Assembly (NCBI RefSeq): GCF_010731755.1
Contig: NZ_AP022589.1
Span: forward strand, 4,154,001-4,218,000
Direction: 5' to 3'
Source of the DNA: Mycolicibacter minnesotensis
Lineage (GTDB): Bacteria > Actinomycetota > Actinomycetes > Mycobacteriales > Mycobacteriaceae
DNA: 64,000 nt
Below, piece after piece: positions 1 to 64,000 of this stretch. The notes beneath the pieces were generated by a model that saw only the letters and a program-made list of their open reading frames with translations, was not told where the DNA came from and searched no databases. A program made the position numbers and the translations under genes. Each line of letters opens with the position of its first letter. Position 1 is the first letter of the stretch.

Positions 1-200
1 ACCTCAATTCCGGCGACCGCATCGGCCACAGCAGAACCGTCGTGCAGGCCACGCAGCCGGCGCAGCGGGGTGAACCGCCAGGCTTCGTCGCGACCGTGGG
101 GAACCTCGAATGCGTTCACGTCGAACGAGGTGAACTGCATTCCCTTGTGGAAACCTTCGGCCGCCTGGGTCAGGTTGGTACCGGCGATGGAGCTTGTCAC
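1..200 (-). CDS. sufD: SufD, Fe-S cluster assembly scaffold subunit (N-terminal part only)
   Basis: The first 66 codons are seen; the gene runs off the left edge. The start is a GTG at 200 that directly follows the sufB stop codon, so the two are translationally coupled. The peptide contains FDVNAFEVPHGRDEAWRFTP and RRLRGL, typical of the SufD N-terminus. In the known pathway SufD pairs with SufB, and SufC supplies ATPase activity, to assemble Fe-S clusters on the SufBCD scaffold in the cytosol. sufC and the cysteine desulfurase gene would be expected beyond the edge. Family assignment rests on this short segment plus its place after sufB. Confidence 0.88.
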   Translation of the reverse strand, partial: MTSSIAGTNLTQAAEGFHKGMQFTSFDVNAFEVPHGRDEAWRFTPLRRLRGLHDGSAVADAVAGIE

Positions 201-1646
201 CTAGCCCACCGAGCCTTCCATCTGCAGCTGAATCAGCTTGTTGAGTTCGAGTGCGTATTCCATCGGCAGCTCCTTGGCGATGGGCTCGATGAAGCCGCGC
301 ACCACCATCGCCATCGCCTCGTCTTCGGTCAAACCACGACTCATCAGGTAGAACAGCTGGTTCTCGCTGACCTTCGACACGGTGGCCTCGTGGCCGACGG
401 TGACGTCGTCCTCACGGATGTCGACGTAGGGATAGGTGTCGCTGCGGCTGACGTTGTCGACCAGCAACGCATCGCATTTCACGCTCGACTTGGCTCCGTG
501 CGCGCCCTTGTGGATCTCCACCAGGCCCCGGTAGGACGACCGGCCGCCGCCGCGCGCCACCGACTTGGACACGATGTTGCTCGACGTGTTCGGTGCCAGG
601 TGCAGCATCTTGGCGCCGGTGTCCTGGTGCTGGTCCTCGCCGGCGAACGCGACCGAGAGCACCTCGCCCTTGGCGTGTTCGCCGGTCATCCAGACCGCGG
701 GGTACTTCATGGTGACCTTGGAGCCGATGTTGCCGTCGACCCATTCCATGGTGGCGCCGGCCTCAGCCCGGGCCCGCTTGGTGACCAGGTTGTAGACGTT
801 GACCGACCAGTTCTGGATCGTGGTGTAGCGGCAGCGACCACCCGGCTTGACCACGATCTCCACTACCGCGGAGTGCAGCGAGTCCGAGGTGTACACCGGC
901 GCGGTACAGCCCTCGATGTAGTGCACGTAGGCGTCTTCGTCGATGATCATCAGCGTGCGCTCGAACTGGCCCATGTTCTCGGTGTTGATCCGGAAGTAGG
1001 CCTGCAGCGGGATGTCGACGTGTACCCCCTTGGGTACGTAGATGAACGACCCCCCGCTCCATACGGCGGTGTTGAGCGCGGAGAACTTGTTGTCTCCGGC
1101 CGGGATCACCGTGCCGAAGTACTCGCGGAACAGCTCCTCGTGCTCCTTGAGCGCGGTGTCGGTGTCGAGGAAGATGACGCCTTGCGCCTCAAGGTCTTCG
1201 CGGATCTTGTGGTAGACGACCTCGGACTCGTACTGGGCCGCCACACCACCGATGTAGCGCTGCTTCTCGGCCTCCGGGATACCCAGGCGGTCATAGGTGT
1301 TGCGGATGTCGTCGGGCAGGTCGTCCCAGGTCTGGGCCTGCTTTTCGGTGGAGCGCACGAAGTACTTGATGTTGTCGAAGTGGATGCCGCTCAGGTCCGA
1401 GCCCCAGTTGGGCATCGGCTTCTTCAGGAAGGTCCGGTAGGCCCGCAGTCGGGCTTGCAGCATCCACTCCGGCTCGTTCTTCTTCGCGGAGATGTCGCGC
1501 ACGACCTCCTCGGAGATACCGCGCTGGGCGGCCGCACCGGCGGCGTCGCTGTCCGCCCACCCGAATTCGTACCGGCCCAGCGACGCGATCGTCTCGTCCT
1601 GGGTCGGCTCCGCGGTTGCTTCGGTGGCCTCCGGCGTGAGTGTCAT
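201..1646 (-). CDS. sufB: SufB, Fe-S cluster assembly scaffold (intein-free)
   Basis: This 481-residue SufB is the core scaffold subunit of the SUF system, the main Fe-S cluster assembly route in mycobacteria. The beta-helix core is complete, including the [32 protein letters not shown] and [11 protein letters not shown] segments. M. tuberculosis SufB carries a protein intein next to the conserved GCTAP motif. Here that motif, with Cys247, is uninterrupted and the protein has ordinary intein-less length. It lies downstream of sufR with a 66-bp gap and is followed at once by sufD, so sufR-sufB-sufD form one operon. The ATG at 1646 has a short upstream purine-rich stretch. Confidence 0.97.
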
Positions 1647-1712
1647 GGTGACGCTCCTTCGGTGTTCGTGATGGCTTCGGCGCAGGGTGTGGCCGAAGGT
1701 CGGTCGATACTG

Positions 1713-2486
1713 CTAGTGCTTCCTGGTGACGGCGCCGGCCTTACCGGCTCGGTTGGTCAGCGGCACATGGGTGGTGCAGACGTAGCCGCCGTCGGCGATG
1801 GTCGCCAGCCGCTGCACATGGGTGCCCAGCACCGCTGCCATCGCCTCCTGCTCGGCCTGGCACAGCTCCGGGAACTCCTTGGCGACGTTGGCGATCGGGC
1901 AGTGGTGCTGCAGGATCTGCACTCCCGGAACGCCCCCCTCCACCCGTGCGGTGGTGGCGGCGTAGCCGGCTTCGGACAATGCACCGGCGATGCGTTCCGC
2001 GGTGGCCTCCAGGTCGCCGTCGGCCGAAGCCGCGGCAACGTTGTTCAAGATGGCGTCGATGCGCTGACGCGCGAAGTCGACCACTGCATCCTCGCCGCCG
2101 ATCACGCGCAGTTGGCGTATTGCGGCCACCGCGAGGTCGTCGTAGCGGTGACCAAGCTTGCCGCGGCCTGCTTCAGTGAGCTGGAACCGCTTGGCCGGAC
2201 GCCCGCGGCCCACTTGCTGCCAGGATGCCGCCGCATGCGCTTCGGCATCACCCATCTCGATCAGGGCGTCGAGGTGGCGACGCACCCCGGCGGCCGACAA
2301 ACCCAACCGGGCGCCGATCTCCCCCGCGGTGATCGATCCGGACTCCATCAGCAGGCGCACCACGGCGTGGCGCGTGTCGTGGCCGCTGGCGGCTTCCGCT
2401 GCCAGTGAGGAACCTGCCGCAACCGCACCGCCGGGGCCCTGCCCGGCGGTTTCGGTAGTGGCCTGAACCTCGGCCTCGATTTTCAC
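1713..2486 (-). CDS. sufR: SufR-type Fe-S-sensing repressor of the suf operon
   Basis: This is a winged-helix regulator with a C-terminal Fe-S binding region, orthologous to Rv1460. The HTH spans about residues 45-85 counted from an upstream TTG at 2504 (SITAGEIGARLGLSAAGVRR). Three cysteines at 202, 215 and 243 on that numbering (HHCPIAN, ELCQAE, YVCTTH) match the cluster-ligand arrangement of the family. The GTG at 2486 is proposed as the start because a perfect inverted repeat overlaps this codon; the TTG at 2504 remains possible. It is first in the suf operon and divergent from mptB. By family knowledge it represses suf transcription when its cluster is intact. Confidence 0.9.
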   Translation of the reverse strand: MKIEAEVQATTETAGQGPGGAVAAGSSLAAEAASGHDTRHAVVRLLMESGSITAGEIGARLGLSAAGVRRHLDALIEMGDAEAHAAASWQQVGRGRPAKRFQLTEAGRGKLGHRYDDLAVAAIRQLRVIGGEDAVVDFARQRIDAILNNVAAASADGDLEATAERIAGALSEAGYAATTARVEGGVPGVQILQHHCPIANVAKEFPELCQAEQEAMAAVLGTHVQRLATIADGGYVCTTHVPLTNRAGKAGAVTRKH

Positions 2487-2499
2487 AACACCAGTGTGA
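2483..2499. promoter_or_regulatory. SufR operator candidate, overlapping the sufR start
   Basis: A perfect inverted repeat TCACA-N7-TGTGA lies at 2483-2499. Read on the minus strand it contains ACACT-N5-TGTGA, which matches the operator I recall for M. tuberculosis SufR. It overlaps the GTG at 2486 proposed as the sufR start, as expected for an autorepressed, possibly leaderless promoter. The repeat is seen; binding is inferred. Confidence 0.7.
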
Positions 2500-2625
2500 C
2501 GCAATTCCCGAGCTCGGTCTAGAAAGGGTTACCTCAGTTCAGTCGGGTTGCGCCGTTGCGCTGATCACATCCGGCGCACTGCCTGGCGGCCGCGGCCGCC
2601 GCCGAGCGGCCGTTACGCTGCTGGG

Positions 2626-4317
2626 ATGTCCCCCGGCCGGCACTCGCTGAGCACGTCGATCGCGTATCTGCACGGCGACGAGCGCACGGTCGGCTCCCCC
2701 CTCAACGCCGCTGAACTGGTCGCATTGCGGCGCACTCGGCTGTTCGGCGCCACCGGAACTGTGCTGATGGCGATCGGTGCGCTCGGGGCCGGGGCGAGGC
2801 CGGTGGTGCAGGACCCGACTTTCGGGGTCCGGCTGCTGAACCTGCCGTCGCGGTTGTCCACGGTGGCTCTGACCATGACCACCACGGGTGCGGTGATGAT
2901 GGCGCTGGCCTGGCTGATGCTCGGACGATTCGCCCTGGGACGGCGGAGGATGTCGCGCAGCCAGCTGGATCGCACGCTGCTGCTGTGGATGTTGCCGCTG
3001 CTGGTGGCCCCACCGATGTACAGCAAGGACGTCTACTCCTACCTGGCGCAGAGCCAGATCTCTCGACTGGGCCTGGACCCCTATCGGGTGGGGCCGGCGC
3101 CGGCCCTGGGCCTCGATCACGTCTTCACCCTCTCGGTTCCCAGCCTCTGGCGCGAAACCCCCGCGCCCTACGGCCCACTGTTCCTGTGGATCGGGCGCGG
3201 AATATCGGCGTTGACCGGCGAGAACATCGTCACCGCAGTGCTGTGCCACCGGGTAGTGGTGCTGCTCGGAGTCGGACTGATCGTGTGGGCGGTGCCGCGG
3301 TTGGCAGCCCGCTGCGGAGTCGCCGAGGTCAGCGCCCTGTGGTTGGGTGCGGCCAACCCGCTGCTGCTGATGCACCTGGTCGCCGGTATCCACAACGAGG
3401 CACTGATGCTGGGCCTGATGCTGACCGGCACCGAGTTCGCTCTGCGCGGGATCACCGCCGCCCAGCCCCTGATGCCTTCCCTGCGGATCCACCCGACCTG
3501 GACTGCCTGGGCACCGCTGGTCGAACTGTTGGCCGGCGCGGTGTTGATCACGATGTCGTCGCAGGTCAAGCTGCCGTCACTGTTGGCCCTGGGATTTGTG
3601 GCGATGGCCTTGGGCTGGCGATGGGGTGGCGACCTGCGGGCTTTCCTGCTGGCCGGTACCGCCATGTCGGTGCTGGCGGCAGCGGTGACGGGATTGATCG
3701 GCTGGGCCAGCGGACTGGGCTTCGGCTGGGTCTTCACGCTGGGTACCGCCAACGTGGTGCGCAGTTGGATGTCGCCGCCGACGCTGATCGCACTGGGCAC
3801 CGGCCAGGTGGGGATCCTGCTGGGTTTGGGGGACCACACCACCGCGGTGCTCTCGCTGACGCGTGCCATCGGTGTGTTGATCATCGCGGTGCTGGTCGTC
3901 TGGCTGCTGTTGGTGGTATTCCAGGGCCGGCTACACCCGGTCGGCGGGCTCGGCGTCGCCCTGGGCATCACAGTTCTGCTGTTCCCGGTGGTTCAGCCCT
4001 GGTATCTGCTGTGGGCGATCATTCCGCTGGCCGCGTGGGCGACCCGCCCTCAATTTCGGATCGCGGTGATCGGGGTGACGCTGGTGGTGGGCATCTTCGG
4101 CCCTACTGCCAACGGCGACCGCTTCGCCCTGTTCCAGATCGTGGACGCGACGCTGGCCAGTGCCGTCGTGGTGTTGGGCCTGTTCTTGCTGACCTACCGG
4201 CGGCTGCCGTGGCGGGAGTTGCCCCGGGAATCCGATGGCACGACGGGCGACCTTTCCGCCCGGGAAGCCACCCCCCGGCCGGCCGCCACCAGCGACGCTT
4301 ACGCTGATTCCCCGTGA
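2626..4317 (+). CDS. mptB: MptB, alpha-(1->6)-mannopyranosyltransferase (GT-C)
   Basis: This polytopic integral-membrane mannosyltransferase is the ortholog of Rv1459c. It starts the alpha-1,6-mannan backbone of lipomannan and lipoarabinomannan on the periplasmic face, using polyprenyl-phosphomannose. Long blocks match the family, for example GARPVVQDPTFGVRLLNLPS, MYSKDVYSYLAQSQ, TPAPYGPLFLWIGRGI and FPVVQPWYLLWAIIPLAAW, with around 13 hydrophobic segments. The ATG at 2626 is chosen because MSPGRHSLSTSIAYLHGDE aligns with the mycobacterial N-terminus; the reading frame stays open further upstream. The 563-residue length is normal. The stop overlaps the start of the ABC ATPase gene, which suggests co-transcription. 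Confidence 0.95.
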   Translation: MSPGRHSLSTSIAYLHGDERTVGSPLNAAELVALRRTRLFGATGTVLMAIGALGAGARPVVQDPTFGVRLLNLPSRLSTVALTMTTTGAVMMALAWLMLGRFALGRRRMSRSQLDRTLLLWMLPLLVAPPMYSKDVYSYLAQSQISRLGLDPYRVGPAPALGLDHVFTLSVPSLWRETPAPYGPLFLWIGRGISALTGENIVTAVLCHRVVVLLGVGLIVWAVPRLAARCGVAEVSALWLGAANPLLLMHLVAGIHNEALMLGLMLTGTEFALRGITAAQPLMPSLRIHPTWTAWAPLVELLAGAVLITMSSQVKLPSLLALGFVAMALGWRWGGDLRAFLLAGTAMSVLAAAVTGLIGWASGLGFGWVFTLGTANVVRSWMSPPTLIALGTGQVGILLGLGDHTTAVLSLTRAIGVLIIAVLVVWLLLVVFQGRLHPVGGLGVALGITVLLFPVVQPWYLLWAIIPLAAWATRPQFRIAVIGVTLVVGIFGPTANGDRFALFQIVDATLASAVVVLGLFLLTYRRLPWRELPRESDGTTGDLSAREATPRPAATSDAYADSP

Positions 4318-5252
4318 ACTCAGCTGTCGCGGTACGTCTGAGCGGGGTGCGCAAGCGTTACGGCACCGGTCCATCGGCGATAGATGCCGTCGCCGGCCTT
4401 GACTTCGAGGTACAGACCGCCGAGGTGTTCGCCCTCCTCGGCCCCAACGGTGCCGGTAAGACGACAACGGTAGAGATGTGCGAAGGCTTCGTGCGTCCCG
4501 ACGCCGGCACCATCGAGGTCCTCGGCTTAGACCCGATCGCCGACAACGATCGGCTGCGGGAACGCATCGGCGTGATGCTGCAGGGCGGCGGCAGCTATCC
4601 GGCCGCCCGCGCGGGCGAGATGCTCAAGCTGGTGGCCTCCTACTCGGCGAACCCGCTGGACCCGCAGTGGCTGCTGGCGACCCTCGGACTGACCGACGCC
4701 GCGCGCACCACCTACCGCCGGCTCTCGGGCGGTCAGCAGCAACGGCTCGCACTGGCCTGCGCCCTGGTCGGCCGGCCGGAGCTGGTGTTCCTAGACGAGC
4801 CCACCGCCGGCATGGACGCCCACGCGCGCCTGCTGGTGTGGGAACTGATCGATGCGTTGCGCCGCGACGGCGTGACGGTGGTGCTCACCACCCACCATCT
4901 TCGCGAGGCCGAAGAGCTCGCCGATCGGCTGCTGATCATCGACCACGGCGCCGTGGTGGCGGCCGGCACACCGGCGGAGTTGACCCGCAGCGGGGCCCAA
5001 GGGCAGCTGCGGTTCACCGCACCGCCTCGCTTAGACCTGTCACTGCTGATCACGGCGTTGCCGGAGGGCTATCGGGCCAGCGAGGTACAGCCCGGCGAAT
5101 ACCTGGTCGAGGGGACGGTGGATCCGCAGGTTCTGGCGACCGTGACCTCCTGGTGCGCACGCCTGGACGTCCTGGCCACCCAACTGCGGGTCGAACAGCG
5201 CAGCCTTGAGGACGTGTTCTTGGAGCTGACCGGACGGGAGCTACGCCCATGA
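4314..5252 (+). CDS. ABC transporter ATP-binding protein (Rv1458c-like)
   Basis: This is the cytoplasmic ATPase of an ABC-2-type exporter, 312 residues. Walker A GPNGAGKT is at 43-50, the signature LSGGQ at 137-141, Walker B LVFLDEP at 157-163 and the H-loop histidines at 194-195. The start is GTG, overlapping mptB by 4 bases. The stop overlaps the ATG of the permease gene (ATGA), so the pair is translated together. The transported substrate is unknown. Position beside mptB and ctaA is conserved in M. tuberculosis (Rv1456c-Rv1459c) and does not by itself reveal the cargo. Confidence 0.93.
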   Translation: MNSAVAVRLSGVRKRYGTGPSAIDAVAGLDFEVQTAEVFALLGPNGAGKTTTVEMCEGFVRPDAGTIEVLGLDPIADNDRLRERIGVMLQGGGSYPAARAGEMLKLVASYSANPLDPQWLLATLGLTDAARTTYRRLSGGQQQRLALACALVGRPELVFLDEPTAGMDAHARLLVWELIDALRRDGVTVVLTTHHLREAEELADRLLIIDHGAVVAAGTPAELTRSGAQGQLRFTAPPRLDLSLLITALPEGYRASEVQPGEYLVEGTVDPQVLATVTSWCARLDVLATQLRVEQRSLEDVFLELTGRELRP

Positions 5253-6037
5253 GTGCCCAGCAGTTGTTCGCGCCTGGGACCTTCACCCCCGACCCGCGGC
5301 CAGCCGGTGTACCGGCGATGCTGGCCGCGCAGTATCGGCTGGAGCTGACCCTGCTGCTGCGCAACGGCGAGCAGCTGTTGTTGACGATGTTCATCCCGAT
5401 CACCCTCTTGGTCGGGCTGACCGTGCTGCCCCTCGGCCCCTTCGGCGAGGGCCATGCCGAGCGTGCCACGACGGTGCTGCCGGTGATCATGTCGTTGGCG
5501 GTGATCGCCACTGCATTCACCGGCCAGGCCATCGCGGTCGCGTTCGACCGGCGCTACGGAGCACTCAAACGCCTAGGTGCCACGGCATTGCCGGTGTGGG
5601 GTGTGATCGCCGGAAAGTCGTTGTCGGTGGCCACCGTTGTGCTGCTGCAATCGGTGTTGCTGGGCGCGATCGGTTTTGCGCTGGGCTGGCGACCGACGGT
5701 GGCCGGACTGGGTCTGGGCGCGGTGATCATCGCGCTGGGGACCGCCTGCTTTGCCGCGCTGGGTCTGCTGCTCGGCGGTAGTCTGCGCGCCGAGATCGTG
5801 CTGGCCGGCGCCAATCTGCTGTGGTTCGTCTTCGGGGGGTTCTCGGCCCTGACGGTGGAGACCGATCTGGTACCGAGCACGGTGCGCTGGCTGGCCCGTC
5901 TGACGCCCTCCGGCGCGCTCACCGAGGCGCTGGCGCAGGCATTGAGCGTCTCGGTTGACTGGTTCGGCATCGCCGTGGTGTGCGTTTGGGGCGTGGTGGC
6001 TGCCATCGGTGCGGTGCGGTGGTTTCGGTTCAGCTGA
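5249..6037 (+). CDS. ABC-2 type transporter permease (Rv1457c-like)
   Basis: This 262-residue membrane protein has about six hydrophobic segments in the ABC-2 permease pattern. A cytosolic N-terminus is followed by FIPITLLVGLTVL, VIMSLAVIATAFTGQAIAVAFDRRYGALKRL and later helices. The FDRRYGALKRLGATAL stretch is the usual coupling region that contacts the ATPase. It overlaps the upstream ATPase gene by four bases and would form the dimeric pore of the same exporter. Substrate is unknown. Confidence 0.92.
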   Translation: MSAQQLFAPGTFTPDPRPAGVPAMLAAQYRLELTLLLRNGEQLLLTMFIPITLLVGLTVLPLGPFGEGHAERATTVLPVIMSLAVIATAFTGQAIAVAFDRRYGALKRLGATALPVWGVIAGKSLSVATVVLLQSVLLGAIGFALGWRPTVAGLGLGAVIIALGTACFAALGLLLGGSLRAEIVLAGANLLWFVFGGFSALTVETDLVPSTVRWLARLTPSGALTEALAQALSVSVDWFGIAVVCVWGVVAAIGAVRWFRFS

Positions 6038-6078
6038 CCTACTACGGGATGTAGTTACCGATCCTCTACGATCAGCCC

Positions 6079-7029
6079 GTGGGACGGTTCCTGATGCGCC
6101 TGGTAGACCTGCTCCCCGAACCGGGCCTGCGCACCCAGCGGTGGCTGGCCGCCGCGGTGGTGTTCACCCAGGGGTTCATCTCGATCACCGGTGCGATCGT
6201 CCGCGTCACCGCCTCCGGGTTGGGATGCCCGACGTGGCCGCAGTGCTTTCCGGGCAGCTATGTCCCGGTGGCTGTGTCGGAGGTGCCCCGGATTCATCAG
6301 GCCATCGAGTTCGGCAATCGCATGGTCACCTTCGCGGTGGTGATCACCGCGGCACTGGCCGTGTTGGCGGTGATCCGCGCCCGGCGACGTACCGAGGTAT
6401 TGGTCTATGCCTGGCTGATGCCCGGCTCCACGGTGTTGCAGGCGGTGATCGGCGGAATCACCGTGCGCACCGGGTTGGCCTGGTGGACGGTGTCGGTGCA
6501 CCTGCTGGTCTCCATGCTGATGGTGTGGCTGGCGGTGCAGTTCTACGCGAAAGTCGGCCAGACCGACGATGAATCGGCGGTGGTGAGCTACCGGGTCCCG
6601 GCGCCGTTGCGTGGGTTGACCGCACTGTGCGCCGTGACGCTGGCCGCAGTGCTGATGACCGGCACCCTGGTGACCGCCGCCGGCCCGCATGCCGGCGACA
6701 AAAGCGCGGCCCGCACAGTGGCCCGCCTGAAGGTGGAGGTCGCCACGCTCGCCCACCTGCACGAGTCGCTGCTGATCGGTTTCCTCGGTCTGCTGGTGGG
6801 ACTGGCCTTCGGGATGGCCGCGGTGCAGGCGGCCCAACCGGTGATCCGCCGGCTGGCGGTCGTGACCGTGCTGACGTTGGCTCAGGGGCTGATCGGCGTG
6901 GTCCAGTACTTCACGGGTGTGCCCGCCGTGCTGGTCACCCTGCACGTGGCAGGCGCGGTGCTGGTCACCGGCGCGACCGCGGCGCTATGGGCGTCGCTGC
7001 GACAGCGGACCCAACCCGAGCCGCTCTAG
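6079..7029 (+). CDS. ctaA: CtaA, heme A synthase (COX15/CtaA family)
   Basis: This converts heme O to heme A for the aa3-type cytochrome c oxidase in the membrane and works after CtaB, encoded at 12568-13491. The 316-residue protein has about eight membrane helices. N-terminal TGAIVRVTASGLGCPTWPQC includes the cysteine pair (50 and 55) of Gram-positive-type CtaA. HQAIEFGNR, HLHESLLIG and LHVAGAVLVTG supply the conserved heme-ligand histidines. The GTG at 6079 follows a 41-bp gap after the permease. The 3' end overlaps the convergent Rv1455-like gene by 45 bp. Confidence 0.94.
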   Translation: MGRFLMRLVDLLPEPGLRTQRWLAAAVVFTQGFISITGAIVRVTASGLGCPTWPQCFPGSYVPVAVSEVPRIHQAIEFGNRMVTFAVVITAALAVLAVIRARRRTEVLVYAWLMPGSTVLQAVIGGITVRTGLAWWTVSVHLLVSMLMVWLAVQFYAKVGQTDDESAVVSYRVPAPLRGLTALCAVTLAAVLMTGTLVTAAGPHAGDKSAARTVARLKVEVATLAHLHESLLIGFLGLLVGLAFGMAAVQAAQPVIRRLAVVTVLTLAQGLIGVVQYFTGVPAVLVTLHVAGAVLVTGATAALWASLRQRTQPEPL

Positions 7030-7686
7030 CGCGGCGGTGACCTCGACGGCGAAACGGCGTTGGGCCCGGTCTTTCTCGTCGGCGTCCAGCTCGCTGAATC
7101 CCAATTGCGGCGCAATGAGATCCAGGCTGACCAGGCGTGCATCCGCGGCGCTTCCGGCGACGTCGACACGCGCGTAGAGCAGTTCCTCGATCCGGATGCT
7201 CAGACGTTCGGCGGCAGCCCGCAGGGCGGCACGTCCGATGTCCCACAGCTCGAAGTCCGGGTCGAAACCCGCGGCGCCGAAGGCATGCGAGCGACCGGCA
7301 CCGAAGAACACCAGGGCCGTGACGTCACGCCGCGATTCCCCGACTAGCGTCGGCACCCCGTCGCACTGCAGGTCTGCCAGGTAGCGGCGGTCGGCGTTCC
7401 AGGCCACCGCTTCCGGCGGATTCAGCAGGTGCCTCACCCGCGTCGTCCAGTCCAGGAATTCGGCGCGCCGTCCTTGATCGCCGCCGGCGGTCCGCAGAAT
7501 CACCAGATCCGCCGCCAGGGTCTCGGGGTCGTCCCAGGGCAATCGACGGGCGTGCAGCCCACGGTGACGCAACGCCGCGACCAGGCCGGCGTCGCTGTCA
7601 GGATCGGCGCCGTCGTGCCGACCGCCCCGGGGATCGACCGCCAGCATGATGCGCGGATGGAAGATGTCGGGCCGGGCCAGCTTCAT
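6985..7686 (-). CDS. Conserved hypothetical protein, Rv1455-like, ATP-grasp-like
   Basis: This soluble protein of about 233 residues is conserved at this position in mycobacteria. The segments VILRTAGG, LLNPPEAVAWNADRRYLADL and ALVFFGAGRSHAF recall ATP-grasp enzymes of the RimK/DcsG type. The fold assignment is an inference and no function is known. The ATG at 7686 is favoured because GAGG lies about 8 bases upstream. An in-frame ATG at 7719 is possible and would overlap the divergent qor start on the same CATG. The 3' end overlaps ctaA convergently. Confidence 0.8.
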   Translation of the reverse strand: MKLARPDIFHPRIMLAVDPRGGRHDGADPDSDAGLVAALRHRGLHARRLPWDDPETLAADLVILRTAGGDQGRRAEFLDWTTRVRHLLNPPEAVAWNADRRYLADLQCDGVPTLVGESRRDVTALVFFGAGRSHAFGAAGFDPDFELWDIGRAALRAAAERLSIRIEELLYARVDVAGSAADARLVSLDLIAPQLGFSELDADEKDRAQRRFAVEVTAALERLGLGPLSQRRP

Positions 7687-7717
7687 GCAGACCTCATAGT
7701 CGGAGATGATACTCACC

Positions 7718-8704
7718 ATGCACGCCGTGGAAGTGGCCGCGACCGGTGGCCCCGAAGTCTTGACCTATGTCGACAGGCCGCAGCCCTCCCCCGGCTCCGG
7801 CGAAGTGCTGATCGAAGTGGAGGCCGTCGGGGTCAACTACATCGACACCTACTTCCGCTCCGGGATCTATCCGGCTGCGCTGCCTTTCGTCGTCGGCAGC
7901 GAGGCCGCCGGCACCGTGGCACAGGTCGGCGATGGCGTGACCACGCTCGGTGTCGGAGATCGTGTGGTGACGGCTGCGGCCACCGGCGCCTATGCCGAAT
8001 TCTGCACGGCGCCAGCGGCTTTGGCGGCGCCGATTCCAGCCGGCGTCGACGCCGGTGTGGCCGCAGCCGCCCTACTCAAAGGCCTTACGGCGCATTACCT
8101 CATCACGTCGGTGTACGCCGTGCAGCCCGGCGACACCGTTTTACTCCATGCCGGAGCCGGCGGGGTGGGGCTGATCCTCACGCAATGGGCCACCGCGCTG
8201 GGCGCCCGGGTGATCACCACCGTGTCGGGTCCGTCCAAGGCGGATTTGTCACGGCGGGCCGGCGCCGTGGAGGTACTGGACTACCCGGGCTCAGGTGACG
8301 ACGCCGCGGTCACGTTCGGCGCCCGCATCCGGGAGTTGACCGAGGGCGTCGGTGTGGCCGCGGTGTATGACGGCGTGGGAGCCGCCACGTTCGACGCCAG
8401 CCTGGCCAGTCTGGCTGTGCGGGGCACGCTGGCATTGTTCGGCGCGGCCAGCGGACCGGTTCCGCCGGTCGATCCGCAGCGCCTCAACGCCGCCGGGTCG
8501 GTGTACCTGACCCGGCCCAACCTCGGCCATTTCACCCGGACAGCCGAGGAATTCTCCTGGCGGGCCGGCGAACTCTTCGACGCTGTCGTGAATGGCACGA
8601 TCGAGGTGACGGTCAGCCGGCACTATCGGCTCGCCGACGCTGCCCAGGCGCACCGCGACCTGCAGGGCCGTCGCACCGTCGGCTCGATCGTGCTCGACGC
8701 TTAG
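7718..8704 (+). CDS. qor: NADPH:quinone oxidoreductase (zinc-free MDR family)
   Basis: This 328-residue medium-chain dehydrogenase/reductase is the ortholog of Rv1454c. The cofactor-binding GAGGVG motif is at 146-151, and the quinone reductase segments GVNYIDTYFRSG and GLTAHYL are present. The structural-zinc cysteine cluster of alcohol dehydrogenases is absent, which fits QOR. It is expected to reduce quinones with NADPH in the cytosol. The ATG at 7718 matches the conserved N-terminus (MHAVEV). Its stop codon overlaps that of the convergent PPE gene at 8701-8704. Confidence 0.93.
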   Translation: MHAVEVAATGGPEVLTYVDRPQPSPGSGEVLIEVEAVGVNYIDTYFRSGIYPAALPFVVGSEAAGTVAQVGDGVTTLGVGDRVVTAAATGAYAEFCTAPAALAAPIPAGVDAGVAAAALLKGLTAHYLITSVYAVQPGDTVLLHAGAGGVGLILTQWATALGARVITTVSGPSKADLSRRAGAVEVLDYPGSGDDAAVTFGARIRELTEGVGVAAVYDGVGAATFDASLASLAVRGTLALFGAASGPVPPVDPQRLNAAGSVYLTRPNLGHFTRTAEEFSWRAGELFDAVVNGTIEVTVSRHYRLADAAQAHRDLQGRRTVGSIVLDA

Positions 8705-10320
8705 CGGCCGCCGCGGTCGCAGTCCCAGCCGTCGGGCAGTAGCGGCACCCTGGGACCGTCGGCGAATTCCGCCCCTTCCAGGCGGGTGAGCCCGGTGACG
8801 CGGCTATGGGTGCCCTGCAGGCTTCCGGAGCGGCCCAGCTCGCCCGCTCCGCGTTCGGACACCGACGCCGGTTCCCAGTCCGGGGTCACTCCGACGGTCA
8901 GATCCATCACAGCGTCACTGTGCCCCGGTCTGGTTTGGCGTCGCCGGAGGCGGTTGGCCCGGCGGGTTTCCGCAGCCGCCGCGACCGAGCCGGCCTCGGG
9001 GGTGGGCGTCTTGCGCTTGGCGCTGTCCGCGGCGGAGGCATGGGCGCCGAGACCTGAGCCGTAGTCGATCCGGGGCCCGCCCCCGATCAGGTAGGGCAAC
9101 AGCGGCGGGCCGGCGGGTACGGTCGCCGGCGGCGCTGGAGCCGGAGGCGCCGGGGCCGCACCGGCCGGGGCGGCAGCGGGTGGCGGCGCCGGTGGCGGCG
9201 GTGCGGCCGCCACCGCCGAGCCGACCGCGACAGCCGGTACATCGGCGACGACCGCCGCAGTAACCGGCACGGCGCCGCCCGCGGGCACCGGCTGAGGCAT
9301 ACCGGCGAGGCCTGCGAGGCCGGACAGGCCACCGACAGGTGCCACTACGGCGCCCGCGGCGGCGGCCATCGCCGCCGGCTGGCTTACGGCCTGCAGTAGC
9401 TGGGCGATATGGGTGGGCCAGTCGAACAGCACCAATGCCGCGAAGTACTGCAGCGCCGGGATGATCTGGCTCGGGTCCTGGGTGATCATCAAGAAGTCCT
9501 GGTAGAGCTCCAGAGTTCGCGCGAGGTACCAGATCGGTTTGGTGGCATCGGCGTAGAACTCGTAACCGAGGCCGTTGAGCGCCTTAGCGGCTGGGTCCCA
9601 ATTGATCCCGAAGTTCCGCAGGAAATCCGCCACGGCGGTCGTCACGGCGTTGGTGATGGGATCGAGCCCAGGGCGTCCCGTTTCGATGCCAAGACTCTTC
9701 AGAATCGGTTCGAGGAAGTCGAGCAGCCCCTGCAGGGGATTCTCGGTGATCGGCTCCGGCGTCCATGGCGAGTCGGCCGACGCTGATCTCTGGATCGGGT
9801 CCGCCGGAATAGCAGTGGGGGTCGCTGCCATCGACGCCTCACATGCCGCCTGGTAGGTCGCCATGGTGGTGGCGGCCTGCATCCACATCCGGAAGTAGTC
9901 GGCTTCGTTGAGCGCGATCGGAATGGTGTTGATCCCGAAGAAGTTCGTTGCCACCAGCGTGCCGTGGGTGGCGTGGTTGGCAGCCAGCTCGGGCAGCGTC
10001 GGCATAGCCGCCAACGCGGCGGCATACGCCGCGGCCGCCTGTTCGTGCACCAGCGCCATCCGGGCGCTGTCGGCTGCGGCGCGGTGCAGCCACGCCAGAT
10101 ACGGCAGGTGCGCCGCCTGATACTGCTCGCCCGCGACGCCGCGCCACGCCCCGCTGCCCGACGCCAACACTGCCGTGAGATCCGCTGCGGCCTCCGCATA
10201 GGTTCCGCTCAACGACGTCCATGCACCCGCGGCGCCGAGCAGCGGCCCGGGGCCTGGGCCCGCACTGAGCAGCGCCGCATGCACCTCGGGCGCAGACGCC
10301 ATCCACACCGGGCCGAACAC
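8701..10320 (-). CDS. PPE family protein with Pro/Ala-rich C-terminus (PPE1/2/3-like)
   Basis: This 539-residue PPE protein has the N-terminal PPE domain over about residues 1-175. The namesake motif is degenerate (APE, residues 10-12), but the WxG motif (W59-G61) and the long signature ANHATHGTLVATNFFGIN followed by TIPIALNEADY are intact. After a second conserved block comes a low-complexity Ala/Pro/Val stretch and a basic tail. PPE proteins are normally exported by type VII (ESX) systems with a PE partner, yet no PE gene lies nearby. The start is GTG. A TAGAGT hexamer 8 bases upstream could be a -10 for a leaderless transcript, or the gene may be read through from the PPE gene 47 bp upstream. 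Confidence 0.93.
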   Translation of the reverse strand: MFGPVWMASAPEVHAALLSAGPGPGPLLGAAGAWTSLSGTYAEAAADLTAVLASGSGAWRGVAGEQYQAAHLPYLAWLHRAAADSARMALVHEQAAAAYAAALAAMPTLPELAANHATHGTLVATNFFGINTIPIALNEADYFRMWMQAATTMATYQAACEASMAATPTAIPADPIQRSASADSPWTPEPITENPLQGLLDFLEPILKSLGIETGRPGLDPITNAVTTAVADFLRNFGINWDPAAKALNGLGYEFYADATKPIWYLARTLELYQDFLMITQDPSQIIPALQYFAALVLFDWPTHIAQLLQAVSQPAAMAAAAGAVVAPVGGLSGLAGLAGMPQPVPAGGAVPVTAAVVADVPAVAVGSAVAAAPPPPAPPPAAAPAGAAPAPPAPAPPATVPAGPPLLPYLIGGGPRIDYGSGLGAHASAADSAKRKTPTPEAGSVAAAAETRRANRLRRRQTRPGHSDAVMDLTVGVTPDWEPASVSERGAGELGRSGSLQGTHSRVTGLTRLEGAEFADGPRVPLLPDGWDCDRGGR

Positions 10321-10367
10321 GAGGATTCACTCTAGCGAATCAGTTATTTCGGGTTGCCGAACTCTGC

Positions 10368-11945
10368 TTACTTCGTGTCGAGTCCGCTACCGGGCAGCAA
10401 CGGCAGCCGCGGTCCTTCGTCGAAGGCCCTACCGGAGGACACCATCAGCCCCACAGCCGGTCTGTCGACGCGAGCGCCGGTCCCGGCGAAACCGCCGGCT
10501 CGCTGCGACGACGCCGTCACATCGGCCTGCATCGGATCCTGCCATTGCGGTGTCACCTCGACAGTGAGGTCCATGACAGCGTTACCGGGCCGGCGCATCG
10601 CGGCGCGCCGCCGTCGACGGGCCCGCTGCTGTTCGTGCACCGCGGCTCCCGCCTCAGCGGCCGCCGCAGAACCCCGGGGCTCGGAGGACTTGCGGGATGC
10701 TCCGGCTCGCCCGGACATGCCGGAGCCGGCCCCGACACCGGGCGGCCCAATCAGATAAGGCGGGAAGAAGGGCGCGGCTCCCGGGGGCGGAGCCGGCGCC
10801 GGGGTGGACCCGCCAACCCCGGCTGCCGGCGGGGCCGGCGCGGCCGCCGCAGCCGGGGCAGCCGGGGCAGCTGTGGAGGGAATCGCCGGTGCCTGGGCTC
10901 CCGTCGACGGCGATCCAACGCCGGCGTAGGAATCAGGAGCGGTGCCCAACGGAAGCGGAGCGACAGGCTGCGAAACGCCGGCCAATCCGGCCAATCCGGC
11001 CAGACCTCCTGTCGCGCCCGCAGGGCCGACCAGCACACCGACCGCGGCCGCGAACAACTGCGGCGATTGGGCCAGCCATGAGCCGATCTCGGCGAGATGT
11101 GTCGGCCAGTCGAACTCTGCGAGCTGGACCAGGTACTGGAATGCCAGTGCGGGATTCTGCTGGAAATTCACGCCCAGCTGCTGAAAGTCCTCCAACAGTT
11201 CCAGTGACCTCACCAGCCAGAACATCGGCTGATTGGGATCGACGTACTCGTCATAGGGAATGCCGTTCATCATCGCGTGGGCCGGGTCCCAATTGATCTG
11301 CCCGTTGCTGGCGGTCTGCAGAATCTTGGCGATCAGCTGATCCAGCGGATCGTTGACGGTGGGGTCGGTGCCCTCGCCATCATCGGCGGGCTGCGCCTCG
11401 GCCTTGACGATCTGCGGCGCCGAGGTTGCCTGGGGCGCCGAGGCCACCGCCGCGCCGCTGACTGCCTGATAGGTCGCCATGGTCGTCGCGGCCTGCACCC
11501 ACATCCGTGCGTAGTCGGCCTCGTTGAGCGCCAGGGGAATGGTGTTGACGCCGAAGAAGTTCGTCGCCGCCAACATCCCGTGGGTGACGTGATTCGCGGC
11601 AAGCTCGGCCAACGTCGGCATGGCGGCCAGCGCGCTGAGGTAGGCCGCGGCGACCGCCTCCAACCGGGCCCCCGTCGTGGCGCTGTCCGTGGCGGTTTGA
11701 TTCAGCCAGGCCACGTAGGGCACGTGAGCGGTCATGTAGGACTCCGCGCTGGGCCCCTGCCACCCGCCGCCCTGGACGGCCTCCAGGGTCGTCATGAGCT
11801 CCTCGGCCGCGGCGGTGTACTGGGCGGCCAGCGCCGACCACGCGGCCGCAGCAGCCAGCAGCGGACCCGATCCCGCCCCGGCGCTCAGCAGGGCCGAGTG
11901 CACCTCCGGGGGCGATGCCATCCATGCCGGACTCGGGGCGGTCAC
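10368..11945 (-). CDS. PPE family protein (PPE1/2/3-like), first of a tandem pair
   Basis: This 525-residue PPE protein has an intact MASPPEVHSALLSAG motif (PPE at 12-14), a WxG motif (W62-G64) and the ANHVTHGMLAATNFFGVN signature. It is clearly paralogous to the downstream PPE gene. The C-terminus is Ala/Pro/Gly-rich and ends with a basic segment and a conserved VMDLTVEVTPQW stretch that is shared with its neighbour. The start is a GTG at 11945; an internal ATG at 11921 is possible. A Zur-like palindrome lies 21-39 bp upstream. Secretion through an ESX system is expected from the family, but the system and partner cannot be named from this window. Confidence 0.94.
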   Translation of the reverse strand: MTAPSPAWMASPPEVHSALLSAGAGSGPLLAAAAAWSALAAQYTAAAEELMTTLEAVQGGGWQGPSAESYMTAHVPYVAWLNQTATDSATTGARLEAVAAAYLSALAAMPTLAELAANHVTHGMLAATNFFGVNTIPLALNEADYARMWVQAATTMATYQAVSGAAVASAPQATSAPQIVKAEAQPADDGEGTDPTVNDPLDQLIAKILQTASNGQINWDPAHAMMNGIPYDEYVDPNQPMFWLVRSLELLEDFQQLGVNFQQNPALAFQYLVQLAEFDWPTHLAEIGSWLAQSPQLFAAAVGVLVGPAGATGGLAGLAGLAGVSQPVAPLPLGTAPDSYAGVGSPSTGAQAPAIPSTAAPAAPAAAAAPAPPAAGVGGSTPAPAPPPGAAPFFPPYLIGPPGVGAGSGMSGRAGASRKSSEPRGSAAAAEAGAAVHEQQRARRRRRAAMRRPGNAVMDLTVEVTPQWQDPMQADVTASSQRAGGFAGTGARVDRPAVGLMVSSGRAFDEGPRLPLLPGSGLDTK

Positions 11946-11965
11946 CGGCCACCACCCGAAGAGTT

Positions 11966-11984
11966 AATGAATATGGTTTTCATT
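11966..11984. promoter_or_regulatory. Zur-like operator upstream of the PPE pair
   Basis: An AT-rich imperfect palindrome, AATGAATATGGTTTTCATT, stands out in GC-rich DNA. Seven of nine base pairs are symmetric about position 11975, and one more flanking pair (T11965/A11985) extends it. It resembles actinobacterial Zur boxes of the TGAAAATnATTTTCA type. It sits just upstream of the PPE start, where a repressor would block the promoter. Zinc regulation is an inference by analogy with zinc-responsive ESX and PPE genes in mycobacteria. Confidence 0.55.
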
Positions 11985-12090
11985 ATCGACAGATTCAAGA
12001 CCGGGCACGGCGGCCAGCACCAGACGCGCAGCCTCCCTGTTGCCTGCGTCGCTGCTGTGAGGCTCTCACCCAGCTGGCACCATCATTCAC

Positions 12091-12571
12091 ATGCCGATTC
12101 CGCAGTTCATCGTCGAGCTCCGCGCCCACATCGGCCATGCCCCGCTGTGGCTGATCGGGGTCACCGCAGTAGTGCTCCGTGACGATGAAGTTACTGCTGG
12201 TGAAAAGGGCCGACAACGGCGTCTGGTCACCGGTGACCGGGATCGTGGACCCCGGCGAGGAGCCGGCGGACGCCGCCGTCCGCGAGGTCGCCGAAGAAAC
12301 CGGCGTCACCGCGGTACCCGAGCGGCTGGCCTGGGTCCACGTCACCGCTCCGGTGACGCACGTCAACGGCGACCGGGCGCAATACCTCGACCATGTCTTT
12401 GTGATGCGCTGGGTGGCCGGACAGCCCTATCCCGCCGACGACGAGAGCACGGCTGCGCGCTGGTGTGCCCGCAGTTCACTCCCCGCCATGCCGGAACGGA
12501 TGGTTGCCCGCATCGAAGCGGCGTTCGCTGCGGGCGAGTCAACCCGGTTCGAGTGGAGCCCGAGGCCCTAG
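12091..12571 (+). pseudogene. Nudix hydrolase interrupted by a +1 frameshift
   Basis: Two frames together encode a Nudix hydrolase. The first, from an ATG at 12091, gives MPIPQFIVELRAHIGH and continues to TAVVLRDDEV. The second continues as LLLVKRADNGVWSPVTGIVD with a complete Nudix box, GIVDPGEEPADAAV then REVAEETGV. Removing the A at 12193 joins them without loss. Nudix enzymes hydrolyse nucleoside diphosphate derivatives. An ATG at 12185 could still start a shortened protein that keeps the Nudix box but lacks the first beta strands. The break may be a true mutation or a sequence error. The stop overlaps that of convergent ctaB. Confidence 0.75.
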
Positions 12572-13491
12572 AACAGCGTGGGCAGGCCGATGGCCGAGTC
12601 CACCGCCAGCGCACAGAAGACCAGCGCCAGGTAGTTGTTGGACTGCAGGAACAGCCGCAGGGGCTTGATCGGCTCACCACGTCGCACCCCTGCGTAGAGC
12701 TGGTGAGCCATGGCCAGGAACCAGGCACCGGCCACGACCGCGACCGCCGCGTACAGCCACCCCGCAGCAGGAACCAGCGCCAAGGTCGCCAACACCGTCG
12801 CCCAGGTGTAGACCACGATTCGGTGGGTGACCACGTGCTCGCTGGCGACCACCGGCAGCATGGGCACCCCCGCCGCCGCGTAGTCCTCCTTGTAGCGCAT
12901 CGCCAGCGCCCAGGTATGCGGCGGCGTCCAGAAGAAGATCACCAGGAACATCACCAGCGCGGGCCAGCCGATGGTGCCGGTGACCGCCGACCAACCGATC
13001 ACTACCGGCATGCAGCCGGCCGCTCCGCCCCAGACCACGTTCTGTGAGGTGCGCCGCTTGAGCATCATCGTGTAGACCAGCACGTAGAACGCGATGGTGG
13101 CCATGGCCAGCAGACCCGACATCAAGTTCGTGGTACGCCACAGCCACACGAAAGAGCCCGCACCCAGCCCCAGGCTGAACACCAGAGCGTTGCGGGTCGG
13201 CACCGCGTCACGCGCCAGCGGCCGGAGCGCAGTGCGCTTCATCACCTTGTCGATGTCGGCGTCGACGACGCAGTTCAGCGCATTGGCACTGGCGGCGGCC
13301 AGCATCCCGCCGATCAGCGTGTTGAAGATCAGCAGCGGATTCACCGTGCCACGGTCCGCGAGCAGCATCGCGGGAATGGTCGTCACCAGGAGCAACTCGA
13401 TGATCCGCGGCTTGGTCAGCGACAGATACGCCAACAACGTGCTGCGTATTGCGCGTATTCGGCGCGGCTGTGCGCGCTCGCGAATACTCAC
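12568..13491 (-). CDS. ctaB: CtaB, protoheme IX farnesyltransferase (heme O synthase)
   Basis: This 307-residue UbiA-family membrane prenyltransferase adds a farnesyl group to heme B to make heme O, the substrate of CtaA. The Asp-rich catalytic motif is visible as [20 protein letters not shown] near residues 78-97, with about eight to nine hydrophobic helices after it. [18 protein letters not shown] marks the first helix. The start is GTG at 13491. It diverges from tkt across about 210 bp, as in M. tuberculosis apart from the PE_PGRS genes found there. Confidence 0.95.
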
Positions 13492-13700
13492 GTGATGACT
13501 CCTAGGATGGCAGCTGCGACGCCAGCTTCTACTACCGACGATGGTAGACCGCCTCGCCAGGCCGTCCGAATCGCAGGGTCACTTCACTCCGGAAACCACA
13601 CGGCGACCGCACCTGCAACACTGCGCTCGCCCGCACTAGGGTGAGAGAAGCAACTCGGCCTGTTGTGCAGACCTATCCCGAAGATGAGGACCCGAAGTTC

Positions 13701-15800
13701 GTGACCACTGCTGCAGAGATCTCCGCTCTTACCGCCGCGCACCACCCCGCTGATTGGGCCGAGATCGACTCCGTCGCGGTCGACACCGCCCGGGTGCTGG
13801 CCGCTGACGCAGTGCAGAAGGTGGGCAATGGCCACCCGGGCACCGCGATGAGCCTCGCGCCGCTGGCCTACACGCTGTTCCAGCGGGTTATGCGCCACGA
13901 TCCCTCCGACACCGATTGGCTGGGCCGTGACCGGTTCGTGTTGTCCTGTGGGCACTCCAGCCTGACCCTCTACATCCAGCTCTACCTGGGGGGTTTCGGG
14001 CTCGAACTGGCCGACATCGAGGCCCTGCGCACCTGGGGCTCCAAAACCCCGGGCCACCCGGAGTTCCGCCACACCAAGGCCGTGGAGATCACCACCGGCC
14101 CGCTCGGCCAGGGGCTGGCTTCGGCGGTCGGCATGGCGATGGCCGCGCGCTACGAACGCGGACTGTTCGACCCCGATGCCGCCCCCGGGACGAGTCCGTT
14201 CGACCACTTCATCTACGTGATCGCCTCGGACGGCGACGTGCAGGAGGGCGTGACCAGCGAGGCGTCCTCGCTGGCCGGCGTTCAACAGCTGGGCAACCTC
14301 ATCGTGTTCTACGACCACAACAAGATCTCTATCGAGGACGACACCGCGATCGCGTTCAGCGAGGACACCGCGGCTCGCTACCGGGCGTACGGCTGGCACG
14401 TCCAGGAGGTCGAGGGCGGCGAGAACGTGGCCGGCATCGAAGAGGCGATCGCGGCGGCGAAGGCCGTCACCGACAAGCCGTCCTTCATCTCGCTGCGCAC
14501 GATCATCGGTTATCCGTCCCCGGGCAAGATGAACACCGGGGCCATCCACGGCTCCGCGCTGGGTGCCGACGAGGTGGCAGCCACCAAGTCCGCACTCGGT
14601 TTCGACCCGGAGAAGGCGTTCGACGTTCGTGACGACGTGATCACCCACACCCGTGGGCTGGTGACGCGAGGCCAACAGGCCCACGCCGAGTGGCAAGAGC
14701 AGTTCGAATCGTGGGCAGCCCGGGAGCCGCAGCGCAAGGCGCTGCTGGACCGGTTGCTCGCCGGTGAGCTGCCGCAGGGCTGGGACGCCGAGCTGCCGTA
14801 CTGGGAACCCGGTTCCAAGGCGGTCGCAACCCGCGCGGCATCCGGCAAGGTACTCAACGCCGTGGGTGCGAAGCTTCCCGAGTTGTGGGGCGGCTCAGCC
14901 GATCTGGCCGGCAGCAACAACACCACGATGGACGGCGTGAAGTCGTTCGGCCCGACCTCGATCTCCACCGGCGAGTACTCGGCCGACCCGTACGGTCGTA
15001 CCCTGCACTTCGGGATCCGTGAACACGCGATGGGTTCGATCCTGTCCGGCATCGTGCTGCACGGACCTACCCGCGCCTACGGCGGCACATTCCTGCAGTT
15101 CTCCGACTACATGCGGCCCGCGGTGCGCCTGGCGGCGCTGATGGACATCGATCCGATCTACGTGTGGACACACGACTCGATCGGGCTCGGCGAAGACGGC
15201 CCCACCCACCAGCCGATCGAGCACCTGGCGGCACTGCGGGCCATTCCCCGGCTGTCAGTGGTGCGACCGGCCGACGCCAACGAGACTGCCTACGCCTGGC
15301 GTACCGTGCTGGCCCGCGGCGCGGACAGCGGGCCGGTCGGGCTGATCCTCACCCGCCAGAATGTGCCCATCCTGGAGGGCACCGACGCCGAGGGTGTCGC
15401 GCGCGGAGGGTACGTGCTGGGGGGCCTCGATGCCGCCGGCGCCGAGCAGCCCGACGTCGTGTTGATTGCCACCGGATCCGAGGTCCAGCTCGCGGTAGAA
15501 GCGCAGAAGCTCTTGGCAGCCCAGGACATCAACGCCCGGGTGGTGTCGATGACGTGTCTGGAGTGGTTCGAATCGCAGCCGGTCGAATACCGCGACGCGG
15601 TGCTGCCGCCCTCGGTGTCGGCGCGGGTTGCCGTAGAAGCCGGTATCGCACAGTGCTGGCACAAGATCGTCGGCGACACCGGCGAGATCGTGTCGATCGA
15701 GCGCTACGGCGAATCTGCCGACTACCAGACGCTGTTCCGTGAGTTCGGCCTGACCGCTGAAGCCGTCGTCGCCGCGGCGATCAGAACTCTGGACAACTGA
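13701..15800 (+). CDS. tkt: Transketolase
   Basis: This thiamine-diphosphate enzyme exchanges two-carbon units in the non-oxidative pentose phosphate pathway. The protein has 699 residues from a GTG at 13701, where [11 protein letters not shown] matches mycobacterial Tkt; the frame is open upstream. Motifs include [16 protein letters not shown], the ThDP-binding [17 protein letters not shown] block with a downstream Asn, and the central [19 protein letters not shown]. It is the first gene of the run tkt-tal-zwf2-opcA-pgl, which makes the whole pentose phosphate pathway except 6-phosphogluconate dehydrogenase and the isomerase/epimerase. Confidence 0.97.
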
Positions 15801-15834
15801 CATCGATCGACTGGTCGATCAGAAGGAGCGCAAC

Positions 15835-16947
15835 ATGACTCAGAATCCCCAGCTTGCCGCTCTGGCTGCCGCGGGCGTATCGGTGTGGCTCGATGATCTG
15901 TCGCGTGATCGGCTGACATCGGGCAACCTCGCCGACCTCGTCGCCACCCGCAGCGTAGTCGGGGTGACCACCAACCCGACCATCTTCCAGAAGGCCCTGG
16001 AGAAGGGGCACGCCTACGACCAGCAGCTGTCAGAGCTGGCCGCTCGCGGCGCCGACGTGGACGCGGTGATTCGCACCGTCACGACCGACGACGTACGCAA
16101 CGCGTGCGACGTGTTGTCCGCCGCGTGGGAAGCCTCCGACGGCGTGGACGGACGGGTCTCCATCGAAGTCGATCCGCGCCTTGCCCATGACACCGACAAG
16201 ACCGTCGCCCAGGCCATTGAGCTGTGGAAGATAGTCGAGCGGCCCAACCTGTTCATCAAGATTCCGGCCACCAAGGCGGGACTGCCGGCCATCAGCGCGG
16301 TTCTGGCCGAGGGGATTTCGGTCAACGTCACGCTGATCTTCTCCGTGGAACGGCACCGCGAGGTGATGGACGCCTACCTGACCGGTCTTCAGGCCGCCAG
16401 GACCGCCGGCCACGACCTGTCCAAGATCCACTCGGTGGCCTCATTCTTCGTCTCCCGGGTGGACACCGAGATCGACGCCCGGCTGGAGAAGATCGGCTCG
16501 GCCGAAGCGCTGGCGCTGCGCGGCAAGGCCGGCCTCGCCAACGCCCGGTTGGCCTACGCCGCCTACGAGGAGGTCTTCACCGGCGAAGACTTCGCCGCGT
16601 TGGCGGCACACGGTGCGCGTGTCCAGCGGCCACTGTGGGCGTCCACCGGGGTCAAGAACCCGGACTACCCCGACACCCTCTACGTCACCGAACTGGTTGC
16701 GCCGCATACCGTCAACACCATGCCGGAACCGACATTGGACGCGGTGGCCGACCACGGTGAGATCACGGGCGACACCATCGCCGGAACCGCCACGGCATCG
16801 GAGCAGGTCTTCGAACAACTCGAGGCGGTGGGCATCGATCTGACCGACGTCTTCGTGGTGTTGGAGTCCGAAGGCGTCGAGAAGTTCGAGGCGTCCTGGG
16901 GCGAGCTGTTGGACGCCACCGCGGCCCAGCTTGAAGGGGCCAAGTGA
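15835..16947 (+). CDS. tal: Transaldolase
   Basis: This transfers a dihydroxyacetone unit between sedoheptulose 7-phosphate and glyceraldehyde 3-phosphate. The 370-residue length fits the mycobacterial/cyanobacterial-type transaldolase. WLDDLSRDR and [12 protein letters not shown] mark the N-terminus, and [16 protein letters not shown] carries the expected Schiff-base lysine. A clear ribosome-binding site, GAAGGAG, precedes the ATG. It sits 34 bp after tkt and ends 4 bp before the zwf2 start, so it is co-transcribed with both. Confidence 0.97.
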
Positions 16948-16951
16948 TCTG

Positions 16952-18508
16952 ATGGCCGGCGCCGGGGCAGCGCGTAACGCCGCAGCGGAATGGCAGAATC
17001 CGTTGCGCGACAAGCGGGACAAACGCCTGCCCCGCATCGCCGGACCCTGCGGCGTGGTGATCTTCGGGGTCACCGGAGATCTGGCCAGGCGCAAGCTGAT
17101 GCCGGCGATCTATGACCTGGCAAACCGTGGCCTGCTACCGCCCACTTTCGCCCTGGTCGGCTTTGCCCGTCGGGACTGGGCCGACGAGGATTTTGCCGAC
17201 GTGGTCTACCAGGCCGTCAAGGAACATGCCCGGACCCCGTTTCGCCAGGTGGTGTGGGACCGGCTGGCGGCCGGATTCCGTTTCGTGACAGGCACCTTCG
17301 ACGACGACGAGGCCTTCGCCCGGCTGGCCAAGACCCTGGAGGATCTCGACACCGAACGCGGCACCGGCGGCAATCATGCCTTCTACCTGTCGATCCCGCC
17401 CGGGGCCTTCCCGGTGGTCTGCGAGAAGCTGCACTCCACGGGGCTGGCCCGGCCACGGGACGGCCGTTGGAGCCGAGTGGTGATCGAGAAGCCGTTCGGC
17501 CATGACCTGGCCAGCGCCCATGACCTCAATGCCGTGGTCAACAGCGTGTTTCCCGAGGAGTCGGTGTTCCGGATCGACCACTACCTGGGCAAGGAGACGG
17601 TCCAGAACATCCTGGCGCTGCGCTTCGCCAATCAGCTGTTCGATCCGATCTGGAACGCCCACTACGTCGACCACGTCCAGATCACCATGGCCGAAGACAT
17701 CGGCCTGGGCGGGCGAGCCGGCTACTACGACGGCATCGGCGCGGCCCGGGATGTTATCCAGAACCACCTGCTGCAGCTGCTGGCGCTCACTGCCATGGAG
17801 GAGCCGGTGAGCTTCTCCCCCGCCGAGTTGCAGGCCGAAAAGATCAAGGTGCTCTCGGCCACCCGACTGGCCCAGCCGTTGGATGAGACCACCTCACGCG
17901 GCCAGTACGCCGCTGGCTGGCAAGGCGGCGAGCACGTGGTCGGTCTGCTCGACGAGGACGGGTTCGCCCACGATTCTCGAACCGAGACGTTTGCGGCGAT
18001 CACCTTGGAGGTCGACACTCGGCGCTGGGCGGGCGTGCCGTTCTACCTGCGCACCGGCAAGCGACTGGGGCGGCGGGTGACCGAGATCGCGCTGGTGTTC
18101 AAGCGCGCGCCGCACCTGCCGTTCGACGACACCATGACCGACGAACTGGGCAAGAACGCACTCGTGATCCGGGTCCAGCCCGACGAGGGAATCACGCTGC
18201 GGTTCGGGTCCAAGGTGCCCGGTCACCTGATGGAGGTCCGCGACGTCAATATGGACTTCTCCTACGGATCGGCGTTCTCCGAGGATTCGCCGGAGGCCTA
18301 CGAACGCTTGATCCTGGATGTGCTGCTGGGTGAGCCCTCACTGTTCCCGGTCAACGCCGAGGTCGAACTGTCTTGGGAGATACTCGATCCGGTGCTGGAG
18401 AACTGGGCCGAGCACGACCGGCCCGAGCCGTATGTGGCCGGGAGCTGGGGTCCGCAGTCATCGTTTGACATGCTCACGCGATCTGGTCGGGAATGGCGGC
18501 GGCCCTAG
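16952..18508 (+). CDS. zwf2: Glucose-6-phosphate 1-dehydrogenase
   Basis: This catalyses the first oxidative step of the pentose phosphate pathway, making NADPH and 6-phosphogluconolactone. The 518-residue length fits Zwf2 of M. tuberculosis. GVTGDLARRKLMPAIYDLA is the nucleotide-binding segment, and RIDHYLGKETVQN contains the catalytic histidine and the lysine of the active-site signature. The ATG at 16952 was chosen because an in-frame TTG at 16931 would lie inside tal. opcA begins at the base after its stop codon, and the two proteins are known to work together. Confidence 0.96.
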   Translation: MAGAGAARNAAAEWQNPLRDKRDKRLPRIAGPCGVVIFGVTGDLARRKLMPAIYDLANRGLLPPTFALVGFARRDWADEDFADVVYQAVKEHARTPFRQVVWDRLAAGFRFVTGTFDDDEAFARLAKTLEDLDTERGTGGNHAFYLSIPPGAFPVVCEKLHSTGLARPRDGRWSRVVIEKPFGHDLASAHDLNAVVNSVFPEESVFRIDHYLGKETVQNILALRFANQLFDPIWNAHYVDHVQITMAEDIGLGGRAGYYDGIGAARDVIQNHLLQLLALTAMEEPVSFSPAELQAEKIKVLSATRLAQPLDETTSRGQYAAGWQGGEHVVGLLDEDGFAHDSRTETFAAITLEVDTRRWAGVPFYLRTGKRLGRRVTEIALVFKRAPHLPFDDTMTDELGKNALVIRVQPDEGITLRFGSKVPGHLMEVRDVNMDFSYGSAFSEDSPEAYERLILDVLLGEPSLFPVNAEVELSWEILDPVLENWAEHDRPEPYVAGSWGPQSSFDMLTRSGREWRRP

Positions 18509-19420
18509 ATGATCATCGACCTCCCGGACACCACCACCACTGCGATCAACAAGAAACTGAATGCGGTGCGCGAGCAGGTCGGCGCGGCGACCACGGGCCG
18601 GGTCTTGACCCTGATCGTCGCCATCGGCAATGACGCACTGCTCGACGAGTCACTCGGCGCGGCCAACATTGCCAGCCAAGAACACCCAAGCCGGGTGATC
18701 GTGGTGGTCACCGGAGGCCCTGATGCGCAACAGCCCCGATTGGACGCCGAGCTGAGGATATTCGGTGACGCCGGTGCCAGCGAGGTGCTGGTATTGCGGC
18801 TGCACGGCCCGCTGGCCGAACACGCCGACGCCGTCGTGGTGCCCTTCCTGCTTCCCGATATCCCGGTGGTCGCGTGGTGGCCCGATGTCGCGCCGAAGGC
18901 ACCGGCCACGGACCCGCTCGGAGCATTGGCGCTGCGGCGGATCACCGACGCCACCAACGCCCCCGATCCTCGGGCAGCGATCACGAGCCGCCGAGACGGC
19001 TACACCGCCGGCGACACCGACCTGTCGTGGAGCCGGGTCACCTACTGGCGGGCGTTGCTCGCCTCCGCACTGGATCAGCCCCCGTTCGAGCCCATCCGCT
19101 CGGCGGTGGTGTCCGGGCTGGCGACCGAGCCGGCCCTGGACATGCTGGCGGGCTGGCTGGCCAGTCGCATCGACGGTCCGGTGCGACGCACGGTCGGCGA
19201 CCTCAAGATCGAGCTGATCCGCGACAGTGAGACCGTGTCGTTGAGCCGGCCACAAGACGGGGTTACCGCCACCTTGCGCCGCACCGGAAAACCCGACGCG
19301 CTGGTCCCGCTGCCCCGCCGGGTCACCGCGGAGTGCCTGGCCGAAGATCTGCGCAGACTCGATGCCGACGTCATCTATGGCGCCGCGCTGGCCGGCCTCG
19401 AAGAAGTGGAGTACCTGTGA
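18509..19420 (+). CDS. opcA: OpcA, glucose-6-phosphate dehydrogenase assembly/activator protein
   Basis: This 303-residue protein belongs to the OxPP-cycle protein family that promotes assembly or activity of glucose-6-phosphate dehydrogenase. [17 protein letters not shown] at the start, [11 protein letters not shown] in the middle and [20 protein letters not shown] are typical. The ATG at 18509 directly abuts the zwf2 stop, and its own stop overlaps the next start (GTGA). It has no known enzymatic activity of its own. Confidence 0.95.
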
Positions 19421-20160
19421 TCGTTGCGACCTATCCTGACTCCGACGCGCTGGTCGCCGACGCCGGGGACCGCCTGGCGGACGCGGTCACCTCGGCGATC
19501 GCGGCCCGCGGCCGCGCCCTGGTGGTGCTGACTGGCGGCGGTACCGGCATCGGGCTGCTGCGCAGACTCGGTGAGCATGCCGCGCGGATCGACTGGGAAC
19601 GCGTGCACGTCTATTTCGGCGACGACCGATTTGTGCCTGGCGGCGATGACGAACGCAACGAGAAACAGGCCCGCGAGGCCTTGTTGGACCACGTCGGGAT
19701 CCCAGCCGCCAACATTCACGCGATGGCCGCCAGTGACGGCGCGTTCGGTGATGATCTGGACGTCGCGGCGCTGGCCTACGAGCAGGTGCTGGCCGACCAT
19801 GCCGAACCCGGTGAGCGCACCCCAGACTTCGATGTGCATCTGCTGGGCATGGGTGGCGAAGGCCACGTCAATTCACTGTTCCCGGACACCCCGGCGGTCA
19901 TCGAGTCCGCGCGGCTGGTGCTCCCGGTCTATGACTCGCCGAAGCCGCCCCCGCTCCGGATCACCTTGACCCTGCCGGCAATCCGGCGTGCCCGCGAAGT
20001 GTGGCTGGTGGTGGCCGGGGAGGCCAAGGCCGAGGCGGTCGCCGCCGCGATCGGCGGTGCCGACCCGGTGAAGGTGCCGGCCGCCGGCGCGATCGGGCGT
20101 GAGCAGACCCTGTGGTTGCTCGACGAAGCAGCGGCCTCGCTGCTGCCCGCCACGTCATAA
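19417..20160 (+). CDS. pgl: 6-phosphogluconolactonase
   Basis: This hydrolyses 6-phosphogluconolactone to 6-phosphogluconate, the second oxidative step after Zwf. The 247-residue protein has the isomerase-like [14 protein letters not shown] phosphate loop, the [24 protein letters not shown] block and [19 protein letters not shown], all diagnostic of Pgl/DevB. The GTG at 19417 overlaps the opcA stop and gives the family-normal N-terminus ([13 protein letters not shown]). It is the ortholog of Rv1445c. Confidence 0.96.
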
Positions 20161-20558
20161 TGAGCGCTATGGCAGACAGAAGCGCCGGATCCGGCACGGA
20201 ACGTAAGCGGCTCAAGACCCTGGCTCAAGCGGCCCTGAACGCCGACGTGACGGTCGGGCAGCTCGAAGATGTGCTTGACGGTCTGGGCGGCACGATGAAT
20301 GAGCTCAACAGTTCCCTGTCGAATCTCAACGCCACGATAGAACGGCTCGGGGGCGGGTTGGACCATCTCGAAGAGACCATGTCCAGCCTGGATGACCTGG
20401 CCCGCCGACTGGTCACGCTGATCGAGCCGGTGGAGGCGATCGTGAGCCGCATCGACTACCTGGTCGAAGTCGGTGAGACGGCGATGGCTCCCCTGACAGC
20501 GACCGAGAACGCCGTGCGCGGCGTGTTCAACGCCATGCGAAATCGGGTGGTGCGCTGA
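20160..20558 (+). CDS. Small coiled-coil hypothetical protein at the Rv1444c position
   Basis: A 132-residue acidic-to-neutral protein without a signal peptide or membrane segment. Residues from about 30 to 110 carry heptad-like Leu/Ile spacing (LEDVLDGLGGTMNELNSSLS, LDHLEETMSSLDDLARRL), which predicts a long coiled coil. Its ATG overlaps the pgl stop codon (TAATG), so it is translated with the pentose phosphate genes. Its position matches Rv1444c in M. tuberculosis. I do not recognise a function; it may be a structural or tethering partner. Confidence 0.85.
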   Translation: MSAMADRSAGSGTERKRLKTLAQAALNADVTVGQLEDVLDGLGGTMNELNSSLSNLNATIERLGGGLDHLEETMSSLDDLARRLVTLIEPVEAIVSRIDYLVEVGETAMAPLTATENAVRGVFNAMRNRVVR

Positions 20559-20585
20559 GGTCTGGAGGCTCGGACAGATCCGGTC

Positions 20586-20614
20586 GGGCCGCGGCGCGCT
20601 TGCCGCGGCCCTTT
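20586..20614. terminator. Bidirectional hairpin terminator between converging operons
   Basis: A perfect 10-bp GC-rich stem, GGGCCGCGGC / GCCGCGGCCC, with a six-base loop is followed by TTTC. It lies between the converging pentose phosphate operon and the gap-pgk-tpiA-secG operon and could stop transcription from both sides. Confidence 0.82.
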
Positions 20615-20619
20615 CAGAC

Positions 20620-20853
20620 TCAGGCGTATTTGATGAGCAGGCCCACCGCGATGATCGAGGTCAGCCAGATGGCGATGACGAAGTAGGTCAGCCGGTCCAG
20701 GTTCTTCTCGACCACTGTCGAGCCGGACAGGCTGGACTGCACACCGCCGCCGAACAGCGTCGACAGGCCGCCACCCTTGGCGCGGTGCAGCAGCACCAGC
20801 AGAATCACCAGCAGGCTGGTGATCACCAAGAGAATCTGCAGCGTCAAGATCAT
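20620..20853 (-). CDS. secG: SecG, protein-export membrane protein
   Basis: This is the 77-residue small subunit of the SecYEG translocon. Two hydrophobic segments (ILTLQILLVITSLLVILLVL and YFVIAIWLTSIIAVGLLI) flank the conserved cytosolic loop HRAKGGGLSTLFGGG. It assists the SecA-driven export cycle. It follows tpiA by 43 bp in the same direction, a placement shared by many actinobacteria, and precedes a strong terminator. Confidence 0.96.
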   Translation of the reverse strand: MILTLQILLVITSLLVILLVLLHRAKGGGLSTLFGGGVQSSLSGSTVVEKNLDRLTYFVIAIWLTSIIAVGLLIKYA

Positions 20854-20896
20854 TCCGCTACCCTACCGTTCGCCTCGGGCCAGCCCCGGCGCCGGG

Positions 20897-21682
20897 TCAA
20901 GGGAGGGGCCCGCCGGCGGCCAGCGCCGCCAGCATCGCGAACTGCTCACCGTCGAGTGACGCCCCGCCAACCAGGCCGCCATCCACGTCGGGCTGACCGA
21001 TGAGTTCGCCGACGTTCTTGGCGTTGACCGAGCCGCCGTAGAGAACGCGGACGGTGTCGGCGATCTTGGGCGTGGAGAGCTTGCCCAGTTCGGCGCGCAC
21101 GGCGGCGCAGACTTCCTGCGCGTCGGCCGCGCCAGCCACCCGGCCGGTACCGATAGCCCACACCGGTTCGTAGGCGATGACGCTCGCCCCGATCTGCTCG
21201 GCGCTCAGTCCCGCCAGTGAGCCGCGCAACTGCTCCAGGCAGTATTCGACGTGGTTGCCGGCCTCCCGGATCTCCAGGTGCTCGCCGATGCAGATGATCG
21301 GCGTCAGGCCGTGCTTGAGGGCAGCGGCGGCTTTCGCCGCGACCAGGGCGTCGCCCTCGCCGTGGTAGCTGCGACGCTCCGAGTGCCCGACCACCACAAA
21401 AGTGCAACCCAGTTTGGCCAGGAAGGCCCCGCTGACCTCGCCGGTGTAGGCACCCGCGTCGTGCTGCGACAGATCCTGAGCACCGAAGGTCAGCCGAAGC
21501 TTGTCCCCGTCGACCAAGGTCTGCACGCTGCGCAGGTCGGTGAACGGCGGCAACACCGTCACATCGACCTTGTCGAAGTACTTGTCCGGCAGCGCGAAAG
21601 CCACCTTCTGTACCAACGCGATCGCTTCGAAGTGGTTGAGGTTCATCTTCCAGTTGCCGGCGATCAACGGCTTGCGACTCAT
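20897..21682 (-). CDS. tpiA: Triosephosphate isomerase
   Basis: This interconverts dihydroxyacetone phosphate and glyceraldehyde 3-phosphate. The 261-residue TIM barrel shows GNWKMN with the active-site lysine, VVVGHSERR with the electrophilic histidine, [11 protein letters not shown] with the catalytic glutamate, and YGGSVN phosphate binding near the C-terminus. Its ATG overlaps the pgk stop (ATGA), so the two are coupled. It is third in the glycolytic operon gap-pgk-tpiA. Confidence 0.97.
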
Positions 21683-22917
21683 GACGCTCCTCCGTCTTCC
21701 AGGACCTGCAGGCCCGGGAGTGATTTGCCCTCAAGGTATTCCAGCGATGCGCCGCCGCCGGTGGAGATGTGCGAGAAGCCGTCATCCGGCAGCCCGAGCG
21801 CCCGCACCGCCGCGGCGGAGTCGCCCCCGCCGACCACACTGAACGCGCCCTTGGCGGTGGCCGCGGCGATTGCCTCCGCGACTCCCCTGGTCCCGGCTTC
21901 GAAGGCCGGGAATTCGAACACGCCCATCGGCCCGTTCCAGAAGATGGTCTTGGCGTTGCCCAGCAGCGCGGCAAACCGCTCCACCGAACCCGGGCCGACA
22001 TCCAGACCCATCTTGCCTTCCGGAATGGCCTCGGCGGCGACGACCTCACCGGTGGCAGCAGCATCGAACTTGTCGGCTACCACAATGTCGACCGGCAACC
22101 GCAGTACGTCGGCGTAGTCATCGAGCAGCTGCCGGCAGGTGTCCACCATGTCGGCCTCCAGCAGCGAGTTTCCCACCTGCAGGCCCTGGGCGGCCAGGAA
22201 GGTGAAGCACATTCCGCCGCCGATCACGATGCTGTCGGCCTTGGTCGCCAGCGACTTGATCACGCCCAGCTTGTCGGAGACCTTCGAGCCGCCCAGCACC
22301 ACGGCGTAGGGCCGCTCGGTGGATTCGGTCAGCTGCTCCAACACCGTGATCTCGGCCGCAACCAGCGTCCCCGCATACGACGGGAGCAGGGTGGCGATGT
22401 CGTAGACCGAGGCCTGCTTGCGGTGCACCACACCGAATCCGTCGGAGACGAACGCGCCCGGCGATCCGTCCGGCGCGGCGACCAGCTCGGCCAGTGCCCG
22501 GGCCAGCGCCAGGCGCTGGCCGTCGTCCTTGCTGGTCTCCCGCGCGTCGAATCGGATGTTCTCCAGCAGGAGCACGTCGCCGTCGGTCAGACCTTCGGCG
22601 CGGGCCAACGCATCGGTGCCGACCACATCACCGGCGAGCTGGACGTGGCGGCCCAACTGCTCGCTGAGCGCGGCCGCAACCGGCGCCAGCGACAGTTTGG
22701 GATCCGGACCGTCCTTGGGGCGTCCCAGGTGGGCGGTCACCACTACCTTGGCGCCGGCGTCGACCAGCGCACGCAAGGTAGGCACCGAAGCGACGATCCG
22801 GCCCGCGTCGGTGATCGTGCCGTTCTCGTCGAGCGGGACGTTCAGGTCGGAGCGCACCAGCACGCCCCGCCCTGCGACGCCCTCGGCGATCAGGTCTTGG
22901 ACTGACTTGACGGCCAC
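21679..22917 (-). CDS. pgk: Phosphoglycerate kinase
   Basis: This transfers phosphate from 1,3-bisphosphoglycerate to ADP. The 412-residue length is normal. [20 protein letters not shown] is the N-domain signature, followed by [27 protein letters not shown] and the C-domain nucleotide-binding [12 protein letters not shown] with [15 protein letters not shown]. It begins 7 bp downstream of gap and overlaps tpiA by 4 bases. Confidence 0.97.
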
Positions 22918-22924
22918 GATCGCG

Positions 22925-23965
<1,041 letters not shown>

Positions 23966-24008
23966 TTAGATTGCTGGTGTACTGGCCGTCAGCCTAGCGG
24001 GCGTTGCG

Positions 24009-24028
24009 AGCGCGACGAAGTCGGGCGA
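24009..24028. repeat. Solo copy of a dispersed GAGCGCGACGAAGTCGGGCG element
   Basis: This 20-bp intergenic motif upstream of gap is identical to the core of the 56-bp tandem repeats at 34452-34600. Its reuse in a second intergenic gap suggests a dispersed REP-like mycobacterial element. Confidence 0.6.
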
Positions 24029-24050
24029 AGGCAGACGTACGCCATTGTGG

Positions 24051-25802
24051 CTAGTGCGTGACCGAGCCCACAGGACCTTCGGTACGGCGGACGGGGAGCT
24101 CATCGCCGGGTTCAGGCCACGGTTGGCGGCTGAGTAGATCGGCCACGGCCACATAACCGGCTTCGATCAAGCCGGATCTGGCGTCGACAATCCGGTAGGC
24201 CTGCTCTTTGCGATGGATGGGTTGACCTTCGAGCACGATCACTCGCAGGTCACCCTCGGCGAAGTTGCATCGGCGCTGCACGGCGGCGAGCAGCTGTTCG
24301 TTGTGCAGGTGGCCTTCGCCGAAGTTCCATCCGATCAGCGGGCCGGCGATGATCTCGCCGTCGCGGATGCTGTAGTCGGCCAGGTTGTCGAGTGCTCGAG
24401 GCAGCAAGCCGTTGAGAGCCCGGCCTTGCAGGTGCATGGCTCGGAAGGCCCCCGGAACCTTGTCGGCGACGAGGTCGGCGGTGGCCTGGTCGTAGAACTT
24501 CGCCAACTGGTTGATGACCAGCTTGGAGCTCTTGACCACGTTGGCCTCTACGGTGTCCTCGGTTCCGGCGCGGAAGCACCAGAAGCTGGCGGCCCAGTTT
24601 CCGGCGTAGTAACGCATCGCCGGCAGGAAGGAGATCTGCTGCGGGAACATGTTTCCTGCGACCGGGATGACGACCAGCCCAATGAGCAGGATCGCGATCA
24701 GCAGCGGTGAGCGCAGTTCAAAGACGCTGACTTCGGGGTGATACCCGAAAAGGAAGAACAGCGAGAACAGAAAGAAGACATTCCACTCCAACGGCACCCC
24801 CATCGGGAGGTTGGACAAGATGTTGAGGTGAAAGATCACCATGAACGCGATCAGGAACCACCGCCATGGGTGATCGCCGGCGACGAGCACCAGTAGTGCC
24901 GGCACGACGAACTCAGCGGTGGTACCGCCGACGTGTGCCATCAGCTGCGGTATCCGGGTGGGACGAAGATCGTTCAGGTGATCCCGGTACATCAGGTGCT
25001 TGAGCCCGGTGAACACCTTGGCACGCAGCAGGGCGTTGTTGCTCGTCATCACCGCGACCACATAGGGAAAGTGGTGGTTGAGTTTTGACGTTGCCGCGCC
25101 CCACCACAGGCCGAGAATGATGAGTTTGAATGCGGCCATCTGATCGATGTAGGGAAAGAAGAAGACGAGCAGGGTCAGTCCGTAGTGCTCGGCGCGCGCG
25201 GCCAGGAAGATCGTCTTGTCCCGCAGGCCCAACAGTCCCAGGGCGACGATCATCGGCACCATCAACACCGGGTCGAGCAGGCCCACGGGGCCGGGCTCAC
25301 CCTGCCCGGGCGACAGCAACGCCCAGACACCGGAGCCGAGCACGACGGTATACAGCGCGATGTCGATGACGGTTCGGCTGTCGCCGCGCGTCAGCGGCAC
25401 TTTTCCGGGCCAGGGCGGCAATCGAATTGTGTTGGGCCGCAACCAATAGAGCACGCCACCGATGGGTGGCCAGAATCGGGCCGTCAGAGGACCCGAACCG
25501 CAGCCCAGACCCAGGATCTCGAACAGCAGACTGAAGACGACGAGTTTCTGATAGACGATCGGCTGTGTCCACCATTCGGCGATGCGGCCGAGCCCGCCCA
25601 GGCCCGGCGTCACGGCGATGACTGCGGCGGCGCCGACGGCATATGCCGCGATCTTGAGCAGGTAGATCAAATAGACCCCCGACGGAGTCCCGAAGCCCTC
25701 TTCGGCCCAGTGCCGGCTGCAGACCTGGATCCGGGTAGCCCACGGGGTGGACCGCCACGTTTCGGGGTCGACATCGGGAACCGTCGGTTTGATGAACCCC
25801 AT
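24051..25802 (-). CDS. Large polytopic membrane protein, probably DUF3556 family
   Basis: This 583-residue protein has about ten to twelve hydrophobic segments over residues 40-410, then a soluble C-terminal domain of about 170 residues. Notable blocks are WWGAATSKLNHHFPYVVAVM, NILSNLPMGVPLEWNVFF and the tail segment IIAGPLIGWNFGEGHLHNEQ. I believe it matches the uncharacterised DUF3556 membrane family seen in mycolic-acid bacteria, but I cannot check this. A good ribosome-binding site (AAGGAGTGAGGA) precedes the ATG. It replaces the Rv1424-Rv1435 block found between whiA and gap in M. tuberculosis. Function is unknown. Confidence 0.8.
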   Translation of the reverse strand: MGFIKPTVPDVDPETWRSTPWATRIQVCSRHWAEEGFGTPSGVYLIYLLKIAAYAVGAAAVIAVTPGLGGLGRIAEWWTQPIVYQKLVVFSLLFEILGLGCGSGPLTARFWPPIGGVLYWLRPNTIRLPPWPGKVPLTRGDSRTVIDIALYTVVLGSGVWALLSPGQGEPGPVGLLDPVLMVPMIVALGLLGLRDKTIFLAARAEHYGLTLLVFFFPYIDQMAAFKLIILGLWWGAATSKLNHHFPYVVAVMTSNNALLRAKVFTGLKHLMYRDHLNDLRPTRIPQLMAHVGGTTAEFVVPALLVLVAGDHPWRWFLIAFMVIFHLNILSNLPMGVPLEWNVFFLFSLFFLFGYHPEVSVFELRSPLLIAILLIGLVVIPVAGNMFPQQISFLPAMRYYAGNWAASFWCFRAGTEDTVEANVVKSSKLVINQLAKFYDQATADLVADKVPGAFRAMHLQGRALNGLLPRALDNLADYSIRDGEIIAGPLIGWNFGEGHLHNEQLLAAVQRRCNFAEGDLRVIVLEGQPIHRKEQAYRIVDARSGLIEAGYVAVADLLSRQPWPEPGDELPVRRTEGPVGSVTH

Positions 25803-26001
25803 GCTGTCCTCACTCCTTGCCGTATGCCCGTTCTGTTATAGCGGTAAGAGCAGACCTACGAAGGTGATTCGGGTGGGCCGGTATCGGCGCGGAGGAATTC
25901 GTCTCGTCGCGGGCACCTTGGCCGCGCCGGCAACCCACCCAACCGGCATAGTGCATCATCACCTGATCGGACCCTTCACAACCACAGGGAGAACCGCACG
26001 A

Positions 26002-26331
26002 ATGAGGCATCGCATCATCGGGATCGTCACTACAGTCGCGGCGGCCGCTGCGACCATCGCCGCGATGTCTGCCGCACCGGCGGCCCTGGCCTACCCCGGC
26101 GACCCCAACCCCGGATGTGAGTCAGGCGGGTTCTTGAATGCCACCCTGTTCTGTGACGGACCGATCCGTCCCGACGGCACCTGGCAACGGTGCTGGTCGT
26201 GGCAGGCGAACTACACCGGCGCCTTCGACGGTAACCCCGGCTTCTACTCCCCGGCCGGACAGATGTGCGCGGTGATCAGCGAAGAAAATTTCCAGCCCGC
26301 CATCAGCCCGCACTACCACATCGGCGATTGA
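26002..26331 (+). CDS. Small secreted CDGP-motif protein
   Basis: This is a 109-residue exported protein. A signal peptide with a poly-Ala core ends near APAALA, giving a mature start about YPGDPNPGC. The mature part has four cysteines, in GCES, FCDGPIRPDGTWQRC and MCAVI, which suggests two disulfides. The CDGPIRPDGTWQRC segment is shared by a family of small mycobacterial secreted proteins; its role is unknown. The gene stands alone, divergent from the membrane-protein gene and convergent with whiA. Confidence 0.82.
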   Translation: MRHRIIGIVTTVAAAAATIAAMSAAPAALAYPGDPNPGCESGGFLNATLFCDGPIRPDGTWQRCWSWQANYTGAFDGNPGFYSPAGQMCAVISEENFQPAISPHYHIGD

Positions 26332-26399
26332 CCGCCGAAGCCTCTTAATCGATTGCGCCCCAACGGTTCTGCCGCCGCGCCGCGGAGAGCAGCCGCCGG

Positions 26400-27377
26400 T
26401 CAGGCGTCTTCCAGCAACTCCGGGGTGACCGCGGACTCGGTGTCGGGAATACCGTCCTGTTTGGCCTTGCGGTCGGCCATCGACAGCAGCCGCCGAATCC
26501 GGCCCGCCACGGCGTCTTTGGTCATCGGAGGGTCAGCAAGGCGACCCAGCTCCTCCAGCGAAGCCTGCCGGTGTTCGACGCGCAGCTTGCCGGCCGTGGC
26601 CAGATGGTCCGGCACCGTATCGCCGAGTATCGCCAGAGCGCGTTCCACCCGGGCCGCAGCCGCCACGGCTGCCCGCGCCGACCGGCGCAGGTTGGCGTCG
26701 TCGAAGTTGGCCAGCCGGTTGGCGGTCGCCCGCACCTCGCGACGGATCCGGCGCTCCTCCCAGACCAGCCGGGTGTCCTGGGCGCCCATCCGGGTCAGCA
26801 GCGCCCCGATCGCCTCCCCGTCGCGCACCACCACTCGATCCGCACCACGTACCTCGCGAGCCTTGGCGCTGACGCCGAGCCGGCGCGCCGCACCGACCAG
26901 CGCCAGGGCCGCCTCTGGGCCCGGACAGCCGACTTCCAGTGCCGACGAGCGACCGGGTTCGGTCAGCGAGCCGTGCGCCAGGAATGCCCCACGCCAGGCG
27001 GCTTCGGCGTCGCCGACGCTGCCACCGACAACCTGGGCGGGCAGACCGCGCACCGGCCGCCCGCGCAGGTCCAACAGCCCGGTCTGACGGGCCAACGCCT
27101 CACCGTCCTTGGTCACCCGCAGCACGTAGCGGGTGCTCTTGCGCATCCCGCTGGCGGTCAGCACGTGCACGATCGCGTTGTAGCCGTACAGATCGAAGAT
27201 GTCCTTGCGCAACCGCCGCGCAATCACCCCCAGGTCCACTTCGGCCTCGACCACCACCCGGCCGGCCACAATGTGCAGCCCGCCCGCGAAGCGCAACAGC
27301 GCCGCCACCTCAGCGCGGCGCGCACTCACCGAACTGACCACGAGACGGCTCAGCTCATCTTTGACTTCGGCCGTCAT
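26400..27377 (-). CDS. whiA: WhiA, sporulation/cell-division transcription regulator
   Basis: This 325-residue protein fuses a degenerate LAGLIDADG homing-endonuclease-like domain to a C-terminal helix-turn-helix. [13 protein letters not shown] at the N-terminus and [20 protein letters not shown] followed by [14 protein letters not shown] at the C-terminus identify it. In actinomycetes it acts with WhiB on division genes. The ATG at 27377 overlaps the upstream gene's stop (ATGA) and matches the usual start; a GTG at 27383 is possible. It is the last gene of the uvrC-rapZ-yvcK-whiA cluster. Confidence 0.96.
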
Positions 27378-28462
27378 CGCCACGCCTTGTCACCTCCCGG
27401 CCCGAGACCACTCGGTCCACTCACGCCGGTTTGCCGGCCCCCAACCTCGGCCTGCGTCGCGACCGGAGTCGGAACGGTCAACGTCGATGCGTCGATCTTC
27501 CGAACCCCGTCCAGCGCAGCCGCCAACTTTCCTGGGTCATGTAAAGGTGTACCAGGTCGAGCCACATCCACGAATTGAACCTCGGCCCCGAACAACGTCG
27601 CGGCACGCCGCAGCTGCTCGCGTTCGCGCTCACTGGGCACCCGGCCCGCGTCGATGATGATGTGGTCCACCGTGAAACCGGGTGCATGCTGCGCCAGCAC
27701 ATGCAGATGCCGCTCCACGGAGAACCCGGCGGTCTCCCCCGGTTCGGCCACCAGGTTGAGCACCAGGGCACGGCGAGCCGTGGTCTTCTGCAGCGCTGAG
27801 GCCAGTCCCGGCACCAACACATGCGGGATCACGCTGGTGAACCACGAACCCGGACCGAGCACCACCAGGTCCGCCGACATGATCGCGTCCACCGCCTGCC
27901 GTGTGGCCGGCGGGTTACCCGGCAGCAGCCGCACCCGGCGCACCTTGCCCGGCGTGGTCGCGACGGCCACCTGGCCGCGGATCAGGCGGAACAGCCGGGG
28001 ATCGGCGTCGAGACCCGACACGTCTGCCTCGATCTGCAACGCGATCGGACACATGGGCAGCACCCGGCCCTTGACGCCCAGCATCCGACCGAGTTCGTCC
28101 AGCGCGGCGACGGGGTCGGCGAGCACCTCGTTGAGGCCGGCTAGGAGCAGGTTGCCGATCGGATGCCCCGCAAGTGCGCCGGTTCCACCGAATCGGTGCT
28201 GCAGGACGGTCGCCCACAACTGGCCGTTCGGGGTGTCGGATGCCAGCGCCGCCAATGCCATGCGGAGATCTCCGGGAGGCACCACGTCCAACTCGCCGCG
28301 GAGCCTGCCCGACGAGCCGCCGTCATCGGCGACGGTGACCACCGCCGTGACATGCGGCGTAAGCCGGCGCGCGGCCGACAACGTCGCGTACAGGCCGTGC
28401 CCACCTCCGAGTGCGACGATGCTCGGATTTCCTTGTGCGGGCTCAACGCTCAACGGCGCCAC
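27374..28462 (-). CDS. YvcK/CuvA-family gluconeogenesis factor (Rv1422-like)
   Basis: This 362-residue CofD-like protein binds nucleotide-sugar-type ligands and is implicated in cell-wall homeostasis and growth on gluconeogenic carbon. [32 protein letters not shown] and [18 protein letters not shown] are the signature blocks. The GTG at 28462 sits almost on top of a GGGGGAG stretch, so a TTG at 28453 with better spacing may be the real start. It overlaps whiA and lies 64 bp downstream of rapZ. Confidence 0.94.
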
Positions 28463-28526
28463 TCTCCCCCGCTAACGGGCGGTGTCCCCGCCTCATCGCT
28501 ACGAACCATATCGTCACCGGCGCAAC

Positions 28527-29462
28527 TCATTCGCGGCCCAGATCGCGGTGCAACACCCGAACCGACAGCTCGTCGTCGTCGTCCTGGGAGTCCAGCAGGC
28601 GCGCCAGGGCTTCGGCGATGGCGACGCTGCGATGTTTGCCGCCGGTGCACCCGATGGCCAGGGTCATGTATCGCTTTCCCTCTCGTCGATAGCCACCGAC
28701 CACCAGGGTCAACAGCCGGTGGTAGCTCGCGAGGAACTCGTCGGCCCCCGGTTGGCTCAACACGTAGTCGCGCACGGCGGGATGCTGGCCGGTGTGCGGC
28801 CGCAGTTCGTCGACCCAGTGCGGATTGGGAAGGAAGCGCACGTCCATGACCATGTCGGCGTCCATCGGCAGGCCGTACTTGAATCCGAAGGACTCCACCG
28901 TGATCGAAGTCGGGGCGCTCACGGCGTCACCACCGAACATCTCCTCGATGCTCTCCCGCAACTCGCGCACGCTGAGCACCGAGGTGTCGATGACGAGGTC
29001 GGCCACCGCGCGCACCGGTGCCAACATGATCCGTTCGGCAGCAATGCCCTCGGTGAGCGTCTGCTGGCCCTGCAGTGGGTGACTGCGTCGGTTGTGCTCG
29101 TAGCGGCGGATCAGTACGTCATCACCCGCCTCCATGAACAGCACCCGGGGATTGATGCCGCGGGTGGCCAGTTCAGTGCGCACCGAGTCCAGATCACCGG
29201 TGAACCCGGCCGAGCGGACATCCATCACGACCGCGAGCTGCGTGATCCGCGACCCCGCCGCCAGGCCCAGATCCACCATCCGGGTGATCAGGTCTGGCGG
29301 CAGGTTGTCGGCGACGTACCAGCCCAGGTCTTCCAGGACTTTCGCTGCGGTGCCACGCCCCGCTCCGGACAGCCCGGTCACAAGTACGACGTCGATGCCG
29401 GCGCCGTCTCCGGGCCCGACACCGGCGCGTTGGCGCACGTCCTTCGGTGATTCCGTGGTCAT
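28527..29462 (-). CDS. rapZ: RapZ-family nucleotide-binding protein (Rv1421-like)
   Basis: This 311-residue P-loop protein has [20 protein letters not shown] as its Walker A region and ADNLPPDLI after it. The C-terminal [20 protein letters not shown] is the ligand-binding domain typical of RapZ. In enterobacteria RapZ controls GlmS through an sRNA; in actinobacteria it is only known to bind nucleotides. The ATG overlaps the uvrC stop (ATGA). The uvrC-rapZ-yvcK-whiA order is conserved across Gram-positive bacteria. Confidence 0.94.
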
Positions 29463-31417
29463 CCCGACATCCGTTGCTGTTCAGCGGCGCCCGCCGCGCC
29501 GTCGGCTCCCAGCGCCTCGAGAACGGCGGCGGCGGTCGCCGCACCGATCCCCGGGATCGAAGTGAGCTCTTCGACGGTAGCCCGTTTGAGCCGCGCCACC
29601 GAACCGAAATGCGAGATCAACACCTTGCGCCGATGCTCACCAAGGCCGGGCACCGCGTCCAGCACCGACTCCGTCATCCGCCTGGACCGCTTGCTGCGGT
29701 GGTAGGTGATGGCAAACCGGTGTGCCTCGTCGCGAATGCGCTGTAGGAGGTAGAGTCCTTCGCTCTGCCTGGGCAGGATGATCGGATCCGGTTCGGAGGG
29801 CACCCACACCTCCTCCAACCTTTTGGCCAGGCCGATCGTGGCGACGTCGGTGATGCCCAGCTCAGCCAGGACCGCGGCCGCGGCATTGACCTGGGGTGCA
29901 CCGCCGTCCACCACGTACAGATTCGGCGGGTAGGCAAACTTGCGTGACCGTCCCTCCGGGGCAAGGGTCTCCGCGTCCAAGTGCCGGCGGAATCGGCGCC
30001 GGGTCACTTCGGCAATCGACGCCACGTCATCGGAGCGGCCCTCACCGGCGGCCTCCCGGATCGCGAAGTGGCGATAGTCCGACTTGCGCGGCAGCCCGTC
30101 CTCGAAAACCACCAGGGAGCCGACGACATCGGTGCCCTGAACATGGCTGATGTCGACGCACTCGATGCGCAGTGGAGCGTCAGCCAGCCCAAGCGATTCC
30201 TGAATATTCTGCAGTGCAGCAGATCTGGCGGTGAAGTCACCAGCACGCTTCATCTTGTGTTGCTGCAGTGCGTCTTTGGCGTTGCGCTCGACTGTCTCGG
30301 CCAGGACCCGCTTGTCGCCGCGCAGGGGCACCCGCAGCGAGACACGTGACCCCCGCAGCTCCGACAGCCAACTGGTCAGCTCCTCAGCGTTGGCGGGCAG
30401 GCACGGCACCAGGACCTCACGCGGCACCGGATTGGTCGGCTCGTCTGCTGCACTGTCCAATTCGGCCTGATCGCCGTAGAACTGGGTGACGAACTGCTCT
30501 ACCAGCCCTTCCAGTGAACTCTCGGCATCGCCGGGGTCACCGGGCTTTTCGACGATCCAGCCACGCTGGCCACGCACGCGTCCACCCCGGACGTGGAACA
30601 CCTGAACCGCCGCTTCCAGCTCGTCATCGGCGAAGGCCACCACGTCGGCGTCGGTACCGTCGCCAAGCACCACGGACTGCTTCTCCAGCGCTCGCCTCAG
30701 GGCCGCGACATCGTCCCGCAGCCGGGCGGCGCGCTCGAAGTCCAGCTCGTCGGAGGCGGCCAGCATCTGCTGTTCGAGGCTGCGCACCAAACGATCGGTC
30801 TTGCCGGCGAGGAAGTCGCAGAAGTCATCCACGATGCGCCGGTGCTCTTCGGCACTGACCCGACCGACACACGGCGCCGAGCACTTACCGATATAGCCGA
30901 GCAGGCAGGGCCGACCGATCTGCTGGTGCCGCTTGAACACACCGTTGGAGCAGGTACGCGCGGGAAAGACCCGCAATAGCAGGTCCAGCGTCTCGCGGAT
31001 CGCCCAGGCGTGTGAGTAGGGCCCGAAGTAGCGCACTCCCTTGCGGCGCGGCCCGCGGTAGACCATCAGCCGCGGGTACTCCTCATTTAGGGTGACCGCC
31101 AGCACCGGGTAGGTCTTGTCGTCGCGGTAGCGGACGTTGAACCGCGGATCGAACTCCTTGATCCAGTTGTATTCCAACTGGAGCGCTTCGACTTCGGTGT
31201 TGACCACTGTCCACTCGACCTTGGCGGCAGTGGTCACCATCTGGCGGGTTCGCGGGTGAAGTCCGGCGATATCGGCGAAGTACGAGGTCAGGCGCGACCG
31301 CAGGCTTTTCGCTTTGCCCACGTAGATGACTCGACCGTGCGGGTCGACGAACCGGTAGACGCCGGGCCCCACGGGGATGGACCCGGGCGCCGGACGATAA
31401 GTCGCGGGGTCTGGCAC
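29459..31417 (-). CDS. uvrC: UvrC, excinuclease ABC subunit C
   Basis: This makes both incisions in nucleotide excision repair together with UvrAB. The 652-residue protein has an N-terminal GIY-YIG nuclease ([20 protein letters not shown]), a central UVR motif around [17 protein letters not shown], the RNase H-like nuclease with [20 protein letters not shown], and C-terminal helix-hairpin-helix repeats ([16 protein letters not shown] and [19 protein letters not shown]). The start is GTG at 31417. It heads the rapZ-yvcK-whiA cluster. Confidence 0.97.
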
Positions 31418-31480
31418 GCTAACCAGGCTATCGTGCGGCTTTACCCCGGCGAGCAGAGACAGATTCGCGCTCTGAGGGGC

Positions 31481-32448
<968 letters not shown>

Positions 32449-33726
32449 CTACAGCGCCCCGCCGAATTCGTTCGGCAGCTGCGAGGCGTCGTCGAAGTCC
32501 TCCAGCCCGGTCAGGTCGTGGCCCATCCGGTCTCGCTTGGTCAGCAGGTAGCGGATGTTCTCCGAGTTGGCCCGTACCGGCAGTGGCACCCGCTCGAGGA
32601 TGTGCAGGCCGTAGCCGTCGAGGCCGACGCGTTTGGCGGGGTTGTTGGTGAGCAATCGCATCGAACGAACCCCGAGGTCGCCGAGGATCTGCGCGCCGAT
32701 CCCGTAGTCGCGCGCGTCGGCGGGCAGCCCCAGTTTCAGGTTGGCGTCAACGGTGTCGTCACCGGCATCCTGCAGTTGGTAGGCCTGCAGCTTGTGCAGC
32801 AGTCCGATGCCGCGGCCTTCATGCCCGCGCATGTAGAGCACTACGCCACGGCCTTCTTGCGCCACCATGGCCAGCGCGGCGTCCAGTTGGGGACCGCAGT
32901 CGCAGCGCCGCGACCCGAAAACGTCTCCGGTCAGGCATTCCGAGTGCACCCGCACCAGCACGTCGTCGCCGTCATTGTTCGGCCCGGCGATCTCGCCGCG
33001 AACGAGCGCGACATGTTCGACGTCCTCGTAGATGCTGGTGTAGCCGACCGCCCGGAATTCGCCGTGGCGAGTCGGGATACGCGCCTCGGCGACCCGCTCG
33101 ATGTGCCGCTCGTGCTTGCGCCGCCACTCGATCATGTCGGCGATGGAGATCAGGGCCAGACCGTGCTCGTCGGCGAAAACCCGCAGTTCGTCGGTCTGGG
33201 CCATCGCGCCCTCGTCTTTTTGGCTGACGATCTCGCAGATCGCACCGGCCGGCTGCAGGCCTGCCATTCGGGCCAGGTCAACCGCAGCCTCGGTGTGACC
33301 GGGCCGACGCAGCACCCCGCCATCCTTGGCGCGGAGCGGCACCACGTGGCCGGGGCGGGTGAAGTCGTTGGTAGCGCTGGTCGGATCGGCCAGCAGTCGC
33401 ATGGTCGTGGCCCGGTCCGAGGCCGAGATTCCGGTACCGACGTTGTCCTTCGCATCGACGGTGACGGTGTAGGCGGTGCCGTGCTTGTCCTGGTTGAGGG
33501 CGTACATCGGCAGCAGCCCAAGCCGGTCGCAGATGGCGCCGTCCAGGGGCACACACAGGTAACCCGAGGTGTAGCGCACCATGAACGCCACCAATTCGGG
33601 GGTGGCCTTCTCCGCGGCGAAGATCAGATCGCCTTCGTTCTCGCGGTCTTCGTCGTCGATGACCACCACGGCCTTGCCCGCTGCAATGTCGGCAACCGCC
33701 CGCTCGACGGTGTCCAACTTCGTCAT
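32449..33726 (-). CDS. ribBA: Bifunctional DHBP synthase / GTP cyclohydrolase II
   Basis: This 425-residue fusion starts both branches of riboflavin synthesis. Residues 1-200 form dihydroxybutanone phosphate synthase ([32 protein letters not shown]). Residues 210-425 form GTP cyclohydrolase II with the zinc cysteines in [18 protein letters not shown] and the GRGIGL loop. The ATG at 33726 is preceded by AAGGTGG at good spacing and matches the mycobacterial N-terminus ([19 protein letters not shown]), although the frame stays open further upstream. It is the ortholog of RibA2. Confidence 0.96.
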
Positions 33727-33821
33727 CTGTGCCACCTTGGTTTCGCCATCGGAAAGCGCCCGGTCGGCGCAACCCGCCCGTCCAGTATGAACCACCCCGG
33801 AACCGCGGTTCGCCCCGTGAC

Positions 33822-34439
33822 TCAATCCGTGGCTTTTGTCACCAGTCGCTCGACATATTTGGCGATCACGTCCACCTCAAGATTGACCAGTGTGCCGACC
33901 GCTGCACGGCCCAGCGTGGTGAGTTCCAGGGTGGTAGGAATCAGCGAGACTTCAAAGTAGTCATCGGGGTCTTCGGGGTTTGAGCCCACCGCCGAGACGG
34001 TCAGCGACGTCCCGTCAACGGTGATCGAGCCCTTTTCCACCACATAGCGCGCCAGTGCTGCCGGCAACCCGATCCGCACCACCTCCCAGTGCTGTCCCGG
34101 GGTACGGGCCAGCACCCGCCCGGTGCCGTCGACGTGGCCCTGCACGATGTGCCCGCCCAGCCGGCTGCCCAGCGCCGCCGCCCGCTCCAGGTTGACGGGG
34201 CTGCCGACCTGAAGCGACCCCAGGCTGGACCGATCCAGGGTTTCACGCATCACGTCAGCGCTGAACCGGCCGCCGGGCTGCACCTCGACCACCGTCAGGC
34301 ACACGCCGTTGACGGCGATCGAGTCGCCGTGACGCGCGTCGGAGGTGACGGTGGGGCCCTCGATGACCAGGCGCGCAGCATCGGTGAGGTCCTCGCGGTC
34401 GACCAGCGCTCCGAGCTCCTCGACGATTCCGGTGAACAT
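33822..34439 (-). CDS. ribE: Riboflavin synthase, alpha subunit
   Basis: This dismutates two lumazine molecules into riboflavin and the ribityl pyrimidine. The 205-residue protein has the expected two lumazine-binding repeats: [10 protein letters not shown] through [13 protein letters not shown], and [16 protein letters not shown] through [15 protein letters not shown]. It lies 95 bp upstream of ribBA in the same direction. The symbol ribC is used for the same gene in M. tuberculosis (Rv1412). Tandem hairpin repeats begin 12 bp upstream of the start. Confidence 0.96.
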
Positions 34440-34451
34440 CAGAACAGGCTA

Positions 34452-34600
34452 GCGACGATCACGAGCGCGACGAAGTCGGGCGCAGTGGATCGTCGCCCCT
34501 CAGCACAGCGACGATCACGAGCGCGACGAAGTCGGGCGCAGTGGATCGTCGCCCCTCAGCACAGCGACGATCACGAGCGCGACGAAGTCGGGCGCAGTGG
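34452..34600. repeat. 56-bp tandem repeat of hairpin units, 2.7 copies
   Basis: Two identical 56-bp units begin at 34452 and 34508, and a third, cut short after about 37 bp, begins at 34564. Each full unit is bounded by complementary 9-mers, GCGACGATC and GATCGTCGC, so it can fold as a hairpin around the core GAGCGCGACGAAGTCGGGCG. The array fills the gap between the divergent ribE and lprG promoters. The same core is found alone at 24009-24028. Confidence 0.9.
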
Positions 34601-34654
34601 GCCGCATCCGTGGAACAAAGTCCCTGCTGCCCTACCTCGACCCCGCGGCCTCTA

Positions 34655-34660
34655 TACGAT
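34655..34660 (+). promoter_or_regulatory. Candidate -10 hexamer for a leaderless lprG transcript
   Basis: TACGAT fits the mycobacterial TAnnnT -10 pattern. It ends 7 bases before the ATG at 34668, the spacing expected if transcription starts at the start codon. No -35 could be assigned. Confidence 0.45.
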
Positions 34661-34667
34661 GTCCCCC

Positions 34668-35357
34668 ATGCGCAGACTTCTCATCGCCCTGGCCACCGCG
34701 ACCACTGCCGCCGCGCTGCTCGCCGGCTGTTCGTCCAAGGACACCGGCGGTCCGCTGCCGGAAGCAGCACCGCTGGTCAAGGAATCGGCCACCACCACCG
34801 CCAACCTCAAGAGCGCGCACCTGGCGCTGTCGGTGACGGGCCAGATCAAGAATCTTCCGGTCAAGACCCTCGAGGGTGACCTGACGAACCAGCCGACCAC
34901 CGCGGCCAAGGGCAGCGCAACCATCACGATGCTGGGGTCAGATGTCGACGCCAAGTTCATCGTGATCGACGGTGACCTCTACGCCGCGATCACCGGCGAC
35001 GACTACGACAACTTCGGCTCCGCCGCCAATATCTACGACGTGGCCGCGATCCTGAGCCCGGACAAGGGCCTGGCCAACTTGCTGGCCAACCTCACCGACG
35101 CGAAGGCCGAGGGCCGCGACACCATCAACGGTCAGAAGGCCGTCCGGGTCACCGGCAATGTGCCCGCCGACGCTGTGAATGCCCTGGCGCCGCAGCTCAA
35201 GGCCACCGCGTCGACACCCGCCACGGTGTGGATCTCCGAAGACGGTGATCACCAGCTGGCGCAGGCTCAGTTGTCCCCCAGCTCAACCAATTCCATCCAG
35301 ATGACCCTGTCGAACTGGAACGCTCCGGTCACCGTAGAGAAGCCGGCAGGAGCGTGA
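34668..35357 (+). CDS. lprG: LprG, lipoarabinomannan/triacylglyceride-transfer lipoprotein
   Basis: This 229-residue exported lipoprotein has signal peptide [20 protein letters not shown] and a lipobox LLAGC for acylation of its first mature cysteine. In mycobacteria LprG binds triacylated lipids and lipoarabinomannan and works with the P55 transporter to place them in the outer envelope. [20 protein letters not shown] and [20 protein letters not shown] are typical family blocks. The ATG at 34668 is chosen over one at 34659 because a TACGAT -10 would put the transcript start there. It overlaps or abuts the p55 gene. Confidence 0.93.
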
Positions 35358-36910
35358 TGCGGGTCAACCGCAGACTCGCGATCAGCGCCGGTAGCCTCGC
35401 CGTCCTGCTCGGTGCCCTCGACACCTATGTCGTGGTCACGATCATGCGCGACATCATGGCACCGCAGCCGGCGGGTGTTGGGATTCCGATCAACAAGATC
35501 CAGCAGCTGACCCCGATCATCACCTGTTACCTACTGGGCTACATCGCAGCGATGCCGTTGCTGGGTCGGGCCTCGGATCGTTTCGGCCGCAAGTTGCTGC
35601 TGCAGGTCAGTCTGATCACCTTTGCTGTCGGCTCGGTGGTGACCGCGCTCTCGACTGATCTCACGACCTTGGTGGTCGGCCGCACGATCCAGGGCGTCGC
35701 CAGTGGCGCTCTGCTGCCGGTGACGCTGGCGCTGGGCGCCGATCTATGGTCGCAACGCAACCGGGCCGGTGTGCTGGGCGGGATCGGTGCGGCTCAGGAG
35801 CTTGGCAGCGTGCTGGGCCCCCTGTACGGCATCTTCATCGTCTGGGCACTGCGTGACTGGCGCGATGTGTTCTGGATCAATGTCCCGCTGACCGCACTGG
35901 CGATGGTGATGATCCACTTCAGCCTGCCGTCGCGATCCGACACCGACACCGACGGTGCTCCGCCCGAACGCATCGACGTCATCGGCGGCCTGCTGCTGGC
36001 GCTAGCGCTGGGGCTGGCGGTCTTCGGTCTGTATAACCCCGAACCCACCGCCAAGCAGGCTCTGCCCGACTGGGGTGTGCCGGTGTTGGCGGGGGCGTTG
36101 GTGGCCACCGTGGCGTTCGCGGTGTGGGAGAAGTTCGCACGCACCAAACTGATCGACCCGACCGGTGCCCGATTCGGCCCCTTCCTCGCAGCGCTGGGCT
36201 CCTCGGTCTGCGCCGGAGCGGCGTTGATGGTGACGCTGGTCAATGTCGAACTGTTCGGTCAGGGCGTACTGGGGATGACCCAGAACGAAGCGGCCGGGCT
36301 GTTGCTGCGGTTCCTGATCGCTCTGCCGATTGGCGCGCTGGTGGGTGGCTGGATTGCCACCCGCATCGGTGATCGCGTCGTAGCGTTCTTCGGCCTGCTC
36401 ATTGCCGCCAGCGGTTACACGCTGATCTCGAAATGGCCGGTCGATCTGCTGAGCTACCGGCATGACGTCTTCGGGTTGTTCTCGCTGCCCGCCCTCGACA
36501 CGGATCAGATGCTGGCCGGCTTCGGATTGGGTTTGGTGATCGGGCCGCTGACGTCGGCCGTGATGCGGGCCGTTCCGCCACGTGAGCACGGCATCGCCGC
36601 CGCGGGAGTGGTGGTGGCGCGGATGACCGGGATGTTGGTCGGGATGGCGGCATTGTCGGCGTGGGGCCTGTATCGCTTCAACCAGATCTTGGCGGCTCAG
36701 CCTAAGGCGGTCGGTGAGACGCTGGCGGAGAAGATGGTCAGCAAGGCTGCCAACTCCAAGGTGGCGTTCGCCATGATGTACGGCGAAATCTTCTGGATCA
36801 CGGCTCTGGTCTGCATGGTGGGCGCCGTACTCGGGCTGTTGATCGGCAGCAACAGGCTGTCCGCGGAGGACCCGGAGGACTCTGCGCCAGAGGCGGCGAT
36901 CGCGCGCTGA
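35357..36910 (+). CDS. P55, MFS transporter partner of LprG
   Basis: This 517-residue major facilitator protein of about 14 membrane helices is the ortholog of Rv1410c. [20 protein letters not shown] with [13 protein letters not shown] at the N-terminus and [15 protein letters not shown], the MFS motif A loop, identify it. In M. tuberculosis it exports triacylglycerides with LprG and confers resistance to several drugs. AGGAG lies 8 bases before the ATG at 35357, which shares bases with the lprG stop; a GTG at 35354 is also in frame. Confidence 0.95.
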
Positions 36911-36923
36911 ACGGTACCGGCCG

Positions 36924-37955
36924 TCAGTGCGGCACCAGGCTCAGCACCAGGTCGGGTCCGATCTGCTCGGTGGTGTCGAAGCGCCAGCGCAGGGCTCGGG
37001 CGATGGTGGGCACTCCGACGTCGTCGACGGCGGTGATCGGTCCGCCCAGCAGGATCGGCGCAACATAGGCCAGGATCCGGTCGATCACGCCGGCGCGCAG
37101 AAACGCTCCGGCCAGCGTGGGACCACCTTCGATCAGGACGTCGGTGCGATCCGAGAGCGCCCTGAGCACCTCGGCCGGGTCGTGGGTGCGGATCACCATG
37201 GTGCGTGAGTCGTCATTGAGCACGCGCGCGTCCGCGGAGATCTCACGCTGCCCCACCACCACCCGCAGCGGCTGACGCTCGGCAAGGGTGCCGTCGGGCA
37301 GCCGGGCGGTCAATGTGGGGTCGTCGATCAGCACGGTGCCCGTGCCCACCACGATGGCGTCGGCCGCGGCTCGGCGGCGGTGCAGGTCGGCGCGGGCCGC
37401 CTCGCTGGTGATCCACTGGCTGGAGCCGTCGGCGGCCGCGCTACGCCCGTCGATGCTCGTCGCGTACTTCCAGGTGACGTGTGGCCGCCCGGTGCGCTGC
37501 TTGTGCAGCCACTCCCGCAAAGGCCCGGTGCTGACCGCCTCAGCCTGAACTCCGGATAGCACCTCCACACCTGCGTCGGCCAGTCGCCTGGCGCCGCCGC
37601 CTGCGGCCGGGTTGGGGTCATCGATGGCGTAGACCACCCGCGCCACCCCGGCGGTCAACAGCGCGTCCACGCACGGCGGGGTCCTGCCGTGGTGATTGCA
37701 CGGTTCCAGGGTGACGACCGCCGTGCCGCCGACGCTCAGTTCGCCGGCCCGGCGTAACGCCACCACTTCGGCGTGCGCCTCACCGGTCGGCCGCGTGCCC
37801 CCGACACCTGCCACCCGGCCTTCACGGTCCAGGATGACCGCACCGACCGGCGGATTGGGATAGGTGTTGCCCTTGACCCGCTGCGCCTGGGCGACCGCCA
37901 GCAGCATCGCGGCGTCGAGGTCCGTGACGTGCTCGGCGGTCGGCTTGGCGCTCAT
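36924..37955 (-). CDS. ribD: Bifunctional riboflavin-specific deaminase/reductase
   Basis: This 343-residue enzyme carries out the second and third steps of the pyrimidine branch of riboflavin synthesis. The N-terminal deaminase has the zinc motif HAEVVALR followed by [11 protein letters not shown]. The C-terminal reductase has [20 protein letters not shown] and [20 protein letters not shown]. It is the ortholog of RibG (Rv1409). Its ATG overlaps the rpe stop (ATGA), and it is the last gene of fmt-rsmB-rpe-ribD. Confidence 0.96.
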
Positions 37956-38629
37956 GCGCGCAGATGCGGTGACGCAGCCAGTGCCTGGCGGCGCAGCGAT
38001 TCGACGGCAGCGCCTGGGTCGGCCGCGCTGTAGACGGCTGAGCCTGCGACGAAGCAGTCGACGCCGGCCTCGGCGGCCTGTTCGACGGTGTCGGCGTTGA
38101 TGCCGCCGTCGATCTCCACCAGGATGCGCAACTCGCCGGCATCGACGAGTTTGCGCACTGCGCGCACTTTGCTCAACACCTCGGGGATGAAGGACTGGCC
38201 GCCGAAGCCGGGCTCCACCGACATCACCAGCAAGGTGTCGAAGTCCCGCAAGATCTCCAGGTAGGGCTCCAACGCGGTACCGGGTTTGATGCTGAGCCCG
38301 GCTTTGGCGCCTGCGGCCCGGATGTCACGGGCGACCGCGACGGGATTGTCGGTGGCCTCGGCATGGAAGGTCACGTTGTAGGCGCCGGCCTCGGCATACG
38401 GCGGCGCCCAGCGGCCCGGATCCTCGATCATCAGATGGCAGTCCATCGGGATGTCGGTGGCCGCGAGCAGGCTCTGCACCACCGGCAGGCCGAGCGTCAG
38501 GTTCGGCACGAAATGGGCATCCATCACATCGACGTGCAGCCAGTCGGCGCCCTTGACGGCGGCGACCTCATCGGCGAGGCGCGCGAAATCGGCCGAGAGG
38601 ATCGACGGCGCGATCATGGGTCGTGACAT
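37952..38629 (-). CDS. rpe: Ribulose-phosphate 3-epimerase
   Basis: This interconverts ribulose 5-phosphate and xylulose 5-phosphate, linking the oxidative and non-oxidative pentose phosphate steps encoded at 13.7-20.2 kb. The 225-residue TIM barrel shows [37 protein letters not shown] with the metal ligands, CHLMIEDP and [17 protein letters not shown]. It sits 4 bp after rsmB and overlaps ribD. Confidence 0.97.
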
Positions 38630-38633
38630 GCGC

Positions 38634-40031
38634 TCAGATTACTTGTAGCGCTGCCGCGAACATGGCGTCGGTGCCGTGCCGGTGCGGCCACAGCTGCACG
38701 TACGGACCATCCCCGAGCATGTCGGCCGGGGCGAACAGCTCTCGGGTGTCCAACGTGCGCACCGGTTGCCGGCGCAGGGCGTCGGCCACCACACCGACCG
38801 TTTCGGACAGATGCGGCGAACAGGTCGCGTAGAGCACCACGCCCCCCGGCCGGGTCAGCGCGATCGCTGCGGCCAGCAGCTCGCGTTGCAGTTTCGCCAG
38901 CACCGGGATGTCGCCGGGTTGCCTGCGCCACCGCGCCTCGGGCCTGCGGCGCAGCGCACCGAGCCCGGTGCAGGGCACATCGACCAGCACCCGGTCAAAG
39001 CCGGGCTGCAGACCTGAGTCGCGGCCGTCAGCTGTCAGGACCTCCACGCCCAGGCCGCGGGTGTTGTCGGCGACCATGGCGGCCCGATGCGGCGCCTGCT
39101 CGACTGCCGTGACCCGCGCCCCGACCTGTCCGCCGAGGGCGGCCAGCAGGGCCGTCTTACCGCCAGGCCCGGCGCACAGGTCCAGCCACCGGCCGGTGTC
39201 ACCCTCGACCGGGGCCAGGGTCAGCGCGCGCGCCACCAGCTGGCTGCCCTCGTCCTGGACCAGGGCCTGCCGCGTTCGCACGGCGTCGAGCTGGCCGGGG
39301 TCGCCACCGGGCAGGTAGACCGCGTAGGGCGAATACCTACCGACGTCGCCGTCGACCGCCGCGGCCAACTCTGCCGCGGTCAGGGCGCCGGGTCGGGCGG
39401 CCAGGTGCACCCGCGGACGCTCGTCGTCCCCGGCCAGCACCGCGTCGAGTTCACCGGCGGCGGCACCCAAGGCGTCGGCGAACGCCTGCGCAATCCACCG
39501 CGGGTGGGCCCGAACGAAGGCGGCATGGCCGATCGGGTCACTGTCGGCGGTCGGCGCCAGCTCGGCAGTCCAGGAATGTTCGTCGCGGCCACTGATGGTT
39601 CGCAGCACCCCGTTGACGAAACCCGCTCGCGCGGAATCGAACTCAATGGCGGCTTGATCAACGGTGGTCGACACCGCGGCATGAGGCTCCACCCGGGTGC
39701 GTAATAGCTGGTAGCTGCCCAGCCGCAGCAGATCCAGCAACACCGGGTCGATGGTGTCGGTCGAGCGTTGCGCAGCAGCGCTGATGATCGCGTCGAGCAG
39801 CCCGCGGACTCGACAGGTGCCGTACGTCAGTTCGGTAGCGAAAGCGGCGTCGCGCCCCGTGATCCGGCGTTCGGCCAACAGTGCCGGCAGCGCCAGGTTC
39901 GCGTAGGCGTCCCGTTCGGTCACCGCCCGCAGCACGTCGAATGCGGCCCGGCGCGCCGGATCCAGGGGCTTCCGCTGGGTCTTTCGCGGGCCGGCCTGGC
40001 CACGGTGGGGCCGCCTCGTGGGCCCGGTCAT
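38634..40031 (-). CDS. rsmB: 16S rRNA m5C967 methyltransferase (Fmu/RsmB family)
   Basis: This 465-residue protein has an N-terminal NusB-like RNA-binding domain ([20 protein letters not shown] through GYQ-like helices) and a C-terminal Rossmann methyltransferase. [19 protein letters not shown] binds S-adenosylmethionine, and [21 protein letters not shown] holds the catalytic cysteine. The family methylates 16S rRNA. It overlaps fmt by four bases, a pairing common in bacteria. Confidence 0.93.
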
Positions 40032-40969
40032 GACGCCCGCACCTCAGCGTCGATTCGGGCACCGCGCGCCCAATCGGTGGCGTCCATGAGTTTCTTTCCG
40101 GGCGGCTGGATCTGTCCCAATCGCACCGGGTCTGATCCCGTACCAACCAAGAGATCGCGCCGCCCGACGTGAATCTGGCCGGGCGCCAGTTCTTTCGGGC
40201 CGTCATCTGTGATCTTGGCGACGGTGACCGGACCGATCTTCACTCGCAGGTCGCCGATAACGGTCCAGGCCCCCGGATTCGGCGTGACAGCTCGGATCCT
40301 GCGCTCGACTACCGCGGCCGGCAGATCCCAACGCACCCGGGCATCGTCCACGCCGATCTTGGGCGCATAACTGACTCCGTCGTGCGGTTGAGGTACTGGA
40401 TTGAGCGCACCGTCGGCTATGCCGTCGAGAGTCGCGGCTAGCAGTTCGGCGCCCGAGACGGCCAACCGCGCCAGCAGTTCTCCCGCGGTGTCATCGGCAC
40501 GGATCGTCTCGGTTGCCACGCCGTAGACCGGCCCGGAGTCCAGTTCCGGCTCGATCGCAAACGTGGTTGCCCCGGTCACCTGGTCACCGGCGGCGATGGC
40601 TGCCTGCACTGGTGCGGCGCCCCGCCAGGCGGGCAACAGCGAGAAGTGCAGGTTGACCCAGCCGTGCGTCGGTACCGCCAACAGTGCGTCCCGCAGCAGC
40701 GCGCCGTAGGCGACCACGGGGCAGCACTCCGGCGCCAGGTCGGCCAGTGCGGCGACCGATTCCGGCGCATTGGGCTGCGACGGCCGCAGCACCGGAATGT
40801 CGTGGTCAAGGGCAAGCCGTGCGACCGGGGACGGCTGTGGACTGCTCCGCCGCCCCGAGGACGCGTCGGGTCGGGTGAGCACTCCGACCACCTCGTGACG
40901 CGGTGAGTCGATCAGCCGTTGCAACGACGGCAACGCGGTGTCCGGGGTGCCGGCGAAGACAATGCGCAC
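40028..40969 (-). CDS. fmt: Methionyl-tRNA formyltransferase
   Basis: This formylates the initiator Met-tRNA for translation initiation. The 313-residue protein opens with [19 protein letters not shown]. The formyl-transfer segment follows as [20 protein letters not shown], with the folate-site residues N, H and D distributed in the expected order. It is the first gene of the fmt-rsmB-rpe-ribD run. A 200-bp gap separates it from the divergent methyltransferase. Confidence 0.96.
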
Positions 40970-41177
40970 CGGAACAGTTTAGGGAAGCCGGGGACCGCGA
41001 TTCGCCAACGCTCACCTACAGCGACCCCACAGAATACTGGCAACTAAACACTATTGCGGACTGCAACGATCGACGACTAACACTGGAGTCAAGCGGTACA
41101 GATCTCATGCGAGCACGACGGGCCGCCCGACAACGGAGTCCACACGCCACGCTCGCATCCCTGTTCAGGAGGCTCCG

Positions 41178-41999
41178 ATGACTGTCGACTACACCGCGAC
41201 CGGCGATACCCTGACCTCGCTGCACCGAAACATGTGGGCGATGGGCGACTACGCCTTGATGGCCGAGCAAGTGATGGCCCCGATCGGCCCGATCCTGGTC
41301 GACGCCAGTGGCATCAGAGCCGGCGACCGGGTCCTCGACGTGGCTGCCGGGTCCGGCAACATCTCCATTCCGGCCGCCATGACCGGCGCCACCGTCGTCT
41401 CCAGCGACCTGACCCCCGAACTCCTGCAGCGGTCGCAGCTGCGCGCCATCGAGCACAACGTGCCGATGCAGTGGCACGAGGCCGACGCACAGGCGTTGCC
41501 GTTCGCCGACGGCGAGTTCGATGCGGTCCTGTCCGGGATCGGGGTGATGTTCGCCCCCGACCACCAGCGGGCCGCCGATGAGCTGATCCGGGTCTGCCGC
41601 CCCGGCGGCACCCTCGCCCTGGCGAACTGGACACCCGAGGGGTTCTTCGGACGGATGCTCACCGCAATCCGGCCGTATCGCCCCACCCAGACGCCGGGCG
41701 TGCCCCCGGCGGCATTGTGGGGCCGGGACGACTACGTCGCACACCTCTTCGGCGACAAGGCCACCATCATCGAAGCCCGACGCTGCATGCTGGTGGTGGA
41801 CCGGTTCGCCAATGCCCATGAGGCGCACGACTACTTCAAGACCCACTACGGTCCGACGATCGACGCCTACCGCACGATCGCCCACAATCGCGCGCTGGTC
41901 GCCGCACTGGATGCCGAGCTTCTCGAACTGGCCCAACGACACATGCACCACGGCCTCATGGGTTGGCAGTACTTGCTGCTCACCGCCCGGAGAACCTAG
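41178..41999 (+). CDS. Class I SAM-dependent methyltransferase (Rv1405c/Rv1403c-like)
   Basis: This 273-residue soluble protein has the SAM-binding motif I VLDVAAGSGNISIPAA near residues 52-67, an acidic motif II in VVSSDLTPELLQRSQ and a motif around DAVLSGIGVMFAPDH. An AGGAGG ribosome-binding site precedes the ATG by five bases. In M. tuberculosis two such genes flank the MarR regulator Rv1404 and are repressed by it. Here one copy lies upstream of and co-directional with the regulator. The substrate is unknown. Confidence 0.92.
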   Translation: MTVDYTATGDTLTSLHRNMWAMGDYALMAEQVMAPIGPILVDASGIRAGDRVLDVAAGSGNISIPAAMTGATVVSSDLTPELLQRSQLRAIEHNVPMQWHEADAQALPFADGEFDAVLSGIGVMFAPDHQRAADELIRVCRPGGTLALANWTPEGFFGRMLTAIRPYRPTQTPGVPPAALWGRDDYVAHLFGDKATIIEARRCMLVVDRFANAHEAHDYFKTHYGPTIDAYRTIAHNRALVAALDAELLELAQRHMHHGLMGWQYLLLTARRT

Positions 42000-42041
42000 G
42001 CACGCCAGCTGCGTTCGGGGATCCCGCGAATCATGCGCATG

Positions 42042-42072
42042 GCAACAGTGGCTCTGTGTAACACTGGGTTGC
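42042..42072. promoter_or_regulatory. Interrupted inverted repeat upstream of the MarR gene
   Basis: Arms GCAAC-AGTG and CACT-GG-GTTGC face each other, and an inner GTGT-A-ACAC palindrome lies between them. It is 50 bp upstream of the MarR start and could be an autoregulatory operator. A related GCAA-N10-TTGC lies upstream of the methyltransferase gene near 41040-41057. The symmetry is seen; binding is a guess. Confidence 0.35.
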
Positions 42073-42121
42073 ACCAGACCAGCGAAGCCCAGCTGACAAG
42101 CCTGAACCGAGGTGACACCGA

Positions 42122-42607
42122 ATGGCCACCGCAGATGTGGCGGCAACCGACGAGTCTGTCGATGCGATCACCGATGCACTACTGACCGCTTCGCGGCTCT
42201 TAGTGGCCATCTCGGCGCACTCGATAGCCCAGGTGGACGAGAGCATCACGATCCCCCAGTTCCGGACATTGGTGATCCTCGCCCGCCACGGTGCGATGAA
42301 TCTGGCCACCCTGGCGGGCCTGCTCGGCGTCCAGCCTTCGACGACCGGGCGGATGGTTGACCGACTCGTGGGCACCGGCCTGATCGATCGCCTGCCGCAC
42401 CCCACGTCGCGGCGTGAACTGGTGGCAGATCTGACCCCACGCGGACGAGACGTGGTACGCCAAGTCACCGATCAGCGCCGGGCGGCGATCGCCCACATCG
42501 TGGAGGCGTTACCCGCGACAGAGCGTCGGGGGCTGGTCAGCGCTCTGACCGCATTCACCGTGGCCGGCGGAGAGCCGTCCGGCTACGCCGAAGAGTTCGA
42601 CATCTAA
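42122..42607 (+). CDS. MarR-family transcriptional regulator (Rv1404-like)
   Basis: This 161-residue winged-helix regulator shows the MarR core: ITIPQFRTLVILARHGAMNL, LAGLLGVQPSTTGRMVDRLV as the recognition helix, and a wing around RLPHPTSRRELVADLTPRG. In M. tuberculosis the ortholog is linked to acid response and controls adjacent methyltransferases. It follows the methyltransferase after about 120 bp and probably has its own promoter. Ligand is unknown. Confidence 0.92.
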   Translation: MATADVAATDESVDAITDALLTASRLLVAISAHSIAQVDESITIPQFRTLVILARHGAMNLATLAGLLGVQPSTTGRMVDRLVGTGLIDRLPHPTSRRELVADLTPRGRDVVRQVTDQRRAAIAHIVEALPATERRGLVSALTAFTVAGGEPSGYAEEFDI

Positions 42608-42631
42608 AAGGACGAGCCGGGATCGCCCTCA

Positions 42632-44098
42632 TCACCGATCCTGAATCATGTTGCGCCACAGCTCCTGCGCCGTACAAACACACTCAGCGAGCGGCCTCGC
42701 GGTGTCGACACGATGCGCGGTGTCCCAGTCGAAGCCGTCAGCCGTCAAGGCCGCGGCCAGCTGTGGCGTCGCATCGGAATTACCCGGCACCCGGCTTCTG
42801 ATTCGTTCTGCGGCGACGGCAGCCGGCACAACACAATGGATCTCGGCGATCAGGGCAAGTCTGTCGGCGGCCAGTCTGCGGGCCTCGGCACGCAGCTTCG
42901 CATCGCGCCAGGTACCGTCCAGAATCACTGACTGACCATTGGCCAGGACCAGCCCTGCCCGCCGCAGGATCTCGTGGTAGACGGCGGCGACGTTGGCCGC
43001 TGTATACAGACCCGAGCCCAGTTCGCCGGGCTCTCCGCTCAGGTACCCGGATCCGCGCAGCTCCTTTCGAACATCGTCGGTCGAAATCACCACCGCACCC
43101 ACCTGTTCGGCAAGTCCTCGCGCAAGGGACGACTTTCCGGTTCCGGGACCGCCACCGACAAGCACCAGCCGCACCGCCCCGGCCTCAAGATGACTGACGG
43201 CGATAGACAGGTGGCGAGCCGCAGCCGCGGCGGCATCCGACTTTCCCTGGGTCAGCTGCACACAGTCAACTTTGGCCCGCACCGCCGCACGATAGGCGAT
43301 ATAGAAATCCCGCAGCGACGACGGCGCGGTGTCGCGCGAATATTCCGTGTACCGGCTCAGGAAGTAGTCGCTCAGATCGGTACGGCCGAGGAATTCCAGG
43401 TCCATCGCAAGGAAAGCGGCATCGTCGATGCGGTCCAGAAAGCGGAGCTCATCGTCGAATTCCAGGCAGTCGAGCAGCACCGGCTGATCGTCCACCCAGA
43501 AGATGTCATCGGCGAGCAGGTCGGCATGGCCGTCGACAATGCATCCTTCCTCGATACGCCGGGCGAACAAAGCTGCCCGGCCCGCGAGATAGTCGGCGGT
43601 AAGGCGCTCCACCCGCCGCAAGGACTCTGCCGGCACGGCCGTGCCGATGTGATGGCGCAAGGTCGGGAAGTTGTCGAAACACCTTCTGCGTATCGCTTCG
43701 GGCTTGCCCTGCAGGTTGATCCGCCGGCTGCGATCAGCTCGCTCGTGGAATTCAGCGAGTACGTCGGCGATCCTGTCGAGCACATGCTCGACGGGTTCGC
43801 CACGCGTCACCAGCGACGTAAGCCGATCATCGTGGTGATAGCGCCTCATCACGACAACCGGTTCCGGTGCGGAGCGGGAAAGGTCACCGAAGTGGGCGAC
43901 CCCGATGTAGCTGTCGGGCGCAAGTCGACTGTTGAGCGCGACTTCTCGCGCGCACGCCTCCTCGCGCTGCTCGACCCTCCGGAAATCGAGGAAGTCGGTC
44001 TGCACGGGCTTCTTGGCCTTGTAGGCCCGATCGCCGACCAAAACCACCACACCGGAGTGCGTTTCGTGGGCCGCGACATAAGGCACTGAAGACTCCAT
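42632..44098 (-). CDS. Two-domain kinase: APH-like domain fused to a P-loop kinase (Rv2004c-like)
   Basis: This 488-residue protein joins two phosphotransferase folds. Residues 1-300 resemble aminoglycoside-phosphotransferase-like kinases, with catalytic loop DGHADL (189-194), DDIF (197-200) and LLDCLEFDD (208-216). Residues 308-488 form a P-loop kinase of the AAA_33 type with GGGPGTGKS at 315-323 and an STDDVRKELRG lid region. The same architecture occurs in the DosR-regulon protein Rv2004c. Its substrate is unknown. It follows the universal stress gene by about 60 bp in the same direction and is the last gene of that run. Confidence 0.9.
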   Translation of the reverse strand: MESSVPYVAAHETHSGVVVLVGDRAYKAKKPVQTDFLDFRRVEQREEACAREVALNSRLAPDSYIGVAHFGDLSRSAPEPVVVMRRYHHDDRLTSLVTRGEPVEHVLDRIADVLAEFHERADRSRRINLQGKPEAIRRRCFDNFPTLRHHIGTAVPAESLRRVERLTADYLAGRAALFARRIEEGCIVDGHADLLADDIFWVDDQPVLLDCLEFDDELRFLDRIDDAAFLAMDLEFLGRTDLSDYFLSRYTEYSRDTAPSSLRDFYIAYRAAVRAKVDCVQLTQGKSDAAAAAARHLSIAVSHLEAGAVRLVLVGGGPGTGKSSLARGLAEQVGAVVISTDDVRKELRGSGYLSGEPGELGSGLYTAANVAAVYHEILRRAGLVLANGQSVILDGTWRDAKLRAEARRLAADRLALIAEIHCVVPAAVAAERIRSRVPGNSDATPQLAAALTADGFDWDTAHRVDTARPLAECVCTAQELWRNMIQDR

Positions 44099-44157
44099 GC
44101 CATCAAGTGTTACTCGGAGTGGGAACTGCGGACAGGGCAGCAGTTCGCGCGACGTGG

Positions 44158-45039
44158 TCAGCTCGGGTCTGGGCGGACCACGATCACCGGAGTCCTCGCG
44201 CCGTGCGCTACCGCGGAACTGACCGAACCCAGGAGTTGACTGGCAAACCCACCACGGCCGTGACTGCCGACGATGACAAGCTGCGCGTTATCGGCGGCCT
44301 TGAGCAACCAGCGGGCAGGCTGGTCGCAGAGCACCCGCCGCTCGACAGTCACATCCGGATATTGCTCCTGGTAACCGGCAAGCCGCTCTGCGAGCACCTC
44401 GTGCCCCTGCACTTCATAGCTACGCCGGTCCATGTTGAGGATCGGCATGACCCCCACATCGCTCCAGGCGTGCAGTGCCACCAGCGACACTCCACGACGG
44501 GAGGCCTCGTCAAATGCCAGCGCTGTTGCTCGTTCCGAGACCGGGGAGCCGTCGATACCCACGACCACCGGCGCATCCTTCGCGCCGGTACGGTCGTTGC
44601 CAATCACCGCGATCGGGCCGTAGCCATGGTGAATCAGGCTCGTGCTCACCGAGCCCAACAACAGGCGTCCGATAGAGCCGAGGCCAGTCGAGCCGGTGAC
44701 CGTCATCCAGCTGCCCTTGGTGGCACCAATCAACGTCGAGACCACTTGTGCGTATGCCATCTCGGCGTGCACCTCGGGCGATCCGGCCTCGCCCCGATTG
44801 GACTCGACCACCTCACGTGCCCGAGTGAGGATCCTGGTGGCCTCGTCGGCCTGCCAGGTCGGCACTCCCTCGTGCATCGGCCCGGGCGGCCATCCGGTCT
44901 CCAAGGGTGTCACCACATGCAGCAATGTGATCGGCAGCTGGCGCATGATCGCCTCCTGCGTGGCCCATGCCACCGCCGCATCAGCCTGCGCTGAGCCGTC
45001 GACCGCGACGACGATTCCCGGTGTTCCGACAGGTGACAT
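44158..45039 (-). CDS. Tandem universal stress protein
   Basis: This 293-residue protein has two USP domains. Each has the ATP-binding G-x2-G-x9-G-S/T loop, GSTGLGSIGRLLLGSVS at 116-132 and GSHGRGGFASQLLGSVS at 258-274, so both halves look able to bind ATP. The ATG at 45039 has GGAGGG at good spacing; the open frame upstream has no such signal. Tandem USPs of this kind are abundant in the mycobacterial DosR regulon. It lies between the phosphoribosyltransferase and kinase genes. Confidence 0.93.
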   Translation of the reverse strand: MSPVGTPGIVVAVDGSAQADAAVAWATQEAIMRQLPITLLHVVTPLETGWPPGPMHEGVPTWQADEATRILTRAREVVESNRGEAGSPEVHAEMAYAQVVSTLIGATKGSWMTVTGSTGLGSIGRLLLGSVSTSLIHHGYGPIAVIGNDRTGAKDAPVVVGIDGSPVSERATALAFDEASRRGVSLVALHAWSDVGVMPILNMDRRSYEVQGHEVLAERLAGYQEQYPDVTVERRVLCDQPARWLLKAADNAQLVIVGSHGRGGFASQLLGSVSSAVAHGARTPVIVVRPDPS

Positions 45040-45176
45040 CTGTACTGCCCTCCACTCATGTCGACCAGCCAATCGATCAGGCTCGACTGCGACGTTATTG
45101 CCCTCTGATGCGATTCGCAGGAGTCGTTGGACCTCAAGTCGAGTGCCATTGGCCCCACCGCTGCGCACGGCCGCTG

Positions 45177-45854
45177 CTACGCAGTCTGGCTGGCAAGCAG
45201 TTGGCAGACCTGCGCATCGGTGACCTGAGCGAAGTCCCTGTACGAATCTCCGACTGCGAGAAACGGGGTAGGTGTCGTCACGCAGACCATGTCGTCGACG
45301 GGGCCGGAGAGGGCCCGAAGGGTGGATTCCGGAGCCGCCGGAACGGCGATGACGATGCTGGACGGCTCGGCGTCCCGCAATGCCTGCACCGCCGCGAGGA
45401 TGCTGGCACCGGTGGCCAACCCGTCGTCAACGAGGATGACTGTCCGGCCTGCCACGTCCAGCGGTGGGCGGCCCCTGCGGTAGGCCGACTCCCGACGGCC
45501 CAACTCCCGACCCTCGCGTTCGGCGACATCACGCAGCTGTTGCGGCGTGATTCCCAGGTCACGAACCACATCGTCGTTGACGACGATCCGTCCCCCGCTG
45601 TCCAGCGCTCCTATCGCGAGTTCTTCGTGGCCAGGAGCGCCGAGTTTGCGCACGATAAACGCGTCCAGCGGTACCCGCAACGCCGCCGCGACCTCCCACG
45701 CCACGGGAATTCCACCCCGCGCCAAACCGAGCACGATGACGTCGCTGCGATCGCGATACACGCCGAGCAGACCAGCCAGCACCTGGCCTGCCTCCCTGCG
45801 GTCACGAAATCTCCTTCGCGGCGGCCATACTCCGGCCTCGGCCGCGCCGCTCAT
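45177..45854 (-). CDS. Phosphoribosyltransferase-family protein (Rv0571c/Rv2030c-like)
   Basis: This 225-residue type I phosphoribosyltransferase-fold protein has the PRPP-binding loop [13 protein letters not shown] at about 139-151. An N-terminal [18 protein letters not shown] and [18 protein letters not shown] match the domain found alone in Rv0571c and fused in Rv2030c, both DosR-regulon proteins. The nucleobase or other substrate is unknown. It is first in the leftward run PRT-USP-kinase. A DosR-like site lies about 80-100 bp upstream. Confidence 0.9.
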
Positions 45855-46406
45855 GGTGCTTTCCGCATGACGCCGTCTCCCTCGAATCGACGACTGATAG
45901 CACCTATTGCACCCCGAACTCCGCTATCGCGAAAGGGGGGACGAAGTCCCGAGTTCGGGGGACGATTGTCATTCGAATACCCACAGCCGGGCTGGCACTT
46001 CCTCCTTGTTAGTTACCTGCAAACTCTTGCGACAGAACAAATCCGGTGGTGCAATAGGCTTATCACTTCAGATACGGCAGCTGCCGAGTCGACAGCCACC
46101 GCCCCTTCATTGGAGGCACAGCTCATTTCCCACCGCAGCAAACACCACTGACGACATACCTGTTCTCGTGTCTCGCATGCACCGAAGCCGGTCTGGATTG
46201 TCGGTGCCTATGAGGCCGCCGTGTGCGTCTCCGAGATATCCCTGGTGACCCCATCAGTCAGCGGATACCCCACGCATAGGGCAAGTAGCCCGTAACGACA
46301 TCACCCGACGCCCGCCCCGCTTTGCCAGCACAGGACTGTCGATTCTGTTGCGCGGAAGGGCCGCTCCCGGCGGCGAGCGCGGTCCGTACAGAACGGAGAC
46401 CCGTTC
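45855..46406. other. 552-bp divergent intergenic region of the stress island
   Basis: No convincing gene is present; short frames here lack ribosome sites and family features. The region separates the leftward PRT-USP-kinase run from the rightward DUF732-nitroreductase-USP run, so it should hold both promoters. A DosR-like site sits at 45934-45953. It is visibly less GC-rich around 46010-46150, as expected of promoter DNA. A GGGC-AAGTA-GCCC repeat lies near 46280-46292. Confidence 0.6.
45934..45953 (-). promoter_or_regulatory. DosR-like box (good left half, weak right half)
   Basis: On the minus strand the sequence reads CTCGGGACTTCGTCCCCCCT. Against the DosR consensus TTSGGGACTWWAGTCCCSAA the first half matches well (TCGGGACTT). 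The second half is out of register because the GGGAC/GTCCC arms are three bases apart where the consensus has four. About 13 of 20 positions agree. It faces the phosphoribosyltransferase gene. Confidence 0.4.
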
Positions 46407-47249
46407 ATGAGTATCCCCAGGGCGATCTACCTCGGCACCATGATCACCGCGACGCTAGTGGCCACAGCCGCACTGCATCCCATCAGTACCGCCGCGGCAG
46501 ATCCGAACCAGGATGACCAATTTCTGGCCGTCCTCCACAGCAAGCAGATTCCCGCTATCGAGAACCCGCCGACGGTCATTGCCGCGGGCCATACCGTGTG
46601 CCGCAAACTCGACAGCGGAATACCGGCCGCCAATATCTTGGACGAGTTGCGGAACGACGCATACCAGATGGACCCGCTCCTGCATTCCCAACCGGGACGA
46701 GTCTCTGAGACCATGAGCCGATTCATCGCAGCGGCGGTCCAGATCTATTGTCCCGGAGATGAAAGCAAGATCGTTTCGCTGATGTTCAGCCTCGCTGAGC
46801 CAGTCGGCAACTCCCCGCGTCTCTTCACCGTGGCGGGCTACCGGACCCTGGCCGGCTGGCGCAGCACTTCAGCGGGGTTGTCGCTCGACACCGCGGCGAC
46901 CGGAGACATCGCCCAACCGCCGCCGGAGCTACCGTCGCCCAAGTCGCCGAAGGCGAAGATCCCGCATACTCCACGGGTTGTCACGAAACACCCCACGCCA
47001 CGGCAACCACCTCCGCCTCCGCAGATCGCGCCCCCGTCGGTACAACAGCTTCCGCCCCCGCCGCAGGCCGAGCCTCCGGCCGGGCGCCCGGAACCGGGCA
47101 GCGCCGCCGACGGCAGTGGGCCTGGTGATGGTGGCGGCGAACGCCCCGGCGGTGGCGACGGCCCGGTAGGGCCCCCACAAGACAACCCGGCAGAGCCATC
47201 ACCGGTACAACCACGGCCACCGGGAATGATCCAACTCGTTCCGTGGTGA
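46407..47249 (+). CDS. Secreted DUF732-like protein with Pro-rich tail
   Basis: This 280-residue exported protein has a signal peptide over about residues 1-31 (cleavage after STAAA). A DUF732-like helical domain follows at about 35-115, with FLAVLHSKQIP, VIAAGHTVCRKLDSG and AAVQIYCPGDE giving a cysteine pair. The C-terminal half is a Pro-rich then Gly-rich low-complexity tail (QPPPPPQIAPP and repeats). DUF732 proteins are common in mycobacteria and have no known function. It is the first gene of the rightward run in the stress island. Confidence 0.82.
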   Translation: MSIPRAIYLGTMITATLVATAALHPISTAAADPNQDDQFLAVLHSKQIPAIENPPTVIAAGHTVCRKLDSGIPAANILDELRNDAYQMDPLLHSQPGRVSETMSRFIAAAVQIYCPGDESKIVSLMFSLAEPVGNSPRLFTVAGYRTLAGWRSTSAGLSLDTAATGDIAQPPPELPSPKSPKAKIPHTPRVVTKHPTPRQPPPPPQIAPPSVQQLPPPPQAEPPAGRPEPGSAADGSGPGDGGGERPGGGDGPVGPPQDNPAEPSPVQPRPPGMIQLVPW

Positions 47250-47259
47250 GTCTCAGCAG

Positions 47260-47268
47260 AGTCCCGAA
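47260..47268. promoter_or_regulatory. DosR half-site upstream of the nitroreductase-like gene
   Basis: AGTCCCGAA exactly equals the right half of the DosR consensus, but the left half is not recognisable. It lies about 80 bp upstream of the start at 47349. Confidence 0.25.
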
Positions 47269-47348
47269 CCCAAGGAAGTACCAACGGCCCTAACGCCGGA
47301 CTCGGGATGCGGGGAACCATAGACGGCAGAGGCAGATCGGAGGCCGAA

Positions 47349-48332
47349 ATGTCCGCCTCGCGCACAACAGTCACGACAATCAGGAATGCGCTGTCGGCCG
47401 CTGGACGTGCACCGTCCTTGCACAATATTCAACCGTGGCGCTGGGTCCTAGACGCTGACGAGCTGCGCCTGTATCTGGACCGCAGCCGGGTGTTGCCGTC
47501 CGACCGCGGCGGACGAGAAGCAGTCATCGGCTGCGGAGCTGCGTTGGATCACCTGCGAGTGGCGATAGCCGCCGCTGGCATGAACGCCATCATCGAACGG
47601 CTGCCCAATCCCAACAACCCCGACCACCTCGCATCGATCCAGTTCACTCCGATGAGCTACGTCACCGACGGGCACCGTCTTCGCGCAGAGGCGATCTGGG
47701 CACGCCACAGTGACCGGCTGCCGCTGAATCCGCCCTCGAATTGGGCGGCGTTCGAGCCCGTACTGCGCAGCCGTATCAAGGAATACGAAGTGCAACTCGA
47801 TGTGCTGCCCGAAAGCGCCCGCGCCCGCTTGGCGCAAGCGTCGCAACTCACCGAGTCACTTCGCCTCTACGACTCCGCCTATCATGCCGAATTGCACCGG
47901 TGGGCAGTGCCATTCGCATCCTCTGAAGGTATTCCCTATGACGCATTGACATCGGCTACCGAAACCCAGCGAGTCGATGTCGGCCGCCGGTTTCCGACGC
48001 CACACCACGCGGAGCGCAGGGCCCAGATCAGCGAAGACAGGTCGATGGTCGCGGTGCTGTCCACCACGACCGACACGCGCGTCGATGCCTTGGCGGCCGG
48101 CGAGGAGCTCTCGGCGGTATTGCTGGAATGCACCATGGCGGGACTGTCCACCTGCCCGTTGACACATCTGACCGAGGTTCAGGTCGCGCGGGACATTGTC
48201 GAGACTCTGCTCGGAACCGTCACCCTCCCCCAAGTTCTCGTCCGGATAGGCACCGCCCCGGTCGCCGAGGACATTGCACCCCGCACCCCGCGCCGGCCGC
48301 TCGATGACGTCCTGACCGTTCTGGACGGATAG
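47349..48332 (+). CDS. Acg-type nitroreductase-like protein (Rv2032/Rv3131 family)
   Basis: This 327-residue protein is related to the mycobacterial Acg family: flavin-binding, nitroreductase-fold proteins with a lid that seem to sequester FMN rather than reduce nitro compounds. IRNALSAAGRAPSLHNIQPW with RWVLDADELRLYLD at the N-terminus and MAGLSTCPLTHLTEV near the C-terminus are characteristic. Family members in M. tuberculosis are strongly DosR-induced. GGAGG precedes the ATG at 47349. It is followed after 8 bp by a universal stress gene, so they form one unit. Confidence 0.9.
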   Translation: MSASRTTVTTIRNALSAAGRAPSLHNIQPWRWVLDADELRLYLDRSRVLPSDRGGREAVIGCGAALDHLRVAIAAAGMNAIIERLPNPNNPDHLASIQFTPMSYVTDGHRLRAEAIWARHSDRLPLNPPSNWAAFEPVLRSRIKEYEVQLDVLPESARARLAQASQLTESLRLYDSAYHAELHRWAVPFASSEGIPYDALTSATETQRVDVGRRFPTPHHAERRAQISEDRSMVAVLSTTTDTRVDALAAGEELSAVLLECTMAGLSTCPLTHLTEVQVARDIVETLLGTVTLPQVLVRIGTAPVAEDIAPRTPRRPLDDVLTVLDG

Positions 48333-48340
48333 GACGTCGA

Positions 48341-49201
48341 ATGGCGAAATCGCGATCCTCAGTGGGCAGTGTTGTCGTCGGCCTAGACGCTTCTCGCTCG
48401 GCAATGCAAGCCGTCCTGTGGGCAGTCGATGAAGCCATCCACCGCCAGATTCCGGTGTACCTGCTCTACGCCCTCGGCGAAGAAGCCGGTGGGCGCGACG
48501 ACGCGGAAAGCGACACTGCGGTAGCCGAACGGACGGTTGGCAGCGCCATGTCGATGATCGAAGCGCTGAAGGTTCCCGTCCAATTCGAAGCACAGATCGT
48601 GCGCAGCCGGCCCATCACGGCACTCCTGGATGCCTCGCGGTCAGCAAGCATGATTTGCGTTGGCTCCATGGGATTTCATCACTTGACGCGCGGGCGCATC
48701 GGTTCCACCTGGCCGGCACTGTTGACCTCCGCACGTTGCCCGGTGGCGGTCGTACCGCGGACCCATCAGCCCGGTTCCCGGGGAGTCGATCTGATACTCG
48801 CCGTGGTGGACAACGCCTCGACCGCAGACGATGTGCTGGAGCTCGGCGTCAGCGAAGCATGCCTTCGCGACGCACCCCTGCGCGTCTTTCTGCTGAGGCA
48901 CACTCACCACCGCGATTCCTGTCCGAAACCGATACCTGTGGATGGCCGCACAGTGGTGGAACGCCGAGTGGACCACTGGCGTCGCACGCAGCCGAAGCTC
49001 GACATCGAGATCGTCTGCGACCACAACGACCTGCTCAACTATCTGGAGCAGCTGCAACGCCACATCACCCCGCTCCAATTGATCGTCGTCGACCCGCGGC
49101 GTCCCGGGCCGCTGGATCTGCTGCTGGGCGTCGCGGCCCGAGCGCCGTTGGAGGCCGCCGGTTGTACCGTGATGACCTGCACGCGGCGCCAGTGGTTGTG
49201 A
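48341..49201 (+). CDS. Universal stress protein, second domain degenerate
   Basis: This 286-residue protein has a normal first USP domain: SVVVGLDASRSAMQAVLWAV at the start and an ATP loop GSMGFHHLTRGRIGST of the G-x2-G-x9-G-S form. The second half keeps the fold pattern (LILAVVDNASTADDVLELGV), but its loop, VVDPRRPGPLDLLLGVAARA, lacks the glycine pattern, so it probably does not bind ATP. It is the last gene of the rightward island run and converges with priA. Confidence 0.88.
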   Translation: MAKSRSSVGSVVVGLDASRSAMQAVLWAVDEAIHRQIPVYLLYALGEEAGGRDDAESDTAVAERTVGSAMSMIEALKVPVQFEAQIVRSRPITALLDASRSASMICVGSMGFHHLTRGRIGSTWPALLTSARCPVAVVPRTHQPGSRGVDLILAVVDNASTADDVLELGVSEACLRDAPLRVFLLRHTHHRDSCPKPIPVDGRTVVERRVDHWRRTQPKLDIEIVCDHNDLLNYLEQLQRHITPLQLIVVDPRRPGPLDLLLGVAARAPLEAAGCTVMTCTRRQWL

Positions 49202-49224
49202 TCGCGGTACGACCACAGACAGCA

Positions 49225-51246
49225 TCAGCCAATGTGCAGCGGATCGATCTGCACCCGCACCGGGTGGTGTGATCCCCGAGCACTGAGGACCCCGATGCCG
49301 TGGCGCAGGGCAGCGGCCAGCGCCAGGCCGTGATCGCGATTCACCCGCACCAGCATCCGGATCACGTTCAGCTGTTCGGGCACACCGGCCGGACGCCGCA
49401 CCCCCGGGGGCAGCGGTACCGGACCGAGTAGATCTGCGCCGGCCGGTAGCCGCGCCTGTTCCAGCAGCGCCGTCACGGATTCGGAGTCACCGTCGAGTGC
49501 CGCGATGTGCACCGCTGGCGGTAGTCCCACCTCGGTTCGAGTGGCCAGCTCTGCCTCGGCGTGGCTGACCGGGTCCCAGCGGATCAGGGCCTGCACCGTC
49601 GGGATGGACGATTCGGCGACCACCGTCACCAGGCCGCCCGACTCGCGGTTACGCACCAGGGCCGCCGCGGCCATCCAGCGGCGCAGCGTGTCCTCGGCCG
49701 CTCGCAGATCCTGGCGCCCCAACAAAGCCCAACTGTCCAGAAGTAGCGCTGCCCCGTACCCGTGCGGGGCAGCGGGTTCGGCGCCGGGGGTGGCGATGAC
49801 CAACGCCGGGCCGTCCTCGATACGGTCCACAATGGTGTCACCGGCGGAGGTGATCACCGGGGTGCCCGAGAAGGCGCGGCCGAGCTCCTCGGCGGTGCGC
49901 CGAGCACCAATGACCACCGCACGCACCGCATCCGACCCGCACCGCGCACACCGCAGGGCGGGATCGGCCCGACCGCACCAGCGGCAGACCGCCGAACGCC
50001 CCCGCTCCGGCAACGACAGCGGGCCGGTGCAATGCCGGCAGCGAGCGACGGTGCGGCACCGCCCACACGCCAGGGAAGGCACATAACCCCGCCGGGGAAC
50101 CTGCACCAGCACCGGAGCGCCGGAAGCAAGGGCACTGCGCGCACTCTGCAGGGCGATCGTCGGCAACCGGGCGCTGCGTGCTGCTGCGTCGCGCTGCTCG
50201 GCATATCCGGTGTCGTCGAGGGCCATCACGCGGGGCGCGGCGGCGCGCAGCACCGCCCTGGGTGCCACCACGTCATGGGCCCAACCGCTATTCACCAAGG
50301 CGTGTGCCTCCGCGGTCCGGGCATAGCCGCCGATCAGTGCGGCACAGCCGGCCAGGTGCGCCCGAAGCATCGCCACCTCACGCGCATGGGGGTACGGTGC
50401 CCGCGGTTCGGCCAACGAATCGTCACCGTCATCCCAGACCATCACCAGCCCCAGATCGGCCAGCGGGGCGAAAACCGCACTACGCGTTCCGATCACCAGC
50501 CGTGCCCCACCACGCAGCACCGACAGCCAGCGCCGGTAACGCATGGCCGGCCCCAGGCCCGCCGACAATGCCACGACTGCAGCCTCGTCGATCCGGGCCG
50601 TCACCGCCCGCGACAATGCGTCGACGTCACGCTGATCGGGCACAATGGCCAACGCCGTGCGTCCAGCGCGGATCGTCTGGGCTGCGGCGTCGACGAACCG
50701 CTCGGTCCACGAATCGCCCGGGGCTACCTGCCACACGGCGCGCGCAGCCCGACCTTCGCCGAGCGCAGCCAAGAATGCTGCACCCGCGCCGTAGCGCTGC
50801 CATCCCGACGGGTCGATCGGCGCTAGGACCGGCGGGTCGGGCCTGGTGGTCACTTCGCGCTCCACCCGCGCGTGCCGCGGCGGCACCGCCAATCGCAGCA
50901 CGTCGGGCCGGGTGCCGGCGTACCGCGCCGCCACCGCCTCCACCAGCCGACGTATCTCGTCGGTCAGCACCGGCTCGCCCGAGACCACCCGCTCCAGTCG
51001 GCCCAGCCGGCCGACGTGGTCGGTGTCGGCGCGTCGCTCGAGTACGAAGGCGTCGACAAGTCGGCCATGGAAGCGCACCCGCACCCGCGTTCCGGGCCGA
51101 GCGTCCTTGGACTGCTCGGGCGTCACCAGATAGTCGAACTCGCGGTCCAGGTGCGGCACCGACAGCATCGGCAGCACCCGCGCCACCGGTTCGTCGGGTC
51201 CCTGGACAGGCCCCCGATTCCCCTCTCCGGCGTCGACGCTCACCAC
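49225..51246 (-). CDS. priA: PriA, primosomal protein N', actinobacterial type without helicase motifs
   Basis: This 673-residue protein keeps the N-terminal DNA-binding domain (VRVRFHGRLVDAFVLERR) and the zinc module with paired cysteines (ACGRCRTVARCRHC and CRWCGRADPALRCARCG). The Walker A lysine motif is missing: where other PriA proteins have GxTGSGKTE, this one reads VWQVAPGDSWTERF. The DEEH box is replaced by WDDGDDS. This loss is known in actinobacterial PriA. It probably still recognises stalled forks but does not unwind DNA. It ends the conserved fmt-to-priA neighbourhood, with the stress island between. Confidence 0.93.
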   Translation of the reverse strand: MVSVDAGEGNRGPVQGPDEPVARVLPMLSVPHLDREFDYLVTPEQSKDARPGTRVRVRFHGRLVDAFVLERRADTDHVGRLGRLERVVSGEPVLTDEIRRLVEAVAARYAGTRPDVLRLAVPPRHARVEREVTTRPDPPVLAPIDPSGWQRYGAGAAFLAALGEGRAARAVWQVAPGDSWTERFVDAAAQTIRAGRTALAIVPDQRDVDALSRAVTARIDEAAVVALSAGLGPAMRYRRWLSVLRGGARLVIGTRSAVFAPLADLGLVMVWDDGDDSLAEPRAPYPHAREVAMLRAHLAGCAALIGGYARTAEAHALVNSGWAHDVVAPRAVLRAAAPRVMALDDTGYAEQRDAAARSARLPTIALQSARSALASGAPVLVQVPRRGYVPSLACGRCRTVARCRHCTGPLSLPERGRSAVCRWCGRADPALRCARCGSDAVRAVVIGARRTAEELGRAFSGTPVITSAGDTIVDRIEDGPALVIATPGAEPAAPHGYGAALLLDSWALLGRQDLRAAEDTLRRWMAAAALVRNRESGGLVTVVAESSIPTVQALIRWDPVSHAEAELATRTEVGLPPAVHIAALDGDSESVTALLEQARLPAGADLLGPVPLPPGVRRPAGVPEQLNVIRMLVRVNRDHGLALAAALRHGIGVLSARGSHHPVRVQIDPLHIG

Positions 51247-51353
51247 GCAGGTGTAGCAGACGCCCGCGACCGGGTCATCCGGCGGATCACAGCGGGCACC
51301 GACTGTGTATCGGCGCAGACGCGCCTGATCCCGCTGCGCTAGCTTGCTGCGGT

Positions 51354-52712
51354 ATGCGCCAACAGCCCGGGACCTCCGCGCTCGCAGCGCAGGGCCGCGA
51401 AGCCGACCTCGCCGCTCGGATGAAGCGCGCTGCGCACACCGACCTCATGGTTGCCGCCACCCTGCGCGAGAGCACCGAGCACGCCCGCTCCGGCCGTCGA
51501 CAGCTCGACGCCATCCATGCCGAGATCCGCGACGCCCTGGATCGTCAGCGACCTCTCGGGTGGGACACACCCACCGGTGCCCGTCAGGCACAGACCTTCC
51601 TGGCCGCCAAGGCCCGGCAGATCTACCGGGTGATCGCCGACGCCGTGGCCGACAATCGACGGCAGACGACCCTGCTGCGATCGGTTCATGCCGGCTACCC
51701 AATGTCGGCCCGGCTGCGCGACCGGCTCAACCGACAGGCATTGGCTGATGATCTGAATCGTGTGGAGTCCGCCACGTCGGCGATCAGCCCCACCGACATG
51801 GCGCGCTACCGCAACGCGTTACAGGTCCGCGACGGGCTGGCGGTCAACGGCGCCGACGGCGCGGAGCCGGTCTTGCTGCTCATCTATGAGCCGACCGCAT
51901 TCGATGGCCGTGGCCGGGCCGCCATCGCAATCGGGGACCCCGACACCGCCGACAACACCACCTTCTTGGTTCCTGGCGTGCGCAGCAGCGTCCAAGGCGG
52001 CTATCTCTCCTACCCGGATGGCCGCAACATCTATCGCGAGGTGGTCCGGGCCGACCCGGACCGCACCGATTCCGTCGTCGTGTGGATGGGCTACCGCACC
52101 CCCGACAGCCTGCTCGATCCCGCGGTGGCGCAACCTACCGCTGCGCGCGCAGGCGGCCGGCTCCTGGCTACCGATGTCAACGCCGTGGCGATGTCGCATA
52201 TCGGCCCGTCGCACGTCACCGTGATCGGTCACTCGTACGGCTCGACGACGGTGGCGGACGCGGCGGCCGCTGCGGGGATGCGCGTCGACGACGTCGTGCT
52301 GGTCGGGTCACCGGGGACCGACCTGGCCCACACCACCAACGACTTTCATCTTCCCGCTGGCGGGCACGTTTTTGTTGGGGCGGCCTCGTCGGACCCGATC
52401 ACCGGTTTCGGCGGGCAACCACAACTGCCGGTACCCGCGACGTCGGCGACGGTTGGGCTCGGCGCCGATCCGGCCACCGACGGCTACGGGTCCACCCGAT
52501 TCAAAGCGGAGGCTCGTGGCGTGGCGTTACCGATGACGGGCCACAGCTCCTACTTCGATCCCGCCGGTGAATCCCTGTTCAGCATCGGCGACATCGCCTC
52601 AGGGCACGGCGATGCGTTGGCCAGACACCACATGACCGCGCCGCACCGCCTTCGGCTGCCCGCCTTCGATCCCGAACGGCTACGTCCCGGGACCGGCGGT
52701 CACCGACATTGA
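51354..52712 (+). CDS. DUF1023-type alpha/beta hydrolase
   Basis: This 452-residue protein has an N-terminal helical region of about 170 residues and a C-terminal alpha/beta-hydrolase domain. The nucleophile elbow is VTVIGHSYGSTTVADAAA, with Ser in GHSYG. A following VLVGSPGTDLAHTTNDFHLP and MTGHSSYFDP supply the likely acid and histidine region. These features are typical of the actinobacterial DUF1023 family. The ATG at 51354 begins just past the divergent priA start; the long open frame upstream runs antisense to priA and is not part of the gene. Substrate is unknown. Confidence 0.87.
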   Translation: MRQQPGTSALAAQGREADLAARMKRAAHTDLMVAATLRESTEHARSGRRQLDAIHAEIRDALDRQRPLGWDTPTGARQAQTFLAAKARQIYRVIADAVADNRRQTTLLRSVHAGYPMSARLRDRLNRQALADDLNRVESATSAISPTDMARYRNALQVRDGLAVNGADGAEPVLLLIYEPTAFDGRGRAAIAIGDPDTADNTTFLVPGVRSSVQGGYLSYPDGRNIYREVVRADPDRTDSVVVWMGYRTPDSLLDPAVAQPTAARAGGRLLATDVNAVAMSHIGPSHVTVIGHSYGSTTVADAAAAAGMRVDDVVLVGSPGTDLAHTTNDFHLPAGGHVFVGAASSDPITGFGGQPQLPVPATSATVGLGADPATDGYGSTRFKAEARGVALPMTGHSSYFDPAGESLFSIGDIASGHGDALARHHMTAPHRLRLPAFDPERLRPGTGGHRH

Positions 52713-52725
52713 GCGCCGCCGAAGG

Positions 52726-53445
52726 TCAGCCCTGGGCCGCTTCGGCGCTCGGGGACCGGCCGAAGAAGAACCCGGCCGTGATCAGCAGCAACGCTGCCGC
52801 ATAGGTCCACCAGACCGGTACTGCGAGCATCTCGTTTCCCAACACGAATTTGCTGATCGCAATCATCGAGTCCGACACCGCAAAGCACACCGCACCGATC
52901 GCCGTCCAGGGCGTGGGCAGCTTCGCCAGCAGTGCGGCGCACACCATCGCGGCGAGCACACCGACGTACACCACCACAGGGACGGTCATCCCCTCACGGG
53001 CCATTCCGGGCCAGAGCCAGACCAGCATGGCCAGGCAACCGACGCAGACCACGCCCACTCCCACAAGCCCGCCGCGCGATACCTGGGCCAGCGGTAGCAG
53101 GGCGCCGAGAAAACACAGATGCGCCAACAGGAAAGCCGTCAGACCCGCGACGAAGGAGGGTTCCCACCACGGGATCGCCAGCAACCAGTCACCCGTCGCA
53201 GACAGGATGAGCGCCGGGATCAGCCACCTCGACTCCCGCAGGATCGGGTGTGCGACCGCGGCGAACGCGAGCAGCACCGCCATGGCCGCCTTGAACGCCG
53301 GCTGACCAATCCACTGCCCGGTCAGTTCCGCGCCGGGCCCCGACCGCAACGCGACCACCGTCAGGAAAACGCCGTAAGCCACGCCCAGCCATCCCGCGGC
53401 CGCCCACGAGGAGAAGACTCGGCGGGTTGCGTACGGTGTTTCCAT
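52726..53445 (-). CDS. YhhN-family membrane protein (Rv1401-like)
   Basis: This 239-residue protein has eight or so membrane helices and the YhhN/TMEM86 pattern, with [26 protein letters not shown] and [16 protein letters not shown]. Some eukaryotic relatives are lysoplasmalogenases, and the bacterial role is uncertain. Its ATG at 53445 overlaps the divergent esterase ATG by two bases on one CATG. Its place between priA and the lipase gene matches Rv1401 in M. tuberculosis. Confidence 0.88.
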
Positions 53446-54370
53446 GCCAGCAATCGATCCCATAGTGCTGAAGGTACTGGACGCTGTTCCGTTCCGGTTG
53501 ACCCTGGATGACGGTCCCGAGCAGGCGCGGCGCACGATGCGCGACCTGCCGCGACGGCCCGTGCACCCTGAGCTGCCGAGCGAAGACCGGGTGATCGACG
53601 GCCCCGGCGGCGACCTGCCCATCCGCATCTACCGACCGGCAGGCACCGAATCCGGGTCCGAGCCGGTCGTGGTGTTCTTCCACGGCGGCGGTTTCGTCGC
53701 CGGTGATCTCGACACCCACGACGGAACCGCCCGTATGCATGCCGGCGACACCGGAGCAGTGGTGGTGTCGGTGGATTACCGCTTGGCCCCCGAGCACCCC
53801 TTCCCCGCCGCAGTCGAGGATGCGATGGCGGCCACCGAGTGGGTTGCCGAGCATGCCGCGGAACTGGGCGTGGATCCGCACCGGCTGGCAGTGGCCGGGG
53901 ACTCGGCCGGCGGAAATCTGGCCGCGGTGGTTTCGCAGCTGGCCCGCGACGCCGGTGGGCCCTCGATCGCGTTCCAGCTGCTGTGGTATCCGGCCACCAG
54001 CTACGACGGCAGCCTGCCCTCGTTCACCGAGAACGCTGATGCCCCGATCATCGACAGCAAGGCGATCGCGGCGTTGACGCTGGCTTATGCCGGACACGTC
54101 GATCTCAGCGATCCGCCGGCGGCGCTGGCCCCGGCTCGGGCAGCGAATCTGGCTGACCTGCCACCGGCCTATATCGCGGTGGCCGGCCATGACCCGCTGC
54201 GCGACGACGGCATCCGTTACGGCGAGCTGCTGGACGCCGCCGGAGTTCCGGTGCAGGTACACAACGCCGAAACCCTGATTCACGGGTATCTGGGCTATGC
54301 CGGGGTGATCCCGGCGGCCACCGAGGCCGCCGAGCTGGGACTGGCCGCCCTGCGCAACGCACTGGCCTGA
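53444..54370 (+). CDS. Carboxylesterase of the hormone-sensitive lipase family (NlhH/LipI-like)
   Basis: This 308-residue alpha/beta hydrolase has the oxyanion motif HGGGF at 80-84, the nucleophile GDSAG with Ser154, Asp250 in HDPLRDDG and His280 in HGY, a complete catalytic set. It resembles Rv1399c and Rv1400c, which hydrolyse short-chain esters. TACGGT seven bases upstream of the ATG could be a -10 of a leaderless promoter. The divergent membrane-protein start shares the CATG. Confidence 0.94.
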
Positions 54371-54374
54371 CGCG

Positions 54375-54761
54375 ATGCGGCTGAACCAGATCACCGTCGG
54401 CAGCATCGATCTCGACCGCGCGGAACGTTTCTACCGGCTGCTGGGTCTGCGACTGATCGTCAAGACGGACGATTATCTCCGGTTCGAATGCCCTTCCGGC
54501 GACAGCACCTTTTCGGTGGAGCGCGTCAGCGAGGTCGCGGCCGGTGAGCAGGTGACGATCTACTTCGAAGCCGACGACCTCGACGGTCAATACCAGCGGC
54601 TACGGGGTTCGGTGGAATTCACCCAGCCGCCCACCGATATGCCGTGGCTGTGGCGGGAGGCCCGGCTGCGTGATCCCGACGGCCACCGACTGTGCCTGTT
54701 TTGGGCCGGTGAGCACCGCCGCGATCCACCGTGGCGCCTGCCGCCCCAAGATTTGCCGTAA
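54375..54761 (+). CDS. VOC-family (glyoxalase/bleomycin resistance fold) protein
   Basis: This 128-residue single-domain protein opens with MRLNQITVGSIDLDRAERFY and RLLGLRLIVKTDDYLRF, the first VOC beta-alpha-beta unit. It closes with REARLRDPDGHRLCLFWAG, the usual metal-edge strand. The substrate cannot be predicted. It starts 4 bp after the esterase stop, so the two are very likely co-transcribed. Confidence 0.88.
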   Translation: MRLNQITVGSIDLDRAERFYRLLGLRLIVKTDDYLRFECPSGDSTFSVERVSEVAAGEQVTIYFEADDLDGQYQRLRGSVEFTQPPTDMPWLWREARLRDPDGHRLCLFWAGEHRRDPPWRLPPQDLP

Positions 54762-54830
54762 CAGCACCCCGACCCGGCCGCGGGCGCGCTACCGTCGATC
54801 TCGTTCGACGGCGGCGGCAAGGAGCAGATC

Positions 54831-56381
54831 GTGAACGAACGACCCGACCACGAGGTCTTGATCATCGGGGCCGGATTCTCCGGTATCGGGGCTGCGATCT
54901 CCCTCGACCGGGCCGACATGACGGACTACCTCATCATCGAAGCCGGAGACGGTGTCGGCGGCACCTGGCACTGGAACACCTATCCGGGTATCGCCGTGGA
55001 TATTCCATCGTTTTCCTACCAGTTCTCTTTCGAGCAGAGTGCGGACTGGTCACGAACCTATGCGCCCGGCCAGGAACTGAAGGCCTACGCCGAACACTGC
55101 GTCGACAAGTACGGCCTGCGTTCCCGAATACGGTTCGGCACCGTGGTGTTGTCGGCGCACTTCGACGAGGAGCGCGGCTGGTGGCGGGTGCAGACGGATT
55201 GCCAGGATGAGCGCCGCGGTTCAGCGAGGCTCGACGAAGGAGAGGCGAAGCTGGGACCGCGGGATGAGCGCCGCGAGGTCAGCGCCCGATTCGTGATCAA
55301 TGCCAGCGGCGTGCTGACCACCCCGAATCTGCCCGAGATCTCCGGGGTCGAGACCTTCGCCGGCGTGACGATTCACACCGCGCGTTGGGACCACTCGCAG
55401 GACCTGACCGGTAAACGGGTCGCCGTGATCGGCACCGGGGCCTCTGCCGTTCAAGTCATCCCGGAGATCGCGCCAAAGGTTTCCTCGCTCACCGTGTTTC
55501 AGCGGACCCCGATCTGGTGCTTCCCGAAGCTCGACCTACCGCTGGCGGCACCGATGCGCTGGGCCATGCGACTGCCCGGCGGCAAGGCACTGCAGCGCCT
55601 GGCCAGCCAGGCCTACGTGGAGGCGACATTCCCCATCGCGGCGCAGTACTTCACGGTGTTTCCACTGGCCAAGCGGATGGAATCGGCGGGACGGGCATAT
55701 CTGCGCCGGCAGGTGCACGACCCGCAACTGCGTGCGAAGCTCACGCCGCACTACGCCGTCGGATGCAAGCGTCCCGGCTTCCATAACACCTACCTGTCGA
55801 CGTTCAACCGCGACAACGTGCACCTGGTGGTCGACCCCATCGACCGGATCACCCCTACTGGTGTGGTCACGGCCGACGGCACGGCCCACGACGTCGACGT
55901 GCTGATTCTGGCGACCGGGTTCAAAGTGATGGACAGCGACAACCTGCCCACCTTCAGTGTCACGGGGGTCGGCGGTCAAACACTGCACCAGTTCTGGGAC
56001 GAACACCGGCTGCAGGCCTACGAAGGTGTCAGCATCCCCGGGTTCCCCAACATGTTCAGCGTGTTCGGCCCCTACGGTTACGTCGGGTCGTCGTACTTCG
56101 CGCTGGTCGAAGCTCAGACCCACCACATCGTCCGCTGTCTCAAGCGTGCCCGCGGCCGTGGTGCTACCCGGGTGGAGATCTCCGAAGCCGCCAACGCCCG
56201 CTACTTCGCCGAGATGATGAGCAAACGGCATCGGCAGGTGTTCTGGCAGGACAGTTGCAAGCTGGCCAACAGCTACTACTTCGACAAGAACGGCGATGTC
56301 CCGCTACGCCCCACCACCACGGTGGAGGCCTATTGGCGCAGCCGGCGCTTCGATCTCGACGACTACCGGTTCAGCGCCTGA
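54831..56381 (+). CDS. FAD-dependent (Baeyer-Villiger type) monooxygenase, Rv1393c-like
   Basis: This 516-residue flavoprotein monooxygenase has an FAD-binding GAGFSG at 13-18 and an NADPH Rossmann GTGASA at 201-206. Between them is the fingerprint FAGVTIHTARW (176-186), which fits the FxGxxxHxxxW/P motif of type I Baeyer-Villiger enzymes. LATGFKVMDSDN is the C-terminal ATG motif. The GTG start has AAGGAG at good spacing. Residues 124-148 are a charged insert bounded by a 14-bp direct repeat in the DNA. It converges with metK, as Rv1393c does. Confidence 0.92.
   Translation: MNERPDHEVLIIGAGFSGIGAAISLDRADMTDYLIIEAGDGVGGTWHWNTYPGIAVDIPSFSYQFSFEQSADWSRTYAPGQELKAYAEHCVDKYGLRSRIRFGTVVLSAHFDEERGWWRVQTDCQDERRGSARLDEGEAKLGPRDERREVSARFVINASGVLTTPNLPEISGVETFAGVTIHTARWDHSQDLTGKRVAVIGTGASAVQVIPEIAPKVSSLTVFQRTPIWCFPKLDLPLAAPMRWAMRLPGGKALQRLASQAYVEATFPIAAQYFTVFPLAKRMESAGRAYLRRQVHDPQLRAKLTPHYAVGCKRPGFHNTYLSTFNRDNVHLVVDPIDRITPTGVVTADGTAHDVDVLILATGFKVMDSDNLPTFSVTGVGGQTLHQFWDEHRLQAYEGVSIPGFPNMFSVFGPYGYVGSSYFALVEAQTHHIVRCLKRARGRGATRVEISEAANARYFAEMMSKRHRQVFWQDSCKLANSYYFDKNGDVPLRPTTTVEAYWRSRRFDLDDYRFSA
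55205..55275. repeat. 14-bp direct repeat bounding an in-frame insert in the monooxygenase
   Basis: GGATGAGCGCCGCG occurs at 55205-55218 and again at 55262-55275. The 57-bp period keeps the reading frame. The encoded Arg/Glu/Asp-rich segment is unlike the flanking flavoprotein sequence. Confidence 0.75.
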
Positions 56382-56420
56382 GTTTTACCGCGCGAGCGTG
56401 AATCTGGCTTCACGTCCGGC

Positions 56421-56450
56421 GCCGAGCGTGAAGCTGCCTTCACGCTCGGC
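56421..56450. terminator. Perfect hairpin between convergent monooxygenase and metK genes
   Basis: A 13-bp perfect stem, GCCGAGCGTGAAG / CTTCACGCTCGGC, has a four-base CTGC loop. An imperfect copy of the same unit lies just upstream at 56394-56415 (GAGCGTGAATCTGGCTTCACG). There is no T-run, but the position between two stop codons suggests a bidirectional terminator. Confidence 0.65.
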
Positions 56451-56464
56451 GGCGGCCAGTCGAA

Positions 56465-57674
<1,210 letters not shown>

Positions 57675-57872
57675 AATGTCGCCTTCCGGGTAATCGATCC
57701 AAAAGTTGGCTCGGGCAAATATAGCGATGCGGTCTTCGGGAGAGCCTGGCAGCCCGGCGCCCACCCCCGCGCCACGGGCCGGGTGCTGGCTGTGCTGCCC
57801 CGCGTCCAGGAGGTACTCGACAACTTCCCCCACGAGAGAAACCTGGACGACTCGGCCCTGCGAGCGCCCACT

Positions 57873-58487
57873 CTACCGTCCTGTCACAGCTGACGCCGTC
57901 TCGACCCGGAGCGCCCAGCCCACCAGCGACCGCAGGTAACTCAGCACCAGCTCGTCTGGATGGGCGCGCGGATCGGTGAGATGCAGCAGGGCCAGTTCTT
58001 CCACGGCGGACAGCAGCAGGCGCATCGTCACGCCGTCGGCGTCGATCGGGCGAGCCGCCAGCCGCGAAAGCCGCCGCGCGGCGATGGTCCGTGCATAGCG
58101 ACGGCCCAGTTCCGTGCGGGTCTGGAGTTGCGATGGAGCTCCGGCTGGCGGGCTCAAGATGATCCGCCAGCTGGTGGGCGCCGCGTGCAAGTAGGCCAGA
58201 ATGCCCCGCCCGAGCGCGTCGGGGTCATCGGCCGGTGGGCCCTCCACACTGCGCATTCCCGCGAACGCGATCCCCGATTCGCGATCCAGAAGAGCCGACA
58301 TCAGGCCGGCGAGATCGCCGAAGTTCTGATACACGACGGTGCGGGTGACCTGTGCGGCACGTGCCACCCTGTCTATGGTCACCGCGGCAAAGCCCTCGGC
58401 CGCAACGATGTCGCGGGCGTGGTCGAGCAGCTGCTCCCGCCGCTCCTGCGACGACATCCGCCGCTTCGGCTCCGGCTGGGTGCTCAT
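57873..58487 (-). CDS. TetR-family transcriptional regulator
   Basis: This 204-residue regulator has an N-terminal HTH with AAEGFAAVTIDRVARAAQVT followed by RTVVYQNFGDLAGLMSALL, the TetR signature. The C-terminal helical ligand domain is not assignable to a known effector. Its ATG overlaps the stop of the upstream FAD gene (ATGA), so the two are one operon. A perfect palindrome upstream of that operon is the likely binding site. Neither gene is found between metK and coaBC (dfp) in M. tuberculosis. Confidence 0.92.
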   Translation of the reverse strand: MSTQPEPKRRMSSQERREQLLDHARDIVAAEGFAAVTIDRVARAAQVTRTVVYQNFGDLAGLMSALLDRESGIAFAGMRSVEGPPADDPDALGRGILAYLHAAPTSWRIILSPPAGAPSQLQTRTELGRRYARTIAARRLSRLAARPIDADGVTMRLLLSAVEELALLHLTDPRAHPDELVLSYLRSLVGWALRVETASAVTGR

Positions 58488-59842
58488 GTGGAGGCCGGCA
58501 GGTTGAGCAGTAGCTCCACCGCGCGAGCAGCGCTCTGCGCCGCGCTTTCCATGGTCGCCGACCAGTCGGTACGGGTCCAATCACCGGCGAGGACCAGGCT
58601 CGGCACCGACGTGCGCTGGTCGGGCCGCAACCCAGAGGTGCCGACCACCTGCGAGAACGTGGCTTTGGGCATTTTGACCACCTGTGCGGCCACCACAGTC
58701 GCCTCGGACGCTGCCGGATAATAACGACGCAGCATGTCCATCTGCTCGGCAACGATCTGCTCGTTGGACCGGTGGATCTGCTCGTAGGCGCCGCTGGTGG
58801 TCAGGCAATACAGCCAGGCGCCGTTGGGGTCGCGGCCCTGCATCCGCTGCCGGTCGAACACCTCGTCTATGACGCCCGTGCCGCCGATCACCGACTCCAT
58901 CGCCGCTTCGGTGCCCAACGGCCGGTCGAGGTACAGGTTGGTGCTCACGATCGGCGTGTAGTGCAGCTTTTCGGCAGCAGCGTAAATTTCGGCGTGCTCG
59001 GGCAGATCGTCGAGCAAACCCGCGATATTGGAGTTGGGCACCGCGCACACCACGGCGTCTGCCGCCAGCTCAGTACCGTCCGCCAACTGCACAGCGCGAA
59101 CCGCATTGTTCTCCACCACGATTCGCCGGGCCACTGTGCGGTAGCGGACCTCGACGCCCAGCCGGTCGAACACCTCGAGCGCACCCGAGATGTAGAGGGT
59201 GTCCAGATCGGTGGTGGGGTAACCGATCGTCACCGCACTGCGGTGACGCAGGCCAAGCCGGATCCCCGTGGCAAGAACATCGGCAAAGACCTTGGCCGAA
59301 CCCCGGTCCACCGGCTCGGCGGCGATGCCGAGCGCGAGCCAGTCCCACACCGCCTCGCGGGCTCGAGCGGGCATCCCGACGCGGCTCAGCCACTGGTCTG
59401 TACTCAGGTCAGGCAGATCGGCGGGCTGGAACAGCGCCTCACCGGTCAGCCGCACCGTGGCGACCGCGGTTCGCAGCCGGTCGAGCAGGCCGGCATCGGG
59501 GTGCGGACCGAACAGGGTCCGCATCGCGCCCAGTCCGCGCGTCAGCATCCGGGTGCTGGCACCGCCGGGCCAGCGCAGTGTCCCGCCGGTCGGAAACTCG
59601 ACCATCGAACGGGTACCGACGCTGGTCAGATACCGGAAGAGATGGTCATAGCCGCTGGCGATCACATGCTGACCGTTGTCGGCGACGTCGGCGATTCCCG
59701 GGACCTGCATGGCCTGGGTGCGTCCACCGAGCCGTCCGCGCCGCTCCAGCAGGGTCACCTTCTTGCCCGCCTCGGCCAACCAGACCGCCGCAGCCAACCC
59801 CGCCAGGCCACCGCCGATCACCACGTACCGTCGATCGTCCAT
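58484..59842 (-). CDS. FAD-dependent amine-oxidase-type oxidoreductase (HpnE-like)
   Basis: This 452-residue flavoprotein has the N-terminal dinucleotide fold VIGGGLAGLAAAVWLAEAGK with VTLLERRGRLGGRTQ. The C-terminal LVLAGDWTRTDWSATMESAA FAD loop is of the phytoene desaturase/amine oxidase superfamily. The overall arrangement is closest to hydroxysqualene dehydroxylase HpnE, suggesting an isoprenoid substrate, but no other hopanoid or carotenoid gene is in the window. It is first in an operon with the TetR gene, behind a 25-bp operator-like palindrome. Confidence 0.87.
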   Translation of the reverse strand: MDDRRYVVIGGGLAGLAAAVWLAEAGKKVTLLERRGRLGGRTQAMQVPGIADVADNGQHVIASGYDHLFRYLTSVGTRSMVEFPTGGTLRWPGGASTRMLTRGLGAMRTLFGPHPDAGLLDRLRTAVATVRLTGEALFQPADLPDLSTDQWLSRVGMPARAREAVWDWLALGIAAEPVDRGSAKVFADVLATGIRLGLRHRSAVTIGYPTTDLDTLYISGALEVFDRLGVEVRYRTVARRIVVENNAVRAVQLADGTELAADAVVCAVPNSNIAGLLDDLPEHAEIYAAAEKLHYTPIVSTNLYLDRPLGTEAAMESVIGGTGVIDEVFDRQRMQGRDPNGAWLYCLTTSGAYEQIHRSNEQIVAEQMDMLRRYYPAASEATVVAAQVVKMPKATFSQVVGTSGLRPDQRTSVPSLVLAGDWTRTDWSATMESAAQSAARAVELLLNLPAST

Positions 59843-59858
59843 GCCACCAACCCTTCCG

Positions 59859-59883
59859 AGTAACTTACGAATCGTAAGTTACT
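59859..59883. promoter_or_regulatory. Perfect 25-bp palindrome, probable TetR operator
   Basis: Arms AGTAACTTACG and CGTAAGTTACT are exact reverse complements around a 3-base AAT spacer. The site is AT-rich against its surroundings and lies 16 bp upstream of the FAD gene start. Length and symmetry suit a TetR dimer; the TetR encoded in this operon is the natural candidate. Confidence 0.8.
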
Positions 59884-59940
59884 GGGAGGGCGCCCGGGCG
59901 GTCAACGCCTCCGGCAGACCTGGTCACCCAGGAGGGGCAA

Positions 59941-61191
59941 TCATTCCCCACCGGCGGCGAGGAAGGCCGCCACCGCATCGACGATCCGGCTGGCCATCAG
60001 GGTCTTGGAGCCCGATTCCAGGGCGGACTCGGTTCCGTCCGCGGCCAACAACCATCCGTCGTTGTGGTCGACCTCGAACGCTCGGCCATCGCCGACCGCA
60101 TTGACCACCAACAGGTCACAACCCTTGCGGCGCAGCTTCGCGCGGGCGTGGAACAACACGTCGCCGTTCTCATCGCCGGTCTCCGCGGCAAAGCCCACAA
60201 TCGCCCGCATGTTGGGCAGCTGGCCATCGGTACGGGCACGCACCGCGCCGGCCAGTACGTCCTCGTTGCGGACCAGGTCGATGGTTGGGGGCTGGTCGTC
60301 CTCCCCCGGACCCTTCTTGATCTTGGCCGGAGCCACCCGCACCGGGCGGAAATCGGCTACCGCCGCGGCCATCACCAGCACATGCGCCTCCGGGGCGTGC
60401 TTGACGACCGCGTCATGCAGCTGCTGAGCAGAGCTGACGTGAACCACGTGGACTCCGGCCGGATCTATCAGCCCTGCCGTGTGCGCGGCGATCAGAGTCA
60501 CTTCGGCGCCACGCTGGGCTGCCACCCGGGCGACGGCGTAGCCCTGTTTGCCCGAACTGCGGTTGCCGATGAATCGGACCGGGTCGATGGGCTCGCGGGT
60601 ACCGCCCGCAGTCACCAGGACCTTCTGCCCAGCCAGATCATGCGGCAGCGCGTCGGCCCGCTCCAGTAACAGCGACGCGAAGGTGTTGATCTCTTCAGCT
60701 TCGGGCAGCCGCCCAGCGCCGGTGTCGGCACCGGTCAGGCGGCCGGAGGCGGGTTCGAGCACAACCGCGCCGCGTTGCCGCAAAGTCGTGACATTGGCGA
60801 CAGTCGCCGGGTGTTGCCACATCTCGGTGTGCATCGCCGGAGCGAACAGCACCGGACATCGGGCGGTCAGCAGCGTGGCGGTCAGCAGGTCGTCGGCGCG
60901 GCCGGAGACCGCGCGGGCCAGCAGGTCTGCGGTCGCAGGTGCCACCACGACCAGGTCGGCTTGTTGTCCCAGCGCCACATGGGGTACGCCGGGTACGTCG
61001 TCGAAGACGCCGGTGTGTACCGGCTGGCCCGACAACGCCTCGAAGGTGGCCGCGCCGACGAACCGCAGCGCGGACTCGGTGGGGACCACGCGTACGGCGT
61101 GTCCGGCCTCGGCAAGCTGTCGGACCACGGTGCACGCCTTGTATGCGGCGATGCCTCCGGCGACACCGACGACGACCCGTTTCTGGCCCAC
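59941..61191 (-). CDS. coaBC: Bifunctional CoaBC (PPCDC/PPCS), coenzyme A synthesis
   Basis: This 416-residue fusion attaches cysteine to 4'-phosphopantothenate (CoaB) and decarboxylates the product (CoaC). N-terminal GVAGGIAAYKACTVVRQL and APAMHTEMW belong to the flavin-dependent CoaC domain. C-terminal LVTAGGTREPIDPVRFIGNR, SSGKQGYAVA and AAVADFRP mark CoaB, with AKIKK for catalysis. The GTG at 61191 is chosen because VGQKRVVVGVAGG aligns with the family; the frame is open further upstream. It follows rpoZ in the conserved gmk-rpoZ-coaBC run. Confidence 0.95.
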   Translation of the reverse strand: MGQKRVVVGVAGGIAAYKACTVVRQLAEAGHAVRVVPTESALRFVGAATFEALSGQPVHTGVFDDVPGVPHVALGQQADLVVVAPATADLLARAVSGRADDLLTATLLTARCPVLFAPAMHTEMWQHPATVANVTTLRQRGAVVLEPASGRLTGADTGAGRLPEAEEINTFASLLLERADALPHDLAGQKVLVTAGGTREPIDPVRFIGNRSSGKQGYAVARVAAQRGAEVTLIAAHTAGLIDPAGVHVVHVSSAQQLHDAVVKHAPEAHVLVMAAAVADFRPVRVAPAKIKKGPGEDDQPPTIDLVRNEDVLAGAVRARTDGQLPNMRAIVGFAAETGDENGDVLFHARAKLRRKGCDLLVVNAVGDGRAFEVDHNDGWLLAADGTESALESGSKTLMASRIVDAVAAFLAAGGE

Positions 61192-61219
61192 CGGTATGAC
61201 CCGCCCTGCCCGGCTCGGG

Positions 61220-61540
61220 CTATTCGCCTTCGGTGTATTCGAGCAGGTCGCCGTGGATCTCGCGCAGCGCGATCGACAGCGGCTTCTCCTGCAGACCAGG
61301 CTCGACCAGCGGGCCGACGTACTCAAGGATGCCCTCGCCGAGCTGGTTGTAGTAGTCGTTGATCTGCCGCGCCCGCTTGGCCGCGTAGATCACCAGGGCG
61401 TACTTGCTCGAAGCACGCTGCAACAGCTCATCGATGGGCGGGTTGGTGATGCCGAGAGGCGTGTCGTAACCGCCGATCAACGCCGGGTCGAACTCGTCGG
61501 CGTCGGTCACCACGGCCGAGTCGATCTGCGAGGTACTCAC
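61220..61540 (-). CDS. rpoZ: RNA polymerase omega subunit
   Basis: This small subunit promotes assembly of RNA polymerase by wrapping the beta' C-terminus. The 106-residue mycobacterial-type omega shows [40 protein letters not shown] and a conserved C-terminus [19 protein letters not shown]. The GTG at 61540 is favoured because AGGAG lies 14 bases upstream; a TTG at 61549 would sit directly on AGGAG. Confidence 0.95.
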
Positions 61541-61609
61541 GAAGGACAATCTCCTAAAAGCTCATCTGGCTGGGGCGGGTCGCGCCTGCTGGTTTTTCGT
61601 CCGGGTAAA

Positions 61610-62212
61610 TCAGACCGCGCCCGGTGCGGTATCCACCAGCAAGGATACCAATTCTGAGCAGGCGGTTTCCAATCGAGTGTTCACCACGACGGTGTCGAAG
61701 TCTCCCTGCGCCGCCAACTCGGTACGTGCGGTGGCCAGTCGGCGCTGCATAACCTCTTCGGTTTCGGTGCCACGACCGACCAACCTGGCCTGCAGCGTCT
61801 CCCAGTCCGGCGGGGCGAGAAACACCAGGAGGGCCTCCGGCAGCGCCTTCTTGATGGCCCTGGCGCCGGCCAGATCGACCTCGATCAGAACGGGCCGACC
61901 GGCGTGGGTGGCCTCGGCTACCGGTGCCGCTGGGGTACCTGAGCGCTGTAGCCCGCCGTGAATGTCGGCCCACTCCAGCAACGCGTTCTCGGCAACCAGC
62001 CGGTCAAATTCGGCCGGGGTGACAAAGCGGTAGTCGACGCCGTCCACCTCCCCGGGCCTAGGCGCCCGGGTGGTGGCCGACACACTGAAGTACAGATCCG
62101 GCACCCGCTCTCGCAGGCACCGGACCACGCTCGACTTACCGACCGCGGATGGGCCGGACAGCACCACAACGCGTCCCGCGTGCCTGCCGCCCGGCCCTCC
62201 ACCGGTTCTCAC
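61610..62212 (-). CDS. gmk: Guanylate kinase
   Basis: This phosphorylates GMP to GDP. The 200-residue protein has Walker [10 protein letters not shown] and the GMP-binding [22 protein letters not shown] conserved [20 protein letters not shown] follows. The start is GTG at 62212, 7 bp after the mihF stop. The order mihF-gmk-rpoZ-coaBC-metK is the same as in M. tuberculosis, apart from the two inserted genes here. Confidence 0.96.
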
Positions 62213-62219
62213 CGCCGGG

Positions 62220-62535
62220 TCAGGAGAAGTCGAACTTCTCCAGCAGCGCCTTGCGCTGCCGGTCGCCCAGGCCGCGCAGCCGGCGGGTGGGGGCGATCTC
62301 CAGCTCGGTCATGATCTCCTGCGCCTTGACCTTGCCAACCTTGGGCAACGCCTCCAGCAGAGCAGACACCTTCATCTTGCCCAGGACCTCATCGGTCTCG
62401 GCGTCCTTGAGCACCTGCTTGAGGTTGGTGCCTCCACGCTTGAGCCGGTCCCGAGCTCCGCTCGGGCCCGACGTGCGGCCGCTGCCTTCTCCAACGCGGC
62501 GGCGCGCTGTTCGTCGGTCAACTGGGAAGGGCCAC
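62220..62535 (-). CDS. mihF: Mycobacterial integration host factor, with two frameshifts
   Basis: mIHF is an abundant nucleoid protein, first known as the host factor for mycobacteriophage L5 integration, and is normally essential. A GTG at 62535 with GGAGG upstream would give [17 protein letters not shown] if one C were restored in the run at 62524-62526. [20 protein letters not shown] is in one frame, and [20 protein letters not shown] onward, with [20 protein letters not shown], is in another. They join if one base is restored at about 62449-62455. Two single-base losses in C/G runs suggest sequencing error. The intact protein would be about 105 residues. Confidence 0.88.
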
Positions 62536-63228
62536 GATTCCTCCGTCTCGTCATCATCGACAACGTCGATGTTTTCCTTGTCCCGGCCAGGTACTTCGGC
62601 CAGAGACGACGACCGTACCCACGCCGTCTGACGAAATCTAACCCCACCCCCCCGTTTCCGGCTACAAATGCCCAGCGTATGGGGTTTGGGCGCGGCGAGC
62701 TCCGACCCGGGTCCGCGACGTTCCATCCACCCTGCCCGAGGGAGCCGCCGGCTCTGCCGGCCTGAACCGAAAAGCCGCTCTGAACTAGCCTTTTGGCCGT
62801 TTTCGCGAGCCGGATGGGATGCGCCGCCATGGCCGCCGCGGCAGCCGCCACGAGCCGACCGGAGCCTGCAGCAATGACTTCGCCCCTCATGGCGTGTCGG
62901 GCGTGTCGAGGTACCGCAAGCCGACCCCGGCACGCTCGGCTGCCCTCGTTCATCGCCGCCGACCAGCGGACCCGCGCGCGGGGATCGACACCACATGGCC
63001 AGCAATATCCCGCCGCCGCCGATGATGCCGCTAACGGGATTCGGCCGCGAATCCCGACTCCCGGGCTGACAGCAACTATTCAGGGAGTTTCTACATTTGC
63101 GCGACCGAAGTCGTAGTTAAGCCGCCTAATGTCGCGACCAGGTGGACAGTCCACCCGGGGGTATTTATGGGGGGTACGACTATGAGCATTTCCGCTGAAT
63201 ACCGTCTAGGTAGAGAAAGTGGGAATTC
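62536..63228. other. 693-bp intergenic region between mihF and the Gly-rich repeat gene
   Basis: No credible gene is seen; the frames here are short and have no family features. It must hold the mihF promoter and the rightward promoter of the Gly-rich gene. In M. tuberculosis this stretch carries a PE/PPE pair (PE15-PPE20), which is absent. A palindrome lies at 63141-63155. The stretch 63155-63225 (GGGGGTATTTATGGGGGG and onward) is promoter-like. Confidence 0.6.
63141..63155. promoter_or_regulatory. 15-bp palindrome upstream of the Gly-rich repeat gene
   Basis: GGTGGAC-A-GTCCACC is a perfect inverted repeat with a one-base centre, 74 bp upstream of the start at 63229. It could be an operator or the stem of a leader hairpin. 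Confidence 0.4.
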
Positions 63229-63762
63229 ATGACGAACACGACAGTGGGCCGTACTGGCCGGTGGGCACTGGCGGCGGCCGCAGTGTTGGCCTTTGGCGGT
63301 TTCGGGATCGGAGCAGCCAACGCTGACCCCAATGATGGAATCACCGGCGGCGCCGGCAACAACGGCGGGGTGAATGTCAACATGGGCCCCGTCGGCGGCG
63401 GATTCAATACCGGCAGGAACGGCGGCTTCAACTTCGGCCCGAATGGAATCGGCGCAGGCGGCGGCCAGAACAACAGTGCCAACGTCAACATGGGCCCCTT
63501 CGGCGGCGGCATGAATGTCGGCAGGAATGGCGGCTTCGACTTCGGCCCGAATGGAATCGGCGCAGGGGGCGGCCAGAACCACGGCGCCAACGTCAACATG
63601 GGTCCCTTCGGCGGCGGCTATAACGCCAACACCGGTGGCGGTGCCAACGTCGGCCCGAACGGCGTCGGCGGCGGTCAGAGCAATGGCGCCAACGTCAACA
63701 TGGGTCCCTTCGGTGGCGGCTACAACGCCAACACCGGCGGTGGCATCAACTTCGGACGCTAA
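63229..63762 (+). CDS. Secreted Gly/Asn-rich repeat protein
   Basis: This 177-residue protein has a signal peptide ending at ANA (about residue 32). The entire mature part is low-complexity Gly/Asn repeats. The hexapeptide NVNMGP recurs at 49, 85, 121 and 155, a period of 36, 36 and 34 residues, each time followed by (V/F)GGG and, in most units, NFGPNG or similar. There is no cysteine and almost no charge. It looks like a surface or envelope structural protein and is not a PE or PPE protein. It occupies the place of PE15-PPE20 in M. tuberculosis. I do not recognise a named family. Confidence 0.85.
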   Translation: MTNTTVGRTGRWALAAAAVLAFGGFGIGAANADPNDGITGGAGNNGGVNVNMGPVGGGFNTGRNGGFNFGPNGIGAGGGQNNSANVNMGPFGGGMNVGRNGGFDFGPNGIGAGGGQNHGANVNMGPFGGGYNANTGGGANVGPNGVGGGQSNGANVNMGPFGGGYNANTGGGINFGR

Positions 63763-63772
63763 CCGGCCGGCC

Positions 63773-63814
63773 AGGGCCTGCGTGGGCGCCCCAACGGGGC
63801 CCTACGCAGGCCCT
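63773..63814. terminator. Strong hairpin between the Gly-rich gene and pyrF
   Basis: Outer arms AGGGCCTGCGT and ACGCAGGCCCT pair perfectly, and an inner CCCC-AAC-GGGG stem extends the structure. It sits between convergent stop codons, so it probably terminates transcription from both sides. Confidence 0.8.
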
Positions 63815-63851
63815 GTTGCGTTGCGCTGAAGGGGAAGGGCGGCCGTGACGG

Positions 63852-64000
63852 CTATTCCCCAGCGGCCAGATAGGCCACGGCGTCACGCAGCCGCTCAGCC
63901 GCGGCCCGCAATGCCTCGACGTCCGGTCCGGCCCGCAACACCTCGCGGGAGACCGCCGGCAGCAAAGTCGCGGAGGGTGCCCCACCGAGACCCGCCAGCG
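63852..64000 (-). CDS. pyrF: Orotidine 5'-phosphate decarboxylase, C-terminal fragment
   Basis: The last 48 codons are present; the rest lies past the right edge. The peptide [20 protein letters not shown] and [18 protein letters not shown] agrees with the C-terminus of the mycobacterial PyrF, which makes UMP in pyrimidine synthesis. The position next to mihF matches Rv1385 in M. tuberculosis. The call rests on a short segment plus synteny. Confidence 0.75.

What the first reader, a model, noticed from the sequence alone, without database searches (positions are those of the whole stretch)
42632..49201. Six-gene DosR-type stress island inserted between the MarR gene and priA
Two divergent runs (PRT-USP-kinase leftward; DUF732-nitroreductase-USP rightward) share a 552-bp promoter region. 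In M. tuberculosis priA sits next to the MarR/methyltransferase genes without this block. Five of the six families (Rv2004c-like kinase, tandem USPs, Rv0571c-like PRT, Acg-like protein) are hallmark DosR-regulon members, scattered over other loci in M. tuberculosis. The sixth, a Pro-rich secreted DUF732 protein, is not a known member and may be a new envelope component of the dormancy response.
Basis: partly seen in the sequence, partly recalled or inferred. Interest (0 to 1): 0.75.

Follow-up and report, generated by a model that had tools for sequence, protein, structure and literature searches.

The report
Mycolicibacter version of DosR dormancy island
A block of six genes beside priA in a Mycolicibacter genome is mostly a rearranged form of the low-oxygen (DosR) gene island known from other mycobacteria, and the sixth, secreted-looking gene is probably a bystander that settled inside it.

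Summary
The six ORFs and the 552-bp gap are real. Five belong to families that are DosR-controlled in other mycobacteria: kinase, tandem USP, phosphoribosyltransferase (PRT), Acg flavoprotein, second USP. In other mycobacterial genomes they cluster with each other and often with dosR; in one Mycolicibacter-like relative the same MarR-priA gap also holds dosR, a dosS-like gene and hydrogenase genes. The window's genome has dosR-dosS 3.5 Mb away. A DosR-box-like matrix learned without Mycolicibacter sequence ranks five block sites 2, 4, 6, 12 and 15 of 63,985 window positions; the PRT and USP1 promoters carry the window's only two close box pairs (score 6.5 or more). The block is thus very probably a lineage-specific form of a known DosR island: pieces lie at priA in 15 of 16 Mycolicibacter loci and in none of 64 other mycobacterial loci, in the sequence held. 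Corrections: the PRT is the N-terminal remnant of a PRT-esterase (Rv2030c-like), not Rv0571c-like; USP1 and Acg have boxes of their own; the DUF732 gene has no DosR-like box, ends before the Acg box, and lies near island genes only in Mycolicibacter, so 'new dormancy envelope component' is unsupported. Hypoxia induction was not testable here.

The parts
42632..44098 (-). Kinase-like protein (C-terminal P-loop AAA_33 domain); the likeness to Rv2004c/MAB_3902c is by architecture and neighbourhood, not by a sequence search against those genes; second gene of the USP1-kinase pair
   Evidence: one match in each of 44 of 60 genus genomes
44158..45168 (-). USP1, tandem universal stress protein (TB31.7/Rv2623-like); likely start about 45039
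   Evidence: relatives about 294 aa
45092..45097 (-). TAACGT, -10-like hexamer of the USP1 promoter, offset 38 from the start of the proximal box; TANNNT at offset 38-39 in 13 of 13 USP1 promoters compared
45120..45135 (-). DosR-box-like site, proximal box of USP1 (rank 6 of 63,985 window positions)
45142..45157 (-). DosR-box-like site, second box of USP1, 22 bp upstream of the first (rank 4)
45177..45854 (-). Phosphoribosyltransferase: N-terminal domain of a PRT-esterase (Rv2030c-like) protein, esterase domain absent here
45936..45951 (-). DosR-box-like site, proximal box of PRT (rank 15; two mismatches to the stringent published consensus; the orthologous site is a perfect match in L002 and L003)
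45958..45973 (-). DosR-box-like site, second box of PRT, 22 bp upstream (rank 2)
46016..46168 (+). Conserved non-coding element upstream of the DUF732 gene; similar sequence in 7 of the 8 other DUF732-bearing Mycolicibacter loci; function unknown
46407..47249 (+). DUF732 protein with a signal-peptide-like N-terminus (by eye) and Pro-rich C-terminus; probably not part of the DosR units
47276..47291 (+). DosR-box-like site AAGTACCAACGGCCCT upstream of Acg and downstream of the DUF732 stop (rank 12)
47307..48332 (+). Acg-family FMN-binding nitroreductase-like protein; likely start about 47349
   Evidence: PDB 2ymv, E 3.6e-108
48341..49201 (+). USP2, divergent universal stress protein; similar genes lie directly upstream of dosR in L107, L114 and L116

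Best explanation
The block is a reduced, rearranged DosR-regulon island of the Mycolicibacter lineage. Under low oxygen, NO or CO the DosS sensor kinase would phosphorylate DosR (genes near 717 kb); DosR~P would bind the paired boxes of the PRT and USP1 promoters (at USP1 the proximal box centre lies about 30 bp upstream of a -10-like hexamer, near -42) and a single box before Acg, switching on PRT, USP1-kinase and Acg-USP2. By analogy the products slow growth and protect the resting cell: USPs (growth restraint by ATP binding, as for Rv2623), Acg (flavin sequestration), the kinase (substrate unknown). DUF732 is a further transcription unit that settled between the PRT and Acg promoters. Shown here: gene families, DosR and DosS in the genome, clustering with dosR in other genomes, conserved boxes and their spacing. 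Inferred: binding, transcription units, induction, protein functions, and relocation of the island to the priA site.
For: DosR, DosS (GAF-GAF-HisKA_3-HATPase) and an Acg-like nitroreductase side by side in this genome, with a perfect stringent box upstream of that Acg-like gene. Across 60 genus genomes: kinase with full-length PRT-esterase within 30 kb in 23 of 28, with DosR within 30 kb in 24 of 44, with Acg within 1 kb in 26 of 42. In G022 the MarR-priA gap (about 31 kb) holds kinase-USP1-dosS-like ... [NiFe] hydrogenase and HypF/HypD genes ... Acg-USP2-dosR. De novo palindromic motif gGGGaCntanGtCCCc from 28 non-overlapping non-coding stretches without Mycolicibacter, ahead of any unrelated motif found; in the window 5 of its 20 best sites lie in the three block promoter regions (1.2% of positions), reached by 0 of 1000 column-permuted matrices; the only two pairs 18-26 bp apart at score 6.5 or more in 64 kb are those of USP1 and PRT. 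The best USP1-promoter site ranks 1-5 within its own locus in 11 of 11 Mycolicibacter loci with USP1. Published (passages read): MAB_3902c, MAB_3903, MAB_3904 are DosRS-dependent and counted among hypoxia-induced genes (PMC10034137); M. avium MAV_2494-2508 (PMC11876180); acg, hspX and Rv2030c are DosR-controlled (PMC3110807).
Against: No expression or binding data for this organism. The motif result depends on how stretches are cut: a first set of 38 counted four divergent promoters twice, and with these removed but start codons still included the runs found start-codon-like palindromes and no block sites; the result quoted uses stretches without the start region. At width 14 only 1 block site is in the top 7 (6.1% of permuted matrices) but 4 in the top 20 (0.1%); the published consensus used untrained gives 1-2 in the top 20 (20% and 4.3%). 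The cut-offs top 7, top 20 and pair distance were chosen after a first look. Two of the window's three best sites (5275, 52978) are not in the block. A semi-strict pattern is not enriched genome-wide (9 hits, control 17). The Acg box is weak in L011 (rank 118) and L007 (rank 23).
Confidence: 0.82

Rival explanations
1. The whole six-gene block, DUF732 included, is one DosR-controlled set and the DUF732 protein is a new secreted component of the dormancy response.
For: DUF732 lies between two DosR-type promoters, 57 bp before the annotated Acg ORF, and keeps that place in L001-L003. A non-coding element upstream of it is conserved.
Against: Best box upstream of DUF732 ranks 311; the Acg box lies after the DUF732 stop; homologs lie within 30 kb of island genes in 2 of 23 genomes (one search scored at most 41 candidates per genome); L004 and L006 keep DUF732 without Acg, and L007, L008, L009, L010, L013 and L016 keep Acg without DUF732 at priA.
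Confidence: 0.15
2. The genes are general stress genes under another regulator (for instance a stress sigma factor) and the box-like sites are chance or relics.
For: Stringent consensus imperfect in the window; semi-strict pattern not enriched genome-wide; motifs of other regulators were not scanned.
Against: Ranks and 22-bp pairing of boxes at two promoters, conservation of the USP1 box with a fixed distance to a -10-like hexamer in 13 of 13 promoters; physical linkage of the kinase to DosR in 24 of 44 genomes.
Confidence: 0.1
3. The block arrived in the Mycolicibacter ancestor by horizontal transfer as a genomic island rather than by relocation within the lineage.
For: G+C 0.62-0.66 in the block against 0.70-0.73 on the priA side and 0.66-0.73 on the other (1-kb windows); not seen at priA in the 64 other loci.
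Against: No tRNA found in the window; one kinase match in each of 44 genomes, 71-83% identical to the window's within Mycolicibacter against 63% or less elsewhere, as vertical descent would give. No tree was built and no search for mobile elements was made.
Confidence: 0.15

Closest known systems
M. abscessus MAB_3902c-MAB_3903-MAB_3904 (PMC10034137, passages read)
   Same: Rv2004c ortholog, nitroreductase and USP with consecutive gene numbers; DosRS-dependent by RT-qPCR and among the hypoxia-induced genes
   Different: No PRT, tandem USP1 or DUF732 named next to them in the passages read; sequence not compared here
M. avium MAV_2494-MAV_2508 cluster (PMC11876180, passages read)
   Same: Clustered USPs, nitroreductases and a sensor kinase proposed to work with DosR, induced at low oxygen
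   Different: Larger, with further oxidoreductases; sequence not compared here
M. tuberculosis acg / hspX-Rv2030c-pfkB-Rv2028c (PMC3110807, passages read)
   Same: Acg divergent from the operon that carries Rv2030c; DosR-controlled
   Different: No hspX or pfkB in the block, and the PRT-esterase is reduced to its PRT domain; that Rv2030c is a PRT-esterase is recalled
DosR island in G022 (unnamed Mycolicibacter-like genome)
   Same: Same MarR-priA site, same kinase-USP1 and Acg-USP2 pairs
   Different: About 31 kb, with a second DosR, a DosS-like gene and [NiFe] hydrogenase genes; no DUF732 match in that genome at E 1e-6
Streptomyces coelicolor OsdR regulon (PMC5069765, passages read)
   Same: DevR-like regulator with a similar palindrome and stress genes clustered around it
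   Different: Other genus; sequence not compared here

Membership tests
DosR (DevR) regulon | Genome encodes DosR and a cognate DosS-type sensor | tested here: met
   DosR: PDB 3c3w E 1.6e-117; next ORF DosS: GAF, GAF, HisKA_3, HATPase_c, PDB DevS E 3.2e-68
DosR (DevR) regulon | DosR boxes at the promoter, often several and the proximal one overlapping -35 (PMC3029386, passages read) | tested here: met
   By sequence only: PRT and USP1 box pairs 22 bp apart, fixed distance to a -10-like hexamer at USP1; one box at Acg; none at DUF732
DosR (DevR) regulon | Genes of families known as DosR targets and clustered with DosR in other mycobacteria | tested here: met
   Kinase, USP1, PRT-esterase, Acg and USP2-like genes; DUF732: not met
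DosR (DevR) regulon | Induction by hypoxia/NO/CO that depends on DosR | not testable with these tools
   No expression data held for this genome
Acg family FMN-binding oxidoreductase | Score above the NCBIfam NF047509 cut-off | tested here: met
   314 bits against 199; PDB 2ymv
Rv2030c-type PRT-esterase | PRT domain followed by an erythromycin-esterase-type domain (PF05139) | tested here: not met
   Only the PRT domain in the window; both domains in L003
Tandem universal stress protein (TB31.7/Rv2623) | Two Usp domains along the solved structure | tested here: met
   Two Usp stretches; E 6.3e-73 over residues 43-333 to 3cis
DUF732 | Score above the Pfam PF05305 cut-off | tested here: met
   51.7 bits against 22.4

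The most novel reading that the evidence does not exclude
The priA-fmt gap of Mycolicibacter is a swap site for low-oxygen genes, in which each species keeps a different subset of DosR genes, and a secreted Pro-rich DUF732 protein with its own conserved 150-bp upstream element has become a clade-specific partner of the DosR response under a regulator other than DosR.
Probability: 0.15. Interest if true: 0.5.

Novelty: new member of a known kind. Interest (0 to 1): 0.3.

Why it matters
It extends known DosR islands to the Mycolicibacter lineage, suggests that the island moves and erodes as modules (kinase-USP1, Acg-USP2, PRT-esterase) that keep their promoter boxes, and gives a natural series of partial islands for asking which DosR targets matter. 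It also corrects the tempting idea that a neighbouring secreted protein must belong to the dormancy response.

Tried and rejected
Mtb-type consensus TTSGGGACTWWAGTCCCSAA (recalled): no match in the window with up to 3 mismatches. Motif learning went through four versions: with coding sequence it found a coding signal; with 38 non-coding stretches it gave a DosR-like motif at widths 14 and 16 but other motifs at 18 and 20, and four divergent promoters had been counted twice; with these removed but start codons kept it found start-codon-like palindromes and no block sites; with the start region cut off as well (28 stretches) the DosR-like motif came first by a clear margin at widths 14 and 16. 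The report quotes. Semi-strict pattern over the whole genome: 9 hits, control 17; of the nine loci, two sit before Acg-family genes (L119, L124) and one before another gene (L121); the other six are inside called ORFs or have no called ORF around them. Rfam on 45800-46500: nothing. RNA folding of 46016-46170: z -1.0, no sign of structure. The DUF732-linked element has no second copy in the genome. No tRNA in the window. A paper search for Mycolicibacter with DosR gave 16 papers (listing seen only; the term also matches Mycolicibacterium); by title none is about a Mycolicibacter DosR island. USP2 was not searched across the genus (unanswered, not repeated).
Full report
What is there. The genome is a Mycolicibacter by its PriA: the nearest named priA locus is M. 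arupensis at 94% identity. The window is G000:C1:4154001-4218000 of a single 4.22-Mb contig.

One gene is mislabelled. In L003 and L009 the PRT is the first third of a 681-aa protein (784 aa as called in L001); the L003 protein has PF00156 and then PF05139, erythromycin esterase, at 431 bits. In the window the similarity to L003 stops at 45184 and resumes at 45169, opposite the end of the L003 gene, so the esterase domain is absent while the PRT frame is open; in L002 only fragments of the gene are left. That Rv2030c has this architecture is recalled. The window's PRT is 73% identical to the L003 protein, while the stand-alone PRT matches of other genomes are at 64% or less.

Where the block occurs. 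Among 80 priA loci (the best 80 of 487 matches) the 16 of the Mycolicibacter clade (L001-L016; L004 is named only Mycobacterium sp.) carry, next to priA, the kinase in 10, USP1 in 11, Acg in 11, USP2 in 5, PRT or a fragment in 4, DUF732 in 7, and at least one of these in 15 (hand count; L014 has none). In the other 64 loci no match to kinase, USP1, PRT, Acg or USP2 passed the cut-off in the sequence held; 56 of the 64 show MarR and/or fmt on the same stretch, 8 do not (hand count). L020 has a DUF732 match about 9 kb from priA. The block is therefore old in Mycolicibacter and mosaic, not a fresh insertion in this genome.

The genes are a known set. Over 60 genus genomes drawn evenly, own genome included, the kinase is in 44, one match each; G035 is a weak partial match. 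Of those 44, 28 also have full-length PRT-esterase, within 30 kb in 23; all 44 have a DosR match, within 30 kb in 24; 42 have an Acg-family match, within 1 kb in 26. Some genomes are drafts in many contigs, so genes on different contigs count as not near. Looked at closely, L107 with L108, L110 and L114 combine kinase, Acg, USP2-like and PRT-esterase genes with dosR and a dosS gene in one cluster. USP2-like genes (27-54% identical) lie directly upstream of dosR in L107, L114 and L116. In G022, which resembles Mycolicibacter (kinase 77%, PriA 90%), the roughly 31-kb MarR-priA gap holds kinase, USP1, a DosS-like kinase, HypD, HypF and [NiFe] hydrogenase genes, Acg, USP2 and a second DosR directly before priA. 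So in the window USP2 abuts priA where G022 has dosR in between. G022's PRT-esterase lies about 23 kb from its kinase, on the other side of fmu.

Regulation. This genome has one DosR-like match at E 1e-60 or better, at 717 kb, followed by DosS and an Acg-like nitroreductase gene with a perfect stringent DosR box upstream (consensus from PMC6448022, passages read). The stringent box is perfect before the PRT in L002 and L003, has one mismatch in L009 and two in L001 and in the window. To avoid leaning on a recalled consensus I learned a palindromic motif from island promoters of G002, G006, G018, G029, G045 and G053, which by kinase identity (63% or less) lie outside the Mycolicibacter clade. 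The first version (38 stretches) had counted four divergent promoters twice; without them but with start codons kept, the runs found start-codon-like palindromes and nothing in the block. With the start region cut off and no stretch shared, 28 stretches gave GGGaCntanGtCCC (width 14) and gGGGaCntanGtCCCc (width 16), ahead of the next unrelated motif by about 11 and 15 log-likelihood units. With the width-16 matrix five block sites rank 2 (PRT distal, 45958), 4 (USP1 distal, 45142), 6 (USP1 proximal, 45120), 12 (Acg, 47276) and 15 (PRT proximal, 45936) of 63,985; three in the top 7 and five in the top 20 were reached by 0 of 1000 column-permuted matrices. With width 14 it is one in the top 7 (6.1% of permuted) and four in the top 20 (0.1%); the published consensus used without training gives one in the top 20 (width 14, 20%) or two (width 16, 4.3%). 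The top-7 and top-20 cut-offs were set after a first look. The only two pairs 18-26 bp apart at 6.5 or more in the window are those of USP1 and PRT, both 22 bp apart. Within their own loci the best USP1-promoter site ranks 1 in 7 and 2-5 in 4 of 11 Mycolicibacter loci; the best Acg-promoter site ranks 1-23 in 10 of 11 and 118 in L011 (for L008 and L009 the Acg stretch is shared with a divergent gene). The USP1 box is followed by TANNNT at offset 38-39 in 13 of 13 promoters, which would put the box centre near -42. The Acg box can be followed by eye in the 11 promoters laid side by side (L011 and L012 not among them, and L007 has one extra base); in the window it lies after the DUF732 stop. No box was seen directly upstream of the kinase or USP2 (first matrix), as expected for second genes of pairs.

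DUF732. Best box upstream ranks 311. Homologs at E 1e-6 or better occur in 23 of 60 genomes, within 30 kb of a kinase, PRT-esterase, DosR or Acg match only in G000 and in G016, which has a Mycolicibacter-like block at priA; one search scored at most 41 candidates per genome. A non-coding element at 46016-46168 has similar sequence upstream of DUF732 in 7 of the 8 other DUF732-bearing Mycolicibacter loci (L001, L002, L003, L004, L006, L011, L012; not found in L109) and, among the loci held, in no other apart from the window's own stretches; it has no second copy in the genome, no Rfam match and no clear fold. I read DUF732 as an independent unit with its own upstream control.

How it most likely works. 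DosS-type sensing of oxygen, NO or CO, DosR~P binding to the boxes, and transcription of PRT, USP1-kinase and Acg-USP2. Rv2623 is described as regulating growth by ATP binding (PMC2682197, listing seen) and Acg of M. smegmatis as sequestering flavins (PMC8125079, passages read); the kinase substrate and the role of a lone PRT domain are unknown. In M. [quoted passage not shown] in M. avium a cluster of USPs and nitroreductases is induced at low oxygen (PMC11876180, passages read); in M. tuberculosis acg, hspX and Rv2030c are DosR-controlled (PMC3110807, passages read).

Verdict. A real and coherent feature, but of a known kind: a lineage-specific DosR island at a new place, partly eroded, with a probable bystander gene.

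Noticed in passing
window 46016-46168: Conserved non-coding element upstream of DUF732, found with DUF732 in 7 of 8 other Mycolicibacter loci that carry it, no second copy in the genome, no Rfam match, no clear fold; includes the palindrome CGGCAGCTGCCG.
   Followed up: partly
window 45169-45184; L002 about 15,250-15,620: The PRT-esterase gene was shortened in two different ways in the clade: loss of the esterase domain in the window, loss of most of the gene in L002.
   Followed up: partly
G022 (L106, L115, L116): The MarR-priA gap of this relative is about 31 kb and holds a second DosR, a DosS-like gene, [NiFe] hydrogenase and maturation genes and other genes not identified here.
   Followed up: partly
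L117:7743-8720 (G000, 3.05 Mb): A third Acg-family gene in the own genome with the top-ranking box-like site of its 16-kb stretch directly upstream.
   Followed up: partly
window 41178-42607: MarR and the methyltransferase gene are co-directional here but convergent in many other mycobacterial priA loci, and gave no match in L004-L016.
   Followed up: no
window 5275-5290 and 52978-52993: Two of the three best box-like sites of the window lie outside the block; their genes were not looked at.
   Followed up: no
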